DNA of 50,601 nucleotides from a virus. This document shows positions 1-50,601 of the stretch, piece by piece (position 1 is the stretch's first letter; each line of letters opens with the position of its first letter). The stretch is taken from the IMG/VR virus record IMGVR_UViG_3300008267_006046, positions 1 to 50,601 of that record, one strand, 5' to 3'. Both the position numbers and the translations under genes were made by a program. Under the pieces are notes generated by a model. It was given only the letters and a program-made list of their open reading frames with translations. It was not told the DNA's origin and did no database searches.

Positions 1-167
1 CCTGTAAAAAAGAATGCCAACAGCTCGGGACTAGTGCCCACAAAGTAGCTGACAAACATTGATACAATAACAGCAAGACTCATATGTCCATAGACACGAC
101 CCATTGCTGAGTTAATTTCACTAGCAGAACGATACGACATTCCGCCTGTATAAGTTGTTCCAAACAT
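1..167 (-). CDS. Bax inhibitor-1 (BI-1/YccA) family membrane protein, partial
   Basis: Only the N-terminal 55 codons are in the window; the gene runs off the left edge. The ATG at 167 has a strong TAAGGAG ribosome site 5-11 bases upstream. The protein begins MFGTTYTGGMSYRSASEIN, followed by a first hydrophobic segment (about residues 30-55) headed by a GRVYGHMSLAVIVS-like stretch. This resembles the conserved start of BI-1/TMBIM proteins, which are multi-pass inner-membrane proteins linked to ion leak or protease control. It is the last visible gene of the operon read from the ligase promoter. Family assignment is from recognition of this short N-terminus; the remaining helices would confirm it. 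Confidence 0.7.
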   Translation of the reverse strand, partial: MFGTTYTGGMSYRSASEINSAMGRVYGHMSLAVIVSMFVSYFVGTSPELLAFFFT

Positions 168-177
168 ATTATTCTCC

Positions 178-360
178 TTAATTACGATTTAAAACTGGGT
201 TAAAACGCTGTCTAAATGCTAGCTCTAGACAACTGTATGTTTGTTGGGTAAATGTATTGGTATAGTGTACCCAACGACCTTCTTCGGTTTCTCTAATATA
301 GTCTATATGAAATTCAGTGCCATTGCCTGCACTCCATATTTGATCTACTTCAATCTTCAT
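178..360 (-). CDS. Small conserved phage protein, unknown function
   Basis: A 60-residue soluble protein (MKIEVDQIWSAGNG...). The start overlaps the stop of the upstream gene in an ATGA arrangement, and a 10-base gap separates it from the BI-1-like gene, so it is translationally coupled inside the ligase operon. The KIEVDQIW start and the W-V-H-Y-T-N / Y-S-C-L pattern resemble short beta-strand-rich proteins common in large phages. No catalytic motif is visible and I assign no function. Confidence 0.7.
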   Translation of the reverse strand: MKIEVDQIWSAGNGTEFHIDYIRETEEGRWVHYTNTFTQQTYSCLELAFRQRFNPVLNRN

Positions 361-581
361 CTTAACGCATCCATTGTTAGCTCCTTGCCATAGACATGTG
401 CAACTGGTTTAATCCAGCCTGCGTTTATAGCAGTTATAAAAATACTTTTATATTCTGCAGGACAACTTTGACTAATTTCGAATCCCGCCCTAGGGCAAGT
501 TACAAATCCGTCAGTAAGCATAAACTTTGGATCACCTTGTCGTATGGTTTTAATATTGCTTATTTTAGTACTTATCTTCAT
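357..581 (-). CDS. Small hypothetical protein
   Basis: A 74-residue protein with an ATGA overlap at both ends (start at 581 over the stop of the preceding gene, stop over the next start). It contains two cysteines in a TCPRAGFEIS...SCP stretch (about residues 28-41) but no clear metal-binding pattern. The coupling at both ends supports it as a real gene. Function unknown. Confidence 0.7.
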   Translation of the reverse strand: MKISTKISNIKTIRQGDPKFMLTDGFVTCPRAGFEISQSCPAEYKSIFITAINAGWIKPVAHVYGKELTMDALR

Positions 582-829
582 TGTTTAAGTGACTCTAAAG
601 TTTGACGCTTGGCTTCTTCCTTAACTTCTTGTTTGTGAATAGTTTGGAGGCCTCGAAACAATTCTTCAACTACGTGAATAATAGCATCTTTGCCGTCTTC
701 AGTTAAATGACTGTACTCTGGACTGACAGTACTCTCGTGCCATACACGTTGATTTTTAGCAAGCTCAAGCAATGCTCCGTAGAGCATATCCTTATGCATA
801 CTACGTCGGATATCAAATTTTCTCGCCAC
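578..829 (-). CDS. Hypothetical protein downstream of ligase (GTG start)
   Basis: The open frame extends further upstream inside the ligase gene, but that part is a shadow. I place the start at GTG 829, which has AGAGGG about 9 bases upstream and overlaps the ligase stop by 17 bases; an ATG at 799 is the alternative. The 83-residue product is charged and helical, with a C-terminal KQEVKEEAKRQTLESLKQ-like tail that could form a coiled coil. The stop overlaps the next start (ATGA). Function unknown. Confidence 0.6.
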   Translation of the reverse strand: MARKFDIRRSMHKDMLYGALLELAKNQRVWHESTVSPEYSHLTEDGKDAIIHVVEELFRGLQTIHKQEVKEEAKRQTLESLKQ

Positions 830-2135
830 GGTCAAACCCTCTAAAATGTAGGAAGCGCGGAAAGCGTAAAGAGTAACTTCCATCCTGATTTTGCGTAACA
901 GCATCGGCACGGACTTCCACAATTTGACCAATAAGGGTTTCACGATCACCCCAAAAAGAATCACGATCGGAATCACTAAAGCCAGAACCGCAGTTAACTC
1001 GAATTGCCTTTCCATCATCTACACCTTCACATACAAGGGCACCTAGTTTACCTACATTACGACCAGTGCCTTCTTCTACAGCCGTAACAGTTAACGATAC
1101 TTCAATAAATGGTTTGAGTTTGAGCCAAGCCACACTACGTTTGCATTCGTAGGGAGCATTGGGATCTTTAATCATAACTCCCTCGTAACCACCGGCCACA
1201 GCCTGTGCATTAATTTCTTTGTACCGTTGTTGGCCCGAATCTGTGTCCAAGTCAACTAGTTCTTGTCCTACAACAGTAATGTTAGGTACACTGGTTTCAT
1301 ATACTGAATACCATTCTTGTAAAATTTCACTTCTACGAAGTTGGGTAGTTTCGCTATAGCCTGCTTCAAATTCTTCTAGAGTCAAAATATCAAACAAGTT
1401 AAGAACAGCGTCATTGGCTTGAACATTGTCTTTACGATGAACCTGCTTCATCAAGTCTTGGAAACTGCTACTCATAACTTCGCCGTCCAGAACCATAGCA
1501 TGATCAATGCCGCCAAGGCCTGCAACAAATTTTAATTGTTCTGCTATGTGAGGGAAGTTAACAAACTCTTTACCATTACGACTGAACATATCCACACGAC
1601 CGTCAGGACGTACAATAGTGATAACCCGTACACCATCCAACTTAACTTCGATAAGTTTTTTCCCTGTGACCTTGCTTTCATGATTAGCACTATCGTGAGC
1701 AAGCTGACAACCAAAAACAGGAACAGCAAAATCAGCATATTTTTTCTCCACTACCTTGTTAACTGTTTTTTCACTGACACCACAACGCAGGTCTTTGATA
1801 AGGATGCGTCGATACCAATCATTCCATTGTGATTTGGTAGCAGTATTCATTAGAGCATCTACTGCACTACGAGCTACATTGCCAGTGAGTTCACGATTAC
1901 GTAACTTTTGGACAATAACATTAAATGCCGCCCAAGGAAGACCTTCACCGCTAGTATCTGCTTTTTCTGGAATCTGTTTAAGCCCAAATGTAATCATTGG
2001 GTCAAGTGCCAAGCGGCAACCTTGAAAAAATTCTTTATTGTCTGCTTCAGCCTGGACAAGAATAATTGCTTCTTTGTCTAAACGACTGTTATGATTTTCT
2101 AGGTTGACGATGACTTGATAGCAAGGGTCGCTCAT
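813..2135 (-). CDS. ATP-dependent DNA ligase
   Basis: A 440-residue protein that seals nicks in phage DNA during replication and repair. The nucleotidyltransferase motifs are in order: motif I EVKLDGVR with the adenylated lysine at about K165, motif III VLDGEVM, motif IV EGVMIKD and motif V VAWLKLKPF, then a C-terminal OB-fold region (about 340-440). The N-terminal helical region resembles T4 gp30-type ligases, which are slightly longer (T4 gp30 is about 487 residues). The ATG at 2135 is preceded by an AGGAA site and, further up, by a near-consensus sigma-70-like promoter. It heads the operon that runs to the left edge. Confidence 0.95.
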   Translation of the reverse strand: MSDPCYQVIVNLENHNSRLDKEAIILVQAEADNKEFFQGCRLALDPMITFGLKQIPEKADTSGEGLPWAAFNVIVQKLRNRELTGNVARSAVDALMNTATKSQWNDWYRRILIKDLRCGVSEKTVNKVVEKKYADFAVPVFGCQLAHDSANHESKVTGKKLIEVKLDGVRVITIVRPDGRVDMFSRNGKEFVNFPHIAEQLKFVAGLGGIDHAMVLDGEVMSSSFQDLMKQVHRKDNVQANDAVLNLFDILTLEEFEAGYSETTQLRRSEILQEWYSVYETSVPNITVVGQELVDLDTDSGQQRYKEINAQAVAGGYEGVMIKDPNAPYECKRSVAWLKLKPFIEVSLTVTAVEEGTGRNVGKLGALVCEGVDDGKAIRVNCGSGFSDSDRDSFWGDRETLIGQIVEVRADAVTQNQDGSYSLRFPRFLHFRGFDRGEKI

Positions 2136-2164
2136 TGTAGTTCCTATCTAGTGTTCAATGCTGT

Positions 2165-2193
2165 ATTATAGCACGAACAGACTAGTAGGTCAA
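2165..2193 (-). promoter_or_regulatory. Sigma-70-like early promoter for the ligase operon
   Basis: Read on the minus strand: -35 TTGACC (2188-2193), 17-bp spacer, -10 TATAAT (2165-2170). The -10 lies about 29 bases before the ligase ATG, which has its own ribosome site. The promoter overlaps the stop codon of the HExxH gene upstream. Confidence 0.8.
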
Positions 2194-2910
2194 GTGATTT
2201 GTGGTCTTAAATGGCTTACCTTCGTAAGCATATTCTAATTGATTCATTATCTTATGCTTCATTTGGCAAACTTTTGGGTGGTTATGGTTGTATTCAAACG
2301 CTTTCATAAAGCGTCCCCAACCATTTGGACTAACACGTTTTGGAACTTTTGAGTCCAAATATATTTTAATAGCCTTTGGATCAAAACCAAATTTATCAAT
2401 CATATCTTGGGCAAGGTTAAATGAGTGAGCACCCATTTCATCTCTGTCACCATAGTACTCTTGCTCTTTACGAGTTCGGGCATAGTAGGCTGTGCTCTGG
2501 TATCCCGGTATGGCTTTAAAATTTCTAGCACGGAATTGTCTAGTATGTATAACTTCGTGTAGTACAGTATCAGCAAACAGATGGCAAACACGTTCCCAAC
2601 GATAGTTACTCATCTTCATTGTGGCAGTTTTTGGAGGAAATACTAGCTCAACCTCGATAAAACGTTTTCTGCCCTTTCTGTCTAAATCGCTGTAGTAAGC
2701 ACCGCCTACCCAAATTTGTCCCTTTTTTACAGGATTGTATCTACTGCTTTTTACTTTTATTGGAAGGTGGGCTTTTATATGCTGACTTATTACGCTGATA
2801 ATTTCGCTTATAGGTAAGCGACGATCAACTAGTTCTGACTTTAGTTGATAGAGCATTGAGTACAGGGTATTGCGGTCCAACAAGGACCAATTAAAAGCCT
2901 GGCGGGCCAT
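2182..2910 (-). CDS. Putative zinc metallopeptidase (HExxH)
   Basis: A 242-residue protein with HEVIH at residues 118-122, the gluzincin zinc-binding motif, and a downstream GDRDEMGAHSFNLAQD stretch that could supply the third acidic ligand. The same layout (HExxH, then D-E-x-x-A about 35-40 residues later) occurs in the gene at 7791-8453, so the two look like diverged paralogues. No signal peptide is visible, so it probably acts in the infected cell. The ATG at 2910 has an AGGAG site and lies about 20 bases below a T4-type late promoter box, so it may be expressed late, unlike its neighbours. Substrate unknown. Confidence 0.75.
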   Translation of the reverse strand: MARQAFNWSLLDRNTLYSMLYQLKSELVDRRLPISEIISVISQHIKAHLPIKVKSSRYNPVKKGQIWVGGAYYSDLDRKGRKRFIEVELVFPPKTATMKMSNYRWERVCHLFADTVLHEVIHTRQFRARNFKAIPGYQSTAYYARTRKEQEYYGDRDEMGAHSFNLAQDMIDKFGFDPKAIKIYLDSKVPKRVSPNGWGRFMKAFEYNHNHPKVCQMKHKIMNQLEYAYEGKPFKTTNHLTY

Positions 2911-2930
2911 AGTACACTCCTAGACATTAC

Positions 2931-2938
2931 TATTTATA
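2931..2938 (-). promoter_or_regulatory. T4-type late promoter box
   Basis: The minus strand reads TATAAATA, an exact match to the T4 late consensus, 20 bases before the ATG of the HExxH gene. The leader between them carries an AGGAG ribosome site, so this is a conventional leadered late promoter. Confidence 0.7.
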
Positions 2939-2969
2939 GTATACTACAGCAAACCATTATATACGCACT

Positions 2970-3560
2970 TTACGGGCGTTTTGTTACAATTTCGTCAATC
3001 AATCCGTATTCTAACGCTTCATCCGCGCTCATAAACTTGTCACGTTCCATATCTGCACTAAATTGAGCAAAGGTTTTGCCTTTTGAATTGTGCTTAACAT
3101 AGATTCCCGTAAGTTCTTTTTTCATTTTTAAGATTTCTTCAACTTGGATTTGCATGTCTGTGGCCTGTCCACGAGCTCCTCCGCTGGGTTGATGAATCAT
3201 ATGACGAGCGTAAGGCAGCATTTTACGCTTACCTGGAGCACCAGAACTGGCTAACAAACTGCCCATAGAGCAGGCCTGTCCCATGACAATGGTAGACACA
3301 TCGGGCTTGATAAATTGCATTGTGTCGTAAATAGCGAGACCAGCAGTAACAACACCCCCAGGGCTATTAATAAAAAAGTTGATATCTTCATTACCTTGAC
3401 TTTCTAAAAACAGCAGTTGTGCCACAATAAGGCTAGCACTATGCTCATTAACATCCGTATCTAAAATTACAATACGGTCCTTTAACAACCGACTATAAAT
3501 GTCGTAACTACGTTCACCGCGAGCTTCTTGCTCAATAACCATTGGTACCAAATTAGGCAT
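2970..3560 (-). CDS. clpP: ATP-dependent Clp protease proteolytic subunit (ClpP)
   Basis: A 196-residue serine protease subunit close to the usual ClpP length. Visible landmarks are INSPGG (about 64-69), the nucleophile in QACSMGSLL (S98), the histidine in HMIHQPSGG (H123) and the aspartate in SADMERDKF (about D170), so the catalytic triad looks intact. ClpP forms a barrel that degrades proteins fed by a Clp ATPase; no ATPase gene lies nearby, so it would have to use a host unfoldase or one encoded elsewhere. The start overlaps the upstream gene by 8 bases with an AAGGA site. Phage ClpP may act in head maturation or host takeover; that is inference. Confidence 0.95.
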
Positions 3561-4284
3561 TTTGTTCCTTTACAAATTTATATGAGTACAGTTTATAAAA
3601 ATACATGTTGTCGATGCGATCTTCAGTAATTCTTGTTTCGAACAAGATAGTGGACCGATCTTTAATGTAATCATCAAATATGGGCAATAAGGGATTATCG
3701 CTGGTCAATTCAATACCATAAAGAAAATTATTATCGTCTTTAAACCAGTAACGAATTTGCTTACATTTCCTTTGTCGCACTGATGAAGTTTTAAGAAATT
3801 CTAAACGTTTCAACATTGTGTTTTGTCTAGAACTACCTAATGAACTAATACTATCAGTTTTTAATGTTTTTTTAAATTCTTCGTACACTACATCTTCCTC
3901 GTAAAAATAAGGCAGTTTGTAGTATATACCGCAGTCTTGATCTTTACAATTTCGAATACGATTTTCTAAAAGATTAATCAATCTACGTCGATAGTCGCTG
4001 AGTGGCTTTACCTCACTCAACGCTCTCCAAAAGAACTTTTTAGTATAGTACTCTCTAATCTTTTCAGCTAATTCACGATGTCGGTCTGTGATAAACTCAA
4101 TGAGACGTGCATCGTCAATGCTGACATAACCTAGTCCATTTTCTTCATATTCTTTTCGTGTGCAAGACAACACTAACGGATCTTCTTTAAATTCCGTTAA
4201 ACGTTCTGTCAATTGGATGTCAGCTAGAAAAGCATCAATTGCTTGCCTTGCCTGAATTTGTTGTGAGATTACTGTTGAAGTCAT
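3553..4284 (-). CDS. Hypothetical protein upstream of clpP
   Basis: A 243-residue, charged, mostly helical protein with no motif I recognise. A CKDQDCG stretch (about residues 113-119) holds a C-x4-C pair, with another cysteine near residue 179, but this is not convincing for zinc. It is coupled to the upstream gene by an ATGA overlap and overlaps the clpP start by 8 bases, so it is co-translated with ClpP and could be a partner. That is a guess from position only. Confidence 0.7.
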
Positions 4285-4703
4285 TCGTGGTTTGTCTGTA
4301 AAGGTTTTGAACTTACAAGTCCAGCAATCAACTGAAACTTTTCAAAAGCTGCCTTGGCCGCTGGGTTACCTTCTAGTTCACTATCCGGAAGAACAGTTTC
4401 CAGCCAATAGTAGGGCATTCGTCGAGGGTGGGCTCCAAACTTACGAGGCTGATGCAGTTTACCAGTTTCCCAAAGTTCAATACTCACTGAACGAAACAGG
4501 TCTTCATCTTCGGGTGGATAACTAGCCCACTCTGGGTGAGACATCATAGAGCGTCCGTGATATCCCTGCCAAATACCTTGCCATTGCTCATCGTCACGCG
4601 GATCGAAATCTGTTCGAGACACAATGATTAGAACATCATTAATATCTACTACACCCCCTACGATGTCTCGAACGCAACGACTGTAGCTTAAACCAATTTT
4701 CAT
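4281..4703 (-). CDS. Conserved phage protein, unknown function
   Basis: A 140-residue protein starting MKIGLSYSRCVRDIVGG, with a central R-T-D-F-D-P-R-D-D...W-x-G-I-W-Q-G-Y pattern and a C-terminal LHQPRKFGAHPRRMPYYWLE segment. The same arrangement is familiar from uncharacterised proteins of large tailed phages. The ATG at 4703 follows an AAGG site. No enzyme motif is visible. Confidence 0.75.
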   Translation of the reverse strand: MKIGLSYSRCVRDIVGGVVDINDVLIIVSRTDFDPRDDEQWQGIWQGYHGRSMMSHPEWASYPPEDEDLFRSVSIELWETGKLHQPRKFGAHPRRMPYYWLETVLPDSELEGNPAAKAAFEKFQLIAGLVSSKPLQTNHE

Positions 4704-4705
4704 AA

Positions 4706-4936
4706 TTACCTTCTTCCTTGTTTAAACTCACGAATAACAGGACCTTCGCTGGTAAAACTCATTCTTCCAAGTTTACCTTCGTAAACATTTCCATTCCAAC
4801 GCATTTCTAATTTTAATTGTTTCTCAACACTGACATTAAGGTATTGATATTCTTTAAATGCCAAAATATCCGCAACCATTTTTCTGCCATTGTCTTCGCA
4901 AAGGATCTCGCAATCTTCTCCGATTACTCGTCTCAT
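4706..4936 (-). CDS. Small hypothetical protein
   Basis: The frame is open 16 codons further upstream, but the ATG at 4936 overlaps the stop of the upstream gene as ATGA, so I use the 76-residue form (MRRVIGEDCEILCEDNGRK...). It is beta-strand rich with no recognised motif. The next gene follows after 2 bases. Confidence 0.65.
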   Translation of the reverse strand: MRRVIGEDCEILCEDNGRKMVADILAFKEYQYLNVSVEKQLKLEMRWNGNVYEGKLGRMSFTSEGPVIREFKQGRR

Positions 4937-5286
4937 AATGTAAATCTCACTTGTTTGATTGAATCCCAACGAAAACTTCTCCAACCTTTTGCTTCCAAGT
5001 CATAGACAGACATTGCATCTTCATTGACCTTTTTTTCTTTTTTAGGTTTAGGGAAATCTACTGGATCACTGGTGTTAGTATAATGTTTTTCTTCAGTAAG
5101 ATCAACCGGAACGAGCAGCGGACTAGTTGTACACTCCATCACTCGTTCTGATCCGTCCTTTTTGGTAAAGGTAACAGTCACAGGTCCAAATGCCAAATGT
5201 GATTTAAGCCATTTTTTAAACAGCTTAAATTCTTTATCACTCAACTGATTGCCCTTTGGAACCAAGTTCAAGTTTAAGTCGTTCAT
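4933..5286 (-). CDS. WYL_2/SH3-like beta-barrel phage protein
   Basis: A 117-residue protein with VTVTFTKKDGSERVMECT (about 37-54) and a C-terminal SVYDLEAKGWRSFRWDSIK (about 92-110). This pair of blocks is typical of the small beta-barrel family once called DUF2693 (WYL_2), widespread in T4-like phages. The blocks are separated by a lysine/proline-rich linker (about 76-87). The biochemical role is unknown; nucleic-acid binding is often supposed. The ATG at 5286 has a GGAGAAAG site. Confidence 0.75.
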   Translation of the reverse strand: MNDLNLNLVPKGNQLSDKEFKLFKKWLKSHLAFGPVTVTFTKKDGSERVMECTTSPLLVPVDLTEEKHYTNTSDPVDFPKPKKEKKVNEDAMSVYDLEAKGWRSFRWDSIKQVRFTL

Positions 5287-5386
5287 TTTCTTTCTCCAGA
5301 TGTTCTACTCTGTCTGCCAGCATACGGAATAATTCTCCAATATTAACAGCAGTATTTCTTAAAAGTTCAGCAATGTTAGGTTCCAT
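5237..5386 (-). CDS. Small coiled-coil protein (49 aa)
   Basis: Reading the minus strand from ATG 5386 gives 49 residues beginning MEPNIAELLRNTAVNIGELF and continuing with a heptad-like LADRVEHLEKENERLKLEL stretch, ending in TGA at 5237-5239. The start abuts the upstream metallophosphoesterase stop as TAATG. It overlaps the next gene by 50 bases in another frame, which is long, but it fills an otherwise empty gap and has clear coiled-coil periodicity. Probably real. Confidence 0.55.
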   Translation of the reverse strand: MEPNIAELLRNTAVNIGELFRMLADRVEHLEKENERLKLELGSKGQSVE

Positions 5387-6231
5387 TATATTTCCAATAC
5401 TATGTCAGGGTTCCATCCAGTGTCCTCATATCCTTCGTAACCTCTTGGGTTGCATACAATACGAGTTCCTCCAATTACATAGTCAAACGGATGATGTGTA
5501 TGACCATGTGTCCACAGTTTAATCTGCGGCCTATCGAGTATAAAATTACTCAAATCGCTGTGATAAGCACCGTTCATTAAATGATCACCTTTGTAATTTT
5601 CGTGAACACTTAACAAACTTGGACTATGATGTCCTACTACCACATACTTTTCAACTTCTTTACGATCAACTATTTGACCAATAAAGCGCAGAGTATCACG
5701 ATGACGAACGGCAGTATCTGCAGGTTTGAGTCTAGTATAACCTTCTAATTCTTTATGGATGATTCGAAAATCGTTCATCATGTCACGCACAGAATGCAAT
5801 GTTAGAGGATCACCTTTGTTCATGTCAGTCCACAATGTACCGCCTACAAAGATCACATCGTCGATCTTTTTATAGCCCTGTTCCAGGAAATACACATTAG
5901 GAAACTTTTGACATTCTTCTGAAAGAACAGTCAGTGTCTTATTCCACTTACCGTGATAGAATTCGTGATTCCCTGCAATGTAGATAACGTGCGGAAACTG
6001 AAAACTGCAACGCTTTAGGAAGTCACGGAAGCGCAGAGCAGTCTGTTGTCTGCGTCCAAGATTTTCAAGATTGACATCACTGTACATGCTGTAGCTAGTT
6101 TCAGGATGATCGTAGAGATCCTGTGCAACCATAATGTCGCCTGAAAGGATTAAGACATCGTAGCCGTTGTCATTCTTGATGTGTATGTCGGCAAACTCAA
6201 GATGCAAGTCGCTGACTAATTTGATTTTCAT
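5386..6231 (-). CDS. Calcineurin-like metallophosphoesterase
   Basis: A 281-residue two-metal phosphoesterase. The motifs are in order: SDLHLEF (D8, H10), LSGDIM (about 30-35), GNHEFYHG (mid-protein), VVGHHSPS and WTHGHTHHP near the C-terminus. The set is complete, so it should be active. Family members cleave phosphomonoesters or phosphodiesters, including nucleotides and nucleic acids; the substrate cannot be told here. The start overlaps the preceding 52-residue gene as ATGA. A second, smaller member lies at 48143-48745. Confidence 0.9.
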   Translation of the reverse strand: MKIKLVSDLHLEFADIHIKNDNGYDVLILSGDIMVAQDLYDHPETSYSMYSDVNLENLGRRQQTALRFRDFLKRCSFQFPHVIYIAGNHEFYHGKWNKTLTVLSEECQKFPNVYFLEQGYKKIDDVIFVGGTLWTDMNKGDPLTLHSVRDMMNDFRIIHKELEGYTRLKPADTAVRHRDTLRFIGQIVDRKEVEKYVVVGHHSPSLLSVHENYKGDHLMNGAYHSDLSNFILDRPQIKLWTHGHTHHPFDYVIGGTRIVCNPRGYEGYEDTGWNPDIVLEI

Positions 6232-6386
6232 TTTTTAAAAAAGTTTTTAATTGAGTTGTACAGATTTAAAAATCTAAAACTGTGCGGATTAATAAATGGG
6301 GGATGATGAGGACAGCGACCCTGATTCCAATCACAGGTTACGGTGTATTCTTTCCCGCAGTTATTGCATAAAAGATTATTGTTCAT
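6228..6386 (-). CDS. Small zinc-ribbon-like protein (52 aa)
   Basis: The minus strand from ATG 6386 encodes 52 residues: MNNNLLCNNCGKEYTV...GRCPHH, with C-x2-C-G followed by C-x-H-H about 15 residues later. This could be a small zinc knuckle. The C-terminus is basic (IKNFFKK). Both ends have ATGA overlaps with their neighbours, which strongly supports a real gene. Function unknown. Confidence 0.7.
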   Translation of the reverse strand: MNNNLLCNNCGKEYTVTCDWNQGRCPHHPPFINPHSFRFLNLYNSIKNFFKK

Positions 6387-6865
6387 AGTTCAAGCCCATT
6401 GTTTTTTGCGTAACGTTCGCGCATTTTTTCTTGCCGTTGTTCTTCATGTTCATCACATAGTGTTCGAATCCATCCGCCGCCGCGACTCTTGCCAGGACTA
6501 CCACATTCTTCGCAAGTTCGACCTGCCCACGATTCTGCCATACTAACCATTCCTTGAATTCGGTCATCCCCGCCTTGATAGTAAAATCTCAAGCCACCAA
6601 ATTTTTCTTTAATCTGTTCTACAATTACCTGAGGACACTCGTCTGGAATTGTATGATTCCAGGGGTTGTTTGTCAACAGTCTTTCTCGAGTTTCATTGAC
6701 CCAATTGATATGATGTTGAATGTTATTACAGAGACTTTCTATAATAGGATACCAGCCCTTACCTACTGCAAATCCTCCATACTTGCCAGCAAACATTTTA
6801 GGAAACTTTTCTTCCATGCTTTTGGCAAATTGGTCATAGTCTATAAATTCTTGATCTTCATTCAT
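6383..6865 (-). CDS. Conserved protein with Cys4/His zinc-binding tail
   Basis: A 160-residue protein. I use ATG 6865, which has GGAG at good spacing and a TAATG junction, rather than the in-frame TTG at 6871. The N-terminal half contains GKGWYPIIESLCNNIQ. The middle has QIKEKFGGLRFYYQGGDD, and the C-terminal CEECGSPGKSRGGGWIRTLCDEH gives C-x2-C...C-x2-H. The gene at 35758-36309 has the same architecture (CEKCGHPGTTRGQGW..TSCEEH), so the two are paralogues. The family is common in phages and bacteria but uncharacterised. Confidence 0.75.
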   Translation of the reverse strand: MNEDQEFIDYDQFAKSMEEKFPKMFAGKYGGFAVGKGWYPIIESLCNNIQHHINWVNETRERLLTNNPWNHTIPDECPQVIVEQIKEKFGGLRFYYQGGDDRIQGMVSMAESWAGRTCEECGSPGKSRGGGWIRTLCDEHEEQRQEKMRERYAKNNGLEL

Positions 6866-7056
6866 TACCAATTCTCCACACCAGAAATTTCTGTTCTGAA
6901 CTCACCATCAAGCCCGTTAATTGTAGTATGTATAATCAAAGCAGTGATACTACCGATACCGCTGTGATTGTCCTGCACTAATTCGAAAGATGTTGCTTCT
7001 GGAAACTTGTCCATAGTATCCAATATCTTTTGAACTTCTTCTCTACATAGGTACAT
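6865..7056 (-). CDS. Small conserved phage protein
   Basis: A 63-residue protein (MYLCREEVQKILDTMDKFPE...) with a GIGS turn and a C-terminal TEISGVENW. The pattern is familiar from T4-like phages and lacks any known function. TAATG junctions at both ends place it in a tightly coupled string of genes. Confidence 0.7.
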   Translation of the reverse strand: MYLCREEVQKILDTMDKFPEATSFELVQDNHSGIGSITALIIHTTINGLDGEFRTEISGVENW

Positions 7057-7754
7057 TATTGTGCTGCCTTTACATAATTGAGTCTAGTCACATCAGTATC
7101 TTTGTGTTTCCAATGCGTAGAATGCTCTTTAATTTTAGCTTTGACTATTACACAGGCACCAATTTTAAGATCTACTTTGCTAAACCAAGACACTATCTTA
7201 TTATCAATTATAGCAGTAATATTGAAAGCATCAAAGTTATTTGAGCGTTTTGAATCAATAATTTCGCAGTCTTTGTCAAAAACAGTTTTGCCAACTTCGG
7301 CCAAATGGCCTTTATCTACATTTCGGATACGCTTTTCAAATTGATTACGTACACGATCTTTGGAATGGATATGTGGAAGACAGGCAACATAGCCAACTTT
7401 ATTGGCTGCTACTGTTTCCGCAGACAAAATAGAATTGACTTCGGTTTGGAAATCGTTGTCGCCTTTGACTGCAGAAAACAATAGACGCTTATAATACTTA
7501 CGGATTTCGGTAGCCTGTTCTCGATCAGTGTCTTCGATTTGAAGTTTAACTGGCATCATGCGAGGATCTTGTTCCGATCCCCAATTAATAGCACCCAATG
7601 AATACAGGATGTGTGTTTTATTTGGTTGTTGATAGAATCGAAGTTGCCCTTCGCTGTCAAAAACAGGAGTCATTTCCTTAAGATACTCTTTGTTCCATCG
7701 TTGAGCCGCACAAGCAAGTTCCAAAACTTCTTGGGTGTTGTACTCTTTAGACAC
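7056..7754 (-). CDS. Hypothetical protein, possible OB-fold nucleic-acid-binding tail
   Basis: A 232-residue protein with a GTG start at 7754 preceded by GGAG. The C-terminal region (about 165-228) has alternating strands ending KIKEHSTHWKHKDTDVTRLNYVK. This resembles the 'V-K-x-H...T-x-L-N-x-V' ending of OB-like domains at the ends of phage replication proteins. The N-terminal region has no motif I recognise. It has its own sigma-70-like promoter inside the end of the upstream gene. A role in DNA or RNA binding is inference. Confidence 0.6.
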   Translation of the reverse strand: MSKEYNTQEVLELACAAQRWNKEYLKEMTPVFDSEGQLRFYQQPNKTHILYSLGAINWGSEQDPRMMPVKLQIEDTDREQATEIRKYYKRLLFSAVKGDNDFQTEVNSILSAETVAANKVGYVACLPHIHSKDRVRNQFEKRIRNVDKGHLAEVGKTVFDKDCEIIDSKRSNNFDAFNITAIIDNKIVSWFSKVDLKIGACVIVKAKIKEHSTHWKHKDTDVTRLNYVKAAQ

Positions 7755-7787
7755 AATATCCGCTCCGTATTCGTTTACGATATGTAT

Positions 7788-7816
7788 ATTTTAACGGAAA
7801 ATTTGGTTACTGTCAA
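7788..7816 (-). promoter_or_regulatory. Sigma-70-like early promoter inside the end of the upstream gene
   Basis: Minus strand: -35 TTGACA (7811-7816), 17-bp spacer, -10 TAAAAT (7788-7793). The -10 overlaps the stop codon of the 7791-8453 gene, so it would boost the genes from 7754 downward without disturbing the read-through operon. Confidence 0.7.
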
Positions 7817-8453
7817 GTGAATTTAAGTGTTTGTAGACCTTTTTGGCTACTTTTTTAATCAAAGGGTTACTGCCATAATAGGCCACATAACATTTTAAAT
7901 TTGGACTTATATACCCGTGTTGACTTTTAATCTTGCTCAAAACTGTCATTCTTGACATGTATCGTATGGCTCTACCTTTTGGCATTGACCGCAACAGCTC
8001 AATGGCTATACTTACTGCATACGCATCTAACTCATCTGGATCTGCCAAATATTTGGCAAATGGGCTAGCAACGCCTTCACTAAATGTTTCGTAAAATCGA
8101 GCCCGACTTTGTAGTTGATGTCGTAGTTCGTGTACTACTGCATCATATATCTGTATAAGGAATTCCGTAATCTGATTATGTAAAAACTGATCATTAGGAG
8201 TAAAATTGTGGTAAACATAAACTTCAATTGGTGTTTCGTTGTTGAAGTCATGTTCTTGATCATAGAACGCTTCAACGTAAAAATGACTGTGTTCTAAAGA
8301 AGGATCTTTTTTTGTCTTAAGATCTAAATCTATTTCTTTGTTACGAAATTCTTTTCTAGTAACTGCTACTAGTTTTTTGAAACTTACAGCCGCGTCATTC
8401 ATCTTTCGAACGTTTTGACACACTAAATTCACACGTTCTAGGATTGAATTCAT
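7791..8453 (-). CDS. Putative zinc metallopeptidase (HExxH), paralogue
   Basis: A 220-residue protein with HELRH at 108-112 in VVHELRHQLQSRAR, and ADPDELDAYAVSIAIELL about 35 residues later as a likely third-ligand region. The spacing and D-E-x-x-A pattern match the 242-residue protein at 2182-2910. No secretion signal. It follows IF-1 by 4 bases. Substrate unknown; it may process phage or host proteins in the cytoplasm. Confidence 0.75.
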   Translation of the reverse strand: MNSILERVNLVCQNVRKMNDAAVSFKKLVAVTRKEFRNKEIDLDLKTKKDPSLEHSHFYVEAFYDQEHDFNNETPIEVYVYHNFTPNDQFLHNQITEFLIQIYDAVVHELRHQLQSRARFYETFSEGVASPFAKYLADPDELDAYAVSIAIELLRSMPKGRAIRYMSRMTVLSKIKSQHGYISPNLKCYVAYYGSNPLIKKVAKKVYKHLNSLDSNQIFR

Positions 8454-8457
8454 TTAA

Positions 8458-8676
8458 TTACATCCTGTAAGTTATTCTGCCCTTGGTAAGATCGTATGGG
8501 CTCATTTCAATTTTAACTGCGTCGCCTAGGATTACTTTAATTTTATTCTGTTTGAGTCTACCGCCCATATAACATAGTACAATTTGTTCCATATTATCTA
8601 CTTTGACTCTGAATGTAGAGTTGGGCAATACCTCTTCTATCTTGCCTGTGAGTTCTAATAGTGCGTCTTTAGCCAT
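8458..8676 (-). CDS. infA: Translation initiation factor IF-1
   Basis: A 72-residue single OB-fold protein, the same length as bacterial IF-1. The match runs end to end: MAKDALLELTGKIEEVLPN, FRVKVDN, GDAVKIEMSPYDLTKGRI. The SPYDLTKGRI block corresponds to the TPYDLSKGRI of bacterial IF-1. IF-1 binds the 30S A site and works with IF-2 and IF-3 in choosing the start codon. The start overlaps the AbrB-like gene by 8 bases. A phage copy could tune host ribosomes; several genes here appear to be leaderless, which makes this relevant. Confidence 0.95.
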   Translation of the reverse strand: MAKDALLELTGKIEEVLPNSTFRVKVDNMEQIVLCYMGGRLKQNKIKVILGDAVKIEMSPYDLTKGRITYRM

Positions 8677-8842
8677 GTTTAGTAATAGTAATTGCCCCGT
8701 CTTCTAACTTAATTGTGAGGGTGTCTCCCTCTTTCCAACCGTTTCTTTCTAAAATTTCTGGAGGAATTTTCATCATAACATTATCTGGATCCCCGGGAAT
8801 GTCTTCAAAAATATCTTCGGCGTTATAGGTAAATGTTTCCAT
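8669..8842 (-). CDS. AbrB/SpoVT-like small protein
   Basis: The minus strand from ATG 8842 (AGGA site) encodes 57 residues. After an acidic start (METFTYNAEDIFEDIPGD) comes VMMKIPPEILERNGWKEGDTL and then TIKLEDGAITITKH. This is the swapped-hairpin AbrB pattern of antitoxins and transition regulators (I-P-x-E-x-L...GW-x-x-GD-x-L). It is probably a DNA-binding regulator. No toxin gene is obvious beside it. The stop lies inside the IF-1 start region. Confidence 0.75.
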   Translation of the reverse strand: METFTYNAEDIFEDIPGDPDNVMMKIPPEILERNGWKEGDTLTIKLEDGAITITKHG

Positions 8843-8843
8843 G

Positions 8844-9392
8844 TTAATTTTCCTCGTCTTTGTATTTAACCACTAGCCATCCTAATCGATTTAAATCTAA
8901 TTCAATCTCTTCGGTGACTTGGCTCTCTGGAACATACTGCATTCGAGTCATATATTTTTCGCCTTCTTCTACATCGTGGGTAGCAAGGCCGCCCATACCA
9001 GAGCAGTACCAATCAATATAGTCGCCTTCTTGGCGCATATCTGCAATGATACCACCAGCATATCGCCAACTTGCACCCCACTTTTCTTCTTTGAGAATAG
9101 GCCATAGATCACGTTTGATAAAGTCATTGTTACACATGGCCGCATAAAGGTTCTGTGCATAAGAATCACTAGATCGAACTTTTTCCAAAATCCAATCAGT
9201 AGTCAACAAATCATATTCCATGTTATTCACACGGCTCTTTGGATCATCAAATTTATGATCGTGATCGTCTAGAATTTTTTCAAAGAGATCAAGATAATCT
9301 TGGTTAACAGGCTCGCCGTTTTCTTCCATGCGTTTGACATACCCCTCTTTCTGAAAGGTATGTCTTCCTGGGCTTTTAGAAATTTTAGTCAT
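8844..9392 (-). CDS. Conserved phage protein, first gene of the left operon
   Basis: I choose ATG 9392, giving 182 residues (MTKISKSPGRHTFQKEGY...). The frame is open slightly further, but that part contains the promoter. The conserved core is WGASWRYAGGIIADMRQEGDYIDWYCSG (about residues 111-138), a pattern seen in uncharacterised phage proteins. The promoter -10 ends 6 bases before this ATG and no ribosome site is present, so the mRNA is predicted to be leaderless. If that start is wrong, the next candidate is an ATG about 21 codons in, with AGAGGGG upstream. Confidence 0.7.
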   Translation of the reverse strand: MTKISKSPGRHTFQKEGYVKRMEENGEPVNQDYLDLFEKILDDHDHKFDDPKSRVNNMEYDLLTTDWILEKVRSSDSYAQNLYAAMCNNDFIKRDLWPILKEEKWGASWRYAGGIIADMRQEGDYIDWYCSGMGGLATHDVEEGEKYMTRMQYVPESQVTEEIELDLNRLGWLVVKYKDEEN

Positions 9393-9398
9393 ACGGCA

Positions 9399-9427
9399 AT
9401 TATAGTATATTTTTTTGAGCAAGTCAA
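9399..9427 (-). promoter_or_regulatory. Sigma-70-like early promoter, predicted leaderless start
   Basis: Minus strand: -35 TTGACT (9422-9427), exact 17-bp spacer, -10 TATAAT (9399-9404). Six bases separate the -10 from the ATG at 9392, so a standard start site would be the A of that ATG. The TTGACTTGC start matches that of the promoter at 22440-22468. Confidence 0.8.
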
Positions 9428-9436
9428 CAGCTAATG

Positions 9437-9444
9437 ATTAAATA
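9437..9444 (+). promoter_or_regulatory. Late-type promoter box for the first plus-strand cassette
   Basis: ATTAAATA (one mismatch to TATAAATA) ends 6 bases before the ATG at 9451. By T4 late-promoter geometry the transcript would begin at 9450, a one-base leader. It is back to back with the early promoter of the opposite strand. Confidence 0.55.
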
Positions 9445-9450
9445 TATTCA

Positions 9451-10425
9451 ATGAACTTTACAGAAATACCATTCGAACAGATTGTCCGATTTGGACAACG
9501 CACTATGTTAGACCGCCCGTTGTTTTCCGTAAGCTGGATACTCGGGCGTTTTTGCAATTATAAATGTAGTTACTGTTGGCCCTATGCCCGTAGCAGTGAT
9601 GTAGATCACCAACCGCTTGAAGTGTATAAAGCCACTGTAGATGAGATTAAGCGTCAAGCACGAACCAATGGGTTTAACCAGTTCCATTGGTCGTTCAGCG
9701 GTGGTGAGCCTACTGCTTACAAAGGACTGTTAGAACTAGTTCGACATTTAGATGACGGACTAGAAACACCCTACCAAAGTATACACATGACTACTAATTT
9801 GTCACCTAGCATCGAATGGTGGAAACGCTGGTCTGGCGCAGTTAGTATGTTGGCCCGTAAAAGTTTAACTGCCAGTTTCCACGCAGAGCATGCCAAAGAA
9901 ACAGAATTTGCTAACAAAATTTTAAATCTCATGGATCAGTGTGTTCATGTAACTGTAAATCAAGTTATGGTCCCAGAACGTTTTTGGGAGTATTATGAAC
10001 GTTGTGAAAAGTTTCACAGACAGGGCATCAATATAACACTTAAACCGCAGAGTGATCCTACTGCTAGTTTTGTAGTTGACGGATACACAGAAGAAATGAT
10101 TAAAGTTATGCGTACAGGATTCCCACAAGAAGCCGAAGGTGAGGAAGTTTATCAAATAGCTATGTACGACAGAGATGGTAGAGAATATCTATTTGATCAA
10201 GCTGAAAGATTTAATGCGTTTGGATTTAATAAATTTCAAGGTTGGATGTGTAATAGTGGTTATCAGAGTATCATTATTCGTAGCAATGAAGTAAAAAGAA
10301 GTTACAGTTGTCACGACCAGCCATTGGGAACTTTAGATAGCTTTACTTTGTTCAAAGGTCCTGTAGGTTGCATAACACCTAGCTGTGTGAGTTCAGCAGA
10401 CAGTAAGATACCTAAACAAAAATAA
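9451..10425 (+). CDS. Radical SAM protein
   Basis: A 324-residue radical SAM enzyme. The cluster-binding motif is CNYKCSYC (C35, C39, C42) and the SAM-binding GGEP is at about 85-88. The C-terminal third has further cysteines (GWMCNSGY, YSCHDQ, VGCITPSC), consistent with an auxiliary Fe-S site. It would cleave SAM to start radical chemistry on an unknown substrate. It opens the first plus-strand cassette and is followed directly by an SGNH-like gene (TAATG junction), a pairing repeated twice more in this window. Confidence 0.9.
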   Translation: MNFTEIPFEQIVRFGQRTMLDRPLFSVSWILGRFCNYKCSYCWPYARSSDVDHQPLEVYKATVDEIKRQARTNGFNQFHWSFSGGEPTAYKGLLELVRHLDDGLETPYQSIHMTTNLSPSIEWWKRWSGAVSMLARKSLTASFHAEHAKETEFANKILNLMDQCVHVTVNQVMVPERFWEYYERCEKFHRQGINITLKPQSDPTASFVVDGYTEEMIKVMRTGFPQEAEGEEVYQIAMYDRDGREYLFDQAERFNAFGFNKFQGWMCNSGYQSIIIRSNEVKRSYSCHDQPLGTLDSFTLFKGPVGCITPSCVSSADSKIPKQK

Positions 10426-11060
10426 TGTTAAATTCTCAACGCCTTGTAGCATTTGGATGTTCAAATACGTATGGACACGGACTGCCCGATTGTCATATGC
10501 CACCAAATGAACACGGACCAACATACAGTAAACAAGCATGGCCATCCTTGTTAGCCAATGATTTAAATTTAGATTTACATAATCAAGGAGTACCAGGTGC
10601 TAGCAATCTTGAAATATTACATAACATACTACATTATGATTTTAAAAAAGATGACATAGTAGTTGTTATGTGGTCCTATGTTGGTAGAGATATGTTGTTT
10701 GGGAAAAAGAACATACTAGGTTGGCAAGACATTATAAGAATAGGTCTATGGCAAACTACTGATTTAAGTAAGAGCTGGAGAGAAACACATTCTAGAGAGG
10801 ATGTCGCAACAAGGTCGTGGTACTACATTCACCATGCAACTTTATTTTTAGCCAGTAAAGGTATTAAATTTTATAATGTATTTTCGGGAATAGATGAATT
10901 GATAAAATTCAAACCGGACTTTATTAATAAAGATGTTTATCACGATATAAAAATTATTTCTTCTAGACCCTATGACCTTGCATTAGATAATGTGCATCCG
11001 GGTCCAAAGACACACAGGATGATAGCAGACAAAATAAGGAAAATTATCAATGAAGATTGA
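10425..11060 (+). CDS. SGNH/GDSL hydrolase-like protein
   Basis: A 211-residue protein. Block I is FGCSNTYGHG with the candidate nucleophile S13, and the C-terminal LDNVHPGPKTH gives the D188...H191 pair of the SGNH fold. Such enzymes add or remove acyl groups on sugars and lipids. It is close to the protein at 24591-25229 (same FGCSxTYGxGLPxC start and HPG end). It overlaps the methyltransferase-like gene by 11 bases. Confidence 0.8.
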   Translation: MLNSQRLVAFGCSNTYGHGLPDCHMPPNEHGPTYSKQAWPSLLANDLNLDLHNQGVPGASNLEILHNILHYDFKKDDIVVVMWSYVGRDMLFGKKNILGWQDIIRIGLWQTTDLSKSWRETHSREDVATRSWYYIHHATLFLASKGIKFYNVFSGIDELIKFKPDFINKDVYHDIKIISSRPYDLALDNVHPGPKTHRMIADKIRKIINED

Positions 11061-11649
11061 TTTAGACCACTTGCATTTTTGGATGCAGGCTATTCGACAA
11101 AGTCCAGATCCTATGCGGACCATGGATGCTTTCTGGCAGGGGCAGCTAAAAAGCAAAGAGTGGCTGATTAATAATCTAATTCAACACATAGATAAGCCCG
11201 TGAGTATAGACATTCACGGGGGTTGGGTGGGAGTGTTGGCCAGTCTTATGTTCCAGTCACAGTTAGGTCCTATGATAAAACATATTCGCAGTATTGATAT
11301 AGATCCTTCTTGCGAATCAATAGCCAAACTTATGAATAGAAAAGAGGAAATTGAGGGAAGATTTGATGCAGTAACTTCGGATATGTGCAGTTGTGTAAGC
11401 GATGCCGACGTTATTATCAACACCAGTTGTGAACACATAACTCAAGAACAATATGTCGCTTGGATAGATCAAGCACCAAGACACAGTCTTTTAGTTTTAC
11501 AAAGCAATAATTATAGTATACCTGAACATGTAAGAACAGCAGACAGTCTAGAAGATTTTAAAGATCAAAGTAAAATAAAAGTTGTCTGGGCAGACGAACT
11601 AGATCTGCCTCTATACAAAAGGTTTATGCTCATAGGATACAAAATATGA
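11050..11649 (+). CDS. Class I SAM-dependent methyltransferase-like protein
   Basis: A 199-residue protein with a Rossmann start VSIDIHGGWVGVLASL (about 51-66, motif I), an acidic motif RSIDIDPSCESI (about 80-91), and motif IV-like DADVIINTSCEHI. The motif I glycines are only partly conserved, so activity is likely but not certain. It overlaps both neighbours, linking it to the SGNH hydrolase and the epimerase. Confidence 0.65.
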   Translation: MKIDLDHLHFWMQAIRQSPDPMRTMDAFWQGQLKSKEWLINNLIQHIDKPVSIDIHGGWVGVLASLMFQSQLGPMIKHIRSIDIDPSCESIAKLMNRKEEIEGRFDAVTSDMCSCVSDADVIINTSCEHITQEQYVAWIDQAPRHSLLVLQSNNYSIPEHVRTADSLEDFKDQSKIKVVWADELDLPLYKRFMLIGYKI

Positions 11650-12563
11650 AAATTTTAATGACAGGATCTAGTGGATTTATTGGGTCTCATCTCACTGAAC
11701 GTCTCAAAGCTGACCACGAACTACATCATTTACAAAGCGATCTTCGTGACTACGAAGCTGTTAAACTAGAAGTATTAAGCTTCAAACCAGATGTAATTGT
11801 GCATTTGGCTGCTAGAACAGAAGTAGAACAGAGCTTCTATGAGCAAATAACATTCAGTGAAATTAACTATGTAGGCAGCGTTAACTTAATTGAAGCCGCA
11901 AGTGCTGTGAGAAATCTTAAAAATTTTGTATTTGCCAGTACAATGGAAGTCTATGGTTGGCAACCTATTAGTGATGAAATAGAAAAACATGGCAAACCTT
12001 CATCGCACGTGGCCTTTGATGAAAATACTATACCTAATCCTAATGCGCCTTATGCTGTGGCCAAGTATGGTGTTGAAAAATATTTAGAATATGCACATCG
12101 TTGCCTGGGACTTCCATTTACTGCTATTCGACAAACTAACAGTTATGGTCGCAAAGACAACGAGTTCTTTGTCACTGAACAGATTATTAGTCAAATGCTG
12201 ACTAATCAACAAGAAGTCGGATTTGGCTATGCTGAACCTTACAGAAATTTTATCTATATTGAAGACCTATTAGATGCTTGGATGACTGTGATCAATAATC
12301 CAGATAAGGTTAACGGTAAAATATTCACGCTTGGCCCAGATGATCCAATTAAGATCAAAGACTATGCTGATATGATTGCAAAGAAATTAAACTGGAACGG
12401 CAAAATTAATTGGCACACTAAACTATTTAGACCTGGAGAAATATACTGGTTAAATAGTAATCATAACTTGATAACAGAAGTTACAGGTTGGTATCCTAAA
12501 GTATCTCTAGATCAAGGATTAGATCTTACTATAGATATTTGGAGAGAAAAACTCAAGTGCTAA
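11646..12563 (+). CDS. NAD-dependent sugar epimerase/dehydratase (extended SDR)
   Basis: A 305-residue extended short-chain dehydrogenase. It has a Rossmann TGSSGFIG at 6-13, VIHLAARTEV, and the catalytic tyrosine and lysine in NAPYAVAKYG. The C-terminal substrate domain includes YRNFIYIEDLLDAW, typical of UDP/GDP-sugar epimerases and dehydratases. It should convert a nucleotide sugar to feed a glycan; the exact sugar cannot be told. It overlaps the methyltransferase-like gene by 4 bases. Confidence 0.9.
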   Translation: MKILMTGSSGFIGSHLTERLKADHELHHLQSDLRDYEAVKLEVLSFKPDVIVHLAARTEVEQSFYEQITFSEINYVGSVNLIEAASAVRNLKNFVFASTMEVYGWQPISDEIEKHGKPSSHVAFDENTIPNPNAPYAVAKYGVEKYLEYAHRCLGLPFTAIRQTNSYGRKDNEFFVTEQIISQMLTNQQEVGFGYAEPYRNFIYIEDLLDAWMTVINNPDKVNGKIFTLGPDDPIKIKDYADMIAKKLNWNGKINWHTKLFRPGEIYWLNSNHNLITEVTGWYPKVSLDQGLDLTIDIWREKLKC

Positions 12564-12564
12564 A

Positions 12565-13269
12565 ATGAATGTAGATAATTGGTTTCGTTTTTACAAATTA
12601 GATCAGGACGGTCGACGATGTATGGCTCAACAAACTTACGAGCCTCTAATAAGTCCTGACGGCAAAACATTTTGTAAAAACTACGATGTCAATAACAAGT
12701 ACCAAAGAGCTGAAACATCTAATAGGCCCCTATATACAGAACATACAGTTAATTGGTTTTGGGAAAACGAAGTTAATAATATTTTAAAATTTCAAGGCAC
12801 ATCCTATGCTCCTGAAATTATAGACATCGATTATAGTTCAAAAAAAATATTTCTAAAATGGTATAAAGAAACCTGTAACGAAATTATCTATAGCGGTAGA
12901 GATTTACACGAGTATTGCCCCGACTGGCAAGATCAAATTAAAAACATCATGGTAGACCTATACAGTAAAGGGGTCTACAAATTAACAATGTATCCTCATT
13001 GTCATTATATAGATGACAACGCAAATATGCGATCAATTGATTGGTACGGTTGTGTGCCTGTAGCAGATCCTTATATTCCAGGAATCGTAATGGATTCGAT
13101 TATACATCAAACTGCTAGGTTTCGACTAGACGAAACAGGTGGTACAAATAGTGATGGTAATTATAATTTAGAAATAATGTTCCGTAATTCGATGCAACAG
13201 CATGTTATGTGGGGAAAGCATAACATGGAATTTGTATATAAAGAGGTTTTTAAACATGAGCAGACATAA
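12565..13269 (+). CDS. Kinase-fold-like protein, possibly a sugar phosphotransferase
   Basis: A 234-residue protein with an ATP-lobe-like start (lysine in FCKNY, K38; E in WFWENEVNN), a hinge-like KIFLKWY (about 94-100), then WQDQIKNI, GVYKLTMYPHCHYID (136-150) and RSIDWYG (D159). The order is reminiscent of aminoglycoside/choline kinase-like folds, with a diverged catalytic loop. The minus-strand protein at 28915-29613 follows the same plan, so the two form a family. It is followed by an oxygenase-like gene overlapping by 14 bases. Kinase activity is inference. Confidence 0.5.
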   Translation: MNVDNWFRFYKLDQDGRRCMAQQTYEPLISPDGKTFCKNYDVNNKYQRAETSNRPLYTEHTVNWFWENEVNNILKFQGTSYAPEIIDIDYSSKKIFLKWYKETCNEIIYSGRDLHEYCPDWQDQIKNIMVDLYSKGVYKLTMYPHCHYIDDNANMRSIDWYGCVPVADPYIPGIVMDSIIHQTARFRLDETGGTNSDGNYNLEIMFRNSMQQHVMWGKHNMEFVYKEVFKHEQT

Positions 13270-13837
13270 GTTTATAACCTCAACACAGGGTATTATAAAT
13301 TGGGACGAAGTTATACTAGCCTGTCAGCAGTCTGCTGATCCTGATCATAATACTGTGACCTCTGTAGTTGATAGGTCCGAAGCAGAAGCAGCCGGTGATC
13401 AAGAACTATTGCAGTCTTACAGAGACGTTATTGGCAATTGGGAAAAAGCAGGCTACGATTTAAAACAAATTGAATGGTATGATTATTACCCCGGTAAACA
13501 TTTTGATTATTCAATACAAGAAAAGTTTGAAGAGCTTGTAGGGGCAAAACCACTGCGTGTATTTGTCAGCGAAGTATGGCCAGGTAAGATGGTTCCTTAT
13601 CACTGGGACATTGAAGATTTTGAAGCAGAATGGGTCAAGCTAGGAGAGATGGTGAGATATGTTTGCTTTATGCAGGAACAAGAGCCAGGACATTTGTTTA
13701 TGCTGGACGAGGAAATTATGTACGGTATGCCTAAACATTCTATCTACCAATGGCACAGCAGAAAGAATTGGCATGCCGGTGCAAACTGCGGATTTAAACC
13801 TTATTATCTATTCCATTATTTAGGGTATAAATCATGA
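13256..13837 (+). CDS. 2OG/Fe(II) oxygenase-like protein, tandem copy 1
   Basis: The frame is open upstream, but ATG 13256 has a GAGG site and overlaps the previous gene modestly, giving 193 residues. The double-stranded beta-helix signature is VPYHWDIED (H116, D118) followed by RKNWHAGANCG (H173), i.e. an H-x-D...H metal triad. Between them is RYVCFMQEQEPGHLFMLD. The next two genes are its closest relatives here, and more distant ones lie at 31601, 38130 and 43211. Likely a hydroxylase of a small molecule, sugar or peptide side chain. Confidence 0.75.
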   Translation: MSRHKFITSTQGIINWDEVILACQQSADPDHNTVTSVVDRSEAEAAGDQELLQSYRDVIGNWEKAGYDLKQIEWYDYYPGKHFDYSIQEKFEELVGAKPLRVFVSEVWPGKMVPYHWDIEDFEAEWVKLGEMVRYVCFMQEQEPGHLFMLDEEIMYGMPKHSIYQWHSRKNWHAGANCGFKPYYLFHYLGYKS

Positions 13838-14457
13838 ATAAAAATGTACACTCTTACGCTGGATCTACTGATGGAGTAATTGACTGGGATAAAGTGATTC
13901 TTCAAATTACTGGTGCTACTAATGGAGACAATAATAGTGTTATGATAGCCGAAGGAGACGTACCTGTAAGAGAAGGTCGTCCGTTTACATTCTTTACCAA
14001 CGACTCTGCTCCAGAAGATGATGATGATTTAGGCGATTGCTTTTATGATCTAATAGGTATATGGCGTAAGGCAAATTATAGAATACAAGATATTGTATGG
14101 ATGGACTACTATCCAGGCGAACATTTTGATGTCGAGGTACAAAATCAGTTTGCTAAAATTGTTGATGCCGAACCTTTGCGTGTATTTGTAAGTGTAGTAC
14201 AGCCAGGGGTAACAGTTCCATACCATTGGGATTTAGAAGACAAAGAAAAAGAGTGGAAGGATTTAAATCTCGTCCGTTATGTTTGCTTTATGCAAGAGCA
14301 ACAGCCCGGACACTTTCTTATGCTAGATGAACATTGTTTTTATAATGAAAAGAAACACAGTATCTATCAGTGGAAACATAGAAAGAACTGGCATGCTGCC
14401 GCCAACAGCGGATTTGAAACTTATTATTTGTTTCATTTTTTAGGATACAAAAAATGA
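13834..14457 (+). CDS. 2OG/Fe(II) oxygenase-like protein, tandem copy 2
   Basis: 207 residues, clearly a duplicate of the preceding protein: IDWDKVIL near the start, DYYPGEHFDVEVQNQF, PLRVFVS, VPYHWDLED (H131, D133), RYVCFMQEQQPGHFLMLDE and RKNWHAAANSGF (H187). It has an acidic insert (PEDDDDLGD, about 60-68) absent from copy 1. ATGA overlaps join it to both neighbours. The metal triad is intact. Confidence 0.75.
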   Translation: MNKNVHSYAGSTDGVIDWDKVILQITGATNGDNNSVMIAEGDVPVREGRPFTFFTNDSAPEDDDDLGDCFYDLIGIWRKANYRIQDIVWMDYYPGEHFDVEVQNQFAKIVDAEPLRVFVSVVQPGVTVPYHWDLEDKEKEWKDLNLVRYVCFMQEQQPGHFLMLDEHCFYNEKKHSIYQWKHRKNWHAAANSGFETYYLFHFLGYKK

Positions 14458-15014
14458 CTGTAGAGTATATTGGAAATTGTGGTAAAATTCTTGGTGATAT
14501 TATTGACTGGGATGCAGTTATTGATCAGATAAAAGATCAAGAACCTGCGTATGTAGGGCCTAGTCATAAGAGAGGGGACAATGTTCCTGGACTAGATGCT
14601 GTCCTAGATGCATGGGAAGGTGCAGGATACAAGTTATTCAAGGATGGCGGAACTGTTGAGTGGGATATGTTTTTACCTGAAAAGAATTTTTCTATGGAAG
14701 TCGTTGAAAAGTTTGCCGACTTCGTAGGTGTTAAGACATGGAATACTGCATGGATCAGTAGAATACACCCAGGCAAGATGGCTCCATTGCATTGGGACGT
14801 TCACGACAATGAAGCACAGTTTATGTTAGAACCAGACAAGATAAGATTTCATTGCCACATTACACAACCAGCATTTGGACATGCAGTAATAGTAGATAAT
14901 CAGTGTTTTTATAATCAGCCGCAGGGTGCTACTTATAGATGGGACAGTAGACGCTACTGGCATGCTGGTGTTAATTCTGGACTTGGACCTAAATATCTTT
15001 TTAACTTTTGGTGA
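14454..15014 (+). CDS. 2OG/Fe(II) oxygenase-like protein, tandem copy 3
   Basis: 186 residues; the most diverged of the tandem three. It keeps the IIDWDAVIDQI start, APLHWDVHD (H113, D115), an FGHAVIVDNQCFY strand and RRYWHAGVNSG (H170). The arginine-rich RYVCFMQEQ stretch of copies 1 and 2 is replaced by IRFHCHITQ. Overlap with copy 2 is 4 bases. Three adjacent paralogues suggest successive oxidations or different acceptors. Confidence 0.75.
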   Translation: MTVEYIGNCGKILGDIIDWDAVIDQIKDQEPAYVGPSHKRGDNVPGLDAVLDAWEGAGYKLFKDGGTVEWDMFLPEKNFSMEVVEKFADFVGVKTWNTAWISRIHPGKMAPLHWDVHDNEAQFMLEPDKIRFHCHITQPAFGHAVIVDNQCFYNQPQGATYRWDSRRYWHAGVNSGLGPKYLFNFW

Positions 15015-15017
15015 TTT

Positions 15018-15746
15018 ATGATAGACAGCGGAACAGTAAAATGGTTTAACGATGCTAAAGGCATTGGATTTATTATATCTGACATTGATGGGAAACAGGT
15101 CTTTGCAGAAAAATGGAAAGTAAAGACTGAGCCTCAAACGTTATTTGAATTTCAAAAAGTTAAATTTAACAGAGTCGATGGGTCGTTGGGATTAGAAGCA
15201 GAGGATATTGAAGTGACTGAAACACAAGATTTAAGTTTTTATGATCATGAAATGATCAGTCTCAAAGGAGAAAGAATTCATTTCTCTCAGTACCTTGGAC
15301 AGGTAGTGTTAGTGGTTAACACAGCAAGTAAATGCGGGCTAACTCCGCAGTACGAAAGTTTAGAAAAACTACATCAACTCTACAAAGACAAAGGCCTAGC
15401 AGTAATAGCATTTCCAACAAATAACTTTGCAGGTCAAGAGCCATTGGCCAATAATGAGATTGAGTCTTTTTGTAAAGTCAATTACGGTGTGACTTTCAAA
15501 GTCATGGAAAAGATTAACTGCGTTAACAAAGACAGTACACAGCCAGGTCAGCAAATAGAAGACACAAATAACCAAGTACATTCTCTTTATAAACTGTTAG
15601 CTGAAAAAACAGGACAAACACCACAGTGGAACTTTCATAAGTATCTCATTAATTGTGTAGGATCAACAGTATTAAGTTTTGATCATATGACCGATCCATT
15701 GGACTTAACTGTAGAAATAGAAAAATTACTAGAAGACACACTATGA
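15018..15746 (+). CDS. Cold-shock domain fused to glutathione peroxidase-like domain
   Basis: A 242-residue fusion. Residues 4-67 are cold-shock-like (SGTVKWFNDAKGIGFI, matching the KVKWFN..KGFGFI core of CspA). Residues about 72-240 are a thiol peroxidase of the glutathione peroxidase family: NTASKCGLTPQY with C106 in place of selenocysteine (codon TGC), FAGQEP with Q140, and WNFHKYL with W204-N205. The peroxidase catalytic residues are present. The frame is continuous, with no ribosome site suggesting two proteins. A nucleic-acid-binding peroxidase is unusual; it may protect the cluster's Fe-dependent chemistry from peroxide, which is inference. Confidence 0.85.
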   Translation: MIDSGTVKWFNDAKGIGFIISDIDGKQVFAEKWKVKTEPQTLFEFQKVKFNRVDGSLGLEAEDIEVTETQDLSFYDHEMISLKGERIHFSQYLGQVVLVVNTASKCGLTPQYESLEKLHQLYKDKGLAVIAFPTNNFAGQEPLANNEIESFCKVNYGVTFKVMEKINCVNKDSTQPGQQIEDTNNQVHSLYKLLAEKTGQTPQWNFHKYLINCVGSTVLSFDHMTDPLDLTVEIEKLLEDTL

Positions 15747-16357
15747 AAGAAATTGTTTATTTAGAAGCACCTAGAATATCTGTATTTGAAGATGCTATTC
15801 CTTTAGAGCTCTGTCAAGAAATCATTGATAAGCACACTAAAGATACTATGAACCCAAATAGTGGAAAGCAGAGTAGACAAGAGTCATATGCACAGGTTAC
15901 CGAACTAGTTGAGAATAGGGGTATAAGTTGGGGTATGGATCCGCACCACTATGATAAGCTAGCCAGTGCTATTGTCAAATGTGCCAAGATTCCCTTCAAT
16001 CATATTGAAGCAATTGATATCTATAACTATCCTGAAGGACGTTATTTAGATCTACATCACGATTATCCCTATGATCCAAGACAGATTAACTATTACAAAT
16101 ATGGTGGTGACAGAGTGGGTACAGGCATTTTTTATTTTAATGACGACATGACTGGTGGCGAAACTTTGTTTCCAAAATATAATGTTTCTATAAAACCTAA
16201 AGCAGGTTCATTTTTATATTTTCAACAAAATTATGACGAAGAAACAAACTGGTCAACAATACACGAAAGCACATTAATAACCAAAGGCTGTAAATGGATC
16301 GCAAGTTGTTTCTTTGCAGACAGACCACGTGTTGGTTATTCACCAAGGAGATTTTAA
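15743..16357 (+). CDS. Prolyl 4-hydroxylase-like 2OG-Fe(II) oxygenase
   Basis: A 204-residue protein with the P4Hc fold: YNYPEGRYLDLHHDYP (H105 and D107 of H-x-D), GTGIFYFNDDMTGGETLFP (about 127-144), KPKAGSFLYF, IHESTLITKGCKW with the distal H174 and the 2OG-binding K184. All expected ligands are visible, so it should be active. The family hydroxylates proline or other side chains in proteins and peptides. It overlaps the peroxidase gene (ATGA) and the next small gene (TAATG). Confidence 0.9.
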   Translation: MKEIVYLEAPRISVFEDAIPLELCQEIIDKHTKDTMNPNSGKQSRQESYAQVTELVENRGISWGMDPHHYDKLASAIVKCAKIPFNHIEAIDIYNYPEGRYLDLHHDYPYDPRQINYYKYGGDRVGTGIFYFNDDMTGGETLFPKYNVSIKPKAGSFLYFQQNYDEETNWSTIHESTLITKGCKWIASCFFADRPRVGYSPRRF

Positions 16358-16542
16358 TGTCAGAAGAAAATCCAGTTTTCCAAGACCAGTTTTATATCAA
16401 GAAGTTTATGGAAATTCAACAGCAAAATATTGTGCTGTACAAGTCTCTGTTAAAAATTAAAGAAAATCCCAAAGCCTATCAACTCATAGTCGAAGAGCTT
16501 GGCGAAGATGTGTTTGCTATTCTTGAGAAATGCCCAGCTTAA
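16357..16542 (+). CDS. Small helical protein between oxygenase and radical SAM gene
   Basis: A 61-residue protein starting at ATG 16357 (MSEENPVFQDQFYIKKF...) with a strong AAGGAG site; the longer open frame upstream is out of register with any start signal. It is charged and helical with no motif. It overlaps the radical SAM gene by 13 bases. A small substrate or partner peptide is possible, but nothing in it proves this. Confidence 0.6.
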   Translation: MSEENPVFQDQFYIKKFMEIQQQNIVLYKSLLKIKENPKAYQLIVEELGEDVFAILEKCPA

Positions 16543-17570
16543 ATCATTTAGATAATATCGAACAAGTACACGTTGAGCTTACAGACAAATGTCAAGCTAG
16601 TTGTCCTATGTGTGCTAGGAACTATAACGGAGGGAAAGAACGTCCCTTTGTTGGAAAAAATGAAATTACTCTAGATCAATTTAAAAGTTGGTTCTCTTTA
16701 GACTTTCTGTCTAAACTTACTAACTTCTATGCCTGTGGCAATTACGGCGATCCTATTATAGCACAAGATTGTTTAGAAATTTTTGAATACGTGCGTAATG
16801 CAAATCCCCAAGTAAGACTGGGCATACATACAAATGGCAGTGCTAGATCTACCACATGGTGGGCTAACCTAGCAAAGGCGCTGAAAGATAATCACGAAGT
16901 AACATTTGGCATAGATGGATTTGCAGACAGCCATGTGTTATATCGACGTGGAACAGACTGGCACAAAATTATAGACAATGCAAAGGCATTTATAAATGCC
17001 GGAGGATATGCTACCATTGACTGTTTAATTTTTGAACACAACGAACTTGAAGCAGATCAATTTGAAAAAGAAATGTTAGCTTTAGGTTTTGGTAAAGTTA
17101 ACTTCAAGTCTACAGCTAGGTTCTACGACATGGAGAAGTTTAATGTTGAGGATAAAAATGGCAACTATGAATACAGTCTTAAGCCTGCTATCACAGAACG
17201 TTTTAAAAAAGTAGCTGTAATTAAATTAGAAGAAGTAGCAGCCAATCTCAAATCATGGGAATCACACGTTTCTAATGCCAAAGTAAAACCTAGATGTATA
17301 AACAATAAAGAATTATACATTGACAGTAGAGGTAATGTATTGCCCTGTTGTTGGGTAGGCAGTGATTGGTTGGAACAACCTCTCGAAGAAAAAATTACCA
17401 TACATAGTTTAAGAAATAAAATGGTTGAAGATACTAAAAATAAATTTAAAAGTTTAGATATTTTTAATTTAAATAACAATGCAATTACAGACAGTGTTTG
17501 GTCTGATCTTAATGAAATAACTACAGGCCCAAACAAACCCTGGGCTTGTGCTAAAAACTGCAATGAATAA
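16530..17570 (+). CDS. Radical SAM/SPASM-type protein
   Basis: 346 residues. The radical SAM motif is CQASCPMC (C21, C25, C28). The usual GGEP is replaced by NYGDP in the equivalent position. The C-terminal region carries RCINNKELYIDSRGNVLPCCWVG and a final CAKNC, a SPASM-like set of cysteines for auxiliary clusters. SPASM enzymes often modify peptides, though others act on small molecules. It overlaps the preceding and following genes. Confidence 0.85.
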   Translation: MPSLNHLDNIEQVHVELTDKCQASCPMCARNYNGGKERPFVGKNEITLDQFKSWFSLDFLSKLTNFYACGNYGDPIIAQDCLEIFEYVRNANPQVRLGIHTNGSARSTTWWANLAKALKDNHEVTFGIDGFADSHVLYRRGTDWHKIIDNAKAFINAGGYATIDCLIFEHNELEADQFEKEMLALGFGKVNFKSTARFYDMEKFNVEDKNGNYEYSLKPAITERFKKVAVIKLEEVAANLKSWESHVSNAKVKPRCINNKELYIDSRGNVLPCCWVGSDWLEQPLEEKITIHSLRNKMVEDTKNKFKSLDIFNLNNNAITDSVWSDLNEITTGPNKPWACAKNCNE

Positions 17571-18945
17571 AATTAAACTTTGGCAAGATAAAATTGAAAC
17601 AGTATCAGGAAGTAAAACTTTCTGCATATTGCCGTGGATACATTTTGCCACACGCCCCAATGGTGATATGAGATTGTGCTGTGGTGCTAACGCCAGTGGT
17701 GCAGGTGAAAATCACACAATAGGCCTTGTTAAGAATGAAAAAGGTCAGCCAGCAAACTTTGGTCGTGAAACTCCAATGAGTGCGTGGAATAATGAATATA
17801 TGAAGGATGTACGTTTAACTATGCTAGAGGGAAAAATCCCTTCTAGTTGTAGTAAGTGCATAGGAGAAGAATCCCAAGGTGTGGCTAGTAAACGTATTTG
17901 GGAGACTGGTTCTTGGATTGAAGAAGGTATCGATGTTGCAGAACTTATTGCACAAACAGAAGAAGATGGCACAGTTCCAGATAAACTTGTTTATCTAGAT
18001 TTAAGATTAGGACACACTTGTAATCTTAAGTGTGTTATGTGTAGCCCACACGATAGCAGTCAGTGGGTAGCTGATCATAAAAAAATATATCCGTTGTTTA
18101 AATCAACTGTACTTAAAGAACAGATGCAATGGGACCGAAAAGAATTTAATAACTTTTGGCATGAGAATCCAGACTTCTGGAAAGAGATGTATGCACAGAT
18201 CCCTAACCTAAAGCAGGTATACTTTGCAGGCGGTGAGCCTTTAATGATCCGAGAGCATAGATTATTCCTTGAAGAAATTATACGTCAAGGATACGCAGAC
18301 AAGATACTTGTACGCTACAATACAAACGGATTATTAATAGATGACGAAATCATTGATTTATGGAAACAATTTAAAAAAGTTAAAGTTGGCTTTAGCGTTG
18401 ATGCTATAGGCGACCGTAACTATTACATTCGCTATCCTAGCGACTGGGCCACTATAGAAAAGAATTTACGCAAGTTAGATAACACTCCGGATAACATACA
18501 AGTTAGTATTGCTACTGCAATACAAATACTAAACATTAAACACTTGGCAGATTTTGCCAAATGGAAGATTACACAAAACTTTAAGAAAGTTAATTTAGAA
18601 AATACTGTCGGTGGAATACAAGCAGGTGGCGGAATTGTAAACATGCACCTATTGTATATTCCTACATTTTTAAGTATAAAATGTTTACCAGAAGAAGATA
18701 AAGCAGAGGTAAGACAGAAATTTGCAGAACTAGCAACTTGGCTGTATAAAAACTATAGGCAAGATGAAGACTACTGGAAACTTAATCCCTACGGTTGGAA
18801 ACGCTGGCAGGCAGTTTTAGATTTTATGGACAGTGAAGATCATTCAGATCAGTTAACTGCTTTTAAGGAATACATCTTTAATATAGATGCTGTAAGAGGC
18901 AGTGAATTTAAAAAAGTATTTCCAGAACTATCGCATTTGTTATAA
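17563..18945 (+). CDS. Radical SAM protein with N-terminal Cys-rich (twitch-like) cassette
   Basis: Start taken at ATG 17563, overlapping the previous stop; an in-frame ATG 15 bases earlier is possible. In the 460 residues an N-terminal cassette comes first: CILPW (C21), LCC (C39, C40) and CSKC (C96, C99). The catalytic motif CNLKCVMC follows (C153, C157, C160), then YFAGGEPL. So the cysteine-rich auxiliary segment precedes the radical SAM core, the reverse of classic SPASM proteins. The same order occurs at 23339, 30453 and 37190. It ends tail to tail with the opposite strand, with a 6-base overlap. Confidence 0.85.
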   Translation: MNKIKLWQDKIETVSGSKTFCILPWIHFATRPNGDMRLCCGANASGAGENHTIGLVKNEKGQPANFGRETPMSAWNNEYMKDVRLTMLEGKIPSSCSKCIGEESQGVASKRIWETGSWIEEGIDVAELIAQTEEDGTVPDKLVYLDLRLGHTCNLKCVMCSPHDSSQWVADHKKIYPLFKSTVLKEQMQWDRKEFNNFWHENPDFWKEMYAQIPNLKQVYFAGGEPLMIREHRLFLEEIIRQGYADKILVRYNTNGLLIDDEIIDLWKQFKKVKVGFSVDAIGDRNYYIRYPSDWATIEKNLRKLDNTPDNIQVSIATAIQILNIKHLADFAKWKITQNFKKVNLENTVGGIQAGGGIVNMHLLYIPTFLSIKCLPEEDKAEVRQKFAELATWLYKNYRQDEDYWKLNPYGWKRWQAVLDFMDSEDHSDQLTAFKEYIFNIDAVRGSEFKKVFPELSHLL

Positions 18946-19803
18946 TCTTTTAATTATAGGTCTTTCAAACTTCTGCGGCATAACATCACGTTCTTTAATA
19001 GACTGAACTACTGATTCCCATTCTACTGCAAACTGCTTTGCCTTTAGACTCAAGTTATTAGGCAACACAGTATCTAAATAGTTTAAATGTTCAATTGGCG
19101 TAGGATGCCCATCACCAAAATTAGCTAGATTGTCTTTTAAAAAATGTCCTTGTCGTACTATATCTAGCACCGAATATTTTATCTGTGAATATGCATCTTT
19201 ATAAAGAGCAAGCACATCAGGATCACAGACATAGGGTTCAGTAATTTCTTTGCCGTCACAGAGATCTCTGTTTAGCTTTAAATATCTCTGTATAAGCAAA
19301 TCTACATCTTTGTCGTCAGCATACCCATCTTGTAACAGTTTCTCCTCATCCATGTTACATATAGAGTACATACTAAAATTTGCCCAATCGCAGTTTTTAG
19401 CAGAGAGGAATGTCTGTGTTGACTTTATAAATGCCATGTCTCGTATTAAACAACTACGATAGTCTTCCCCGTAACTTTTAAACCATTGTCGGCCATATAA
19501 ACTTTTTTTATCTTTTTCTGTAATTGCAGTTAACCACTTGCCGTTAGAATAGCGATCTTCTCTTTCAATAGACGACCACATGATTATAACTAGATCGTCT
19601 TTGGTAAAGTTATTTCTAGCATCGCACTCTAATACAGAATTAAAGATATAATGATTGCCTGAACCTATTTGTCCCCAATTCTGATAAACTTCAATATCCT
19701 GTGCAATAATGTCAGCCCATGTTGGCCAAATGTAGTTTGTAAAACTACAACCAAAGGCAAAAAACCTTTTGTATTTAGAAACGTCTAAATTAGCTAGGTT
19801 CAT
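18940..19803 (-). CDS. SGNH hydrolase-like protein
   Basis: 287 residues, the longest of the three SGNH-like proteins. Block I is FAFGCSFTNYIWPTWADII with candidate nucleophile S20; DDLVIIMWSS is the conserved strand before a loop; NFGDGHPTPIEHLNYLD near residue 240 carries the D/H pair. It follows the radical SAM gene at 19790 with a 14-base overlap, again a radical SAM-SGNH pair. Probable acyl esterase or transferase on a sugar; substrate unknown. Confidence 0.75.
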   Translation of the reverse strand: MNLANLDVSKYKRFFAFGCSFTNYIWPTWADIIAQDIEVYQNWGQIGSGNHYIFNSVLECDARNNFTKDDLVIIMWSSIEREDRYSNGKWLTAITEKDKKSLYGRQWFKSYGEDYRSCLIRDMAFIKSTQTFLSAKNCDWANFSMYSICNMDEEKLLQDGYADDKDVDLLIQRYLKLNRDLCDGKEITEPYVCDPDVLALYKDAYSQIKYSVLDIVRQGHFLKDNLANFGDGHPTPIEHLNYLDTVLPNNLSLKAKQFAVEWESVVQSIKERDVMPQKFERPIIKRL

Positions 19804-20686
19804 TATTAGTTTTTGTCAAAGGTATATCGGCAGCACAGGTGCACCAATTTCTAGTACAGGTAATTGGCTCTGTAGGTATGTCAAACGAACCATCGTATAT
19901 ATTTCCTAGACTGCCACCAACTCGACAAGTGGCACGGTGTACTTCTCCGTCCCAGTTAATCATCAAACTCTCAATACCTGCATTACAGGTCCAGTCTTTG
20001 TACTGATTAAGGTGTAATTTAATAACATCATTCGAGTGCAGAATTTGTTGGTCGTCTATGACACAGTTACCCTGTACTGTTGATTCTTGTTCTTTGATCC
20101 AATTAAGGTCATTGGGGTGATATCGCAAGTCATCAAATAAATCATGGTCGCCTTCAGTCCATCTTATTCTTCTTACAGTACTGGCAATGTCGTCGTTGAG
20201 CAATACTTGGCGTACTAGCTTGACCATAGGCATATGATCATGATGTGCCATGATTTGTCCTATAAGGTTTAAATTAGTTGAATCTCTTAATTTGCGTAGC
20301 GTGTTAACAACACGGTTCCAATCGTATTCAAAATGTATGCTGAATACGTATTGGCTAACAGGTAGCATAGAATAAAATTCGTAAGGTCGAGTTCCGTTGG
20401 TAGTTACGCTTATCCAGGGAACGCCCTTGTGCCTAGCATATCTTATTAATTCTTCAAACTGCGGATGGACGCAGGGCTCTCCGCCGGTGAAGCTTAAACG
20501 CACCGGTTTGTTAAGTGTGAGCAGTTTATCAACTACACTTTTTAAAGTTTCTATCGGTGTATGGGGGCTGGTGTTATCGTGAATGGAACTAGGACAATAT
20601 GAACAATCGTAATTGCACCGCTTTCCTAGATTCCATTCAACCTTGACAGAATTTTGGTGTCCCCATCTGCTGGTTACTTTATACAT
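19790..20686 (-). CDS. Radical SAM protein
   Basis: I use ATG 20686 rather than the TTG just before it, giving 298 residues. The motif is GKRCNYDCSYCPSS (C24, C28, C31), followed by LSFTGGEPCVHP and an ISVTTNGT strand, all standard. The C-terminal region (DWTCNAGIES...ATCRVGG...CTRNWCTC) has at least five cysteines for auxiliary clusters, close in plan to the 9451 protein. It lies 8 bases from the FlgT-like gene, so it may also be read from the envelope operon promoter. Confidence 0.9.
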   Translation of the reverse strand: MYKVTSRWGHQNSVKVEWNLGKRCNYDCSYCPSSIHDNTSPHTPIETLKSVVDKLLTLNKPVRLSFTGGEPCVHPQFEELIRYARHKGVPWISVTTNGTRPYEFYSMLPVSQYVFSIHFEYDWNRVVNTLRKLRDSTNLNLIGQIMAHHDHMPMVKLVRQVLLNDDIASTVRRIRWTEGDHDLFDDLRYHPNDLNWIKEQESTVQGNCVIDDQQILHSNDVIKLHLNQYKDWTCNAGIESLMINWDGEVHRATCRVGGSLGNIYDGSFDIPTEPITCTRNWCTCAADIPLTKTNNEPS

Positions 20687-20694
20687 CAAAATAC

Positions 20695-21660
20695 TTATCT
20701 AAACGCACACCTATCTTCAGTATCAATGGATAAAACTACATTGGTAACATTATCAAATGTATTTCTCTGTGGTGCGCTGATTTTAAATTCAGAGTAAAAT
20801 ACTTGTAGACCATTAATATCTAAATTAGTAGATCCAACTGTATAAAGCCTGTTGGGAAACACTTTACTACAGGTTGTATAAATTGGAGTATTATTATTCA
20901 TCAATGTAAGACGAACAACTAATTTTTTAGATTCAAATTTTTGATAGATCAAATTTGTGGTGTTTATGTCATTAAAGTAATATGGCCGCATACTACCAAT
21001 AACTGTCCAACCTCGCTTTTGTTCTACTATGATTCTAGATACTGAGTTGCGTTCAGCAACCTTGCCGTCACTGACTGCATTGATACCTTCCTCTAATGCT
21101 GTGAGATATCCTTTGTTCCATTTTAAACTGTAAACAATGTGCAGGTAAGGCACACGAACTTCATTGACTTTAAACTCCTGTGATACCTTTTCGATATTAA
21201 AGGCATTTTGCGGATAAGGCTCCAGCAGTTTTTGAATGAGCTTGTCGCCTTGAGTTTTGGTCTTAATGTATGTTCGATATTGTTCAGTCATCCTTGCGCC
21301 ATCGAATTCAGTGTCATTTGTAATAACATATAGAATTCGATTAGCAATTTTACTAGGACTCAGCCAAACATCAATAACAATATGTACTTTGCCATTCCGT
21401 TCTTCTTGGCTGATTAATTTAAACTTATCTACATAGGCCGAGCTGTAAACTAGTATATCATCTTTAACTAGTTTTTGATTACGGGCTTCTTTGTCAGAAA
21501 CAACTACCGCCCCTACAAAAGTTTCGGCAGCTTCTCTGTAAGCATTATCTCTAGCCTGTTCATAAGTTTCCCCTACCGCTGTAACTCGGATAGGGGCATC
21601 CGGGATCCGCGGCAAACAACTGTCCATTAAAAGACAGAGTACCAATGACAAGAATGTCAT
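20695..21660 (-). CDS. Secreted protein with FlgT-like N-terminal domain
   Basis: 321 residues. The N-terminus is hydrophobic (TFLSLVLCLLM), a likely signal peptide. The next block, VTAVGETYEQARDNAYREAAETFVGAVV (about 27-54) and VYSSAYVDKFKLISQE, resembles the flagellar assembly protein T N-terminal domain, also found in other envelope proteins. The C-terminal half is beta-rich without motif. It follows the lipoprotein gene by 2 bases. The product is probably periplasmic or outer-membrane associated in the host; function during infection is unknown. Confidence 0.65.
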   Translation of the reverse strand: MTFLSLVLCLLMDSCLPRIPDAPIRVTAVGETYEQARDNAYREAAETFVGAVVVSDKEARNQKLVKDDILVYSSAYVDKFKLISQEERNGKVHIVIDVWLSPSKIANRILYVITNDTEFDGARMTEQYRTYIKTKTQGDKLIQKLLEPYPQNAFNIEKVSQEFKVNEVRVPYLHIVYSLKWNKGYLTALEEGINAVSDGKVAERNSVSRIIVEQKRGWTVIGSMRPYYFNDINTTNLIYQKFESKKLVVRLTLMNNNTPIYTTCSKVFPNRLYTVGSTNLDINGLQVFYSEFKISAPQRNTFDNVTNVVLSIDTEDRCAFR

Positions 21661-21662
21661 GA

Positions 21663-22283
21663 TTAGCGACTAAAGCGTTTGCCAAGTGTTTCGGCAGCTC
21701 TGGCACTATTGCGATCCCATCGAACAGTTACATATACTTCTTGATCACCAGACTGGCCACTATCCTTGACATAGTAACCTCGCAAAATTGCTTGCGAGTT
21801 AGTCTTGACTGTAGAAGTAACTGTTCGAGCAGTATCGTTGGCATTTTCTCTAGTAGAGATATTAGTAGCCTTGGCTTCTTTATCAGTCATACTAGAATCA
21901 CCAGAATCACCTTTGGCGATTCGATCCTGGGCTTTTTCAATATGCTTGGCCACAGTTTCGACTACCCTAGTAGTAGTGACATCTTCTTTAATAAATCTAG
22001 CCAGTTTAGCCAAAGCTTGCATCTCAGCTACTTCTCGGGCAGATTGCGCTTGAACTCTAGTTCCGCCATTGGTCCAAGTAGATGCAGTAGCTTCGATAGC
22101 TACAATATCGCATTCGCTTTTCCAAGGCTTGTACCAAACGCAGTCAGTTTCAATTTTAACTTTGTCGTCTGTAAAGTTAGTAGATAACTTTTGATTGCGA
22201 ATTGCCGCATCGGGGTTCACTGTCTTGACTGTAGAACATGCAGCCAAAGATGCAACGATGGGAATAAGAATAAACTTTTTCAT
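21663..22283 (-). CDS. Lipoprotein with LPP20-like domain
   Basis: 206 residues. The N-terminus MKKFILIPIVASLAACSTVK is a lipoprotein signal with lipobox LAAC (lipidated C16). The body contains ASTWTNGGTRVQAQSAREVAEMQALAKLA, a helix-plus-strand pattern like LPP20/FlgO-type lipoproteins, then a low-complexity serine/threonine-rich stretch (about 125-165) and a final VYVTVRWD strand. ATGA coupling joins it to the small membrane protein upstream. It likely sits in the host envelope. Confidence 0.75.
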   Translation of the reverse strand: MKKFILIPIVASLAACSTVKTVNPDAAIRNQKLSTNFTDDKVKIETDCVWYKPWKSECDIVAIEATASTWTNGGTRVQAQSAREVAEMQALAKLARFIKEDVTTTRVVETVAKHIEKAQDRIAKGDSGDSSMTDKEAKATNISTRENANDTARTVTSTVKTNSQAILRGYYVKDSGQSGDQEVYVTVRWDRNSARAAETLGKRFSR

Positions 22284-22408
22284 TTTGCCAACTCCTGACT
22301 GTGTGTTTTAACGGTTTCAATGCCTTTGTCAAAGATGCGAGCAATGCCGGACAAGCCAACAGTTGCCACAACCATTCCTAAAATAAATGCAATTACCAAG
22401 CCTTTCAT
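22280..22408 (-). CDS. Small single-pass membrane protein (42 aa)
   Basis: Start chosen at ATG 22408 with GAGG five bases upstream; the longer frame would run through the promoter. The 42 residues are one transmembrane helix (MKGLVIAFILGMVVATVGLS) followed by a short amphipathic tail. It heads the three-gene envelope operon. Similar tiny membrane proteins are common in marine T4-like phages; no function is known. Confidence 0.7.
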   Translation of the reverse strand: MKGLVIAFILGMVVATVGLSGIARIFDKGIETVKTHSQELAK

Positions 22409-22439
22409 GTGAGCCTCTCTGTGTGTTAATACAGTATGT

Positions 22440-22468
22440 ATTATAGTATCGTTTTTGTTGCAAGTCAA
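22440..22468 (-). promoter_or_regulatory. Sigma-70-like early promoter for the envelope operon
   Basis: Minus strand: -35 TTGACT (22463-22468), exact 17-bp spacer, -10 TATAAT (22440-22445). It begins TTGACTTGC like the promoter at 9399-9427. The leader to ATG 22408 is ordinary and holds a GAGG site. It stands inside the otherwise late-type cassette region. Confidence 0.8.
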
Positions 22469-22482
22469 ACTATTTTGGCAAA

Positions 22483-23346
22483 CTATTTTACCAAAACTGA
22501 TTTTAGTTTATTGTATTGAGTAATTTGATTGATAATCTCTAGATTGGACATTTCCAAAAATTGGTTGTCCTTGTAGGATAATTGGGCAACTGGGATGTAG
22601 CCCAAAGCCAAACGATTTTTGTCAAAGTTATAGTCAGTGTTGCTGTACCAATTCCAAAAATCTTTAAGTCGTGCTTGGTACTGCTGTTCGGGCACATTAG
22701 GTCCAAATTTGAGCATAAAGTCTGCGCTGTAGTATTTTAGCGGCCTTACTGCATCAATTGGAATGTTAGTGTCTTGATCCTTGTAGACATCTAGCAAAGG
22801 TTTACCGACTTCGCAGTAGTTAATATACACACAGCCAAACTGCCACTGGAATGTAAACTCATCATAGTCTGCGTCTGCTAGATCTATTCTTGGCCTATCT
22901 TTAAATGTACCTATTATTGTAGGTATAGCTTGATCCCGCATGTGATGCTCACACTCGTGTATCAGTACATTGAATTTTTCTATTGCCTGTTGAACATTGC
23001 CAGGAGCAGAATTAAAAAACTCTGTGCCAACTGATGCTTCCCCTCGTAGCTCTTCAAAAAATCTATGCAGGTAGTTAAGGTGCTGTTGATCAAAAAGATT
23101 TTGTTCTATGTTTACCGTATTAGGTTTATATTTGTTTACAATATCAATCTGTGCTAACAATGCTGTTTCAAAATGTTCTAATGTAAGATTAGGATTCCAG
23201 CCTTGAAATCTATCTGTTTCGTATAGCGGATAATTTTTAGATACTTCCGTAGCCCATTTTTGAGCAATAGGTGTTTCTAAAATATCAAACGTAACATTAT
23301 AAGATTCACTGCTCGAACTTAATTCTAGTATAAACTTTTTATACAT
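22483..23346 (-). CDS. Unknown protein with HECEH motif
   Basis: 287 residues that I do not recognise with confidence. A VLIHECEHHMRDQ segment (about 147-159) matches HExxH, the zinc-peptidase signature, but the surrounding sequence does not look like a standard peptidase, and INxxIHxxE-type motifs occur in non-peptidase phage proteins. It overlaps the radical SAM gene at 23339 by 8 bases and is last in that operon. It may be a modification partner; that is inference from position. Confidence 0.6.
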   Translation of the reverse strand: MYKKFILELSSSSESYNVTFDILETPIAQKWATEVSKNYPLYETDRFQGWNPNLTLEHFETALLAQIDIVNKYKPNTVNIEQNLFDQQHLNYLHRFFEELRGEASVGTEFFNSAPGNVQQAIEKFNVLIHECEHHMRDQAIPTIIGTFKDRPRIDLADADYDEFTFQWQFGCVYINYCEVGKPLLDVYKDQDTNIPIDAVRPLKYYSADFMLKFGPNVPEQQYQARLKDFWNWYSNTDYNFDKNRLALGYIPVAQLSYKDNQFLEMSNLEIINQITQYNKLKSVLVK

Positions 23347-24604
23347 AAGGTTTAAATTCAGGAACTATCTTTTCTAAAGGACCTTGATGACGAGTAGCAT
23401 CAAGTCTTCGATTAAATTCAACAAAGTCCGCCCACAGGTGGTACTGATCCTTTGCCTGTAAGTAATTGACGTTATCCTGTATCTGCTGATGTGTAACTTT
23501 ACCAATCAAAGGATTATTCTTTACAGCATCCCAGGTATCTACTTGAGATTTAACTGCCAATAATTTAGTAATTGCTAGTGCTTTTAATTCTTGTGGTAGC
23601 ACCTGCGCTGACAGACAGTTAGGGTAACTTACACGATGACTATAAAACACAATGCCCATTGTGTTAATAAAATAGTCAATACACTCCGCAGCCTGTAGTA
23701 TATTACCTGCCTGGGCAGTAAACGCACCTACTATTCTTGATATGTTTGGTAGTGTTTGTATTTCTTTGATGTTCTGCTCAATTTCACTAAAATTGCCGTT
23801 ACTACGAATGTAATTGTAAACATCATGAATGCCATCAATGCTGACGTTAACGGCAACTGATTTAAAATATGGCCAATAGTCATGTATAGTTCTTCCACCT
23901 TTAATCCCCAATGTTGTTGCGTTTGTAGCATACTTAATTTCTATATTTTTAGCATAGGGTTTAAGCATGTCTAATATCTTATAATGCTGTGGATCCATTA
24001 AAGGTTCCCCGCCAGCAAATTCTACTCGTCTAAAGTGCGGTAATAGTTTTTCAAAACTTGCCCACCAATTATCTGTATCATCAAATGGACAGATATATCT
24101 GCTGGTTTTAAGTCCCAGGTCGTTTACCACAGGCACTAGATAGTTGTTTTCTTTAATGTAAAATTCTTCAATCTTACTCCAGTCACTCCAACTGGTGCTG
24201 TCTAAAGGATTACACATACGACACTTTAAGTTACACAGATTGTTTAACTTAATTTCCATTGTGGGAAATTCAAAAGGCATTGTGTAATCATCACGCATTT
24301 TAGATACTGCATCTGGATACAGATTAATACGTGCTTCTGGAATAACACCATTAATGTGTCGTTGACGTAGACTTTCAACACCCTGGTCTTCTAAATCAAA
24401 ACAAGGTTTACATACTTCAGGTCGTTCACCGCAAAGAACTTGTCTGCGAACTTCCTGCATGGTATTGTTATTCCATATTTCTTCTAAAGTTTGATTTTGT
24501 ATGTAACCTACAGGAGCACTACGGCAGCAGACTTTTATTGCTCCGTCTTCTCTAGTTGCCAGTCCTGTAAAAGGATGCATACAAAATGTTTTACTTGAAT
24601 TCAT
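23339..24604 (-). CDS. Radical SAM protein with N-terminal Cys-rich (twitch-like) cassette
   Basis: 421 residues. The N-terminal cassette has C8 (FCMHPF), C26-C27 (KVCC), C58 and C-x2-C (C65, C68). The catalytic CNLKCRMC is C124, C128, C131, followed by VEFAGGEPLMDP and VAVNVSIDGI. The plan is that of 17563-18945 (also with ...SQGV/DQGV after the CxxC). It overlaps the SGNH-like gene upstream by 14 bases. Confidence 0.85.
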   Translation of the reverse strand: MNSSKTFCMHPFTGLATREDGAIKVCCRSAPVGYIQNQTLEEIWNNNTMQEVRRQVLCGERPEVCKPCFDLEDQGVESLRQRHINGVIPEARINLYPDAVSKMRDDYTMPFEFPTMEIKLNNLCNLKCRMCNPLDSTSWSDWSKIEEFYIKENNYLVPVVNDLGLKTSRYICPFDDTDNWWASFEKLLPHFRRVEFAGGEPLMDPQHYKILDMLKPYAKNIEIKYATNATTLGIKGGRTIHDYWPYFKSVAVNVSIDGIHDVYNYIRSNGNFSEIEQNIKEIQTLPNISRIVGAFTAQAGNILQAAECIDYFINTMGIVFYSHRVSYPNCLSAQVLPQELKALAITKLLAVKSQVDTWDAVKNNPLIGKVTHQQIQDNVNYLQAKDQYHLWADFVEFNRRLDATRHQGPLEKIVPEFKPYV

Positions 24605-25229
24605 TTTTTAAAATTTGAAAAATCTTATCAGCTGTGTGTTTATGAGACTCAGTGCCCGGGTGCGGATCAGCTTCACATTGATCTACGGTTACAAAACCGT
24701 CTGCATAATAGTTATCAAGCTCAGGTATAAAATTTGGCTTATATAGATTAAGCTCGGTTGGATTAATCGGATAGTGTATATATTCGACTCCTAGACTTTT
24801 AAGATATAGTTCTGCGTGATGCATATACAGCCAACTTTTAACTGCTTGATCAACAGGTTGAAAATTACACAGCCATTCTGCAATATATTTAGATCTAGGC
24901 TTAAGCCATAATCCTAACTGTCTAAAAGGTTTAATTTTTTTAGATGTAGAAATGAAATGTAAATCTCTATTAGGAAAGGTCCACATTACTACAACAACAT
25001 CACCGGGTCTAAAATTAAAATTAAGTATGTGATATAATATTTCTAAATTACTTGATCCCGGTTTAGCATTGTTTGCTAAATCCATATTTGTTAATCTACT
25101 TAAAATACTTGGCCATGCATGATCGCTAGGAGTTAAACTATATCCGTGATGATTGTTTCCTACGTTACAATTAGGCAGTCCCTCTCCGTAGGTAAATGAA
25201 CAACCAAATGTAACAAGCCTATTGCTCAA
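24591..25229 (-). CDS. SGNH/GDSL hydrolase-like protein (TTG start)
   Basis: 212 residues. A TTG at 25229 is the best start: an AGGAG site lies 8 bases upstream and no ATG is near. The start overlaps the PP-loop gene by 11 bases. Block I is FGCSFTYGEGLPN (S11), GDVVVVMWTFPNRD is the core strand, and ADPHPGTESH (D188, H190) is the C-terminal pair. It is a close paralogue of 10425-11060, although the two sit on opposite strands 14 kb apart. Confidence 0.8.
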   Translation of the reverse strand: MSNRLVTFGCSFTYGEGLPNCNVGNNHHGYSLTPSDHAWPSILSRLTNMDLANNAKPGSSNLEILYHILNFNFRPGDVVVVMWTFPNRDLHFISTSKKIKPFRQLGLWLKPRSKYIAEWLCNFQPVDQAVKSWLYMHHAELYLKSLGVEYIHYPINPTELNLYKPNFIPELDNYYADGFVTVDQCEADPHPGTESHKHTADKIFQILKNEFK

Positions 25230-25959
25230 GCGCCCATCTCCTCTCTCTGCACCAAAAGCATCGACCGCAGATAGGAACAGATTGATTTGGTTTGTAGGTA
25301 GTGTAATCTAATCCCATAAACACTTCTGGTCTAGTAGAATTATCACCTTCACAGCTTCTTGTAATATCAAAAAGATCTAAAATGTCTAATTCTCTATATT
25401 GCTTAATAACCCAATTTTTTTCTATGAATCTAAAAGGGTGGCAGGCTAGGAAACCCATGTGTTCCATAACTTCTAAATGTTTATTATTTTCAGAAGGTTC
25501 TATGTCTCGAGGTTGCATACCTTTAAATTCTACATCTCTAGGATTTCTAGTTACACCGTTAAAGAATGCATTAACTTTATTTGTCACACAAACGTATTCA
25601 GCAAATGCTCTTGCTTCTATATTATCGCCACTGACTGTTTTACCATACTCGTCAACTAGGGTTGGGCCTTTATTACCCCATTCTAATTCTGGTGCAATAA
25701 AGTTAGTGTGTAGTTCAAAAGTAATATCAGGAAATCTATTTTGTAGCCAGCCATATACTTCCAGGGCATCGTAGCGTTGCCAAGGTTTAGTTTTCCAACA
25801 TCGTATATGATTAATAACGTGTATCTTAAAATTTTGTACTTGATGTTTAACTACTGAATCACATATAAGATATGTGAGCAAAGCAGAATCTGCACCACCA
25901 CTTAATCCGATACCGATGCTAGTCCATTTTGGATCAAAGGGAATGTTTACGCTAGTCAT
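25219..25959 (-). CDS. PP-loop ATP pyrophosphatase, QueC-like
   Basis: Start at ATG 25959; the extension upstream overlaps the promoter region. 246 residues. PP-loop IGLSGGADSALL (SGGADS at 20-25). C-terminal cysteines C203, C231, C234 and C237 (SCEGDN, CGRCFWC) match the zinc site of QueC/ExsB proteins, which make preQ0. Much of the middle is unlike canonical QueC, and no queD/queE/folE lies here, so a different ATP-dependent amidation or nitrile-forming reaction is possible. It starts the minus cassette from a late-type box 5 bases upstream, with no ribosome site. Confidence 0.75.
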   Translation of the reverse strand: MTSVNIPFDPKWTSIGIGLSGGADSALLTYLICDSVVKHQVQNFKIHVINHIRCWKTKPWQRYDALEVYGWLQNRFPDITFELHTNFIAPELEWGNKGPTLVDEYGKTVSGDNIEARAFAEYVCVTNKVNAFFNGVTRNPRDVEFKGMQPRDIEPSENNKHLEVMEHMGFLACHPFRFIEKNWVIKQYRELDILDLFDITRSCEGDNSTRPEVFMGLDYTTYKPNQSVPICGRCFWCRERRWALEQ

Positions 25960-25964
25960 AAAGA

Positions 25965-25972
25965 TATTTACG
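25965..25972 (-). promoter_or_regulatory. Late-type promoter box, predicted leaderless start
   Basis: The minus strand reads CGTAAATA, then 5 bases, then ATG 25959. By T4 late geometry (box -13 to -6) the A of ATG is +1. No Shine-Dalgarno sequence. Divergent from the plus-strand box 15 bases away. Confidence 0.55.
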
Positions 25973-25986
25973 CAATAATAACAGCA

Positions 25987-25994
25987 TATAAATA
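25987..25994 (+). promoter_or_regulatory. T4-type late promoter box, predicted leaderless start
   Basis: Exact TATAAATA, followed by TTTTC and the ATG at 26000. The predicted +1 is the A of the start codon and there is no ribosome site. The clearest case of the leaderless late pattern in the window. Confidence 0.7.
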
Positions 25995-25999
25995 TTTTC

Positions 26000-26668
26000 A
26001 TGATTAAGAAACAACATTGGCAATGTCCAGAAGGTTTAATTGAACAAGCACTCAAAGAGTGTCCAATTACAGGTAGTACTGCACTCAATGAACCAACAGG
26101 TGATTTCTTTTACGACATTTGGCAAATTAAAGATTTGTATAAAGATACACTTTGGCAACAAGTATTAGATACATTGCCAATGTCTATAGGGCAAGCACGT
26201 ATTATTAAAATGGAGCCGGGAGATAGTTATATGGCTCATGCTGATATAGACAATCGTTGGCATTTAAATCTAACAGGTGAGCAGGCATATCTAATTGATT
26301 TAGATAACAAAGTTATGCATGAGTGTGTAAGAGATAATCATTGGGCATACATGGATGCAGGTCGTATACATGCAGCCACTAACTATGGATCTGTTCCACG
26401 ATTACAGTTAGTAGTTCGTGAACCGTTGCGTTGTAGTAGACAGCCAGTGGACCTAGTTAGTATCAGCATGGAAGCGGCTTACGAGCAACACGACTTTAGA
26501 TATAAGTTTGATAAAGTGTTTAGCCCGTTTTTAAATCGTGCTAATCAAAAGTTTAAACTAGCAGACTTTGCTCATACTACATTTAGTTTAAGATTTAAAT
26601 TAGAACGTGAACTACTTGAAGAATTTAAAAAACTTATAACACCAGAATTTAAGGTAACTTATGAATAA
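26000..26668 (+). CDS. Aspartyl/asparaginyl hydroxylase-like protein
   Basis: 222 residues with a beta-helix oxygenase signature: MEPGDSYMAHADIDNRWHLN (H80, D82), a strand YMDAGRIHAATNYGS (H124) and RLQLVVREPL with R134 as a 2OG-binding candidate. This resembles the Asp/Asn beta-hydroxylase group. It leads a plus-strand cassette with two SDRs and an FkbM methyltransferase and has no ribosome site. Substrate unknown. Confidence 0.7.
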   Translation: MIKKQHWQCPEGLIEQALKECPITGSTALNEPTGDFFYDIWQIKDLYKDTLWQQVLDTLPMSIGQARIIKMEPGDSYMAHADIDNRWHLNLTGEQAYLIDLDNKVMHECVRDNHWAYMDAGRIHAATNYGSVPRLQLVVREPLRCSRQPVDLVSISMEAAYEQHDFRYKFDKVFSPFLNRANQKFKLADFAHTTFSLRFKLERELLEEFKKLITPEFKVTYE

Positions 26669-27146
26669 GCGTTGTGTAATCACAGGACACACTAGCGGGC
26701 TAGGCCTAGCACTTTTTGAGCATTTTAAAAATAAAGGATGGGATGTAGAAGGCTATTCTCGATCTAATGGATATGATCTGACAGATGTTGAAAGCTTATT
26801 AGATAAAATTTACGGAGCTGATCTTTTTATAAACAATGCCTATGCAGACGGAGCACAGTTAGAATATCTTAACAGAACATTTAAAAAAGTTAAGAACATG
26901 ATAATCTGCGGATCAGCCGCAGCTATATTTCCTGATACAGATAATGCAGTTTATACATTGCATAAGAAATTTTTATACAAAAGATTTCTTGCACTATCAC
27001 AGCACAGAGATACCGAAACAAACATGTTACTGCTACGATTGACTAGTTCTAGTTACAAAAACTTTACGTTAATCTGTAACAGCATTGACTTTTGGTTAGA
27101 TAACCCTACAATTACAGAATTTGGATTTAGCATAGATGAACTATAG
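26661..27146 (+). CDS. Short-chain dehydrogenase-like protein, copy 1
   Basis: 161 residues, much shorter than typical SDRs (about 250). Rossmann motif TGHTSGLG (8-15), SRSNGYDL, the NNAY strand corresponding to the SDR NNAG, and a possible catalytic YTLHK (Y-x3-K). Its paralogue is at 27804-28391; the two flank the FkbM gene. The short C-terminus leaves little substrate domain, so activity on a small carbonyl is uncertain. Confidence 0.75.
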   Translation: MNKRCVITGHTSGLGLALFEHFKNKGWDVEGYSRSNGYDLTDVESLLDKIYGADLFINNAYADGAQLEYLNRTFKKVKNMIICGSAAAIFPDTDNAVYTLHKKFLYKRFLALSQHRDTETNMLLLRLTSSSYKNFTLICNSIDFWLDNPTITEFGFSIDEL

Positions 27147-27807
27147 TCAGAACGCAGAACAAGAAATTATTCTTAATTACTTTGGAGATATGATTGGCAC
27201 AGTTTGTGATATTGGTGCTAACGATGGAAAAACTTTTAGCAACAGTCTTGCTCTATTGGAAAGAGGCTGGGCAGGATTTTTAGTTGAGCCAGGAAGACGT
27301 GCTTACAATTTATTGTGCGAATTACACGAAGGTAAGAAAAACATATATTGTTTTAATCTAGGTATAGGCAAGGAATCAAAAAATACTATGTTTTTTGAGT
27401 GTGGAGAATTGCCTTTTTTAGAAAAAGACGATGCTCCAAATTACACTGGGGATCTTAAATCTAACACAGGATTAACCAGCTACTTTGATAAACAACATGC
27501 TGAAAAATTTATAGATCTAGGAATAGAATATCAAACATATGAAATTCAAATGTTATCCTGGAAAGACTTCCATACTGTTATCGGCCGTAGTAAATGTGAT
27601 TTATTGTGTATTGATACCAACGGTACTTACGACTATGAAATCCTTACACAGATAAATTTAAAAGACATTGAATGTAAAATGTTTATTGTAGCTTACAGCA
27701 CCTATGACCAAGAAGAAGATAAAGTAAAGTTTATAGACTATGCAACTAAACAAGGTTTTAAATTACTGTATTCAAGTTTAGAAAATTTAATTTTTTGTAG
27801 ATCATGA
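27136..27807 (+). CDS. FkbM-family methyltransferase
   Basis: 223 residues with VCDIGANDGKTFSNSLALLERGW (about 22-44), GFLVEPGRRAYNLL and CIDTNGTYDYEIL, the sequence blocks of FkbM SAM-dependent O-methyltransferases, common in polysaccharide and natural-product clusters. The NAEQEIILNYF start is also typical. Probably methylates a sugar hydroxyl. It overlaps both flanking SDR genes. Confidence 0.85.
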   Translation: MNYSQNAEQEIILNYFGDMIGTVCDIGANDGKTFSNSLALLERGWAGFLVEPGRRAYNLLCELHEGKKNIYCFNLGIGKESKNTMFFECGELPFLEKDDAPNYTGDLKSNTGLTSYFDKQHAEKFIDLGIEYQTYEIQMLSWKDFHTVIGRSKCDLLCIDTNGTYDYEILTQINLKDIECKMFIVAYSTYDQEEDKVKFIDYATKQGFKLLYSSLENLIFCRS

Positions 27808-28391
27808 AAGTTGTAATCACAGGACATACACAAGGTATAGGTCAGGCACTATACAATAGCTTCAAATCTGCTGAATGGGAAGTAGTTGGACTCAGCCGTA
27901 GTAACGGCTACGACATAGACGCAGACTTTGATAAGGTGGTGGAAGCCGCAACAGGTGCTGACTTGTTTATTAACAATGCTTACCGTGACAAACAACAAAC
28001 TCGCCTAGTCCACGCATTAAAAAACAAAGTTAAAAAGATGATTGTAATGGGTAGTGTAAGTAGGCTTTATCCTGAATTGATACATACAGACTATGTACAC
28101 GATAAACAAGAGTTAGCAGAAGCGTGTAGACTTATTAGCATAGATCCTAACGGTATAGATCTACTACATTTGGATTTAAGTTTTATCGAGGGTATGCCCG
28201 ACAATAATAACCCCACACACTTTGTCAGCGACTATAATTTAAAGTTTGAAGAAATAATCAGTGCTATTGACTTTTGGATGACCAACCCAAAAGTAAGGCA
28301 AATGGAGTTTAGATGGAAACTTACTCCCTTTGTTTATGATCAACTTAAAAAAGCATTTCCTAATTTAGACCCATCTAGGATAACGTTCTAA
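27804..28391 (+). CDS. Short-chain dehydrogenase-like protein, copy 2
   Basis: 195 residues. VVITGHTQGIGQAL (3-16), GLSRSNGYDID, ADLFINNAY and YVHDK (Y-x3-K) align with the protein at 26661-27146, and the ends NPKVRQMEF / NPTITEFGF also match. It is longer at the C-terminus. The 3' end overlaps the opposite-strand GNAT-like gene by 27 bases, tail to tail. Confidence 0.75.
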   Translation: MKVVITGHTQGIGQALYNSFKSAEWEVVGLSRSNGYDIDADFDKVVEAATGADLFINNAYRDKQQTRLVHALKNKVKKMIVMGSVSRLYPELIHTDYVHDKQELAEACRLISIDPNGIDLLHLDLSFIEGMPDNNNPTHFVSDYNLKFEEIISAIDFWMTNPKVRQMEFRWKLTPFVYDQLKKAFPNLDPSRITF

Positions 28392-28922
28392 ATTCTCAAG
28401 AAATTTATCAGCACGTATTTTCCATACTGTTTGGTCTGTGTTACGATAATTCATTTCTCTCACACGTTCTACAATACCTAATTTTTCAAGAGTAGGAAAA
28501 TAATGTTTATGTACAAGGCGTTGACTGGCCGCTGCGCCTTCATTACTGGTAGCATATAAATTTGCCCAGGGCGGAGTCCAATTGATACATGCAGGTAACA
28601 AGAATTGATCAGTTAAATTTTGATGTTCGGCAATTAATCTCTTTGGAGTTATTAGACCACCGTTTTGTCTAGCAGTTCCAAATGTACATGTACGTGTTAA
28701 CACACGATATGCATCTTCTCCCATTTCAGGAAAACTATGAGCAACAACACTACCTACAGCCTTGTCGTCTTGATACAATATCCAAGCGGCCCAAGACCGT
28801 TCGTTACGGAAGCAGTCAATCATTACTTTCTGGCTAACATTGTTAATGAAGCCGCGCTGTTCTGCTTCTGCGTAGAAATCAGTTAAATCTAAATCTTCAG
28901 TCCAAGGTACAATTTTATACAT
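28365..28922 (-). CDS. GNAT-like acetyltransferase candidate
   Basis: Start at ATG 28922 (8-base overlap with the previous gene) gives 185 residues. WAAWILYQDDKAVGSVVAHSF (about 44-64) looks like the beta-4/beta-5 part of a GNAT fold, and YATSNEGAAASQRLVHKHYFPTLEKLGI resembles the region where an N-acetyltransferase places its acceptor-side helix. No clear Q/RxxGxG/A acetyl-CoA loop is visible, so the call is tentative. It follows a kinase-like gene, the same kind of pairing as in the first cassette. Confidence 0.45.
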   Translation of the reverse strand: MYKIVPWTEDLDLTDFYAEAEQRGFINNVSQKVMIDCFRNERSWAAWILYQDDKAVGSVVAHSFPEMGEDAYRVLTRTCTFGTARQNGGLITPKRLIAEHQNLTDQFLLPACINWTPPWANLYATSNEGAAASQRLVHKHYFPTLEKLGIVERVREMNYRNTDQTVWKIRADKFLENLERYPRWV

Positions 28923-29613
28923 ATAATTTTTTACATTCGTCCATAAAGTCAGCCGGAAAGTTTGTTTTAAAACTTTCAAATGCTAATAACTGTATATCTT
29001 TAAATGGTGTTGGTTTGTCTACATTTATGCCCATAGCAGCCATTTTAGGAAATAAATCTGCTTGCCTATCTTCACTGATATGACTCAGTACGCTACGCAA
29101 ACTAATAGCAGGATCATGATCACGATAGCAGAAAAAATAGTTTATACTTTTAAGTTGCCCGTTAACTACAAAGTAACTGCTGGGATGCAGACTATATTTG
29201 TAAATGCCCAAGGCCTTGTGTGCTTTAAAGATATCTAACATCTGTTCACGCCAGTCAGGTAATACACTATCATAATCTTGTACGTCCGGACCTGCCAGTT
29301 GCCAAAAATCTACACCGTCAATTTCTAAATATAGTTTACGTCTTTCTAAATCTATATTAAGAATTTTTGGAACTAGATTAGGGTACACGTTACGCATTTG
29401 TGTAATATAATTAACTTCCCGTAACCATTTCTCCTCCATCAGCGCAGGATCAACTACTTGGTTTTGTCCTCGATGATAATCAGTGTCATTATGATACCAT
29501 TGACAAAAGACTTTCTTATTGTTGCTGATAAGACTTGTGTAGATTAAATTATTTCTACACAGACCTTTTCCAGGAACATCATTGTAGTAGTATTCAAACT
29601 CAGTTTTCATCAT
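28915..29613 (-). CDS. Kinase-fold-like protein, degenerate paralogue
   Basis: 232 residues laid out like the 12565-13269 protein: KVFCQWYHND, EEKWLREVNYI, VPKILNIDLERRKLYLEIDG, LPDWREQMLDIFKAHKALGIYKYSLHPSSYF and LKSINYFF. Where the other has RSIDW, this has KSINY, so the metal-binding Asp of a DFG-like motif is replaced by Asn. It may be a pseudokinase or binding protein. ATGATG at the start, no clear ribosome site. Confidence 0.5.
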   Translation of the reverse strand: MMKTEFEYYYNDVPGKGLCRNNLIYTSLISNNKKVFCQWYHNDTDYHRGQNQVVDPALMEEKWLREVNYITQMRNVYPNLVPKILNIDLERRKLYLEIDGVDFWQLAGPDVQDYDSVLPDWREQMLDIFKAHKALGIYKYSLHPSSYFVVNGQLKSINYFFCYRDHDPAISLRSVLSHISEDRQADLFPKMAAMGINVDKPTPFKDIQLLAFESFKTNFPADFMDECKKLYV

Positions 29614-29623
29614 GTACTTATGC

Positions 29624-29631
29624 GATAAATA
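29624..29631 (+). promoter_or_regulatory. Late-type promoter box, predicted leaderless start
   Basis: GATAAATA (one mismatch to the T4 late consensus), then TTGCC, then ATG 29637: five bases, so the predicted +1 is the start codon itself. No ribosome site. Confidence 0.6.
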
Positions 29632-29636
29632 TTGCC

Positions 29637-30452
29637 ATGATTAAAGGAATTGGCGGTAAGCCGTATATTAATTTAGATCCATTTTTGGACATAGAAGGGT
29701 TTGTAAATCTACACGCAGAAATCTGTAAAGGATTTGCTTTGGCTAGAGACTATGCCAAAGAAGGAACTTGGATGGCTCCAGGATTTGATCAAAGCAGGGG
29801 CAGCTATCAGTGGAACTGGAAACCTATATACAAAGCATTTGACGAGTATCAAAAGTTGCCTGATGAGCATCCTATCAAAGTTCAAGGTCGAGAAATTTAT
29901 CCTACAGATTTTAAAGACTACAAACAACGTAATTTATTCACACGCTATTTAAAAAGTGTGCTAGGTGCCAACGATCCTTATATCTATTATTTCCTATGGA
30001 ATGAAGGCGACTGGAATGAACGCAATGCTGCTCGTCAGAAGACAGAAGAAAGCAAGTTCTTTCCTGGTGTTGTTCGTTGGGTAGAAAATCTACAGGAACA
30101 GGGTATCATTGATCGCATTGGTCGTGTGATATTTTTCCTATGTGATCATAACGGCAAAGCATTTGAACATAGAGACCTAGATGCTAAAAATGGTGTGTTT
30201 GAAAATGACTACTACACGCCACATAACAATGAATTCATACATATTAGATATCGTACTAAACGTGGTTTCTATATATGGGATCCTGACACACAGGACAAAC
30301 ACTACATCAATAGTCATGCTGCCATGTGGAATGATCAAGACTGGCATGGTGGAGAATCTAGCCTAGAACAAGAATACGGACTACGTGTAGACTGCAAATT
30401 TACTCCCGAGTTTAGAAGTCTTATTGGTATTGAACATCTCAAGGAATATTAA
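29637..30452 (+). CDS. 2OG/Fe(II) oxygenase-like protein
   Basis: Start placed at ATG 29637 by the promoter box; the open frame begins earlier inside the opposite gene. 272 residues. FFLCDHNGKAFEHRDLDAK gives H178-x-D180, and WNDQDWHGGESS gives H237, with HIRYRTKRGFYIWDP between: a beta-helix metal triad. It is larger than the tandem copies at 13256-15014 and of a different subgroup. It precedes a radical SAM gene by one codon boundary. Confidence 0.65.
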   Translation: MIKGIGGKPYINLDPFLDIEGFVNLHAEICKGFALARDYAKEGTWMAPGFDQSRGSYQWNWKPIYKAFDEYQKLPDEHPIKVQGREIYPTDFKDYKQRNLFTRYLKSVLGANDPYIYYFLWNEGDWNERNAARQKTEESKFFPGVVRWVENLQEQGIIDRIGRVIFFLCDHNGKAFEHRDLDAKNGVFENDYYTPHNNEFIHIRYRTKRGFYIWDPDTQDKHYINSHAAMWNDQDWHGGESSLEQEYGLRVDCKFTPEFRSLIGIEHLKEY

Positions 30453-31604
30453 ATGAATTCTTATTGCCCTGCTCCGTGGATGAGTGCTGAAATTACTGCT
30501 GACGGAATTTCGCCCTGTTGCTGGTATTATCCTATTGCATCTACACAGCAGTTTTCAAATGTTCCTGATGTTCTTAATTCTGATGAGTTTAAAGATATTA
30601 GAAAAAAAATGTTAGCAGGGGAAGAGATAAAAAATTGTAGTCAGTGCTACCAGCTAGAAAAATATGGAATTGAATCTAAAAGAAAAATCTTATTGAGAGA
30701 ATATGGCCATGTTACAGATGTTAAGTTAAAGTATTTGTTTTTATGCATCGATAATTTGTGTAATTTAAAATGTCGAGGGTGTAATTCAGGTGCTAGCCAT
30801 CTGTGGTACAACGATGAATTAGAATTATACGGAACAACATACAGTCCTAAAAAGTATAGCTCACTTGAGTTGTCAAATGTAGACCAATTTACTAATTTAG
30901 AGTTTCTTGAAATATCCGGAGGCGAACCTCTTTATAGCAAAAAAGTTGAAGATTTTTTAACATTACTAACAAGTCGTCAGCTAGAAAAAAATATAAATTT
31001 TGTACTAATAACAAATGGTACAGTTAAGCCAAACGACAATGTTTTAAAATTTATGCTTAATTCTAAAAGTCTTTCTGTGGCTGTAAGCATAGATGGTGTA
31101 GGCGATTTAAATGATTATTTTAGAAGCGGATCAAATTTTTCAACAGTTCTGGAAACAGCAAAATATTTTTATTCGTTTAGTGATTTAAGAGATAATGTGA
31201 CATTTCAAATTATTACTACTGCGTCTGTTTATAATATAAATGAATTAAAAAATATTGAGAAATTAATTTTAGAACAGTTCCCAAAAGCACACTGGATGAT
31301 CAAATTATTAGAATATCCAACCCATGCATCTATAATAAACTTACCCAGTGATTATAAAAAAACTTTATTAGATTTAATGGAGGATTGGGGAGATCGTTAC
31401 GAGCATCTGAGAGATGCTCTTAAACAAACAGGTTCTGAAGAATTTTCACACTTTATAAACTTTCACGAATCTTTAGATAATATGCGTAATGAAATTTGTC
31501 CTAACCAACTGTTAAACGACTACATTGACAACTATAAAAAAATAAATCCAAAAGTTGATAGTAAAACTTTTTTTATTAAACATATTAATTCTTTAAACAA
31601 ATGA
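30453..31604 (+). CDS. Radical SAM protein with N-terminal Cys-rich (twitch-like) cassette
   Basis: 383 residues. N-terminal C5 (YCPAPW), C22-C23 (PCCWYY), C62 and C65 (CSQC), then catalytic CNLKCRGC (C103, C107, C110), LEISGGEPLYS and VAVSIDGVGDLNDYFR. MNSYC-A-x-W and the cassette spacing match the protein at 37190. An oxygenase-like gene overlaps its end, as it does after 37190, suggesting a conserved two-gene unit. Confidence 0.85.
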   Translation: MNSYCPAPWMSAEITADGISPCCWYYPIASTQQFSNVPDVLNSDEFKDIRKKMLAGEEIKNCSQCYQLEKYGIESKRKILLREYGHVTDVKLKYLFLCIDNLCNLKCRGCNSGASHLWYNDELELYGTTYSPKKYSSLELSNVDQFTNLEFLEISGGEPLYSKKVEDFLTLLTSRQLEKNINFVLITNGTVKPNDNVLKFMLNSKSLSVAVSIDGVGDLNDYFRSGSNFSTVLETAKYFYSFSDLRDNVTFQIITTASVYNINELKNIEKLILEQFPKAHWMIKLLEYPTHASIINLPSDYKKTLLDLMEDWGDRYEHLRDALKQTGSEEFSHFINFHESLDNMRNEICPNQLLNDYIDNYKKINPKVDSKTFFIKHINSLNK

Positions 31605-32098
31605 TTTATAAAGGTAATTTTTATAGTTGGGTTGACCCGTTATGGGAACATCTAGTGTTAACTAGAGTTGGTCAAGCTAGACCTAGAGATTGGCCAGCTG
31701 CTACTGCTGTTGAATCAGCTGAATATAAAAAATATAAAGAGGCAGGGTATGACCTATCAGCAATAAATTGGTGGGTATACGAAGAAAAAGATCTAAACAT
31801 ATCTATATCACCGCCGTGGTGTACAGGAGATGTACATTGGTGGATAACAAAATTACTGCCCGGACAGTACATGCCTATGCATACTGATCCTTATACACAC
31901 GAAAGATCCTGTAACAGATATTGGATACCATTACAGGACTATCATCCCGGGCATATCTTTATGTATAGGGATCAGGTTATCACAAACTACAAGGCAGGCG
32001 ATGTTTATACTTACATCGACTCGACTGACTTACACGGTGCAGCCAACATAGGACATATTCCTAGAATAGTGTTACAAGTAACAGAATACGTAAATTAA
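31601..32098 (+). CDS. 2OG/Fe(II) oxygenase-like protein
   Basis: 165 residues. WWITKLLPGQYMPMHTDPYTH (H94, D96), RYWIPLQDYHPGHIFMYRDQ, YKAGDVYTYIDSTDLHGAANIGH (H145). It shares the 'PGH...GD-x-Y/F...H-G/A-A-x-N-x-G' pattern with 13256, 13834, 14454, 38130 and 43211. Coupled to the radical SAM gene by a 4-base overlap and ending tail to tail with the opposite strand. Confidence 0.75.
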   Translation: MIYKGNFYSWVDPLWEHLVLTRVGQARPRDWPAATAVESAEYKKYKEAGYDLSAINWWVYEEKDLNISISPPWCTGDVHWWITKLLPGQYMPMHTDPYTHERSCNRYWIPLQDYHPGHIFMYRDQVITNYKAGDVYTYIDSTDLHGAANIGHIPRIVLQVTEYVN

Positions 32099-33318
32099 AT
32101 CCAATCTGAATTGATATGCCAAGTTGGCTTTTTTAATTCTGTGAGGTCGACTCTTTTGATTAAATTTACTTTACTAAAATACTGATAATGATTATTGAAG
32201 TGAAATCCTGTACTAGCCCTAGAAGTAAAATTAATTTCTGCGTTAGGTAAGTTGTTTTCTATTTGATCTAGTATTTGATTTTCTTTATAGTTTCTATATT
32301 TTAAATTATAAAACGCTACAGTTCCTTCGTAATTAAAAATGTTAGACAAGTTAAACAGAGTAAGTGCCTGTTTGTCTATTTTTTCAAAGAAGTTTATACC
32401 GCTGTAAAGATCGCACAACACAAACTCGCAGGAAATATCCTTGGGCATATTTTCTTTCCAGTAGTCTAAAGATTTTTGATTGTAATCATACATTATTACC
32501 TTGCCTGTTTTATTTTTTAAAAAAGGCATAAACCAAAGTCCACTGGCAGGAGTTATAATTTGATCATATCGTTGTCTAGGCGGAAAGTTTACCTTTTCAG
32601 TGTTCGCTGTATGTACAAATTCTGTAAGGCAAAAGTTTTGTCTATAATATAACCAAGATAAATTTTTATAAAAATCTTCACTTGATTCAGGGTAATAATG
32701 TTTTTTATTGTTGCGTATGTTTTCATCAAAAACTAATACAGGAAAGTCTTGATCAAATGCCTGTTTTAGTATATTCCATCCGTGACACTTGTGATTATAT
32801 TCTCTAATTTGATCTCCACCACTAATTGTTTTTGGAGTATAATCATCGTGCCAGTTTTCACGACTACGCCAAGGAATTTCTTGAGAGTGTTTAGATCCCA
32901 ATTGTTGTTTTCCTATTATTGGCATTTCTAATTTTTTATAATATTTCAAATTAATAACATAACACTGATGATGTAGTTCGTAATATGCATCACCCCTGTC
33001 TAGTATGTGTCCTGCTACAAAATAATCTTGTTCTACTAAACTACGTACTTGATCAAAAAAACTGCTGCCGTTAATAAACTCTGTGCCAGTAGTAAATACC
33101 ACAGCGTGATCATAGTTTAACTTGGCAACTTCGTTGAGCAGTGAGTCTTCATCAAAGCCTTGATATAAATCAAATCCTTTGTTGTTTACATTAGAGATGG
33201 TAAAGTCAGAAACATTTTTAATTATTTCTTTGACCCAATCTTCTTTTACGTTGTGCAGATTATCTACAAAACAAAACGCTATATTAGAGGCTGTCTCTAT
33301 TGCTGGAAATTTTATCAT
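32095..33318 (-). CDS. Two-part protein: glycosyltransferase-like N-terminus, methyltransferase-like C-terminus
   Basis: I use ATG 33318 (407 residues); a TTG at 33342 is possible. The first half has AVVFTTGTEFINGSSFFDQVRS and DYFVAGHILDRGDAYYELHHQCYVINLKYYKKL, reminiscent of GT-A-type transferases acting on sugars. The second half (from about residue 255) has IITPASGLWFMPFLK, KVIMYDYNQKSLDYWKE and CEFVLCDLY, resembling a SAM-methyltransferase Rossmann fold. Both parts are tentative. It is last in a cassette with the UGD-like and epimerase genes. Confidence 0.45.
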   Translation of the reverse strand: MIKFPAIETASNIAFCFVDNLHNVKEDWVKEIIKNVSDFTISNVNNKGFDLYQGFDEDSLLNEVAKLNYDHAVVFTTGTEFINGSSFFDQVRSLVEQDYFVAGHILDRGDAYYELHHQCYVINLKYYKKLEMPIIGKQQLGSKHSQEIPWRSRENWHDDYTPKTISGGDQIREYNHKCHGWNILKQAFDQDFPVLVFDENIRNNKKHYYPESSEDFYKNLSWLYYRQNFCLTEFVHTANTEKVNFPPRQRYDQIITPASGLWFMPFLKNKTGKVIMYDYNQKSLDYWKENMPKDISCEFVLCDLYSGINFFEKIDKQALTLFNLSNIFNYEGTVAFYNLKYRNYKENQILDQIENNLPNAEINFTSRASTGFHFNNHYQYFSKVNLIKRVDLTELKKPTWHINSDWI

Positions 33319-34051
33319 ATTGTTTATTATAACTTCTAACAACTAATTCTGCAAATTCTTCTAATTTATTGCCATACCCGTAACTATGTCCAATCACGTG
33401 AGTTCTGGGCGTATTAGAAAAATTAATTACAGAATGGGTATGCCTTATGTTAACAATAAATGCTCGTCCTTCTTTAAATGGAACTATGCCCTTGCCATCT
33501 AACACCATGTAACAGTCCTGCGGATGTACAACTGCTATGTTAATAGGTATACCAAACTCTAACGCATTAAAGTTATCTTCTCCAGGTAAACGTCCTGGCA
33601 TATCGCTGTGCGGAGTAATAGCAGAGTTTGCCGTTAGTTCCATAAATCTTATACGTCTATACTGTTCACTAGGGAAAGTATTCCTCCAAAAATTTTCAAT
33701 TGAAGGTGTATAGCCTGATAACGCTGTCCATTTATAAGGAACATCTGATTCGTTAGTATAACCGTAGTTACTCCATGCACCAGTCTTATTAATATCTATC
33801 CCGTGTATACAACAACTGTTCCAACCTGAGTTATTATATTCTCTATGTGCCACTAACCAAGGTCTACATTTGTTTGCTTCTTCTTTCCATCTACTTAAAT
33901 CAAACTGTAGATCTAATTCTATCCAACCAAAATCTACTTTGTTAAGTATCCAGCTAGCTACTGTAATGTTATCTCCTTCGATCGGAGCAGGCATCTGCCA
34001 AGTGGCATCTTTATTTTTATTATAAAAGTCAAGGCACTCTTGTGATATCAT
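33284..34051 (-). CDS. Aspartyl/asparaginyl beta-hydroxylase-like protein
   Basis: 255 residues. SAITPHSDMPGR gives H148 and D150, NIAVVHPQDCYMVLDGKGIVPFKEGRAFIVN is the strand pair before the second histidine, and IRHTHSVINFSNTPRTHVIGH gives H206 and R216. This is the classic Asp/Asn beta-hydroxylase arrangement. The start overlaps the UGD-like gene (ATGA). Confidence 0.75.
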   Translation of the reverse strand: MISQECLDFYNKNKDATWQMPAPIEGDNITVASWILNKVDFGWIELDLQFDLSRWKEEANKCRPWLVAHREYNNSGWNSCCIHGIDINKTGAWSNYGYTNESDVPYKWTALSGYTPSIENFWRNTFPSEQYRRIRFMELTANSAITPHSDMPGRLPGEDNFNALEFGIPINIAVVHPQDCYMVLDGKGIVPFKEGRAFIVNIRHTHSVINFSNTPRTHVIGHSYGYGNKLEEFAELVVRSYNKQYDKISSNRDSL

Positions 34052-34839
34052 TCTCTCATTCCTGGAAATACTGTTGATTTAACTTTGGCATTATCGTTTA
34101 GCACAGCATCTAATAGATTAAAATCAATATTATTTTTCTTAAGAAACGCATTAAGAGCTTTAGTGTCTTTGGGTAAACACATACCTCCAAATCCTCGTAG
34201 ACTAGAATTACAGTCTAAATATGCTCCTGAACTTGTTCCCCGCAACATAAAGGCATCTTTTATTTTACCGTAGTCGGCACTAGTAGATTCACAAACTTCG
34301 TACATAAGATTAGCAAACACAATTCGTAGGGCGTTATATACATTTGAATAATACTTTAATATTTCTGCTTCGGTTGGAGTCATCATTTTAATATGTTTAG
34401 GAAACACGCCATGACTCTTAACTACTAGATTAAAAACTTCTGTATCATAACAACCTACAACTAACAAGTTATGATTTTTGATAAAGTCTTCAGTAGCATA
34501 CCTTTCTCTTAAAAACTCCGGAACTACACACAATCTTAAATGTGTTTTACTTTGTAGGTAATCAATAGTTCCAGGTTCATTAGTGCTTCGCATAGCAACT
34601 ATGCCCTGATAGTCAATATTTTCTAATTCTTTAATTGATTTTTCTACTATTGAAATATCGCAGCTTCCATCTTCTCTGTTAGGAGTTGGTACACAGACAT
34701 AGGATATTTCCGTGTCTTTTAAATCTGATATGTTTGTTTTATATTTAGGATCATGAAACTTTACAGAGTGTCCTAAAATTTCAAAGCCTGTTTTACAAGC
34801 TGAGCCTACTACTCCTAACCCAATTATTCCAATTTGCAT
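34048..34839 (-). CDS. UDP-glucose/GDP-mannose dehydrogenase-like protein, short form
   Basis: 263 residues. NAD site IGLGVVGSA (6-14), CVPTPN (49-54), VVPEFLRE (105-112, with catalytic E108), KYYSNVYNALRI (K162, N166) and the catalytic cysteine in RGFGGMCLPKD (C221). The protein ends soon after, without the C-terminal nucleotide-binding domain of full-length enzymes (about 390-450 residues). It probably oxidises a UDP-sugar to a uronate if a dimer can form the site; otherwise it is a reduced form with altered specificity. Confidence 0.85.
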   Translation of the reverse strand: MQIGIIGLGVVGSACKTGFEILGHSVKFHDPKYKTNISDLKDTEISYVCVPTPNREDGSCDISIVEKSIKELENIDYQGIVAMRSTNEPGTIDYLQSKTHLRLCVVPEFLRERYATEDFIKNHNLLVVGCYDTEVFNLVVKSHGVFPKHIKMMTPTEAEILKYYSNVYNALRIVFANLMYEVCESTSADYGKIKDAFMLRGTSSGAYLDCNSSLRGFGGMCLPKDTKALNAFLKKNNIDFNLLDAVLNDNAKVKSTVFPGMRE

Positions 34840-35711
34840 TGCGACTCCATTACTTTCATTAACCCTTGTAGTAGTGTAATTTTACTTCTAAAACCTAAAG
34901 ATCGTAGTTTCTTAATATCAGGACATCTTCTTTTTACTGATCCTAATGGTTCTGGATATAACACTAGGGGAGATTTAATATTCATGAGATCTAATATTAT
35001 ATTAGCAACATCTAAAATTTTAATTTCTTTATCGTTGCCAACATTAATAATTTGATTTTTTATCTTATCACTTTCGATTATTAATCTAGTAGCTTCGAGA
35101 GCATCTTCTATATACATAAAGCTTCTAGTATTCAAATACCCTCTTAACACATAGTCTCCGTTTTTAGCACGGTCAATGAATTCTGGAATAAAGTGGTCAA
35201 CTTGATTTGGACCAAACACATTATGATATCTAATTATAGTGTATTCTTGACCTAACTGTTCGTGTGCAGCAATTACCTGTAGCTCATTAACAATCTTACT
35301 GCCTCCGTAGCTCCATCGAGGATTCTTAACATCGCTGACCACTAAAGGAACAGTTTCGTCTGTGGGCACAGGCCAATCAAATAGATCAACTGCCCCTGCG
35401 TAACTTTCGCAAGTGCCTGCAAAAATAAATCTTTTAACTTTGCCACTGTACCTTTCTAACAGATACTGTGTAGGTAATATGCTATTTCTTATAACATCAA
35501 ATGGTTTATCGTAAAAATGTTTCGTCCCGTTATAAGCAGCCAAATGAATAACTACGTCAACGTCTGGAAGATTCTTTACAACCTGTTCTTGGGTGAGATC
35601 TATACCGTCTTTAATATCGGCAGCAATAACTGTATATCCACAACTTTGAAGATAGTGATATAGATGTTGACCGATAAATCCCGATGATCCTGTAACTAGT
35701 ATTTTAAACAT
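34824..35711 (-). CDS. NAD-dependent epimerase/dehydratase (extended SDR)
   Basis: 295 residues. TGSSGFIGQHL (7-17), VVIHLAAYNGT, GTCESYAG, the active YGGSK after PRWS, YTIIRYHNVFGPNQ and RSFMYIEDALEATRL: nucleotide-sugar epimerase or decarboxylase features. A UDP-glucuronate decarboxylase or epimerase would fit next to the UGD-like gene, which it overlaps by 16 bases. Starts from a late-type box with a predicted one-base leader. Confidence 0.88.
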   Translation of the reverse strand: MFKILVTGSSGFIGQHLYHYLQSCGYTVIAADIKDGIDLTQEQVVKNLPDVDVVIHLAAYNGTKHFYDKPFDVIRNSILPTQYLLERYSGKVKRFIFAGTCESYAGAVDLFDWPVPTDETVPLVVSDVKNPRWSYGGSKIVNELQVIAAHEQLGQEYTIIRYHNVFGPNQVDHFIPEFIDRAKNGDYVLRGYLNTRSFMYIEDALEATRLIIESDKIKNQIINVGNDKEIKILDVANIILDLMNIKSPLVLYPEPLGSVKRRCPDIKKLRSLGFRSKITLLQGLMKVMESQCKLE

Positions 35712-35717
35712 ACAGGA

Positions 35718-35725
35718 TATTTACC
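35718..35725 (-). promoter_or_regulatory. Late-type promoter box, near-leaderless
   Basis: Minus strand GGTAAATA, then 6 bases, then ATG 35711. The predicted +1 at 35712 leaves a one-base leader and there is no ribosome site. Divergent from the plus-strand box two bases away. Confidence 0.5.
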
Positions 35726-35726
35726 A

Positions 35727-35734
35727 GCTAAATA
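35727..35734 (+). promoter_or_regulatory. Late-type promoter box (GCTAAATA)
   Basis: GCTAAATA, 23 bases before ATG 35758, giving an 18-base leader. The CTAAATA form is known from T4-like cyanophages and also appears at 40080. No strong ribosome site in the leader. Confidence 0.5.
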
Positions 35735-35757
35735 CAGCGCACCTATAATTTTGAATT

Positions 35758-36309
35758 ATGAATATTGAAGATATAAAATCAAAGTATCCTTATTTTTTTA
35801 CAGAATCTACTGTGATTTTTTGCGGACAAGGTTGGATTAAAATTTTAGATCAATTGTTTGATCAAATAACTGCTCACATCCATGCTACAGAAAGAAATTA
35901 CAAAAGTAATATAAACTACAATCAAATGGTAGAAAAATGCCAGCACGGGGATTGGACAGCATTCGATCAGTATTATTATAATTGGGACGCTGTGTCTAAA
36001 GAAAAATTTAAAAACAAAATTATAGTTAATGGCGCCAGAGTAATTAATCCTATCTGCTCAAAAATTACAATTAATAAAATTGACGAACATGCTGGACATC
36101 TTACTATTGATTACAGTGGTGGAGATCAAACAGTACACGGTATGGTCTTGTTGGCCAAGGCTATGAGTAAGATAACCTGTGAGAAGTGTGGTCATCCGGG
36201 CACTACAAGAGGACAGGGATGGAAATATACATCCTGTGAAGAACATGCGAATGAACCTAATCTCAAATTTTTTGAGGATCAAGAAGAAAAACGATGCGCC
36301 ACCCAATAA
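35758..36309 (+). CDS. Conserved protein with Cys4/His zinc-binding tail, paralogue
   Basis: 183 residues. FCGQGWIKILDQLFDQI, then DHxx-like ...IDYSGGDQTVHGMVLLAKAMS, and the C-terminal CEKCGHPGTTRGQGWKYTSCEEH. The order matches the early-region gene at 6383-6865, so one copy has moved or duplicated into the accessory cluster. Function unknown. It overlaps the next radical SAM gene by 16 bases. Confidence 0.75.
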   Translation: MNIEDIKSKYPYFFTESTVIFCGQGWIKILDQLFDQITAHIHATERNYKSNINYNQMVEKCQHGDWTAFDQYYYNWDAVSKEKFKNKIIVNGARVINPICSKITINKIDEHAGHLTIDYSGGDQTVHGMVLLAKAMSKITCEKCGHPGTTRGQGWKYTSCEEHANEPNLKFFEDQEEKRCATQ

Positions 36310-37193
36310 AATTTTTATCATATTATATTACAAACGTATGTCCTAAAACTTGTAAAGAATGTTCTACGTTTAACAACTACAAGTTTAAAAATCATCTTAA
36401 GTGGGAAAATAACAAAGACGCCGCAACCAAGTGGCATGAGTTATTAGATGTTGAAGAATTTAGCATCATGGGCGGGGAACCTTTATTGCACCCCCAGGTA
36501 GAAGACTGGGCATTAGGCTTAAAAGAAATTTGGAAAGATCACAAGGATTTTAGACTTGTTACAGGAGTAAGCAAAGATACTCTGTTAGCCAAAGCTTCCA
36601 CAATTAAAAAGTTATTAAAGGCAGGAATAATATTAGAAATAAGTGTCCATGATTCTAGAGAGAAAAACGAAATAATTGATGTTGTAGAGAATGTCATCCT
36701 TAAAGAATACTTTGAAGAAATCAATATCAAAAACGAATGTCAAATGATTAATAATAATTGGCCACAGGATCAGTTGTTTTTTTCTTATCAAGGACAAAAT
36801 ATAGTTATTATGAATTTCTCATGGATCTTTGCAGAAAGTGCTATAAACAGGATTGAAAATAAAATAATATATTTCCACGATAGCGATCAAGAACAAGCAC
36901 ATGAAACATGTGCATGGAAAGAATGTCACTATCTAGTTGAAGGTATACTTTATAAATGTTTAGTAGCAGGTGTTGGTCAACAGTTAAAAGAACAGTTTGC
37001 AATAGATCCAGCGTCTAAAGAAATACTAGATCGTACAGTAGGATTAGATCCCTGGGCTGATCAAAATGTAATTGATGAATTTTTAAAAAATTTACCTAAC
37101 AGTATTGAACAATGTAAACTGTGTCCTGCTAATCATCAAGAAATGCTTGTTCATATAGCACCTGCCGAAAAAACTAAATCTGATCTGCTATGA
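36294..37193 (+). CDS. Radical SAM protein
   Basis: 299 residues. CPKTCKEC (C16, C20, C23) near the N-terminus, then FSIMGGEPLLHPQVEDW. C-terminal cysteines (HETCAWKEC, YKCLVAG, QCKLCPAN) suggest an auxiliary cluster. It is shorter than a full (alpha/beta)8 barrel plus SPASM. ATGA overlap joins it to the next radical SAM gene, so two different radical SAM enzymes are made together. Confidence 0.85.
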   Translation: MRHPIKFLSYYITNVCPKTCKECSTFNNYKFKNHLKWENNKDAATKWHELLDVEEFSIMGGEPLLHPQVEDWALGLKEIWKDHKDFRLVTGVSKDTLLAKASTIKKLLKAGIILEISVHDSREKNEIIDVVENVILKEYFEEINIKNECQMINNNWPQDQLFFSYQGQNIVIMNFSWIFAESAINRIENKIIYFHDSDQEQAHETCAWKECHYLVEGILYKCLVAGVGQQLKEQFAIDPASKEILDRTVGLDPWADQNVIDEFLKNLPNSIEQCKLCPANHQEMLVHIAPAEKTKSDLL

Positions 37194-38137
37194 ACTCATA
37201 CTGCGCTGCTTTTTGGAAACATACAAACTTAAGAGGAGATAATAGAATATTTCCCTGTTGCCGTTTCAAAGAACCAGTGGGTAAATTTAACGGAGATTTA
37301 AACAACGTATTAAATTTACCAGAGTATCAAAATTTAAGAGAAATGAGTTTTAAAGGGATTCCTATTAAAGGCTGCGAAAAATGCTACTATGAAGAAAGCC
37401 TAGGTAAGCAAAGTCTACGTCAACGTTTTAATTCAGAGTATACAAGTGATACTGTTGCACTGGAATACTTTGAAGTAGGTTTTGACAACATATGTAATTT
37501 AACCTGCGACGGATGCTTTGACGAGTTTAGCAGTTCTTGGGCTGAAAAGAATAATCCAGGACAGCCAAAAAAAATTTACATTACAGCAACCACTGAGATA
37601 GAAACAATTCCACCAACAGTTAACAAAGTTTTATTTTTAGGAGGAGAGCCGCTAATGACAAATAGGCACATTAGGTTCCTTCAAAAAATAGTTAATAAAC
37701 AAAATGTTTCAGTAACTTATAATACTAATGGAACTTTTCTTTTAAGTGCAGATACAATAAACTTGTTAAAACAATTTAAATTAGTAGAATTTATTGTAAG
37801 TGTTGATGGATATAAAGAAGTCAATGACCGCGTGAGATCCGGTAGTAATTGGAAAAGTATAGAAGATTTTTTAAATCAACTTACTGTCAATTCCTTTAAA
37901 TTTTCAATACACACTACAATACATACTAATAATTGGTTTGATTTGTCTAATGTAAGTTCTTGGATCAAAGAACACTCTTATCCATGGACTACAAACATTT
38001 TAACCTATCCCCCAAGATTAGATATAAAAAATTTATCAATTGATGATAAAAATGCGATGATAGAACATTTAAATTTTGTTGATATTGATAATAAACAGTA
38101 TATAATAAATCACCTTAAGGAAACAGAACATGAGTGA
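37190..38137 (+). CDS. Radical SAM protein with N-terminal Cys-rich (twitch-like) cassette
   Basis: 315 residues. N-terminal C5 (YCAAFW), C23-C24 (PCCRF), C62 and C65 (CEKC), then catalytic CNLTCDGC (C102, C106, C109), LFLGGEPLMTNRH and FIVSVDGYKEVNDRVRSG. Same plan as 30453-31604 but truncated at the C-terminus. Followed, with 8 bases overlap, by an oxygenase-like gene. Confidence 0.85.
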   Translation: MNSYCAAFWKHTNLRGDNRIFPCCRFKEPVGKFNGDLNNVLNLPEYQNLREMSFKGIPIKGCEKCYYEESLGKQSLRQRFNSEYTSDTVALEYFEVGFDNICNLTCDGCFDEFSSSWAEKNNPGQPKKIYITATTEIETIPPTVNKVLFLGGEPLMTNRHIRFLQKIVNKQNVSVTYNTNGTFLLSADTINLLKQFKLVEFIVSVDGYKEVNDRVRSGSNWKSIEDFLNQLTVNSFKFSIHTTIHTNNWFDLSNVSSWIKEHSYPWTTNILTYPPRLDIKNLSIDDKNAMIEHLNFVDIDNKQYIINHLKETEHE

Positions 38138-38729
38138 TATAAAACAATTACAAAGTTTTATTAACTGGCGTGACGGAAAATATGAAAAATATCATTTTGA
38201 TATTACAGTAACTGAAAACGAATTAGGAGCTAATTGGAAAGAAACTTTCATGATTGATGAAGTTCCTAAAGACGATGCTTGGGAAGTTTTTTCTACAGAA
38301 AAAAAGATAGCGTTAGAAGATCTGTATATTGAACACGGTGTAACCAAAGAATGCACTAGACACTACATGGACATAACTCCGAATTTACAAGGAGATATCA
38401 AACGTTTTGCAGATAAGTTTGCACATACAAAACACCATTGTACTTTCTTAAAGTTAACACCTGGCTGCTGCCTTATGTGGCACTACGATAGTTTTTCCGC
38501 ATTTGTTAAGTTTCAAAATATAGATATGGCTGATTACGGTAAAGTTAAACGTGCGGCTATTATGATCAATGATTGGAATTTTGGTCAAACTATACAGCTA
38601 GGCGATCATGTATTTGGCCATTGGAAAAAGGGAGACGTCTACACATGGCAGGGCGATATGTGGCACGGTGCTGGAAACTTTGGTCTTTCAAATTTAGTTT
38701 GCTTTCAAGTAACATATCTAGATGTCTAG
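38130..38729 (+). CDS. 2OG/Fe(II) oxygenase-like protein
   Basis: 199 residues. LKLTPGCCLMWHYDSFSAF (H118, D120), RAAIMINDWNFGQTIQLGDHVFGHWKKGDVYTWQGDMWHGAGNFG (second H at 179). It matches the tandem copies at 13256-15014 in pattern but has a longer N-terminus. Overlaps the radical SAM gene, repeating the 30453/31601 arrangement. Confidence 0.75.
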   Translation: MSDIKQLQSFINWRDGKYEKYHFDITVTENELGANWKETFMIDEVPKDDAWEVFSTEKKIALEDLYIEHGVTKECTRHYMDITPNLQGDIKRFADKFAHTKHHCTFLKLTPGCCLMWHYDSFSAFVKFQNIDMADYGKVKRAAIMINDWNFGQTIQLGDHVFGHWKKGDVYTWQGDMWHGAGNFGLSNLVCFQVTYLDV

Positions 38730-40059
38730 CAGTTTAACTACACATAACAATAAATTTTTTGGTATTGTATATCAAAGATTTAACGGTGTTTCAAAAATAA
38801 TTTTAGAAGACCTTTCTGTCTTTGAACGAACAGAGCTTACTTACGAATATACATTCTTTGACTATTTTGAATCACAGTTTGCTAAAACTTCATTATATCA
38901 AGAAAAACGAAATATTTTGCTAGTTCACGTAGATGGAAATATAATTCAATTTGAAAAATTAATATTTGATGACGAAACTAGAAATATGTTGAATCAACAA
39001 GGACTAGATATCTATATCTACGAAGTTTCGTTATTCTACCAAGGTCCTGAAGCAAAGAAACTTTATATTAATCTTGATATAGAAGATAACAATATAGATT
39101 ACGAATTTCCTAGTACACCTAAAAATTTAGATAATTTAAGATGTTTTGAATTTGACAGTATTAATGCACTTATAGATAATAATAATCTTACCAATGTAAC
39201 CTGTTATGTTACTGATTACAACAATAGCAAATATGCTCAACGCCATTATCCTAAATTTAAAATTTATACAAAAAACTTTTTCTTACCGACCCTAGTTGGG
39301 GAGACAACAGATAGTTTTGGGTATAATGAAACTTGGACAAATTATTTTAGTTCAACAGTAATAAAGAAAAAATTTATTTCTTTAGCATGGCGTTATACAA
39401 ATTATAGACAGATTGTACAAACATTTCTTTGTTTTAGAAATGCTTCATGTTCATGGGCATATTCTTTACCTATAGAAAAATGCGAAACATACTTTGATAT
39501 TACCCAATGGCAAAATACCAATCCTGATATTTGGCAAGCATTAAAAGAAGGCAACAAATATATTGAAAATAATTCCCCGTTAGTTGTAGATCTTACATTT
39601 GATATTACAGAAGTTTACAGAGGAAGAAACAGTATACCTAACTACGAGTTTGATAATTTGCATTTTTGTCCAATGGGTCTAGATATTCCTATAGAAAAAT
39701 ATGCAGAAGCATTTTGTTCAGTAATTTCTGAATCAGAATTTTTTAGACCATCAGCTGTAGTAGGAGAGAAAACAGTTAACGCAATCAAATCTGGTAGACC
39801 TTTTATTCTAGTAGCAGGCCCGCACAGTTTAGAATACTTACAAAAATTAGGTTTTAAAACATTTAGCGATTTTTGGGACGAAAGCTACGATCAAATTGAG
39901 GATCATGAACAACGTCTTTTGGCTGTTCTTAAACTTATAGAAGATTTAGATAAACTATCACTCGAACAGATGCAGAACTTATATAATCAAATGAAGCCAA
40001 TAATTGAACACAATTTTTACCAAGTGGCTAATCTTGGTACTATGCAAATCGTAAATTGA
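38722..40059 (+). CDS. Glycosyltransferase-like protein (GT10-like C-terminal half)
   Basis: 445 residues. The C-terminal half contains FCSVISESEFFRPSAVVGEKTVNAIKSGRPFILVAG (about 327-363), matching the 'T/GEK...P-I/F-I...G' acceptor/donor motif of fucosyltransferase-like GT-B proteins, then SLEYLQKLGFKTFSDFWDESYD. The N-terminal half has no motif. The 43711-44886 protein has a similar C-terminus. It probably transfers a sugar within the cluster product. Donor unknown. Confidence 0.55.
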   Translation: MSSSLTTHNNKFFGIVYQRFNGVSKIILEDLSVFERTELTYEYTFFDYFESQFAKTSLYQEKRNILLVHVDGNIIQFEKLIFDDETRNMLNQQGLDIYIYEVSLFYQGPEAKKLYINLDIEDNNIDYEFPSTPKNLDNLRCFEFDSINALIDNNNLTNVTCYVTDYNNSKYAQRHYPKFKIYTKNFFLPTLVGETTDSFGYNETWTNYFSSTVIKKKFISLAWRYTNYRQIVQTFLCFRNASCSWAYSLPIEKCETYFDITQWQNTNPDIWQALKEGNKYIENNSPLVVDLTFDITEVYRGRNSIPNYEFDNLHFCPMGLDIPIEKYAEAFCSVISESEFFRPSAVVGEKTVNAIKSGRPFILVAGPHSLEYLQKLGFKTFSDFWDESYDQIEDHEQRLLAVLKLIEDLDKLSLEQMQNLYNQMKPIIEHNFYQVANLGTMQIVN

Positions 40060-40079
40060 GGTTGCCATAGAAAGTACCC

Positions 40080-40087
40080 GCTAAATA
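40080..40087 (+). promoter_or_regulatory. Late-type promoter box (GCTAAATA)
   Basis: GCTAAATA in the 41-base gap before ATG 40101; the predicted transcript starts near 40093, leaving about 8 bases of leader. A GGGG run is partly cut off by that start. It would drive the aminotransferase-amidinotransferase cassette. Confidence 0.55.
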
Positions 40088-40100
40088 CTCGGGGTAAACT

Positions 40101-41021
40101 ATGAGCACAAGATATCAACTTCCTTTCGGCAATTCGTCCTACTTACGAGATTCCTGTACAATGGAAACATTGGACAGTATCAATCTATCGTTAACTGACG
40201 TACTTGCTGACGAAAAAGTAGTATACGATTTCTGTAACTACTATAAAAAATGGATCACCGAATCCAAATTGCACACTATTAAAGCACTAGACGAATTCCC
40301 GCATGTGGTATTTTCGCAGGGCACCAGTGAAGCATTTGACAAATTCTATATTAAAAATAACACTAGAAGATTTAGATGTTTTAGATCAGAATATATGTAT
40401 CATCAATTGGCCTGGCGCAACAGCTGGCCTAATTGGAAGTTCATTGAAGATCTAGATATAGAAGCCAATGACGCAGTAGTGATAAGTCTACCGTTTAGTG
40501 ATACTGGAAACAAACATGTTAGTCACGATACCTTACTTAAAGTCTGTGAAGAACTTAATGTTCCTGTATTAGTAGACTGTGCGTACTACTCTGTAAGTCA
40601 CGGAATTGATTTTGATTTTTCCTATAAATGTATAACTGACATTACTTTTGGGTTAAGTAAGATTTTTCCGCTAGCTCATGCAAGAGTTGGTATGCGTTTT
40701 ACAAGAGTAGACGATGACGATGTATTGTTTGTCTATAACAAAAGTAACTATACTAATAGGATTGGTGCAAGATTAGGATTAGAATTTTTAAAATTATACG
40801 ACTCTGATTACATTGTAAACAAATACAGGAATCAACAGATTGAGTTTTGTAATATTTTAGAAGTTGAGCCTAGTCAAACTATTTTGTTTGGTCTTGGTGG
40901 AGAAGAGTGGAAAGCTTATAGTAGAGGTGGCGATAAGAACAGACTAGGTCTACATCGTTACTTACATTTAACAACAGATGAATTTAAAGAAGAATTACAA
41001 AGGATAAAAAATGGCAGTTAG
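40101..41021 (+). CDS. PLP-dependent aminotransferase-fold protein
   Basis: 306 residues, shorter than the usual 380-430 for class I/II. The cofactor residues are recognisable: VLVDCAYYSVSHG with D159, and ITFGLSKIFPLAHARVGMRF with the Schiff-base lysine K187 and R195. FSQGTSEAFDKF corresponds to the phosphate-binding loop. It may supply an amino-sugar or amino-acid precursor to the next enzyme, an amidinotransferase, with which it overlaps by 11 bases. That pathway order is inference. Confidence 0.75.
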   Translation: MSTRYQLPFGNSSYLRDSCTMETLDSINLSLTDVLADEKVVYDFCNYYKKWITESKLHTIKALDEFPHVVFSQGTSEAFDKFYIKNNTRRFRCFRSEYMYHQLAWRNSWPNWKFIEDLDIEANDAVVISLPFSDTGNKHVSHDTLLKVCEELNVPVLVDCAYYSVSHGIDFDFSYKCITDITFGLSKIFPLAHARVGMRFTRVDDDDVLFVYNKSNYTNRIGARLGLEFLKLYDSDYIVNKYRNQQIEFCNILEVEPSQTILFGLGGEEWKAYSRGGDKNRLGLHRYLHLTTDEFKEELQRIKNGS

Positions 41022-42066
41022 TTCACATAATGATTGGGATCAATTAGAAGAGATTATTGTAGGTACAGCAGACAACTCTGTATTGCCTACTATGAATAAA
41101 AGTGTGCAGGCATTTAGCTATGCTGAATACAGTCTTGAAGAACTAAAACATCTTCAAGGCCCACACGAACAACGTATTATTGATGAGTGTAATGAAGACT
41201 TGCAAATCCTAGCAGACACACTTAAAAGTCTAGGTGTAAAAGTTCATAGACCTATCAGCGTTGATCATCGTAAAGAGTTTTCAAGTCCTGACTGGACTAC
41301 TACAGGCTGGTATACATTCTGCCCTAGAGACTTGCTATTGCCATTAGACAATATCATTGTTGAAACTCCTAGCCCAATGCGAGCTAGACAGTACGAAACC
41401 CGAGCCTATTACGATTATCTCTATCAGCAAGTAGAAGAAGGCGTAGAATGGATCAACGGTCCTAAACCAATTCTGCTTGATGATCTATATCAAACAGCAG
41501 ATTTAAAATCTCCTACTACATTAGATAAGGAAATAGTATTTGAAGCTCCTAATATTGTACGACTAGGTAGAGATCTATTGTATCAAGTTTCTAACAGCGG
41601 AACACTTTGGGGATACAAGTGGCTTAAGAGTATATTAGAGCCTAGAGGTTACAAATTACATCTAGCAGAAGGGTTCTATTTCTTTGCACACTTTGATTCA
41701 ACTGTTATACCTTTGCGTCCAGGATTAGTAGCCTTTAACGCTGCCAGACTTCGCCCTGACCATTACCCACAAATTTTTAAAGACTGGGATAAGATTTGGG
41801 TTACTCCTGAGATGATGGTCACTCCTCCGGCTAACTTGCCTGGAGGTATTCCTCCTTGCAGTCCGTGGATTGGCATGAACATGTTAAGTGTAAATCAAAA
41901 TTTAGTAATCATAGATGAGAATCAAGGTCCTATGATGAAAGAACTAAAGAAGTACGGAATTGATACTATTGGATTACCTTGCCGCCAGGCTAGAACAATG
42001 AGTGGTGGATTCCATTGCCAGACATTAGATGTTAAACGTAAAGGAACATTAGAAAGTTATTTTTAA
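41011..42066 (+). CDS. Glycine amidinotransferase-like protein
   Basis: 351 residues. End-to-end resemblance to L-arginine:glycine amidinotransferase: WDQLEEIIVGTAD near the start, EAPNIVRLGRDLLYQVSNSGTLWG (acidic catalytic region), EGFYFFAHFDSTVIPLRPG (H, D) and the nucleophile in MSGGFHCQTLD (C336). The family moves an amidino group from arginine to an amine, as in creatine precursors, inosamine sugars and guanidino natural products. Together with an aminotransferase and an oxygenase it suggests a guanidino-modified sugar or amino acid. Confidence 0.88.
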   Translation: MAVSSHNDWDQLEEIIVGTADNSVLPTMNKSVQAFSYAEYSLEELKHLQGPHEQRIIDECNEDLQILADTLKSLGVKVHRPISVDHRKEFSSPDWTTTGWYTFCPRDLLLPLDNIIVETPSPMRARQYETRAYYDYLYQQVEEGVEWINGPKPILLDDLYQTADLKSPTTLDKEIVFEAPNIVRLGRDLLYQVSNSGTLWGYKWLKSILEPRGYKLHLAEGFYFFAHFDSTVIPLRPGLVAFNAARLRPDHYPQIFKDWDKIWVTPEMMVTPPANLPGGIPPCSPWIGMNMLSVNQNLVIIDENQGPMMKELKKYGIDTIGLPCRQARTMSGGFHCQTLDVKRKGTLESYF

Positions 42067-42080
42067 TAAGAGGAAAGGAT

Positions 42081-43214
42081 ATGTTAAGCAAGATACACGA
42101 GCATTGGAACAACAATACTTTAGAGTACGATCTTGAAAAATATAATTGGCCTGCTTGGGCGCTGAGTGTTGTCCAGGAAGTTGCTCCTAAAGTAAAAGAA
42201 TTAGAAACTATTCACGAAGTATTAACACCTTCAGAAATAGTAAAAATGAGTCAACATGTACAGAATGCTTGCAGTAGAAAAGATTTTATGGAACTGTTTG
42301 ATAAGTTTGTACAGGAATATGTTCCATCTAGAGTTGATAATAGAAGATTTTTAATTCAACGTCAAGGCACTTTGCGAGTAGTTATTCCCCAGCAGGCTAA
42401 AGTTGGTCGTAGATTGCAATTCCATCAAGGTATCTTTGTAGGCAATGGCCGAGGCTGTAGAACTATATGGACTCCGTTTACAGAAGCTCGCGGTACTAAT
42501 ACTATGTGGATAATGGATCTCGACATAAGCAGAGAAATTACTAAACGTGTACTAGCAGAGAAATGGAGTCTAGAGAAGTTCGAAGATGAATGTTTAAAAC
42601 ACGCTTGGCCAGTAACATTAAAGCCAGGACAAAGTCATTTGTTCTTTCAAGAACATCTACACGGTAATGTAAACAACGAAGAAGGCTATACTAGAGTAAG
42701 TCTTGACATGCGTATTTTGTTAGAAGGTGAAGAGTGGGGTCGTAGACTCCCTGGCGGATTCATGCGTCTGCCTGGCGACCATGAAGTTGCACAGACTATG
42801 GACTACACAGGCAAAAGCTTTATTACCTACGCAGGATGGAATAGTAAGTTTAGCAAAGACATTCCTTTGCCTATGCAACGTGCTATTATAGAACCCTACT
42901 GTCAAAAGAATAAGATTGCCTATACCAGTTACGAATTTGAAAATGAACACATGGATTGGCAACCAGCATTAGAACACTACATTAAAGAAAGACCTGATGG
43001 TATTGTTCTCTGTAGTATGTACAGTCTCACAGATGATCCAGTAAGGCGCAGTGAACTATTACAAATAGCATTAGATAACGGTGTTGAATTACATTTTGCT
43101 AATGAGCTAGTAAGTCTTAAATCAAAAGATGATTTAGAAAAAGTTGAGATGTATCTTAATTTTGCTGTACCAAAGAAAGGCCCGCAAGTTTGGGAAGAAG
43201 GTTGGTGTGAATGA
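42081..43214 (+). CDS. 2OG-Fe(II) oxygenase-like domain fused to LIC12192-like domain
   Basis: 377 residues; strong AGGAAAGG ribosome site. Residues about 1-230 form a phytanoyl-CoA-hydroxylase-like oxygenase: RRLQFHQGIFVGNGRG (H115, then Q-G rather than x-D), EARGTNTMWIMDLD, KPGQSHLFFQEHLHGNVNNEEGYTRVSLDMR (H194, R205). Residues about 245-370 resemble the LIC12192 'sporadic carbohydrate cluster' family: AGWNSKFSKDIPLPMQRAIIEPYC, IVLCSMYSL, RSELLQIAL, LHFANELVSL. These two families usually occur as separate neighbouring genes, as I recall them. The metal Asp is replaced by Gly. Confidence 0.7.
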   Translation: MLSKIHEHWNNNTLEYDLEKYNWPAWALSVVQEVAPKVKELETIHEVLTPSEIVKMSQHVQNACSRKDFMELFDKFVQEYVPSRVDNRRFLIQRQGTLRVVIPQQAKVGRRLQFHQGIFVGNGRGCRTIWTPFTEARGTNTMWIMDLDISREITKRVLAEKWSLEKFEDECLKHAWPVTLKPGQSHLFFQEHLHGNVNNEEGYTRVSLDMRILLEGEEWGRRLPGGFMRLPGDHEVAQTMDYTGKSFITYAGWNSKFSKDIPLPMQRAIIEPYCQKNKIAYTSYEFENEHMDWQPALEHYIKERPDGIVLCSMYSLTDDPVRRSELLQIALDNGVELHFANELVSLKSKDDLEKVEMYLNFAVPKKGPQVWEEGWCE

Positions 43215-43714
43215 TACAGGGCAATGTAGAGTTAAGTCAATTTAACAATTGGCATAGAAGTTTAGCCTACGAAGCCCATTACGCCCCTCTTACAGGATTT
43301 CAGTTTGTAGACAGTCAAGATTACGATAGATATAAACACGAATCAATCATAGCACACATACACAAAGGCATTGAGCTAGACAAAGAAGAATACTTTAAAA
43401 AGTGTTTCTTTAGAATAAGATCGCCCCTGTTTGCAATACAAAAAATGTTGCCTGGTATGATACTTCCTTATCATACAGATCAGTATGCTTACTTTCTTAA
43501 AACTAATCCGTCTCTTACAATCTCAGATGTTTGTAGGATAATAGTATTTTTAGAAGATTGGGCACCTGGTCACATTTCAGAAGTTTCAAATGACAGTCAT
43601 CTAAAATGGCGGGCAGGAGATTGGTTCTTTTGGACTGGTAAAACTCCGCACATGGCTGCTAACCTAGGACATGTAGATCGTTATACTTTACAAATAACAG
43701 GGTATATAGAATGA
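43211..43714 (+). CDS. 2OG/Fe(II) oxygenase-like protein
   Basis: 167 residues. IQKMLPGMILPYHTDQYAYF (H88, D90), RIIVFLEDWAPGHISEVSNDSHLKWRAGDWFFWTGKTPHMAANLGH (H147). It belongs to the same small family as 31601 and 38130, being close to 31601 in the spacing of PGH and GD. Overlaps both neighbours by 4 bases. Confidence 0.75.
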   Translation: MIQGNVELSQFNNWHRSLAYEAHYAPLTGFQFVDSQDYDRYKHESIIAHIHKGIELDKEEYFKKCFFRIRSPLFAIQKMLPGMILPYHTDQYAYFLKTNPSLTISDVCRIIVFLEDWAPGHISEVSNDSHLKWRAGDWFFWTGKTPHMAANLGHVDRYTLQITGYIE

Positions 43715-44886
43715 AAAAAGCAGAACTAATTAATTTTGAACTGTGGTATACCAATGACGAAACGCAAGATCAAAATAAAATTTATGCTGCATTAGAAGAA
43801 TTAATTTACAAAGACATAGATCGTGCAGCGCCTGTTGATAGTATATTTGGTCTACTACTCTGCGAAGGTTTCTTATATAAAAATAACGAAGACTTTTATT
43901 CGCTGTTAGGCAGAGTAGAACAATATGCTAGATCAAAAGGTGTAAAAAATCTATACCTTATTGCAGGAATCTGCGAACAATATCAACGAGAGTTAAACAA
44001 AAGAAATTTAGGTTATCAAATTTTATTTTGGGACTATAGTGTAGGCTGTGTTTGGGAAAGCTACAAAGATCGATTAGATCAAACGCTGCCATGGAACTCT
44101 GCAGCCGGAAGATTTTTGTTTCTTACAGGGGTCCCATCAAGACCAAATAGAATAGGACTGTTAAGTAAACTGTACGATAAAAAAGTTTTATCAAGAGGAG
44201 CGTGGAGTTTCTTTCCGCCATGGACGGATGAAGACAAAACTTGGTGCAGAGATTATTTAAAAAGATACTCCGATACAGAGTACGATCGTTTTATTAATTT
44301 TTGTGATCAATCTGTCGATGACTTATATAAGGACGCTAAAGAGTACAGTAGGCTTACAGGCAAAGACTGGGCAGAAGGTTCCATTAACGAACAAGAGTTT
44401 ATCAAAGACCCAAATTGGATGGATCCAAATATATTTTGGAATACCAGTTTAAGTATTATATCAGAAGGTCATGTTTACTATCCTGCCACTGACAGTAAAT
44501 TCCTTACTGAAAAAACTTGGAGAGCTGTGGTTAACAGACATCCTATTATTTTAGCTGACAGCATAGATAGATACAATTATCTTCAAGATCGCGGCCTAAA
44601 AACAGTAGATAAATATTTGAGTAATCCTGGGTATGCTTACATTGATAACTATGATGCTAGAATGGATGCTGTAGTTTCAAACACAGTATATTTCCTAGAC
44701 CATGCGAGAGAGAATCAAAGAAGCATACAAAAAGATATAGATCATAATTTTTTAAGATTTATGCAGATTGCCGACGAAAACGAAACAATGTTAGATCGTC
44801 TCAAACATGATTTCTTTATACCAGAAACTGATATTAAAAAATGGTTTAGGCAAAAAGGATTTACACATTTATTCAGAGTACCATGA
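43711..44886 (+). CDS. Glycosyltransferase-like protein (GT10-like C-terminal half)
   Basis: 391 residues. The C-terminal region has LSIISEGHVYYPATDSKFLTEKTWRAVVNRHPIILADS (about 249-286), with the TEK...P-I-I motif typical of fucosyltransferase-like and related GT-B enzymes, followed by NYLQDRGLKTVDKYL as in the 38722 protein (EYLQKLGFKTFSDF). The N-terminal half includes a LYLIAGICEQYQREL strand. Probably a sugar transferase; the donor is not evident. Confidence 0.55.
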   Translation: MKKAELINFELWYTNDETQDQNKIYAALEELIYKDIDRAAPVDSIFGLLLCEGFLYKNNEDFYSLLGRVEQYARSKGVKNLYLIAGICEQYQRELNKRNLGYQILFWDYSVGCVWESYKDRLDQTLPWNSAAGRFLFLTGVPSRPNRIGLLSKLYDKKVLSRGAWSFFPPWTDEDKTWCRDYLKRYSDTEYDRFINFCDQSVDDLYKDAKEYSRLTGKDWAEGSINEQEFIKDPNWMDPNIFWNTSLSIISEGHVYYPATDSKFLTEKTWRAVVNRHPIILADSIDRYNYLQDRGLKTVDKYLSNPGYAYIDNYDARMDAVVSNTVYFLDHARENQRSIQKDIDHNFLRFMQIADENETMLDRLKHDFFIPETDIKKWFRQKGFTHLFRVP

Positions 44887-45440
44887 TAATTGAAAATACA
44901 AAATACAAAGATCATCATAAGATTAAAACACTAGCAGATATTGCTAGAGAATGTTTTAACAATGATGCTAATTCTTGGTTTGAATTAAGAGATCAAGTCA
45001 TTGATTTGAAAGATCAAGAACAGCGCGATGATGTTAATTGGTTTGTCTTACACATATACGACCAAGTAGGAACTAATGATCATATCAATGAAATTGTCAA
45101 GGATAAGTTTGCACCAGTTGTAGAATATTTGCAAAACATGCAGGGCGTTGAGCGAGCGTTATTTAATTTTATTGGGCCTAATTCTACTATCCCTGATCAT
45201 GTTGACAGTGACGATCTTCCGCCTTATGCTGAAACTTCAATTTACAATATTGTTGTGGGTGTGTTTATACCCAGTGAAGATCCTAATCTATTAGCATTAG
45301 AAATTGACGGGCAGGTTATAGGCAACAAAGTAGGCGAGGCGATTATATTTAACGGCCAAGTTCCGCACTCGGGCTGGAATCACACAGATGGTTGGCGTAT
45401 CACTATGTTTCTATTTGTAAAAAAATGGGCCTTTGAATGA
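44883..45440 (+). CDS. Aspartyl/asparaginyl beta-hydroxylase-like protein
   Basis: 185 residues. FNFIGPNSTIPDHVDSDD (H106, D108), SIYNIVVGVFIPSEDPNLLALEIDGQVIGNKVGEAIIFNGQVPHSGWNHTDGWRITMFLF (H162 or H167, R172). This is the Asp/Asn hydroxylase pattern, with R near the end for 2OG. ATGA overlap with the GT-like gene. Confidence 0.7.
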   Translation: MIIENTKYKDHHKIKTLADIARECFNNDANSWFELRDQVIDLKDQEQRDDVNWFVLHIYDQVGTNDHINEIVKDKFAPVVEYLQNMQGVERALFNFIGPNSTIPDHVDSDDLPPYAETSIYNIVVGVFIPSEDPNLLALEIDGQVIGNKVGEAIIFNGQVPHSGWNHTDGWRITMFLFVKKWAFE

Positions 45441-46030
45441 TATATTCTAAATACATACACGTACCTAACTGGCAGCAACATCAAAAAGATCTTATTGATT
45501 TTTATTATAGTGCTGGTAAGTATAGTCCTGACATGTGGTGGTGGTGCCATTTTGATGACGAAGTAAAATTACACATGCCTAATCTTATCAAAGATTTTGC
45601 CAGTGTTGGATTGCAGATGCATCAACTAATTTATTTTACAACACCACCAAAAGATATCACAGTTACTGATCACGAAGATCCATTGTCTATCTTTATCCAT
45701 CAAGATGCGCAGGACAATCCAGATTACTACACTGATTTAGATACACAATTTAATCCAACTTTTGCTGTTAATATTCCATTGGAAAACTGCGAAGGTAGTA
45801 CAACATTCTTTTACCAAAGAACAGACGATGAACCCGAAGTATATTACCCGTGGCACGGCTGTGGCGGATTAAAACATAGTTCGGTTAAAGAAGTGCATAG
45901 ATTTGAGTTGAACCAACCTGCACTATTAAGAATAAATGTGCCGCATGGAGTATTCAACCCACATGCAGCACATCGTACTGTCGCTACTTTTAGATTCTAT
46001 AACAATATAGATTTTCTAATTAAGGATTAA
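45437..46030 (+). CDS. Oxygenase-like (beta-helix) protein
   Basis: 197 residues. LSIFIHQDAQDNP (H88, D90), FAVNIPLENCEGSTTFFYQRT, LRINVPHGVFNPHAAHRTVATFRF (H170, R180). The H-x-D...H...R order supports a 2OG-oxygenase fold; it is unlike the tandem copies. Last gene of the plus cassette, ending tail to tail with the tail-fibre gene (11-base overlap). Confidence 0.65.
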   Translation: MIYSKYIHVPNWQQHQKDLIDFYYSAGKYSPDMWWWCHFDDEVKLHMPNLIKDFASVGLQMHQLIYFTTPPKDITVTDHEDPLSIFIHQDAQDNPDYYTDLDTQFNPTFAVNIPLENCEGSTTFFYQRTDDEPEVYYPWHGCGGLKHSSVKEVHRFELNQPALLRINVPHGVFNPHAAHRTVATFRFYNNIDFLIKD

Positions 46031-47450
46031 GTCCAAACAACGGTAGTGCAAACTCTTTAGTTGTTCCAAATACAACCGCGCCAGCACTGGCATGATTTAC
46101 ACTCATAGTTACCTGTGTAGGACTATCTACAGATAATATCTCTGCTGCTACACCAAAAGCGCCTGTGCCGCTTTGAATTGTAAATACCTGACCTGCAAAT
46201 AAACCCTGTGTACTTCCATATGTAAGTGTTACTACAGCAGTACCTGTAGCTAGAGTTGCTCCTAGATTACTAGTATTCAACACTACTTTGAGGTAGGTAA
46301 TAGCGCCTGTTCCTGTGTCAACTTCGCCTGCACCGGCACCAGCTTCAACTGTGTTGTTAGTAACTGTGACTTCACCGTTAGTACCAATGCTTAACGCAAC
46401 AGTGAATTCGTCAAGTCTGTCAGTTCCTGTGTAAAGATTGAATCTTCCAGGAATAGATTCTAAACCTGGAGGACCATCTACTGTAACAGTTGTATAAACA
46501 GCGGCTCCATAATTTACTGTGCCAAGTGCATCATAAGAAGTTGTCCAAACTACATCACCGGTCTGTATTGCAGTTGGTAATGCCATTGTTCCTCTTGCTC
46601 TGGAAAAACCCATTCCGGCGCCAAGGTCTGTATCACCCCAAGATGAAATAGTAAACAAATCATAATCGTCGTCTAACGAACCTTCAGTGTGGATACTTAT
46701 ACCACCTAGTGTAGTTGGCGGAATATAAATTCCGTCTAGTTCAGCAGTTCCTGTTATGACAATGTTTCCGGTACCAGTTATATTATTACTGTTTAAATCT
46801 AATCCGCCACCTAGTGTAGGAGCAACATCGTCTTCAAGCGTTGTTGTTACTGTAGCAGGCATCCAACGTAATGCAGCATTATTCCAACTCAATAATTGAC
46901 CGTCTAATGGCGGTACTGATGTTACATCAGTGTCTGTAAGATCAGCTAGACCACCTATGGCGAAATTGATATCACCTGTAATATCTTGAGTAATTGTGAT
47001 ACCTTCTTGGGTGCCACTGGTTAGTGCTATAAAAATTTGATCTTGCAAATACACCGTATCTATACTTACATCAAGTGCATCGTCAGCATCTCTATAATTA
47101 AAATCTATTCCATTATGAGCGCCACTAGTAATCATTAATGCTGTTACGTCTCGAACTGTTTCAGCATCAATTCCACCAGTAACTACAGCAGTGAGGGTAC
47201 CTAACGTATCATTGTAAGTGAAAGTTATTCCTGTATGTGTAGCAGTTGTAAACAGGCTGGCAGCAGCATCTTGTGCTTCGTCGTCGGTGTAGCTTCCGCC
47301 ACCACCTCCACCTGCTATGACTGTTCCGCCTACAGTTGTTCCGTCACCCACATAAAGGTTCTTTGTATCTGTAGTATAAATTATTTCACCCTGTAAAGGT
47401 GTTATTGTTAATCTTTGGGCATTTGTGCCCCTACGTAGTTGCAATGGCAT
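46020..47450 (-). CDS. Tail fibre/tail-tip-like structural protein
   Basis: 476 residues. The N-terminus LQLRRGTNAQRLTITPLQGE, followed by IIYTTDTKNLYVGDGTT, is the virion-binding N-terminal block of Mtd-like and many marine phage fibre proteins. After a GGGGGG hinge (about 48-53) come repeated beta-strand blocks (SLFTTATHTGITFTYND, LMITSGAHNGIDFNYRD, IALTSGTQEGITITQD), about 50 residues each, then a long beta-rich region. Gly/Thr/Ala-rich composition and no catalytic motif fit a fibre. Late boxes and a GGAG site lie upstream. Probably the receptor-binding or decorated surface protein. Confidence 0.8.
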   Translation of the reverse strand: MPLQLRRGTNAQRLTITPLQGEIIYTTDTKNLYVGDGTTVGGTVIAGGGGGGSYTDDEAQDAAASLFTTATHTGITFTYNDTLGTLTAVVTGGIDAETVRDVTALMITSGAHNGIDFNYRDADDALDVSIDTVYLQDQIFIALTSGTQEGITITQDITGDINFAIGGLADLTDTDVTSVPPLDGQLLSWNNAALRWMPATVTTTLEDDVAPTLGGGLDLNSNNITGTGNIVITGTAELDGIYIPPTTLGGISIHTEGSLDDDYDLFTISSWGDTDLGAGMGFSRARGTMALPTAIQTGDVVWTTSYDALGTVNYGAAVYTTVTVDGPPGLESIPGRFNLYTGTDRLDEFTVALSIGTNGEVTVTNNTVEAGAGAGEVDTGTGAITYLKVVLNTSNLGATLATGTAVVTLTYGSTQGLFAGQVFTIQSGTGAFGVAAEILSVDSPTQVTMSVNHASAGAVVFGTTKEFALPLFGLNP

Positions 47451-47481
47451 GTAATAACTCCTGGTATTACCTAGTTATGAG

Positions 47482-47489
47482 TATTTATT
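47482..47489 (-). promoter_or_regulatory. Late-type promoter box for the fibre gene
   Basis: Minus strand AATAAATA (one mismatch to TATAAATA), 31 bases before ATG 47450, with a GGAG ribosome site in the leader. Confidence 0.55.
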
Positions 47490-47521
47490 CTTTTTTTGGA
47501 TTAAGAGTTCGATCTCATTAG

Positions 47522-47529
47522 TATTTATT
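47522..47529 (-). promoter_or_regulatory. Second late-type box upstream of the fibre gene
   Basis: A second AATAAATA 40 bases upstream, followed by CTAATGAG where the first box has CTCATAAC. It suggests tandem late promoters just beyond the terminator of the early operon. Confidence 0.4.
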
Positions 47530-47535
47530 ACAGCC

Positions 47536-47562
47536 AAAAAAATAGGGCCCGTAGGCCCTATT
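47536..47562 (-). terminator. Intrinsic terminator (UACG-loop hairpin)
   Basis: The minus strand forms AATAGGGCC-TACG-GGCCCTATT followed by a run of T (47536-47542). The loop is a C(UACG)G tetraloop. It closes the operon 49708-47578. An almost identical copy is at 49747-49772. Confidence 0.9.
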
Positions 47563-47577
47563 AAGTACGCAGATAAC

Positions 47578-48039
47578 CTATGTATACCAGACTTCTTTGA
47601 AGCCTTCTTCTACTGTAGGATCTTCCCAACTGGCAATCATGCTGGCAATAACATGATCTGGAATCTCTTTGCCTGGACGGTTAAGCAGCCTACTCATAAG
47701 TTCTTTATGCTCGGGTGTCTTAAATACCACAGCAATATGCTCATAGTCTGGCAACATATTAAACTTACGAGCGCGACTTTTAACAGTAGTACTGGTCTGA
47801 TCCCAGATAATATCTCGCCCTGCTTCACGTGCCACAACTACTTCTTTGGCCATGAGTTCTACAGCCGTGGGCATAAAATCTGTAAACACTTCTGAATAGG
47901 TTTTACCCACTTCTTTAGCATAGATTTCAACCCACTTATCAGTACTAATGTGAGCACACAAGTGAGCCCAGTCTTGAGCTTCTGCCCAAGTACTTTTTCC
48001 ACTAGCAGGAACTCCTATAAGTTGATAACATTTTGGCAT
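47578..48039 (-). CDS. P-loop (polynucleotide-kinase-like) kinase
   Basis: 153 residues. Walker A GVPASGKSTW (9-18, K15), ISTDKW, then IIWDQTSTTVKSRARKF and a final IASWEDP. The layout is that of the AAA_33/T4 PseT kinase half, without the phosphatase domain. It may phosphorylate nucleic acid 5' ends or a small molecule. Last gene of its operon, directly before the terminator. Confidence 0.8.
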   Translation of the reverse strand: MPKCYQLIGVPASGKSTWAEAQDWAHLCAHISTDKWVEIYAKEVGKTYSEVFTDFMPTAVELMAKEVVVAREAGRDIIWDQTSTTVKSRARKFNMLPDYEHIAVVFKTPEHKELMSRLLNRPGKEIPDHVIASMIASWEDPTVEEGFKEVWYT

Positions 48040-48134
48040 TATATTTTCCTATTCAAAATAAAACCTTTAGAATAGATAAAGAATGCCTTACCGGTCCTAA
48101 TCATTTGTTTAAAATAATATTCACGATAAGACAT
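48039..48134 (-). CDS. 31-residue basic peptide
   Basis: The minus strand from ATG 48134 encodes MSYREYYFKQMIRTGKAFFI and about eleven more residues, ending in TAA at 48039-48041. An AAGGAAAA site precedes it, and its stop overlaps the next start as TAATG. It fills the only unexplained gap in this operon. Basic and aromatic, with no known family. Confidence 0.55.
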   Translation of the reverse strand: MSYREYYFKQMIRTGKAFFIYSKGFILNRKI

Positions 48135-48142
48135 TCTTTTCC

Positions 48143-48745
48143 TTACATTGTAGGACCGTTGCCGTTCCTAAAGCCTACTGATCCACCTTCTGCTTCGATA
48201 CGTGCGATAACGTCTTCAAATAAGATAGGTGCAAAGTCAGTTTGCTCTACGCAAACGCAATGATAACGAACATCGTTTTCATCGCTGTACAAGATCTCTC
48301 CTGTACGTGCATCAACACCACGAGCCTTCTTTACGCGGTTAGCGTGAGTGTGTCCGTGAATGTTGACACCAAACCGTCCCATTGAGTCACTGTGCAAAGG
48401 AATATGGCTTAAGATCATTCCGTTCATAACATGATATGCCCGTAATTCTCTAAAGTACTGCCTGTACTCGTCATCCCTAAAGATGTCATGGTTACCGCGG
48501 ATTAACACCTTGTCGCCGTTTAAACGGGCCAACGTAGGTAATGCTCTACGATTAATAACAACATCACCTAAATGGTAGACCTTGTCAGTGGGCTTGACTC
48601 GTTCGTTCCAAGCCTTGATCATAGCTTCGTCCATTTCTTCGGGACTGTCCCATGGACGTAACTTTGTAACACCATCGTTACGTGTGAAGCGGCAAACACC
48701 CATATGTCCAAAGTGCGTGTCGCTGACTAAAAATACACTAGGCAT
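48143..48745 (-). CDS. Metallophosphoesterase
   Basis: Start at ATG 48745 with an AAGGAG site (200 residues); the longer frame is a shadow. VSDTHFGH (D9, H11), YHLGDVVIN, IRGNHD, LSHIP and NIHGHTHAN are the calcineurin-like motifs in order, all present. It is smaller than the 5386-6231 enzyme. It follows the phosphatase gene by a TAATG junction. Confidence 0.88.
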   Translation of the reverse strand: MPSVFLVSDTHFGHMGVCRFTRNDGVTKLRPWDSPEEMDEAMIKAWNERVKPTDKVYHLGDVVINRRALPTLARLNGDKVLIRGNHDIFRDDEYRQYFRELRAYHVMNGMILSHIPLHSDSMGRFGVNIHGHTHANRVKKARGVDARTGEILYSDENDVRYHCVCVEQTDFAPILFEDVIARIEAEGGSVGFRNGNGPTM

Positions 48746-49278
48746 TATATATCTCCTTCTCTTACTGGCGGGATAAACAATCCTGTTTCTGTCTTTTCCC
48801 AAACTTGCTTATTGTTTAATTCATCGTAGCTGTACGGAACCCCATTCATAGTATGCGGTTCATTCTCGTCGTAAGTCCAACCAAGGACTTTCATCATTTT
48901 ATGCTTGACCATTAAATTAGGGCTACGAAAAACTTCGCAGTCATCAAAGCCCATCATAACGCCAACTTCGCAGACTGCGCCACTGCGGCACACGCCTGCA
49001 ACACAATGAACAACGACATTCATTCGTTTGTCCATGGCATGTTGCAATAGCTTGACTAGCTGTTCAGCCTGTGCATCAGTGACTTTGAATTCCTCCCCAA
49101 ACGCATCACCTACCTCAAGATCCAGAAACTCAAACTGGTGAGTCTCTTTGAACTTGTGCATGGGCTTTGGGAACTCCATGGATGGGTCAACAATTTGAAT
49201 CAGCATACTGTTCTCACCAGCACGATGGTGACGACCTTTGGGAATATCACCCAAACTTACATTTTCAATCCACGGCAT
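48745..49278 (-). CDS. Protein tyrosine/dual-specificity phosphatase-like protein
   Basis: 177 residues with the C-x5-R active-site loop HCVAGVCRSG (C92, R98), preceded by NVVV and a helix AEQLVKLLQHAM. The acidic residue of the general-acid loop is probably within DLEVGDAFG (about 53-61). A short, active-looking phosphatase, perhaps aimed at host phosphoproteins or nucleotides. Ninth base after the next gene upstream. Confidence 0.85.
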   Translation of the reverse strand: MPWIENVSLGDIPKGRHHRAGENSMLIQIVDPSMEFPKPMHKFKETHQFEFLDLEVGDAFGEEFKVTDAQAEQLVKLLQHAMDKRMNVVVHCVAGVCRSGAVCEVGVMMGFDDCEVFRSPNLMVKHKMMKVLGWTYDENEPHTMNGVPYSYDELNNKQVWEKTETGLFIPPVREGDI

Positions 49279-49286
49279 AATGCCTC

Positions 49287-49481
49287 CTAAATTTCTGCGT
49301 CGATGTGTCGACCTTTGTCTAAATCTAACCGAATATTTCGTGCTACTCGGTCTGCTACAATTTGATCAAAGTTACGTTTTTCAACAACCTTACGATAGTC
49401 TTCTTCTCGCTTACGTTGAAGATTAACCTGTTCTAAATTGTACTGTCTTATTTGATCTTGCTGTATTCTTGAAATATCCAT
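49287..49481 (-). CDS. Small coiled-coil-like protein
   Basis: 64 residues, strongly charged: IQQDQIRQYNLEQVNLQRKREEDYRKVVEKR suggests one long helix. Its start overlaps the previous stop by 1 base. No known family. Confidence 0.65.
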   Translation of the reverse strand: MDISRIQQDQIRQYNLEQVNLQRKREEDYRKVVEKRNFDQIVADRVARNIRLDLDKGRHIDAEI

Positions 49482-49708
49482 TATGTCCGCTCCTTTTTAA
49501 CTCTGCCAATACGGTTAGCCTTGTTCCAATCGTAGGCAACCCCATCTGGGCACTTGCCATCTTTAATTGAGTCTACACCAAATCGTCCAACAAGTTCCAT
49601 ACCATTAACTTTAATAGTAACGAACTCTCCTAATTCTTTTGCCCACGCCATTGCTAGGGCTAATGTTTCAAACTCACGCGAGTTTGTATTGCTTTTTACT
49701 TCTATCAT
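49481..49708 (-). CDS. Small conserved protein, first gene of the operon, predicted leaderless
   Basis: 75 residues (MIEVKSNTNSREFETLALAM...), with an alpha-helix, a VTIKVNGMELVGRFGVDS beta-hairpin and a basic end. The ATG at 49708 comes 6 bases after a TATAAT -10, so the transcript should begin at the start codon; there is no ribosome site. The promoter contains a palindrome that could be an operator. Whether this product is its own regulator cannot be told. Confidence 0.7.
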   Translation of the reverse strand: MIEVKSNTNSREFETLALAMAWAKELGEFVTIKVNGMELVGRFGVDSIKDGKCPDGVAYDWNKANRIGRVKKERT

Positions 49709-49714
49709 TTTATT

Positions 49715-49743
49715 ATTATAGCATCACCTTTTGGTGATGTCAA
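49715..49743 (-). promoter_or_regulatory. Sigma-70-like promoter with palindromic operator in the spacer
   Basis: Minus strand: -35 TTGACA (49738-49743), 17-bp spacer, -10 TATAAT (49715-49720). Positions 49722-49739 are a perfect inverted repeat, CATCACC-4 bases-GGTGATG, filling the spacer and touching the -35. This is the place a repressor dimer would bind; a cruciform or RNA role is less likely because it lies upstream of the start site. Confidence 0.8.
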
Positions 49744-49746
49744 CTT

Positions 49747-49772
49747 AAAAAAATAGGGCCCGTAGGCCCTAT
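49747..49772 (-). terminator. Intrinsic terminator (UACG-loop hairpin), second copy
   Basis: Minus strand ATAGGGCC-TACG-GGCCCTAT then a T run (49747-49753). It ends transcription of the vWA gene just upstream of the next promoter. Loop and stem are the same as at 47536-47562. Confidence 0.9.
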
Positions 49773-49800
49773 CCAAACTATGTTGTATTTTTACAACAGT

Positions 49801-50601
49801 TTACAACTTGTAACGATCGCTCATTACAGTCTTAAGCATGATGCCTTCTGGAGTGAACTGATCCAAATCAGCGGCTAGCAAGCTAGTCATGATTGATGGA
49901 CTAAATCCACTTACCAATGCGGCACCACTCTTGTCTGCCTTAACAGGTACGTTGTCTGAACTGTTTAGGTTCCAGAAAACAATCTGTGGCACAGAGTAGC
50001 CTGCGGCTTCGAACTTACGTTCGATCATTTCCATTGCGCTGTCGTCGTAACGGGCGCATTGGTTGAACTGCATGTCTGACAAGATCAGTAACATGCCTGG
50101 CATGTCACTTTGTGGTACTGAGTTCTTAACCGCAACGTCTAGAATCTTCTTCATAGCCGCATGTAGGTTAGTACTCATATCCCAGTTGCTACTAGACATT
50201 TGAGTCACCTTGTCAACAATGTTACCCTTAAGAGTAACAAGTTCTGGCTTGTCTGAGAAAGTCAAGAATGTGTCCTTGAACACGCCCTTGTTCTTGTCTG
50301 CTAGGTACAAGCCCAAGCTGATACTAACATCCATGCAAGTTACATTAGTGTTCTTTCCTGCTGGGCAAGACATAGAACCACTAACGTCTACGATTGGCAT
50401 GATGCTTGCATCGCCAACGTAGTTTGGCAAGCTGTCCCATTGTGCAATTACATGGTCAGTTTCTGTCTTGTCAAACTTTGCACGGTAGCTACCAATCACT
50501 CCCTTCAACACATCATGTGGAAAGATTGCAGAGGCGTTAACCTTAACAGTCTTATCACCACTTACCAACTTGGCAACATACTCAGCAAACGCTGGGCTGT
50601 G
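49801..50601 (-). CDS. vWA/TROVE-like (Ro-type) protein, N-terminus outside window
   Basis: The frame is open to the right edge, so the N-terminus is missing; the TTG within the window is not the true start. The visible 266 residues run AFAEYVAKLVSGDKTVKVNA, then IFPHDV, then a von Willebrand A domain with the MIDAS motif PIVDVSGSMS, a DxLxxxSD-like FLTFSDKP, and ILSDMQFNQC. The C-terminal GAALVSGFSPSIMTSLL resembles the end of TROVE/DUF2828-type proteins. Those bind RNA ends or Y-RNA-like molecules. Ends 29 bases before a terminator. Confidence 0.75.
   Translation of the reverse strand, partial: HSPAFAEYVAKLVSGDKTVKVNASAIFPHDVLKGVIGSYRAKFDKTETDHVIAQWDSLPNYVGDASIMPIVDVSGSMSCPAGKNTNVTCMDVSISLGLYLADKNKGVFKDTFLTFSDKPELVTLKGNIVDKVTQMSSSNWDMSTNLHAAMKKILDVAVKNSVPQSDMPGMLLILSDMQFNQCARYDDSAMEMIERKFEAAGYSVPQIVFWNLNSSDNVPVKADKSGAALVSGFSPSIMTSLLAADLDQFTPEGIMLKTVMSDRYKL

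Follow-up and report, generated by a model that had tools for sequence, protein, structure and literature searches.

A conserved box in the spacer of a phage operon promoter, mirrored into a perfect palindrome in one phage

Operators of the lambda PRM/OR and tetO type lie in or over a promoter, where their dyad overlaps the contacts of RNA polymerase. In promoters of the MerR type, the dyad is centred between the −35 and −10 sequences, and the spacers are 19–20 bp long. In the telomere phages PY54 and N15, cI is controlled through OR3, and the Cro repressor binds a mapped 16-bp site (PMC4488713). The promoter analysed in this study, which precedes an operon of an uncultivated phage, resembles each of these systems in part. 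Its dyad lies over polymerase contacts as in lambda PRM/OR and tetO, and occlusion would be a natural mechanism; unlike those systems, the window (the whole stretch of DNA analysed, a complete virus record of 50,601 bases) has neither repeated operators nor an identified repressor gene. As in MerR-type promoters, the dyad is centred between −35 and −10, but the spacer is 17 bp rather than 19–20 bp, the hexamers match the consensus, and no activation by DNA distortion is needed. With PY54/N15 OR3 it shares a palindromic operator-like element at a phage promoter and probably also a leaderless mRNA from a highly active promoter; the difference is that Cro and a mapped site are described there, whereas here the site is a candidate and its palindrome is not conserved (PMC4488713). 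The promoter belongs to an already known kind, and the finding is a modest one.

The window contains a single 12/12 match to the sigma-70 promoter, TTGACA-N17-TATAAT, on the minus strand at 49743–49715. Read on that strand, the sequence is TTGACA-TCACCAAAAGGTGATGC-TATAAT, followed by AATAAA and the ATG of a gene for a 75-aa protein (Table 1). The 17-bp distance between its hexamers falls within the 16–18 bp of sigma-70-type promoters, and the promoter is conserved in relatives; judged by its hexamers, it should be strong with the host RNA polymerase. The sequence-only reading had described a perfect palindrome, CATCACC-N4-GGTGATG, in the spacer and overlapping the −35, and this was confirmed at 49722–49739, with an overlap of 2 bp and a dyad over the polymerase contacts, which is an operator-type position. 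Its claim that the other sigma-70-like promoters lack such a palindrome also held for the three other TTGAC-N18-TATAAT promoters of the window, whose inverted-repeat arms never exceed 4 bp. Its label of an early promoter found no support in the analysis.

Table 1. Positions of promoter elements and neighbouring genes in the window.
Feature	Position	Strand	Basis
−35 hexamer TTGACA	49738–49743	−	
17-bp spacer	49721–49737	−	
−10 hexamer TATAAT, preceded by an extended −10 TG	49715–49720	−	
Perfect palindrome CATCACC-AAAA-GGTGATG, filling the spacer, 2-bp overlap with −35	49722–49739	−	
ACCAAAA, window copy of the conserved spacer box	49729–49735	−	Orthologous promoter cores
Inferred transcription start, A of ATG, 6 nt past TATAAT	49708	−	Spacing
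Intrinsic terminator of the upstream vWA gene, T-run ending shortly before −35	49751–49774 plus tail	−	
75-aa gene, first of the operon, weak phrog_10800 match (E 0.0048)	49481–49708	−	
64-aa gene, no family match	49287–49481	−	
Dual-specificity-phosphatase-like gene, PF00782 (E 2e-7, under the curated cut-off)	48745–49278	−	
Calcineurin-like metallophosphoesterase gene, PF00149	48143–48745	−	
AAA_33 kinase gene, PF13671; polynucleotide kinase is the third-best PHROG match	47578–48039	−	
DUF7788/vWA gene preceding the promoter, matches PHROG 850 (RNA-binding protein)	49801–50568	−	

The vWA protein matched 667 phage records; among the 20 listed, three were annotated as RNA-binding protein and one as Ro sixty-related, and most were hypothetical. 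The vWA/phosphatase/kinase operon looks like one for RNA repair. INPHARED phages contained neither near-identical DNA for 46001–50601 nor a relative of the 75-aa protein, and Rfam and tRNA scans of the window gave no matches. Directly after the vWA gene lies a hairpin, GTTGTA-AAAA-TACAAC (49781–49798); the window has one copy of the pattern GTTGTA[AG]AAATACAAC, and each of five relatives counted has one to three. At L017, L018, L023 and L036, and as a variant at L027, the Ro60-related vWA gene is directly followed by a conserved, apparently structured non-coding sequence (CTGCTGGCCCACCTTAGCC...). Rfam scans of two of these, L017 and L027, found only tRNAs; a Y-RNA-like partner is a candidate. 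Three of six 20-kb stretches of relatives scanned (L179, L200 and L174) had 28–35 tRNA or tmRNA genes each, with a tmRNA called in two of them, and the other three had 0–2.

An ATG placed 6 nt after TATAAT was found in 40 of 275 promoters, compared with 0–10 promoters at each of the other distances shorter than 15 nt. Half of these ATGs (20 of 40) open a frame of at least 40 codons. Promoters with this spacing thus form a genuine class in these phages. In the window it is seen twice, at 49708 and at the promoter at 9399–9427. Because the ATG of the 75-aa gene stands 6 nt after TATAAT, its mRNA is probably leaderless, a start deduced from the spacing. If so, transcription would begin at the A of AUG with no 5′ untranslated region, there would be no leader on which RNA-based control could act, and control would have to act on the DNA. 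A link of spacer dyads to leaderless genes was rejected (arms of at least 6 bp in 7/51 versus 30/307, p = 0.45).

To obtain relatives, the vWA protein was searched twice in IMG/VR, and the best 80 of 270 and the best 80 of 290 matches were taken, some contigs being in both; the set comprised 159 loci, or 160 with the window. Of the 160, 106 have a TTGAC-N18-TAYAAT promoter in the 190 nt that follow the vWA gene, and 54 lack one, some perhaps because the sequence ends too soon. The 106 loci reduce to 40 distinct promoter cores, 20 with a separate terminator, as in the window, and 20 others. Twelve of these others were labelled by script as fused, the −35 (TTGACAGGG, TTGACTGGG, TTGACGGGG) being the 3′ arm of the terminator hairpin. 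The terminator T-run of fused cores lies inside the 17-bp spacer. Such a fused terminator/promoter stands after the vWA gene at L010, L024, L029, L035, L048 and L054, and before a homologue of the 75-aa gene at L089, L151 and L159, which are known from the downstream gene alone.

The 20 separate-terminator cores, which share descent and are not independent, have CAAA at a fixed spacer position in 20/20, CCAAA in 18/20 and a box-closing T in 19/20, while the three spacer positions before the box vary freely (0.20–0.84 bits). When the complete intergenic region was aligned for 10 sequences, ACCAAA was invariant. None of the 20 other cores behind the vWA gene contains CCAAA. In nine of the 20 separate-terminator cores, the box has a mirrored half, TTTGG, after it, which forms the dyad CCAAA-N-TTTGG, tighter than that of the window; eight of the nine have ACCAAA-W-TTTGGT. 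The GGTGATG mirror, in another register, is confined to the window; present in 1/20 cores, this dyad lacks the conservation across orthologous promoters that would mark an operator. Ten of the 20 have neither dyad; L341 and L342 keep a partial mirror. The nearest relatives of the same layout by vWA identity (L004–L009 and L015; 93–95%, among the best 80 of 270) carry the box without the palindrome and belong to these ten. Since the box is kept in orthologues while its mirror differs or is absent, it is the box that is conserved. These results indicate that the conserved part of the spacer is a box, (A/G)CCAAAAT, and not the palindrome, and that the mirror is optional and shifts its register. 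The proposal that the palindrome is an operator candidate was therefore supported in part: a conserved, junction-specific sequence lies in the spacer, as expected of an operator, but the palindrome is not that sequence. Pairing of the box with a TTTGG before the terminator was ruled out, as that TTTGG is not conserved.

No copy of the palindrome with up to two mismatches was found elsewhere in the 50.6-kb record, which is possibly a fragment. In IMG/VR, the palindrome with its −35 occurs in only two contigs, apparently of the same phage, and in both the promoter region and the vWA and 75-aa proteins are identical to those of the window. Further copies of the site, to which the sequence-only reading had looked for support, thus failed to appear in the record, or in IMG/VR beyond these two contigs, and one shared operator was rejected because the palindrome is not repeated. 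A promoter with ACCAAANTTTGGT in its spacer was found in 29 contigs; in 26 it follows the vWA gene and is itself followed by first genes of at least three kinds, and in three it precedes a metallophosphoesterase gene, a second promoter position. These data bear on whether the palindrome serves as operator for an autoregulator encoded in the operon (the 75-aa protein) or for an AbrB/MazE-like protein encoded at 8669–8842 (PF04014, E 5e-8), as had also been suggested. Position and symmetry would suit such an operator, and the AbrB/MazE-like gene lies about 41 kb from the promoter in the same window; against this, there is no second copy of the site in the record, and family and PHROG searches returned no DNA-binding family match for the 75-aa protein. 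That relatives have this spacer element ahead of other first genes speaks against autoregulation by the 75-aa protein, and no link was found between the AbrB/MazE-like protein and the element. We regard this explanation as very improbable. The AbrB/MazE-like gene adjoins a gene for a homologue of translation initiation factor IF-1 (8458–8676, PF01176, E 9e-20).

In 3.18 Mb (290 sequences, overlapping loci counted), ACCAAANTTTGGT occurred only in promoter spacers, in 12 distinct contexts, and three control words gave 0, 3 and 1; 27 of the ACCAAANTTTGGT loci had entered the set through a search with this pattern, which favoured the spacer-only result. The shorter word CCAAANTTTGG occurred in 20 distinct contexts at any place, which counts against reading the box as a regulator site. 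CCAAA/TTTGG was the top 5-mer in the spacers of three relatives of 345–356 kb (29/132 versus 11.0; after removal of duplicates, 13/95 versus 4–6 for control words), and this excess could be a wider spacer preference. The case for CCAAA/TTTGG as a half site throughout the group is not made, because the over-representation was not replicated in 71 further promoters of the group (6/71, not above the 1–8 of control words), and it is not confined to spacers. A host regulon was also rejected: in genome_contigs, one bacterial stretch (Scatolibacter rhodanostii) matches the promoter whose spacer holds ACCAAANTTTGGT. A literature search of titles and abstract openings found no paper on the spacer element. 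In G020, G022, G025, G029, G030 and G031, many promoters have nearly the whole spacer in common, so that the spacer motifs are position-locked and group-specific; examples are TTGACAATAAATGGGTTTGGGTATATAAT, with four occurrences in G029, and the cores of G020 that resemble TTGACCAATAATGCCCGATTTGCTATAAT.

Perfect inverted repeats whose arms are 7 bp and whose loops are 0–8 number 79 in the window (overlapping registers counted), so that such repeats are common in general in this AT-rich sequence. The palindrome pattern with three mismatches allowed gave two matches in the window, one being the palindrome itself, where 1.3 were expected. The phage and its relatives (1.96 Mb) supplied 165 non-redundant TTGACN-N17-TAYAAT promoters, of which seven had arms of at least 7 bp (loops 0–10). 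Re-pairing left and right halves between promoters gave a mean of 1.24, and none of 500 re-pairings reached seven. From this null, chance would produce such arms in about 0.75% of promoters, or about 3% over the four strict promoters of the window. The palindrome is unusual for a promoter. As a second control, a 29-nt frame was slid along 164 promoters. At the offsets nearest the promoter, −5 and +5, there were 8 and 7 inverted repeats, and at 24 non-overlapping offsets (35–145 nt on either side) there were 0 to 8, with a mean of 2.6. Two of these 24, −35 and +55, equalled the spacer, which counts against the regulator-site reading of the box. It is therefore apparent that the excess extends around the promoter and the upstream terminator, with a peak in and near the promoter, and is not confined to the spacer.

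The palindrome may be a functionless by-product, in which the box and the group's usual GATG before the −10 came to mirror each other by chance; template-switch repair may then have made a quasi-palindrome perfect. Its restriction to the window phage, the orthologues with another dyad or none, and the abundance of inverted repeats just upstream of these promoters all agree with this origin, as does the finding that GATG of the right arm is made up of the base most frequent in each of these four columns of the spacer. The low chance per promoter and the presence of a mirrored half around the same box in two registers argue against it. On balance, a by-product is quite possible.

An inverted repeat in this position could also act as an RNA hairpin in read-through transcripts, serving as a weak second terminator or as a processing or stability element. 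In some sets of orthologous promoters, paired changes preserve a stem in the spacer although its sequence differs, for example ACACCGCC-TTCG-GGCGGTGT versus ACACCTCC-TCCG-GGAGGTGT (the promoters around L200:6956, L179:17708 and L174:16835, and L167:16326 and L228), and G.T outnumbers A.C among stems with one mismatch (12 versus 6; null 8.9 and 9.0). The G.T excess is weak, a complete and strong terminator (49751–49774) already stands just upstream in the window, and the palindrome is followed by CTATAATAATAAAA. No T-run directly follows it on either strand, and it was not listed by the terminator scan. An RNA hairpin is therefore an improbable explanation.

There is probably a control site here, though a different one from that which the palindrome implies. 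We favour, with a probability of only about 0.4, a strong leaderless-type operon promoter whose conserved spacer box is a regulator site, mirrored privately in the window. In this proposal, the host-sigma-70-type promoter would start an operon of the 75-aa, 64-aa, dual-specificity-phosphatase-like, metallophosphoesterase and kinase genes. The box (A/G)CCAAAAT, lying roughly between −27 and −20, would most likely be the contact site of a DNA-binding regulator, which, placed between the two polymerase contacts, would keep the host RNA polymerase off. Some relatives carry the box mirrored as ACCAAA-W-TTTGGT, and the window phage would have acquired a private mirror half in another register, giving CATCACC-N4-GGTGATG. 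In favour of this reading are the conservation of the box, the absence of CCAAA from the other cores and its unraised frequency in the 71 further promoters, the spacer-only places and second promoter position of ACCAAANTTTGGT, and the excess of inverted repeats in spacers; the ten cores with neither dyad and the lack of a second site in the record speak against it. As the distance between half sites differs between the window and its relatives and the mirror is often lost, one rigid dimeric repressor is a poor fit. The box could instead serve promoter strength or DNA shape, the palindrome being accidental, and we consider this nearly as likely as a regulator site. A further extension, in which an operator of an RNA-repair-like operon of large phages has gained, lost and regained its mirrored half in different registers, changing alongside a diverging regulator, seems unlikely.

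Should the box prove to be a regulator site, it would offer a handle on how uncultivated phages time the vWA/phosphatase/kinase operon. The locus also advises caution, since the portion of a control site that is conserved least can be a perfect promoter palindrome. Comparison across relatives singles out the bases to mutate first.
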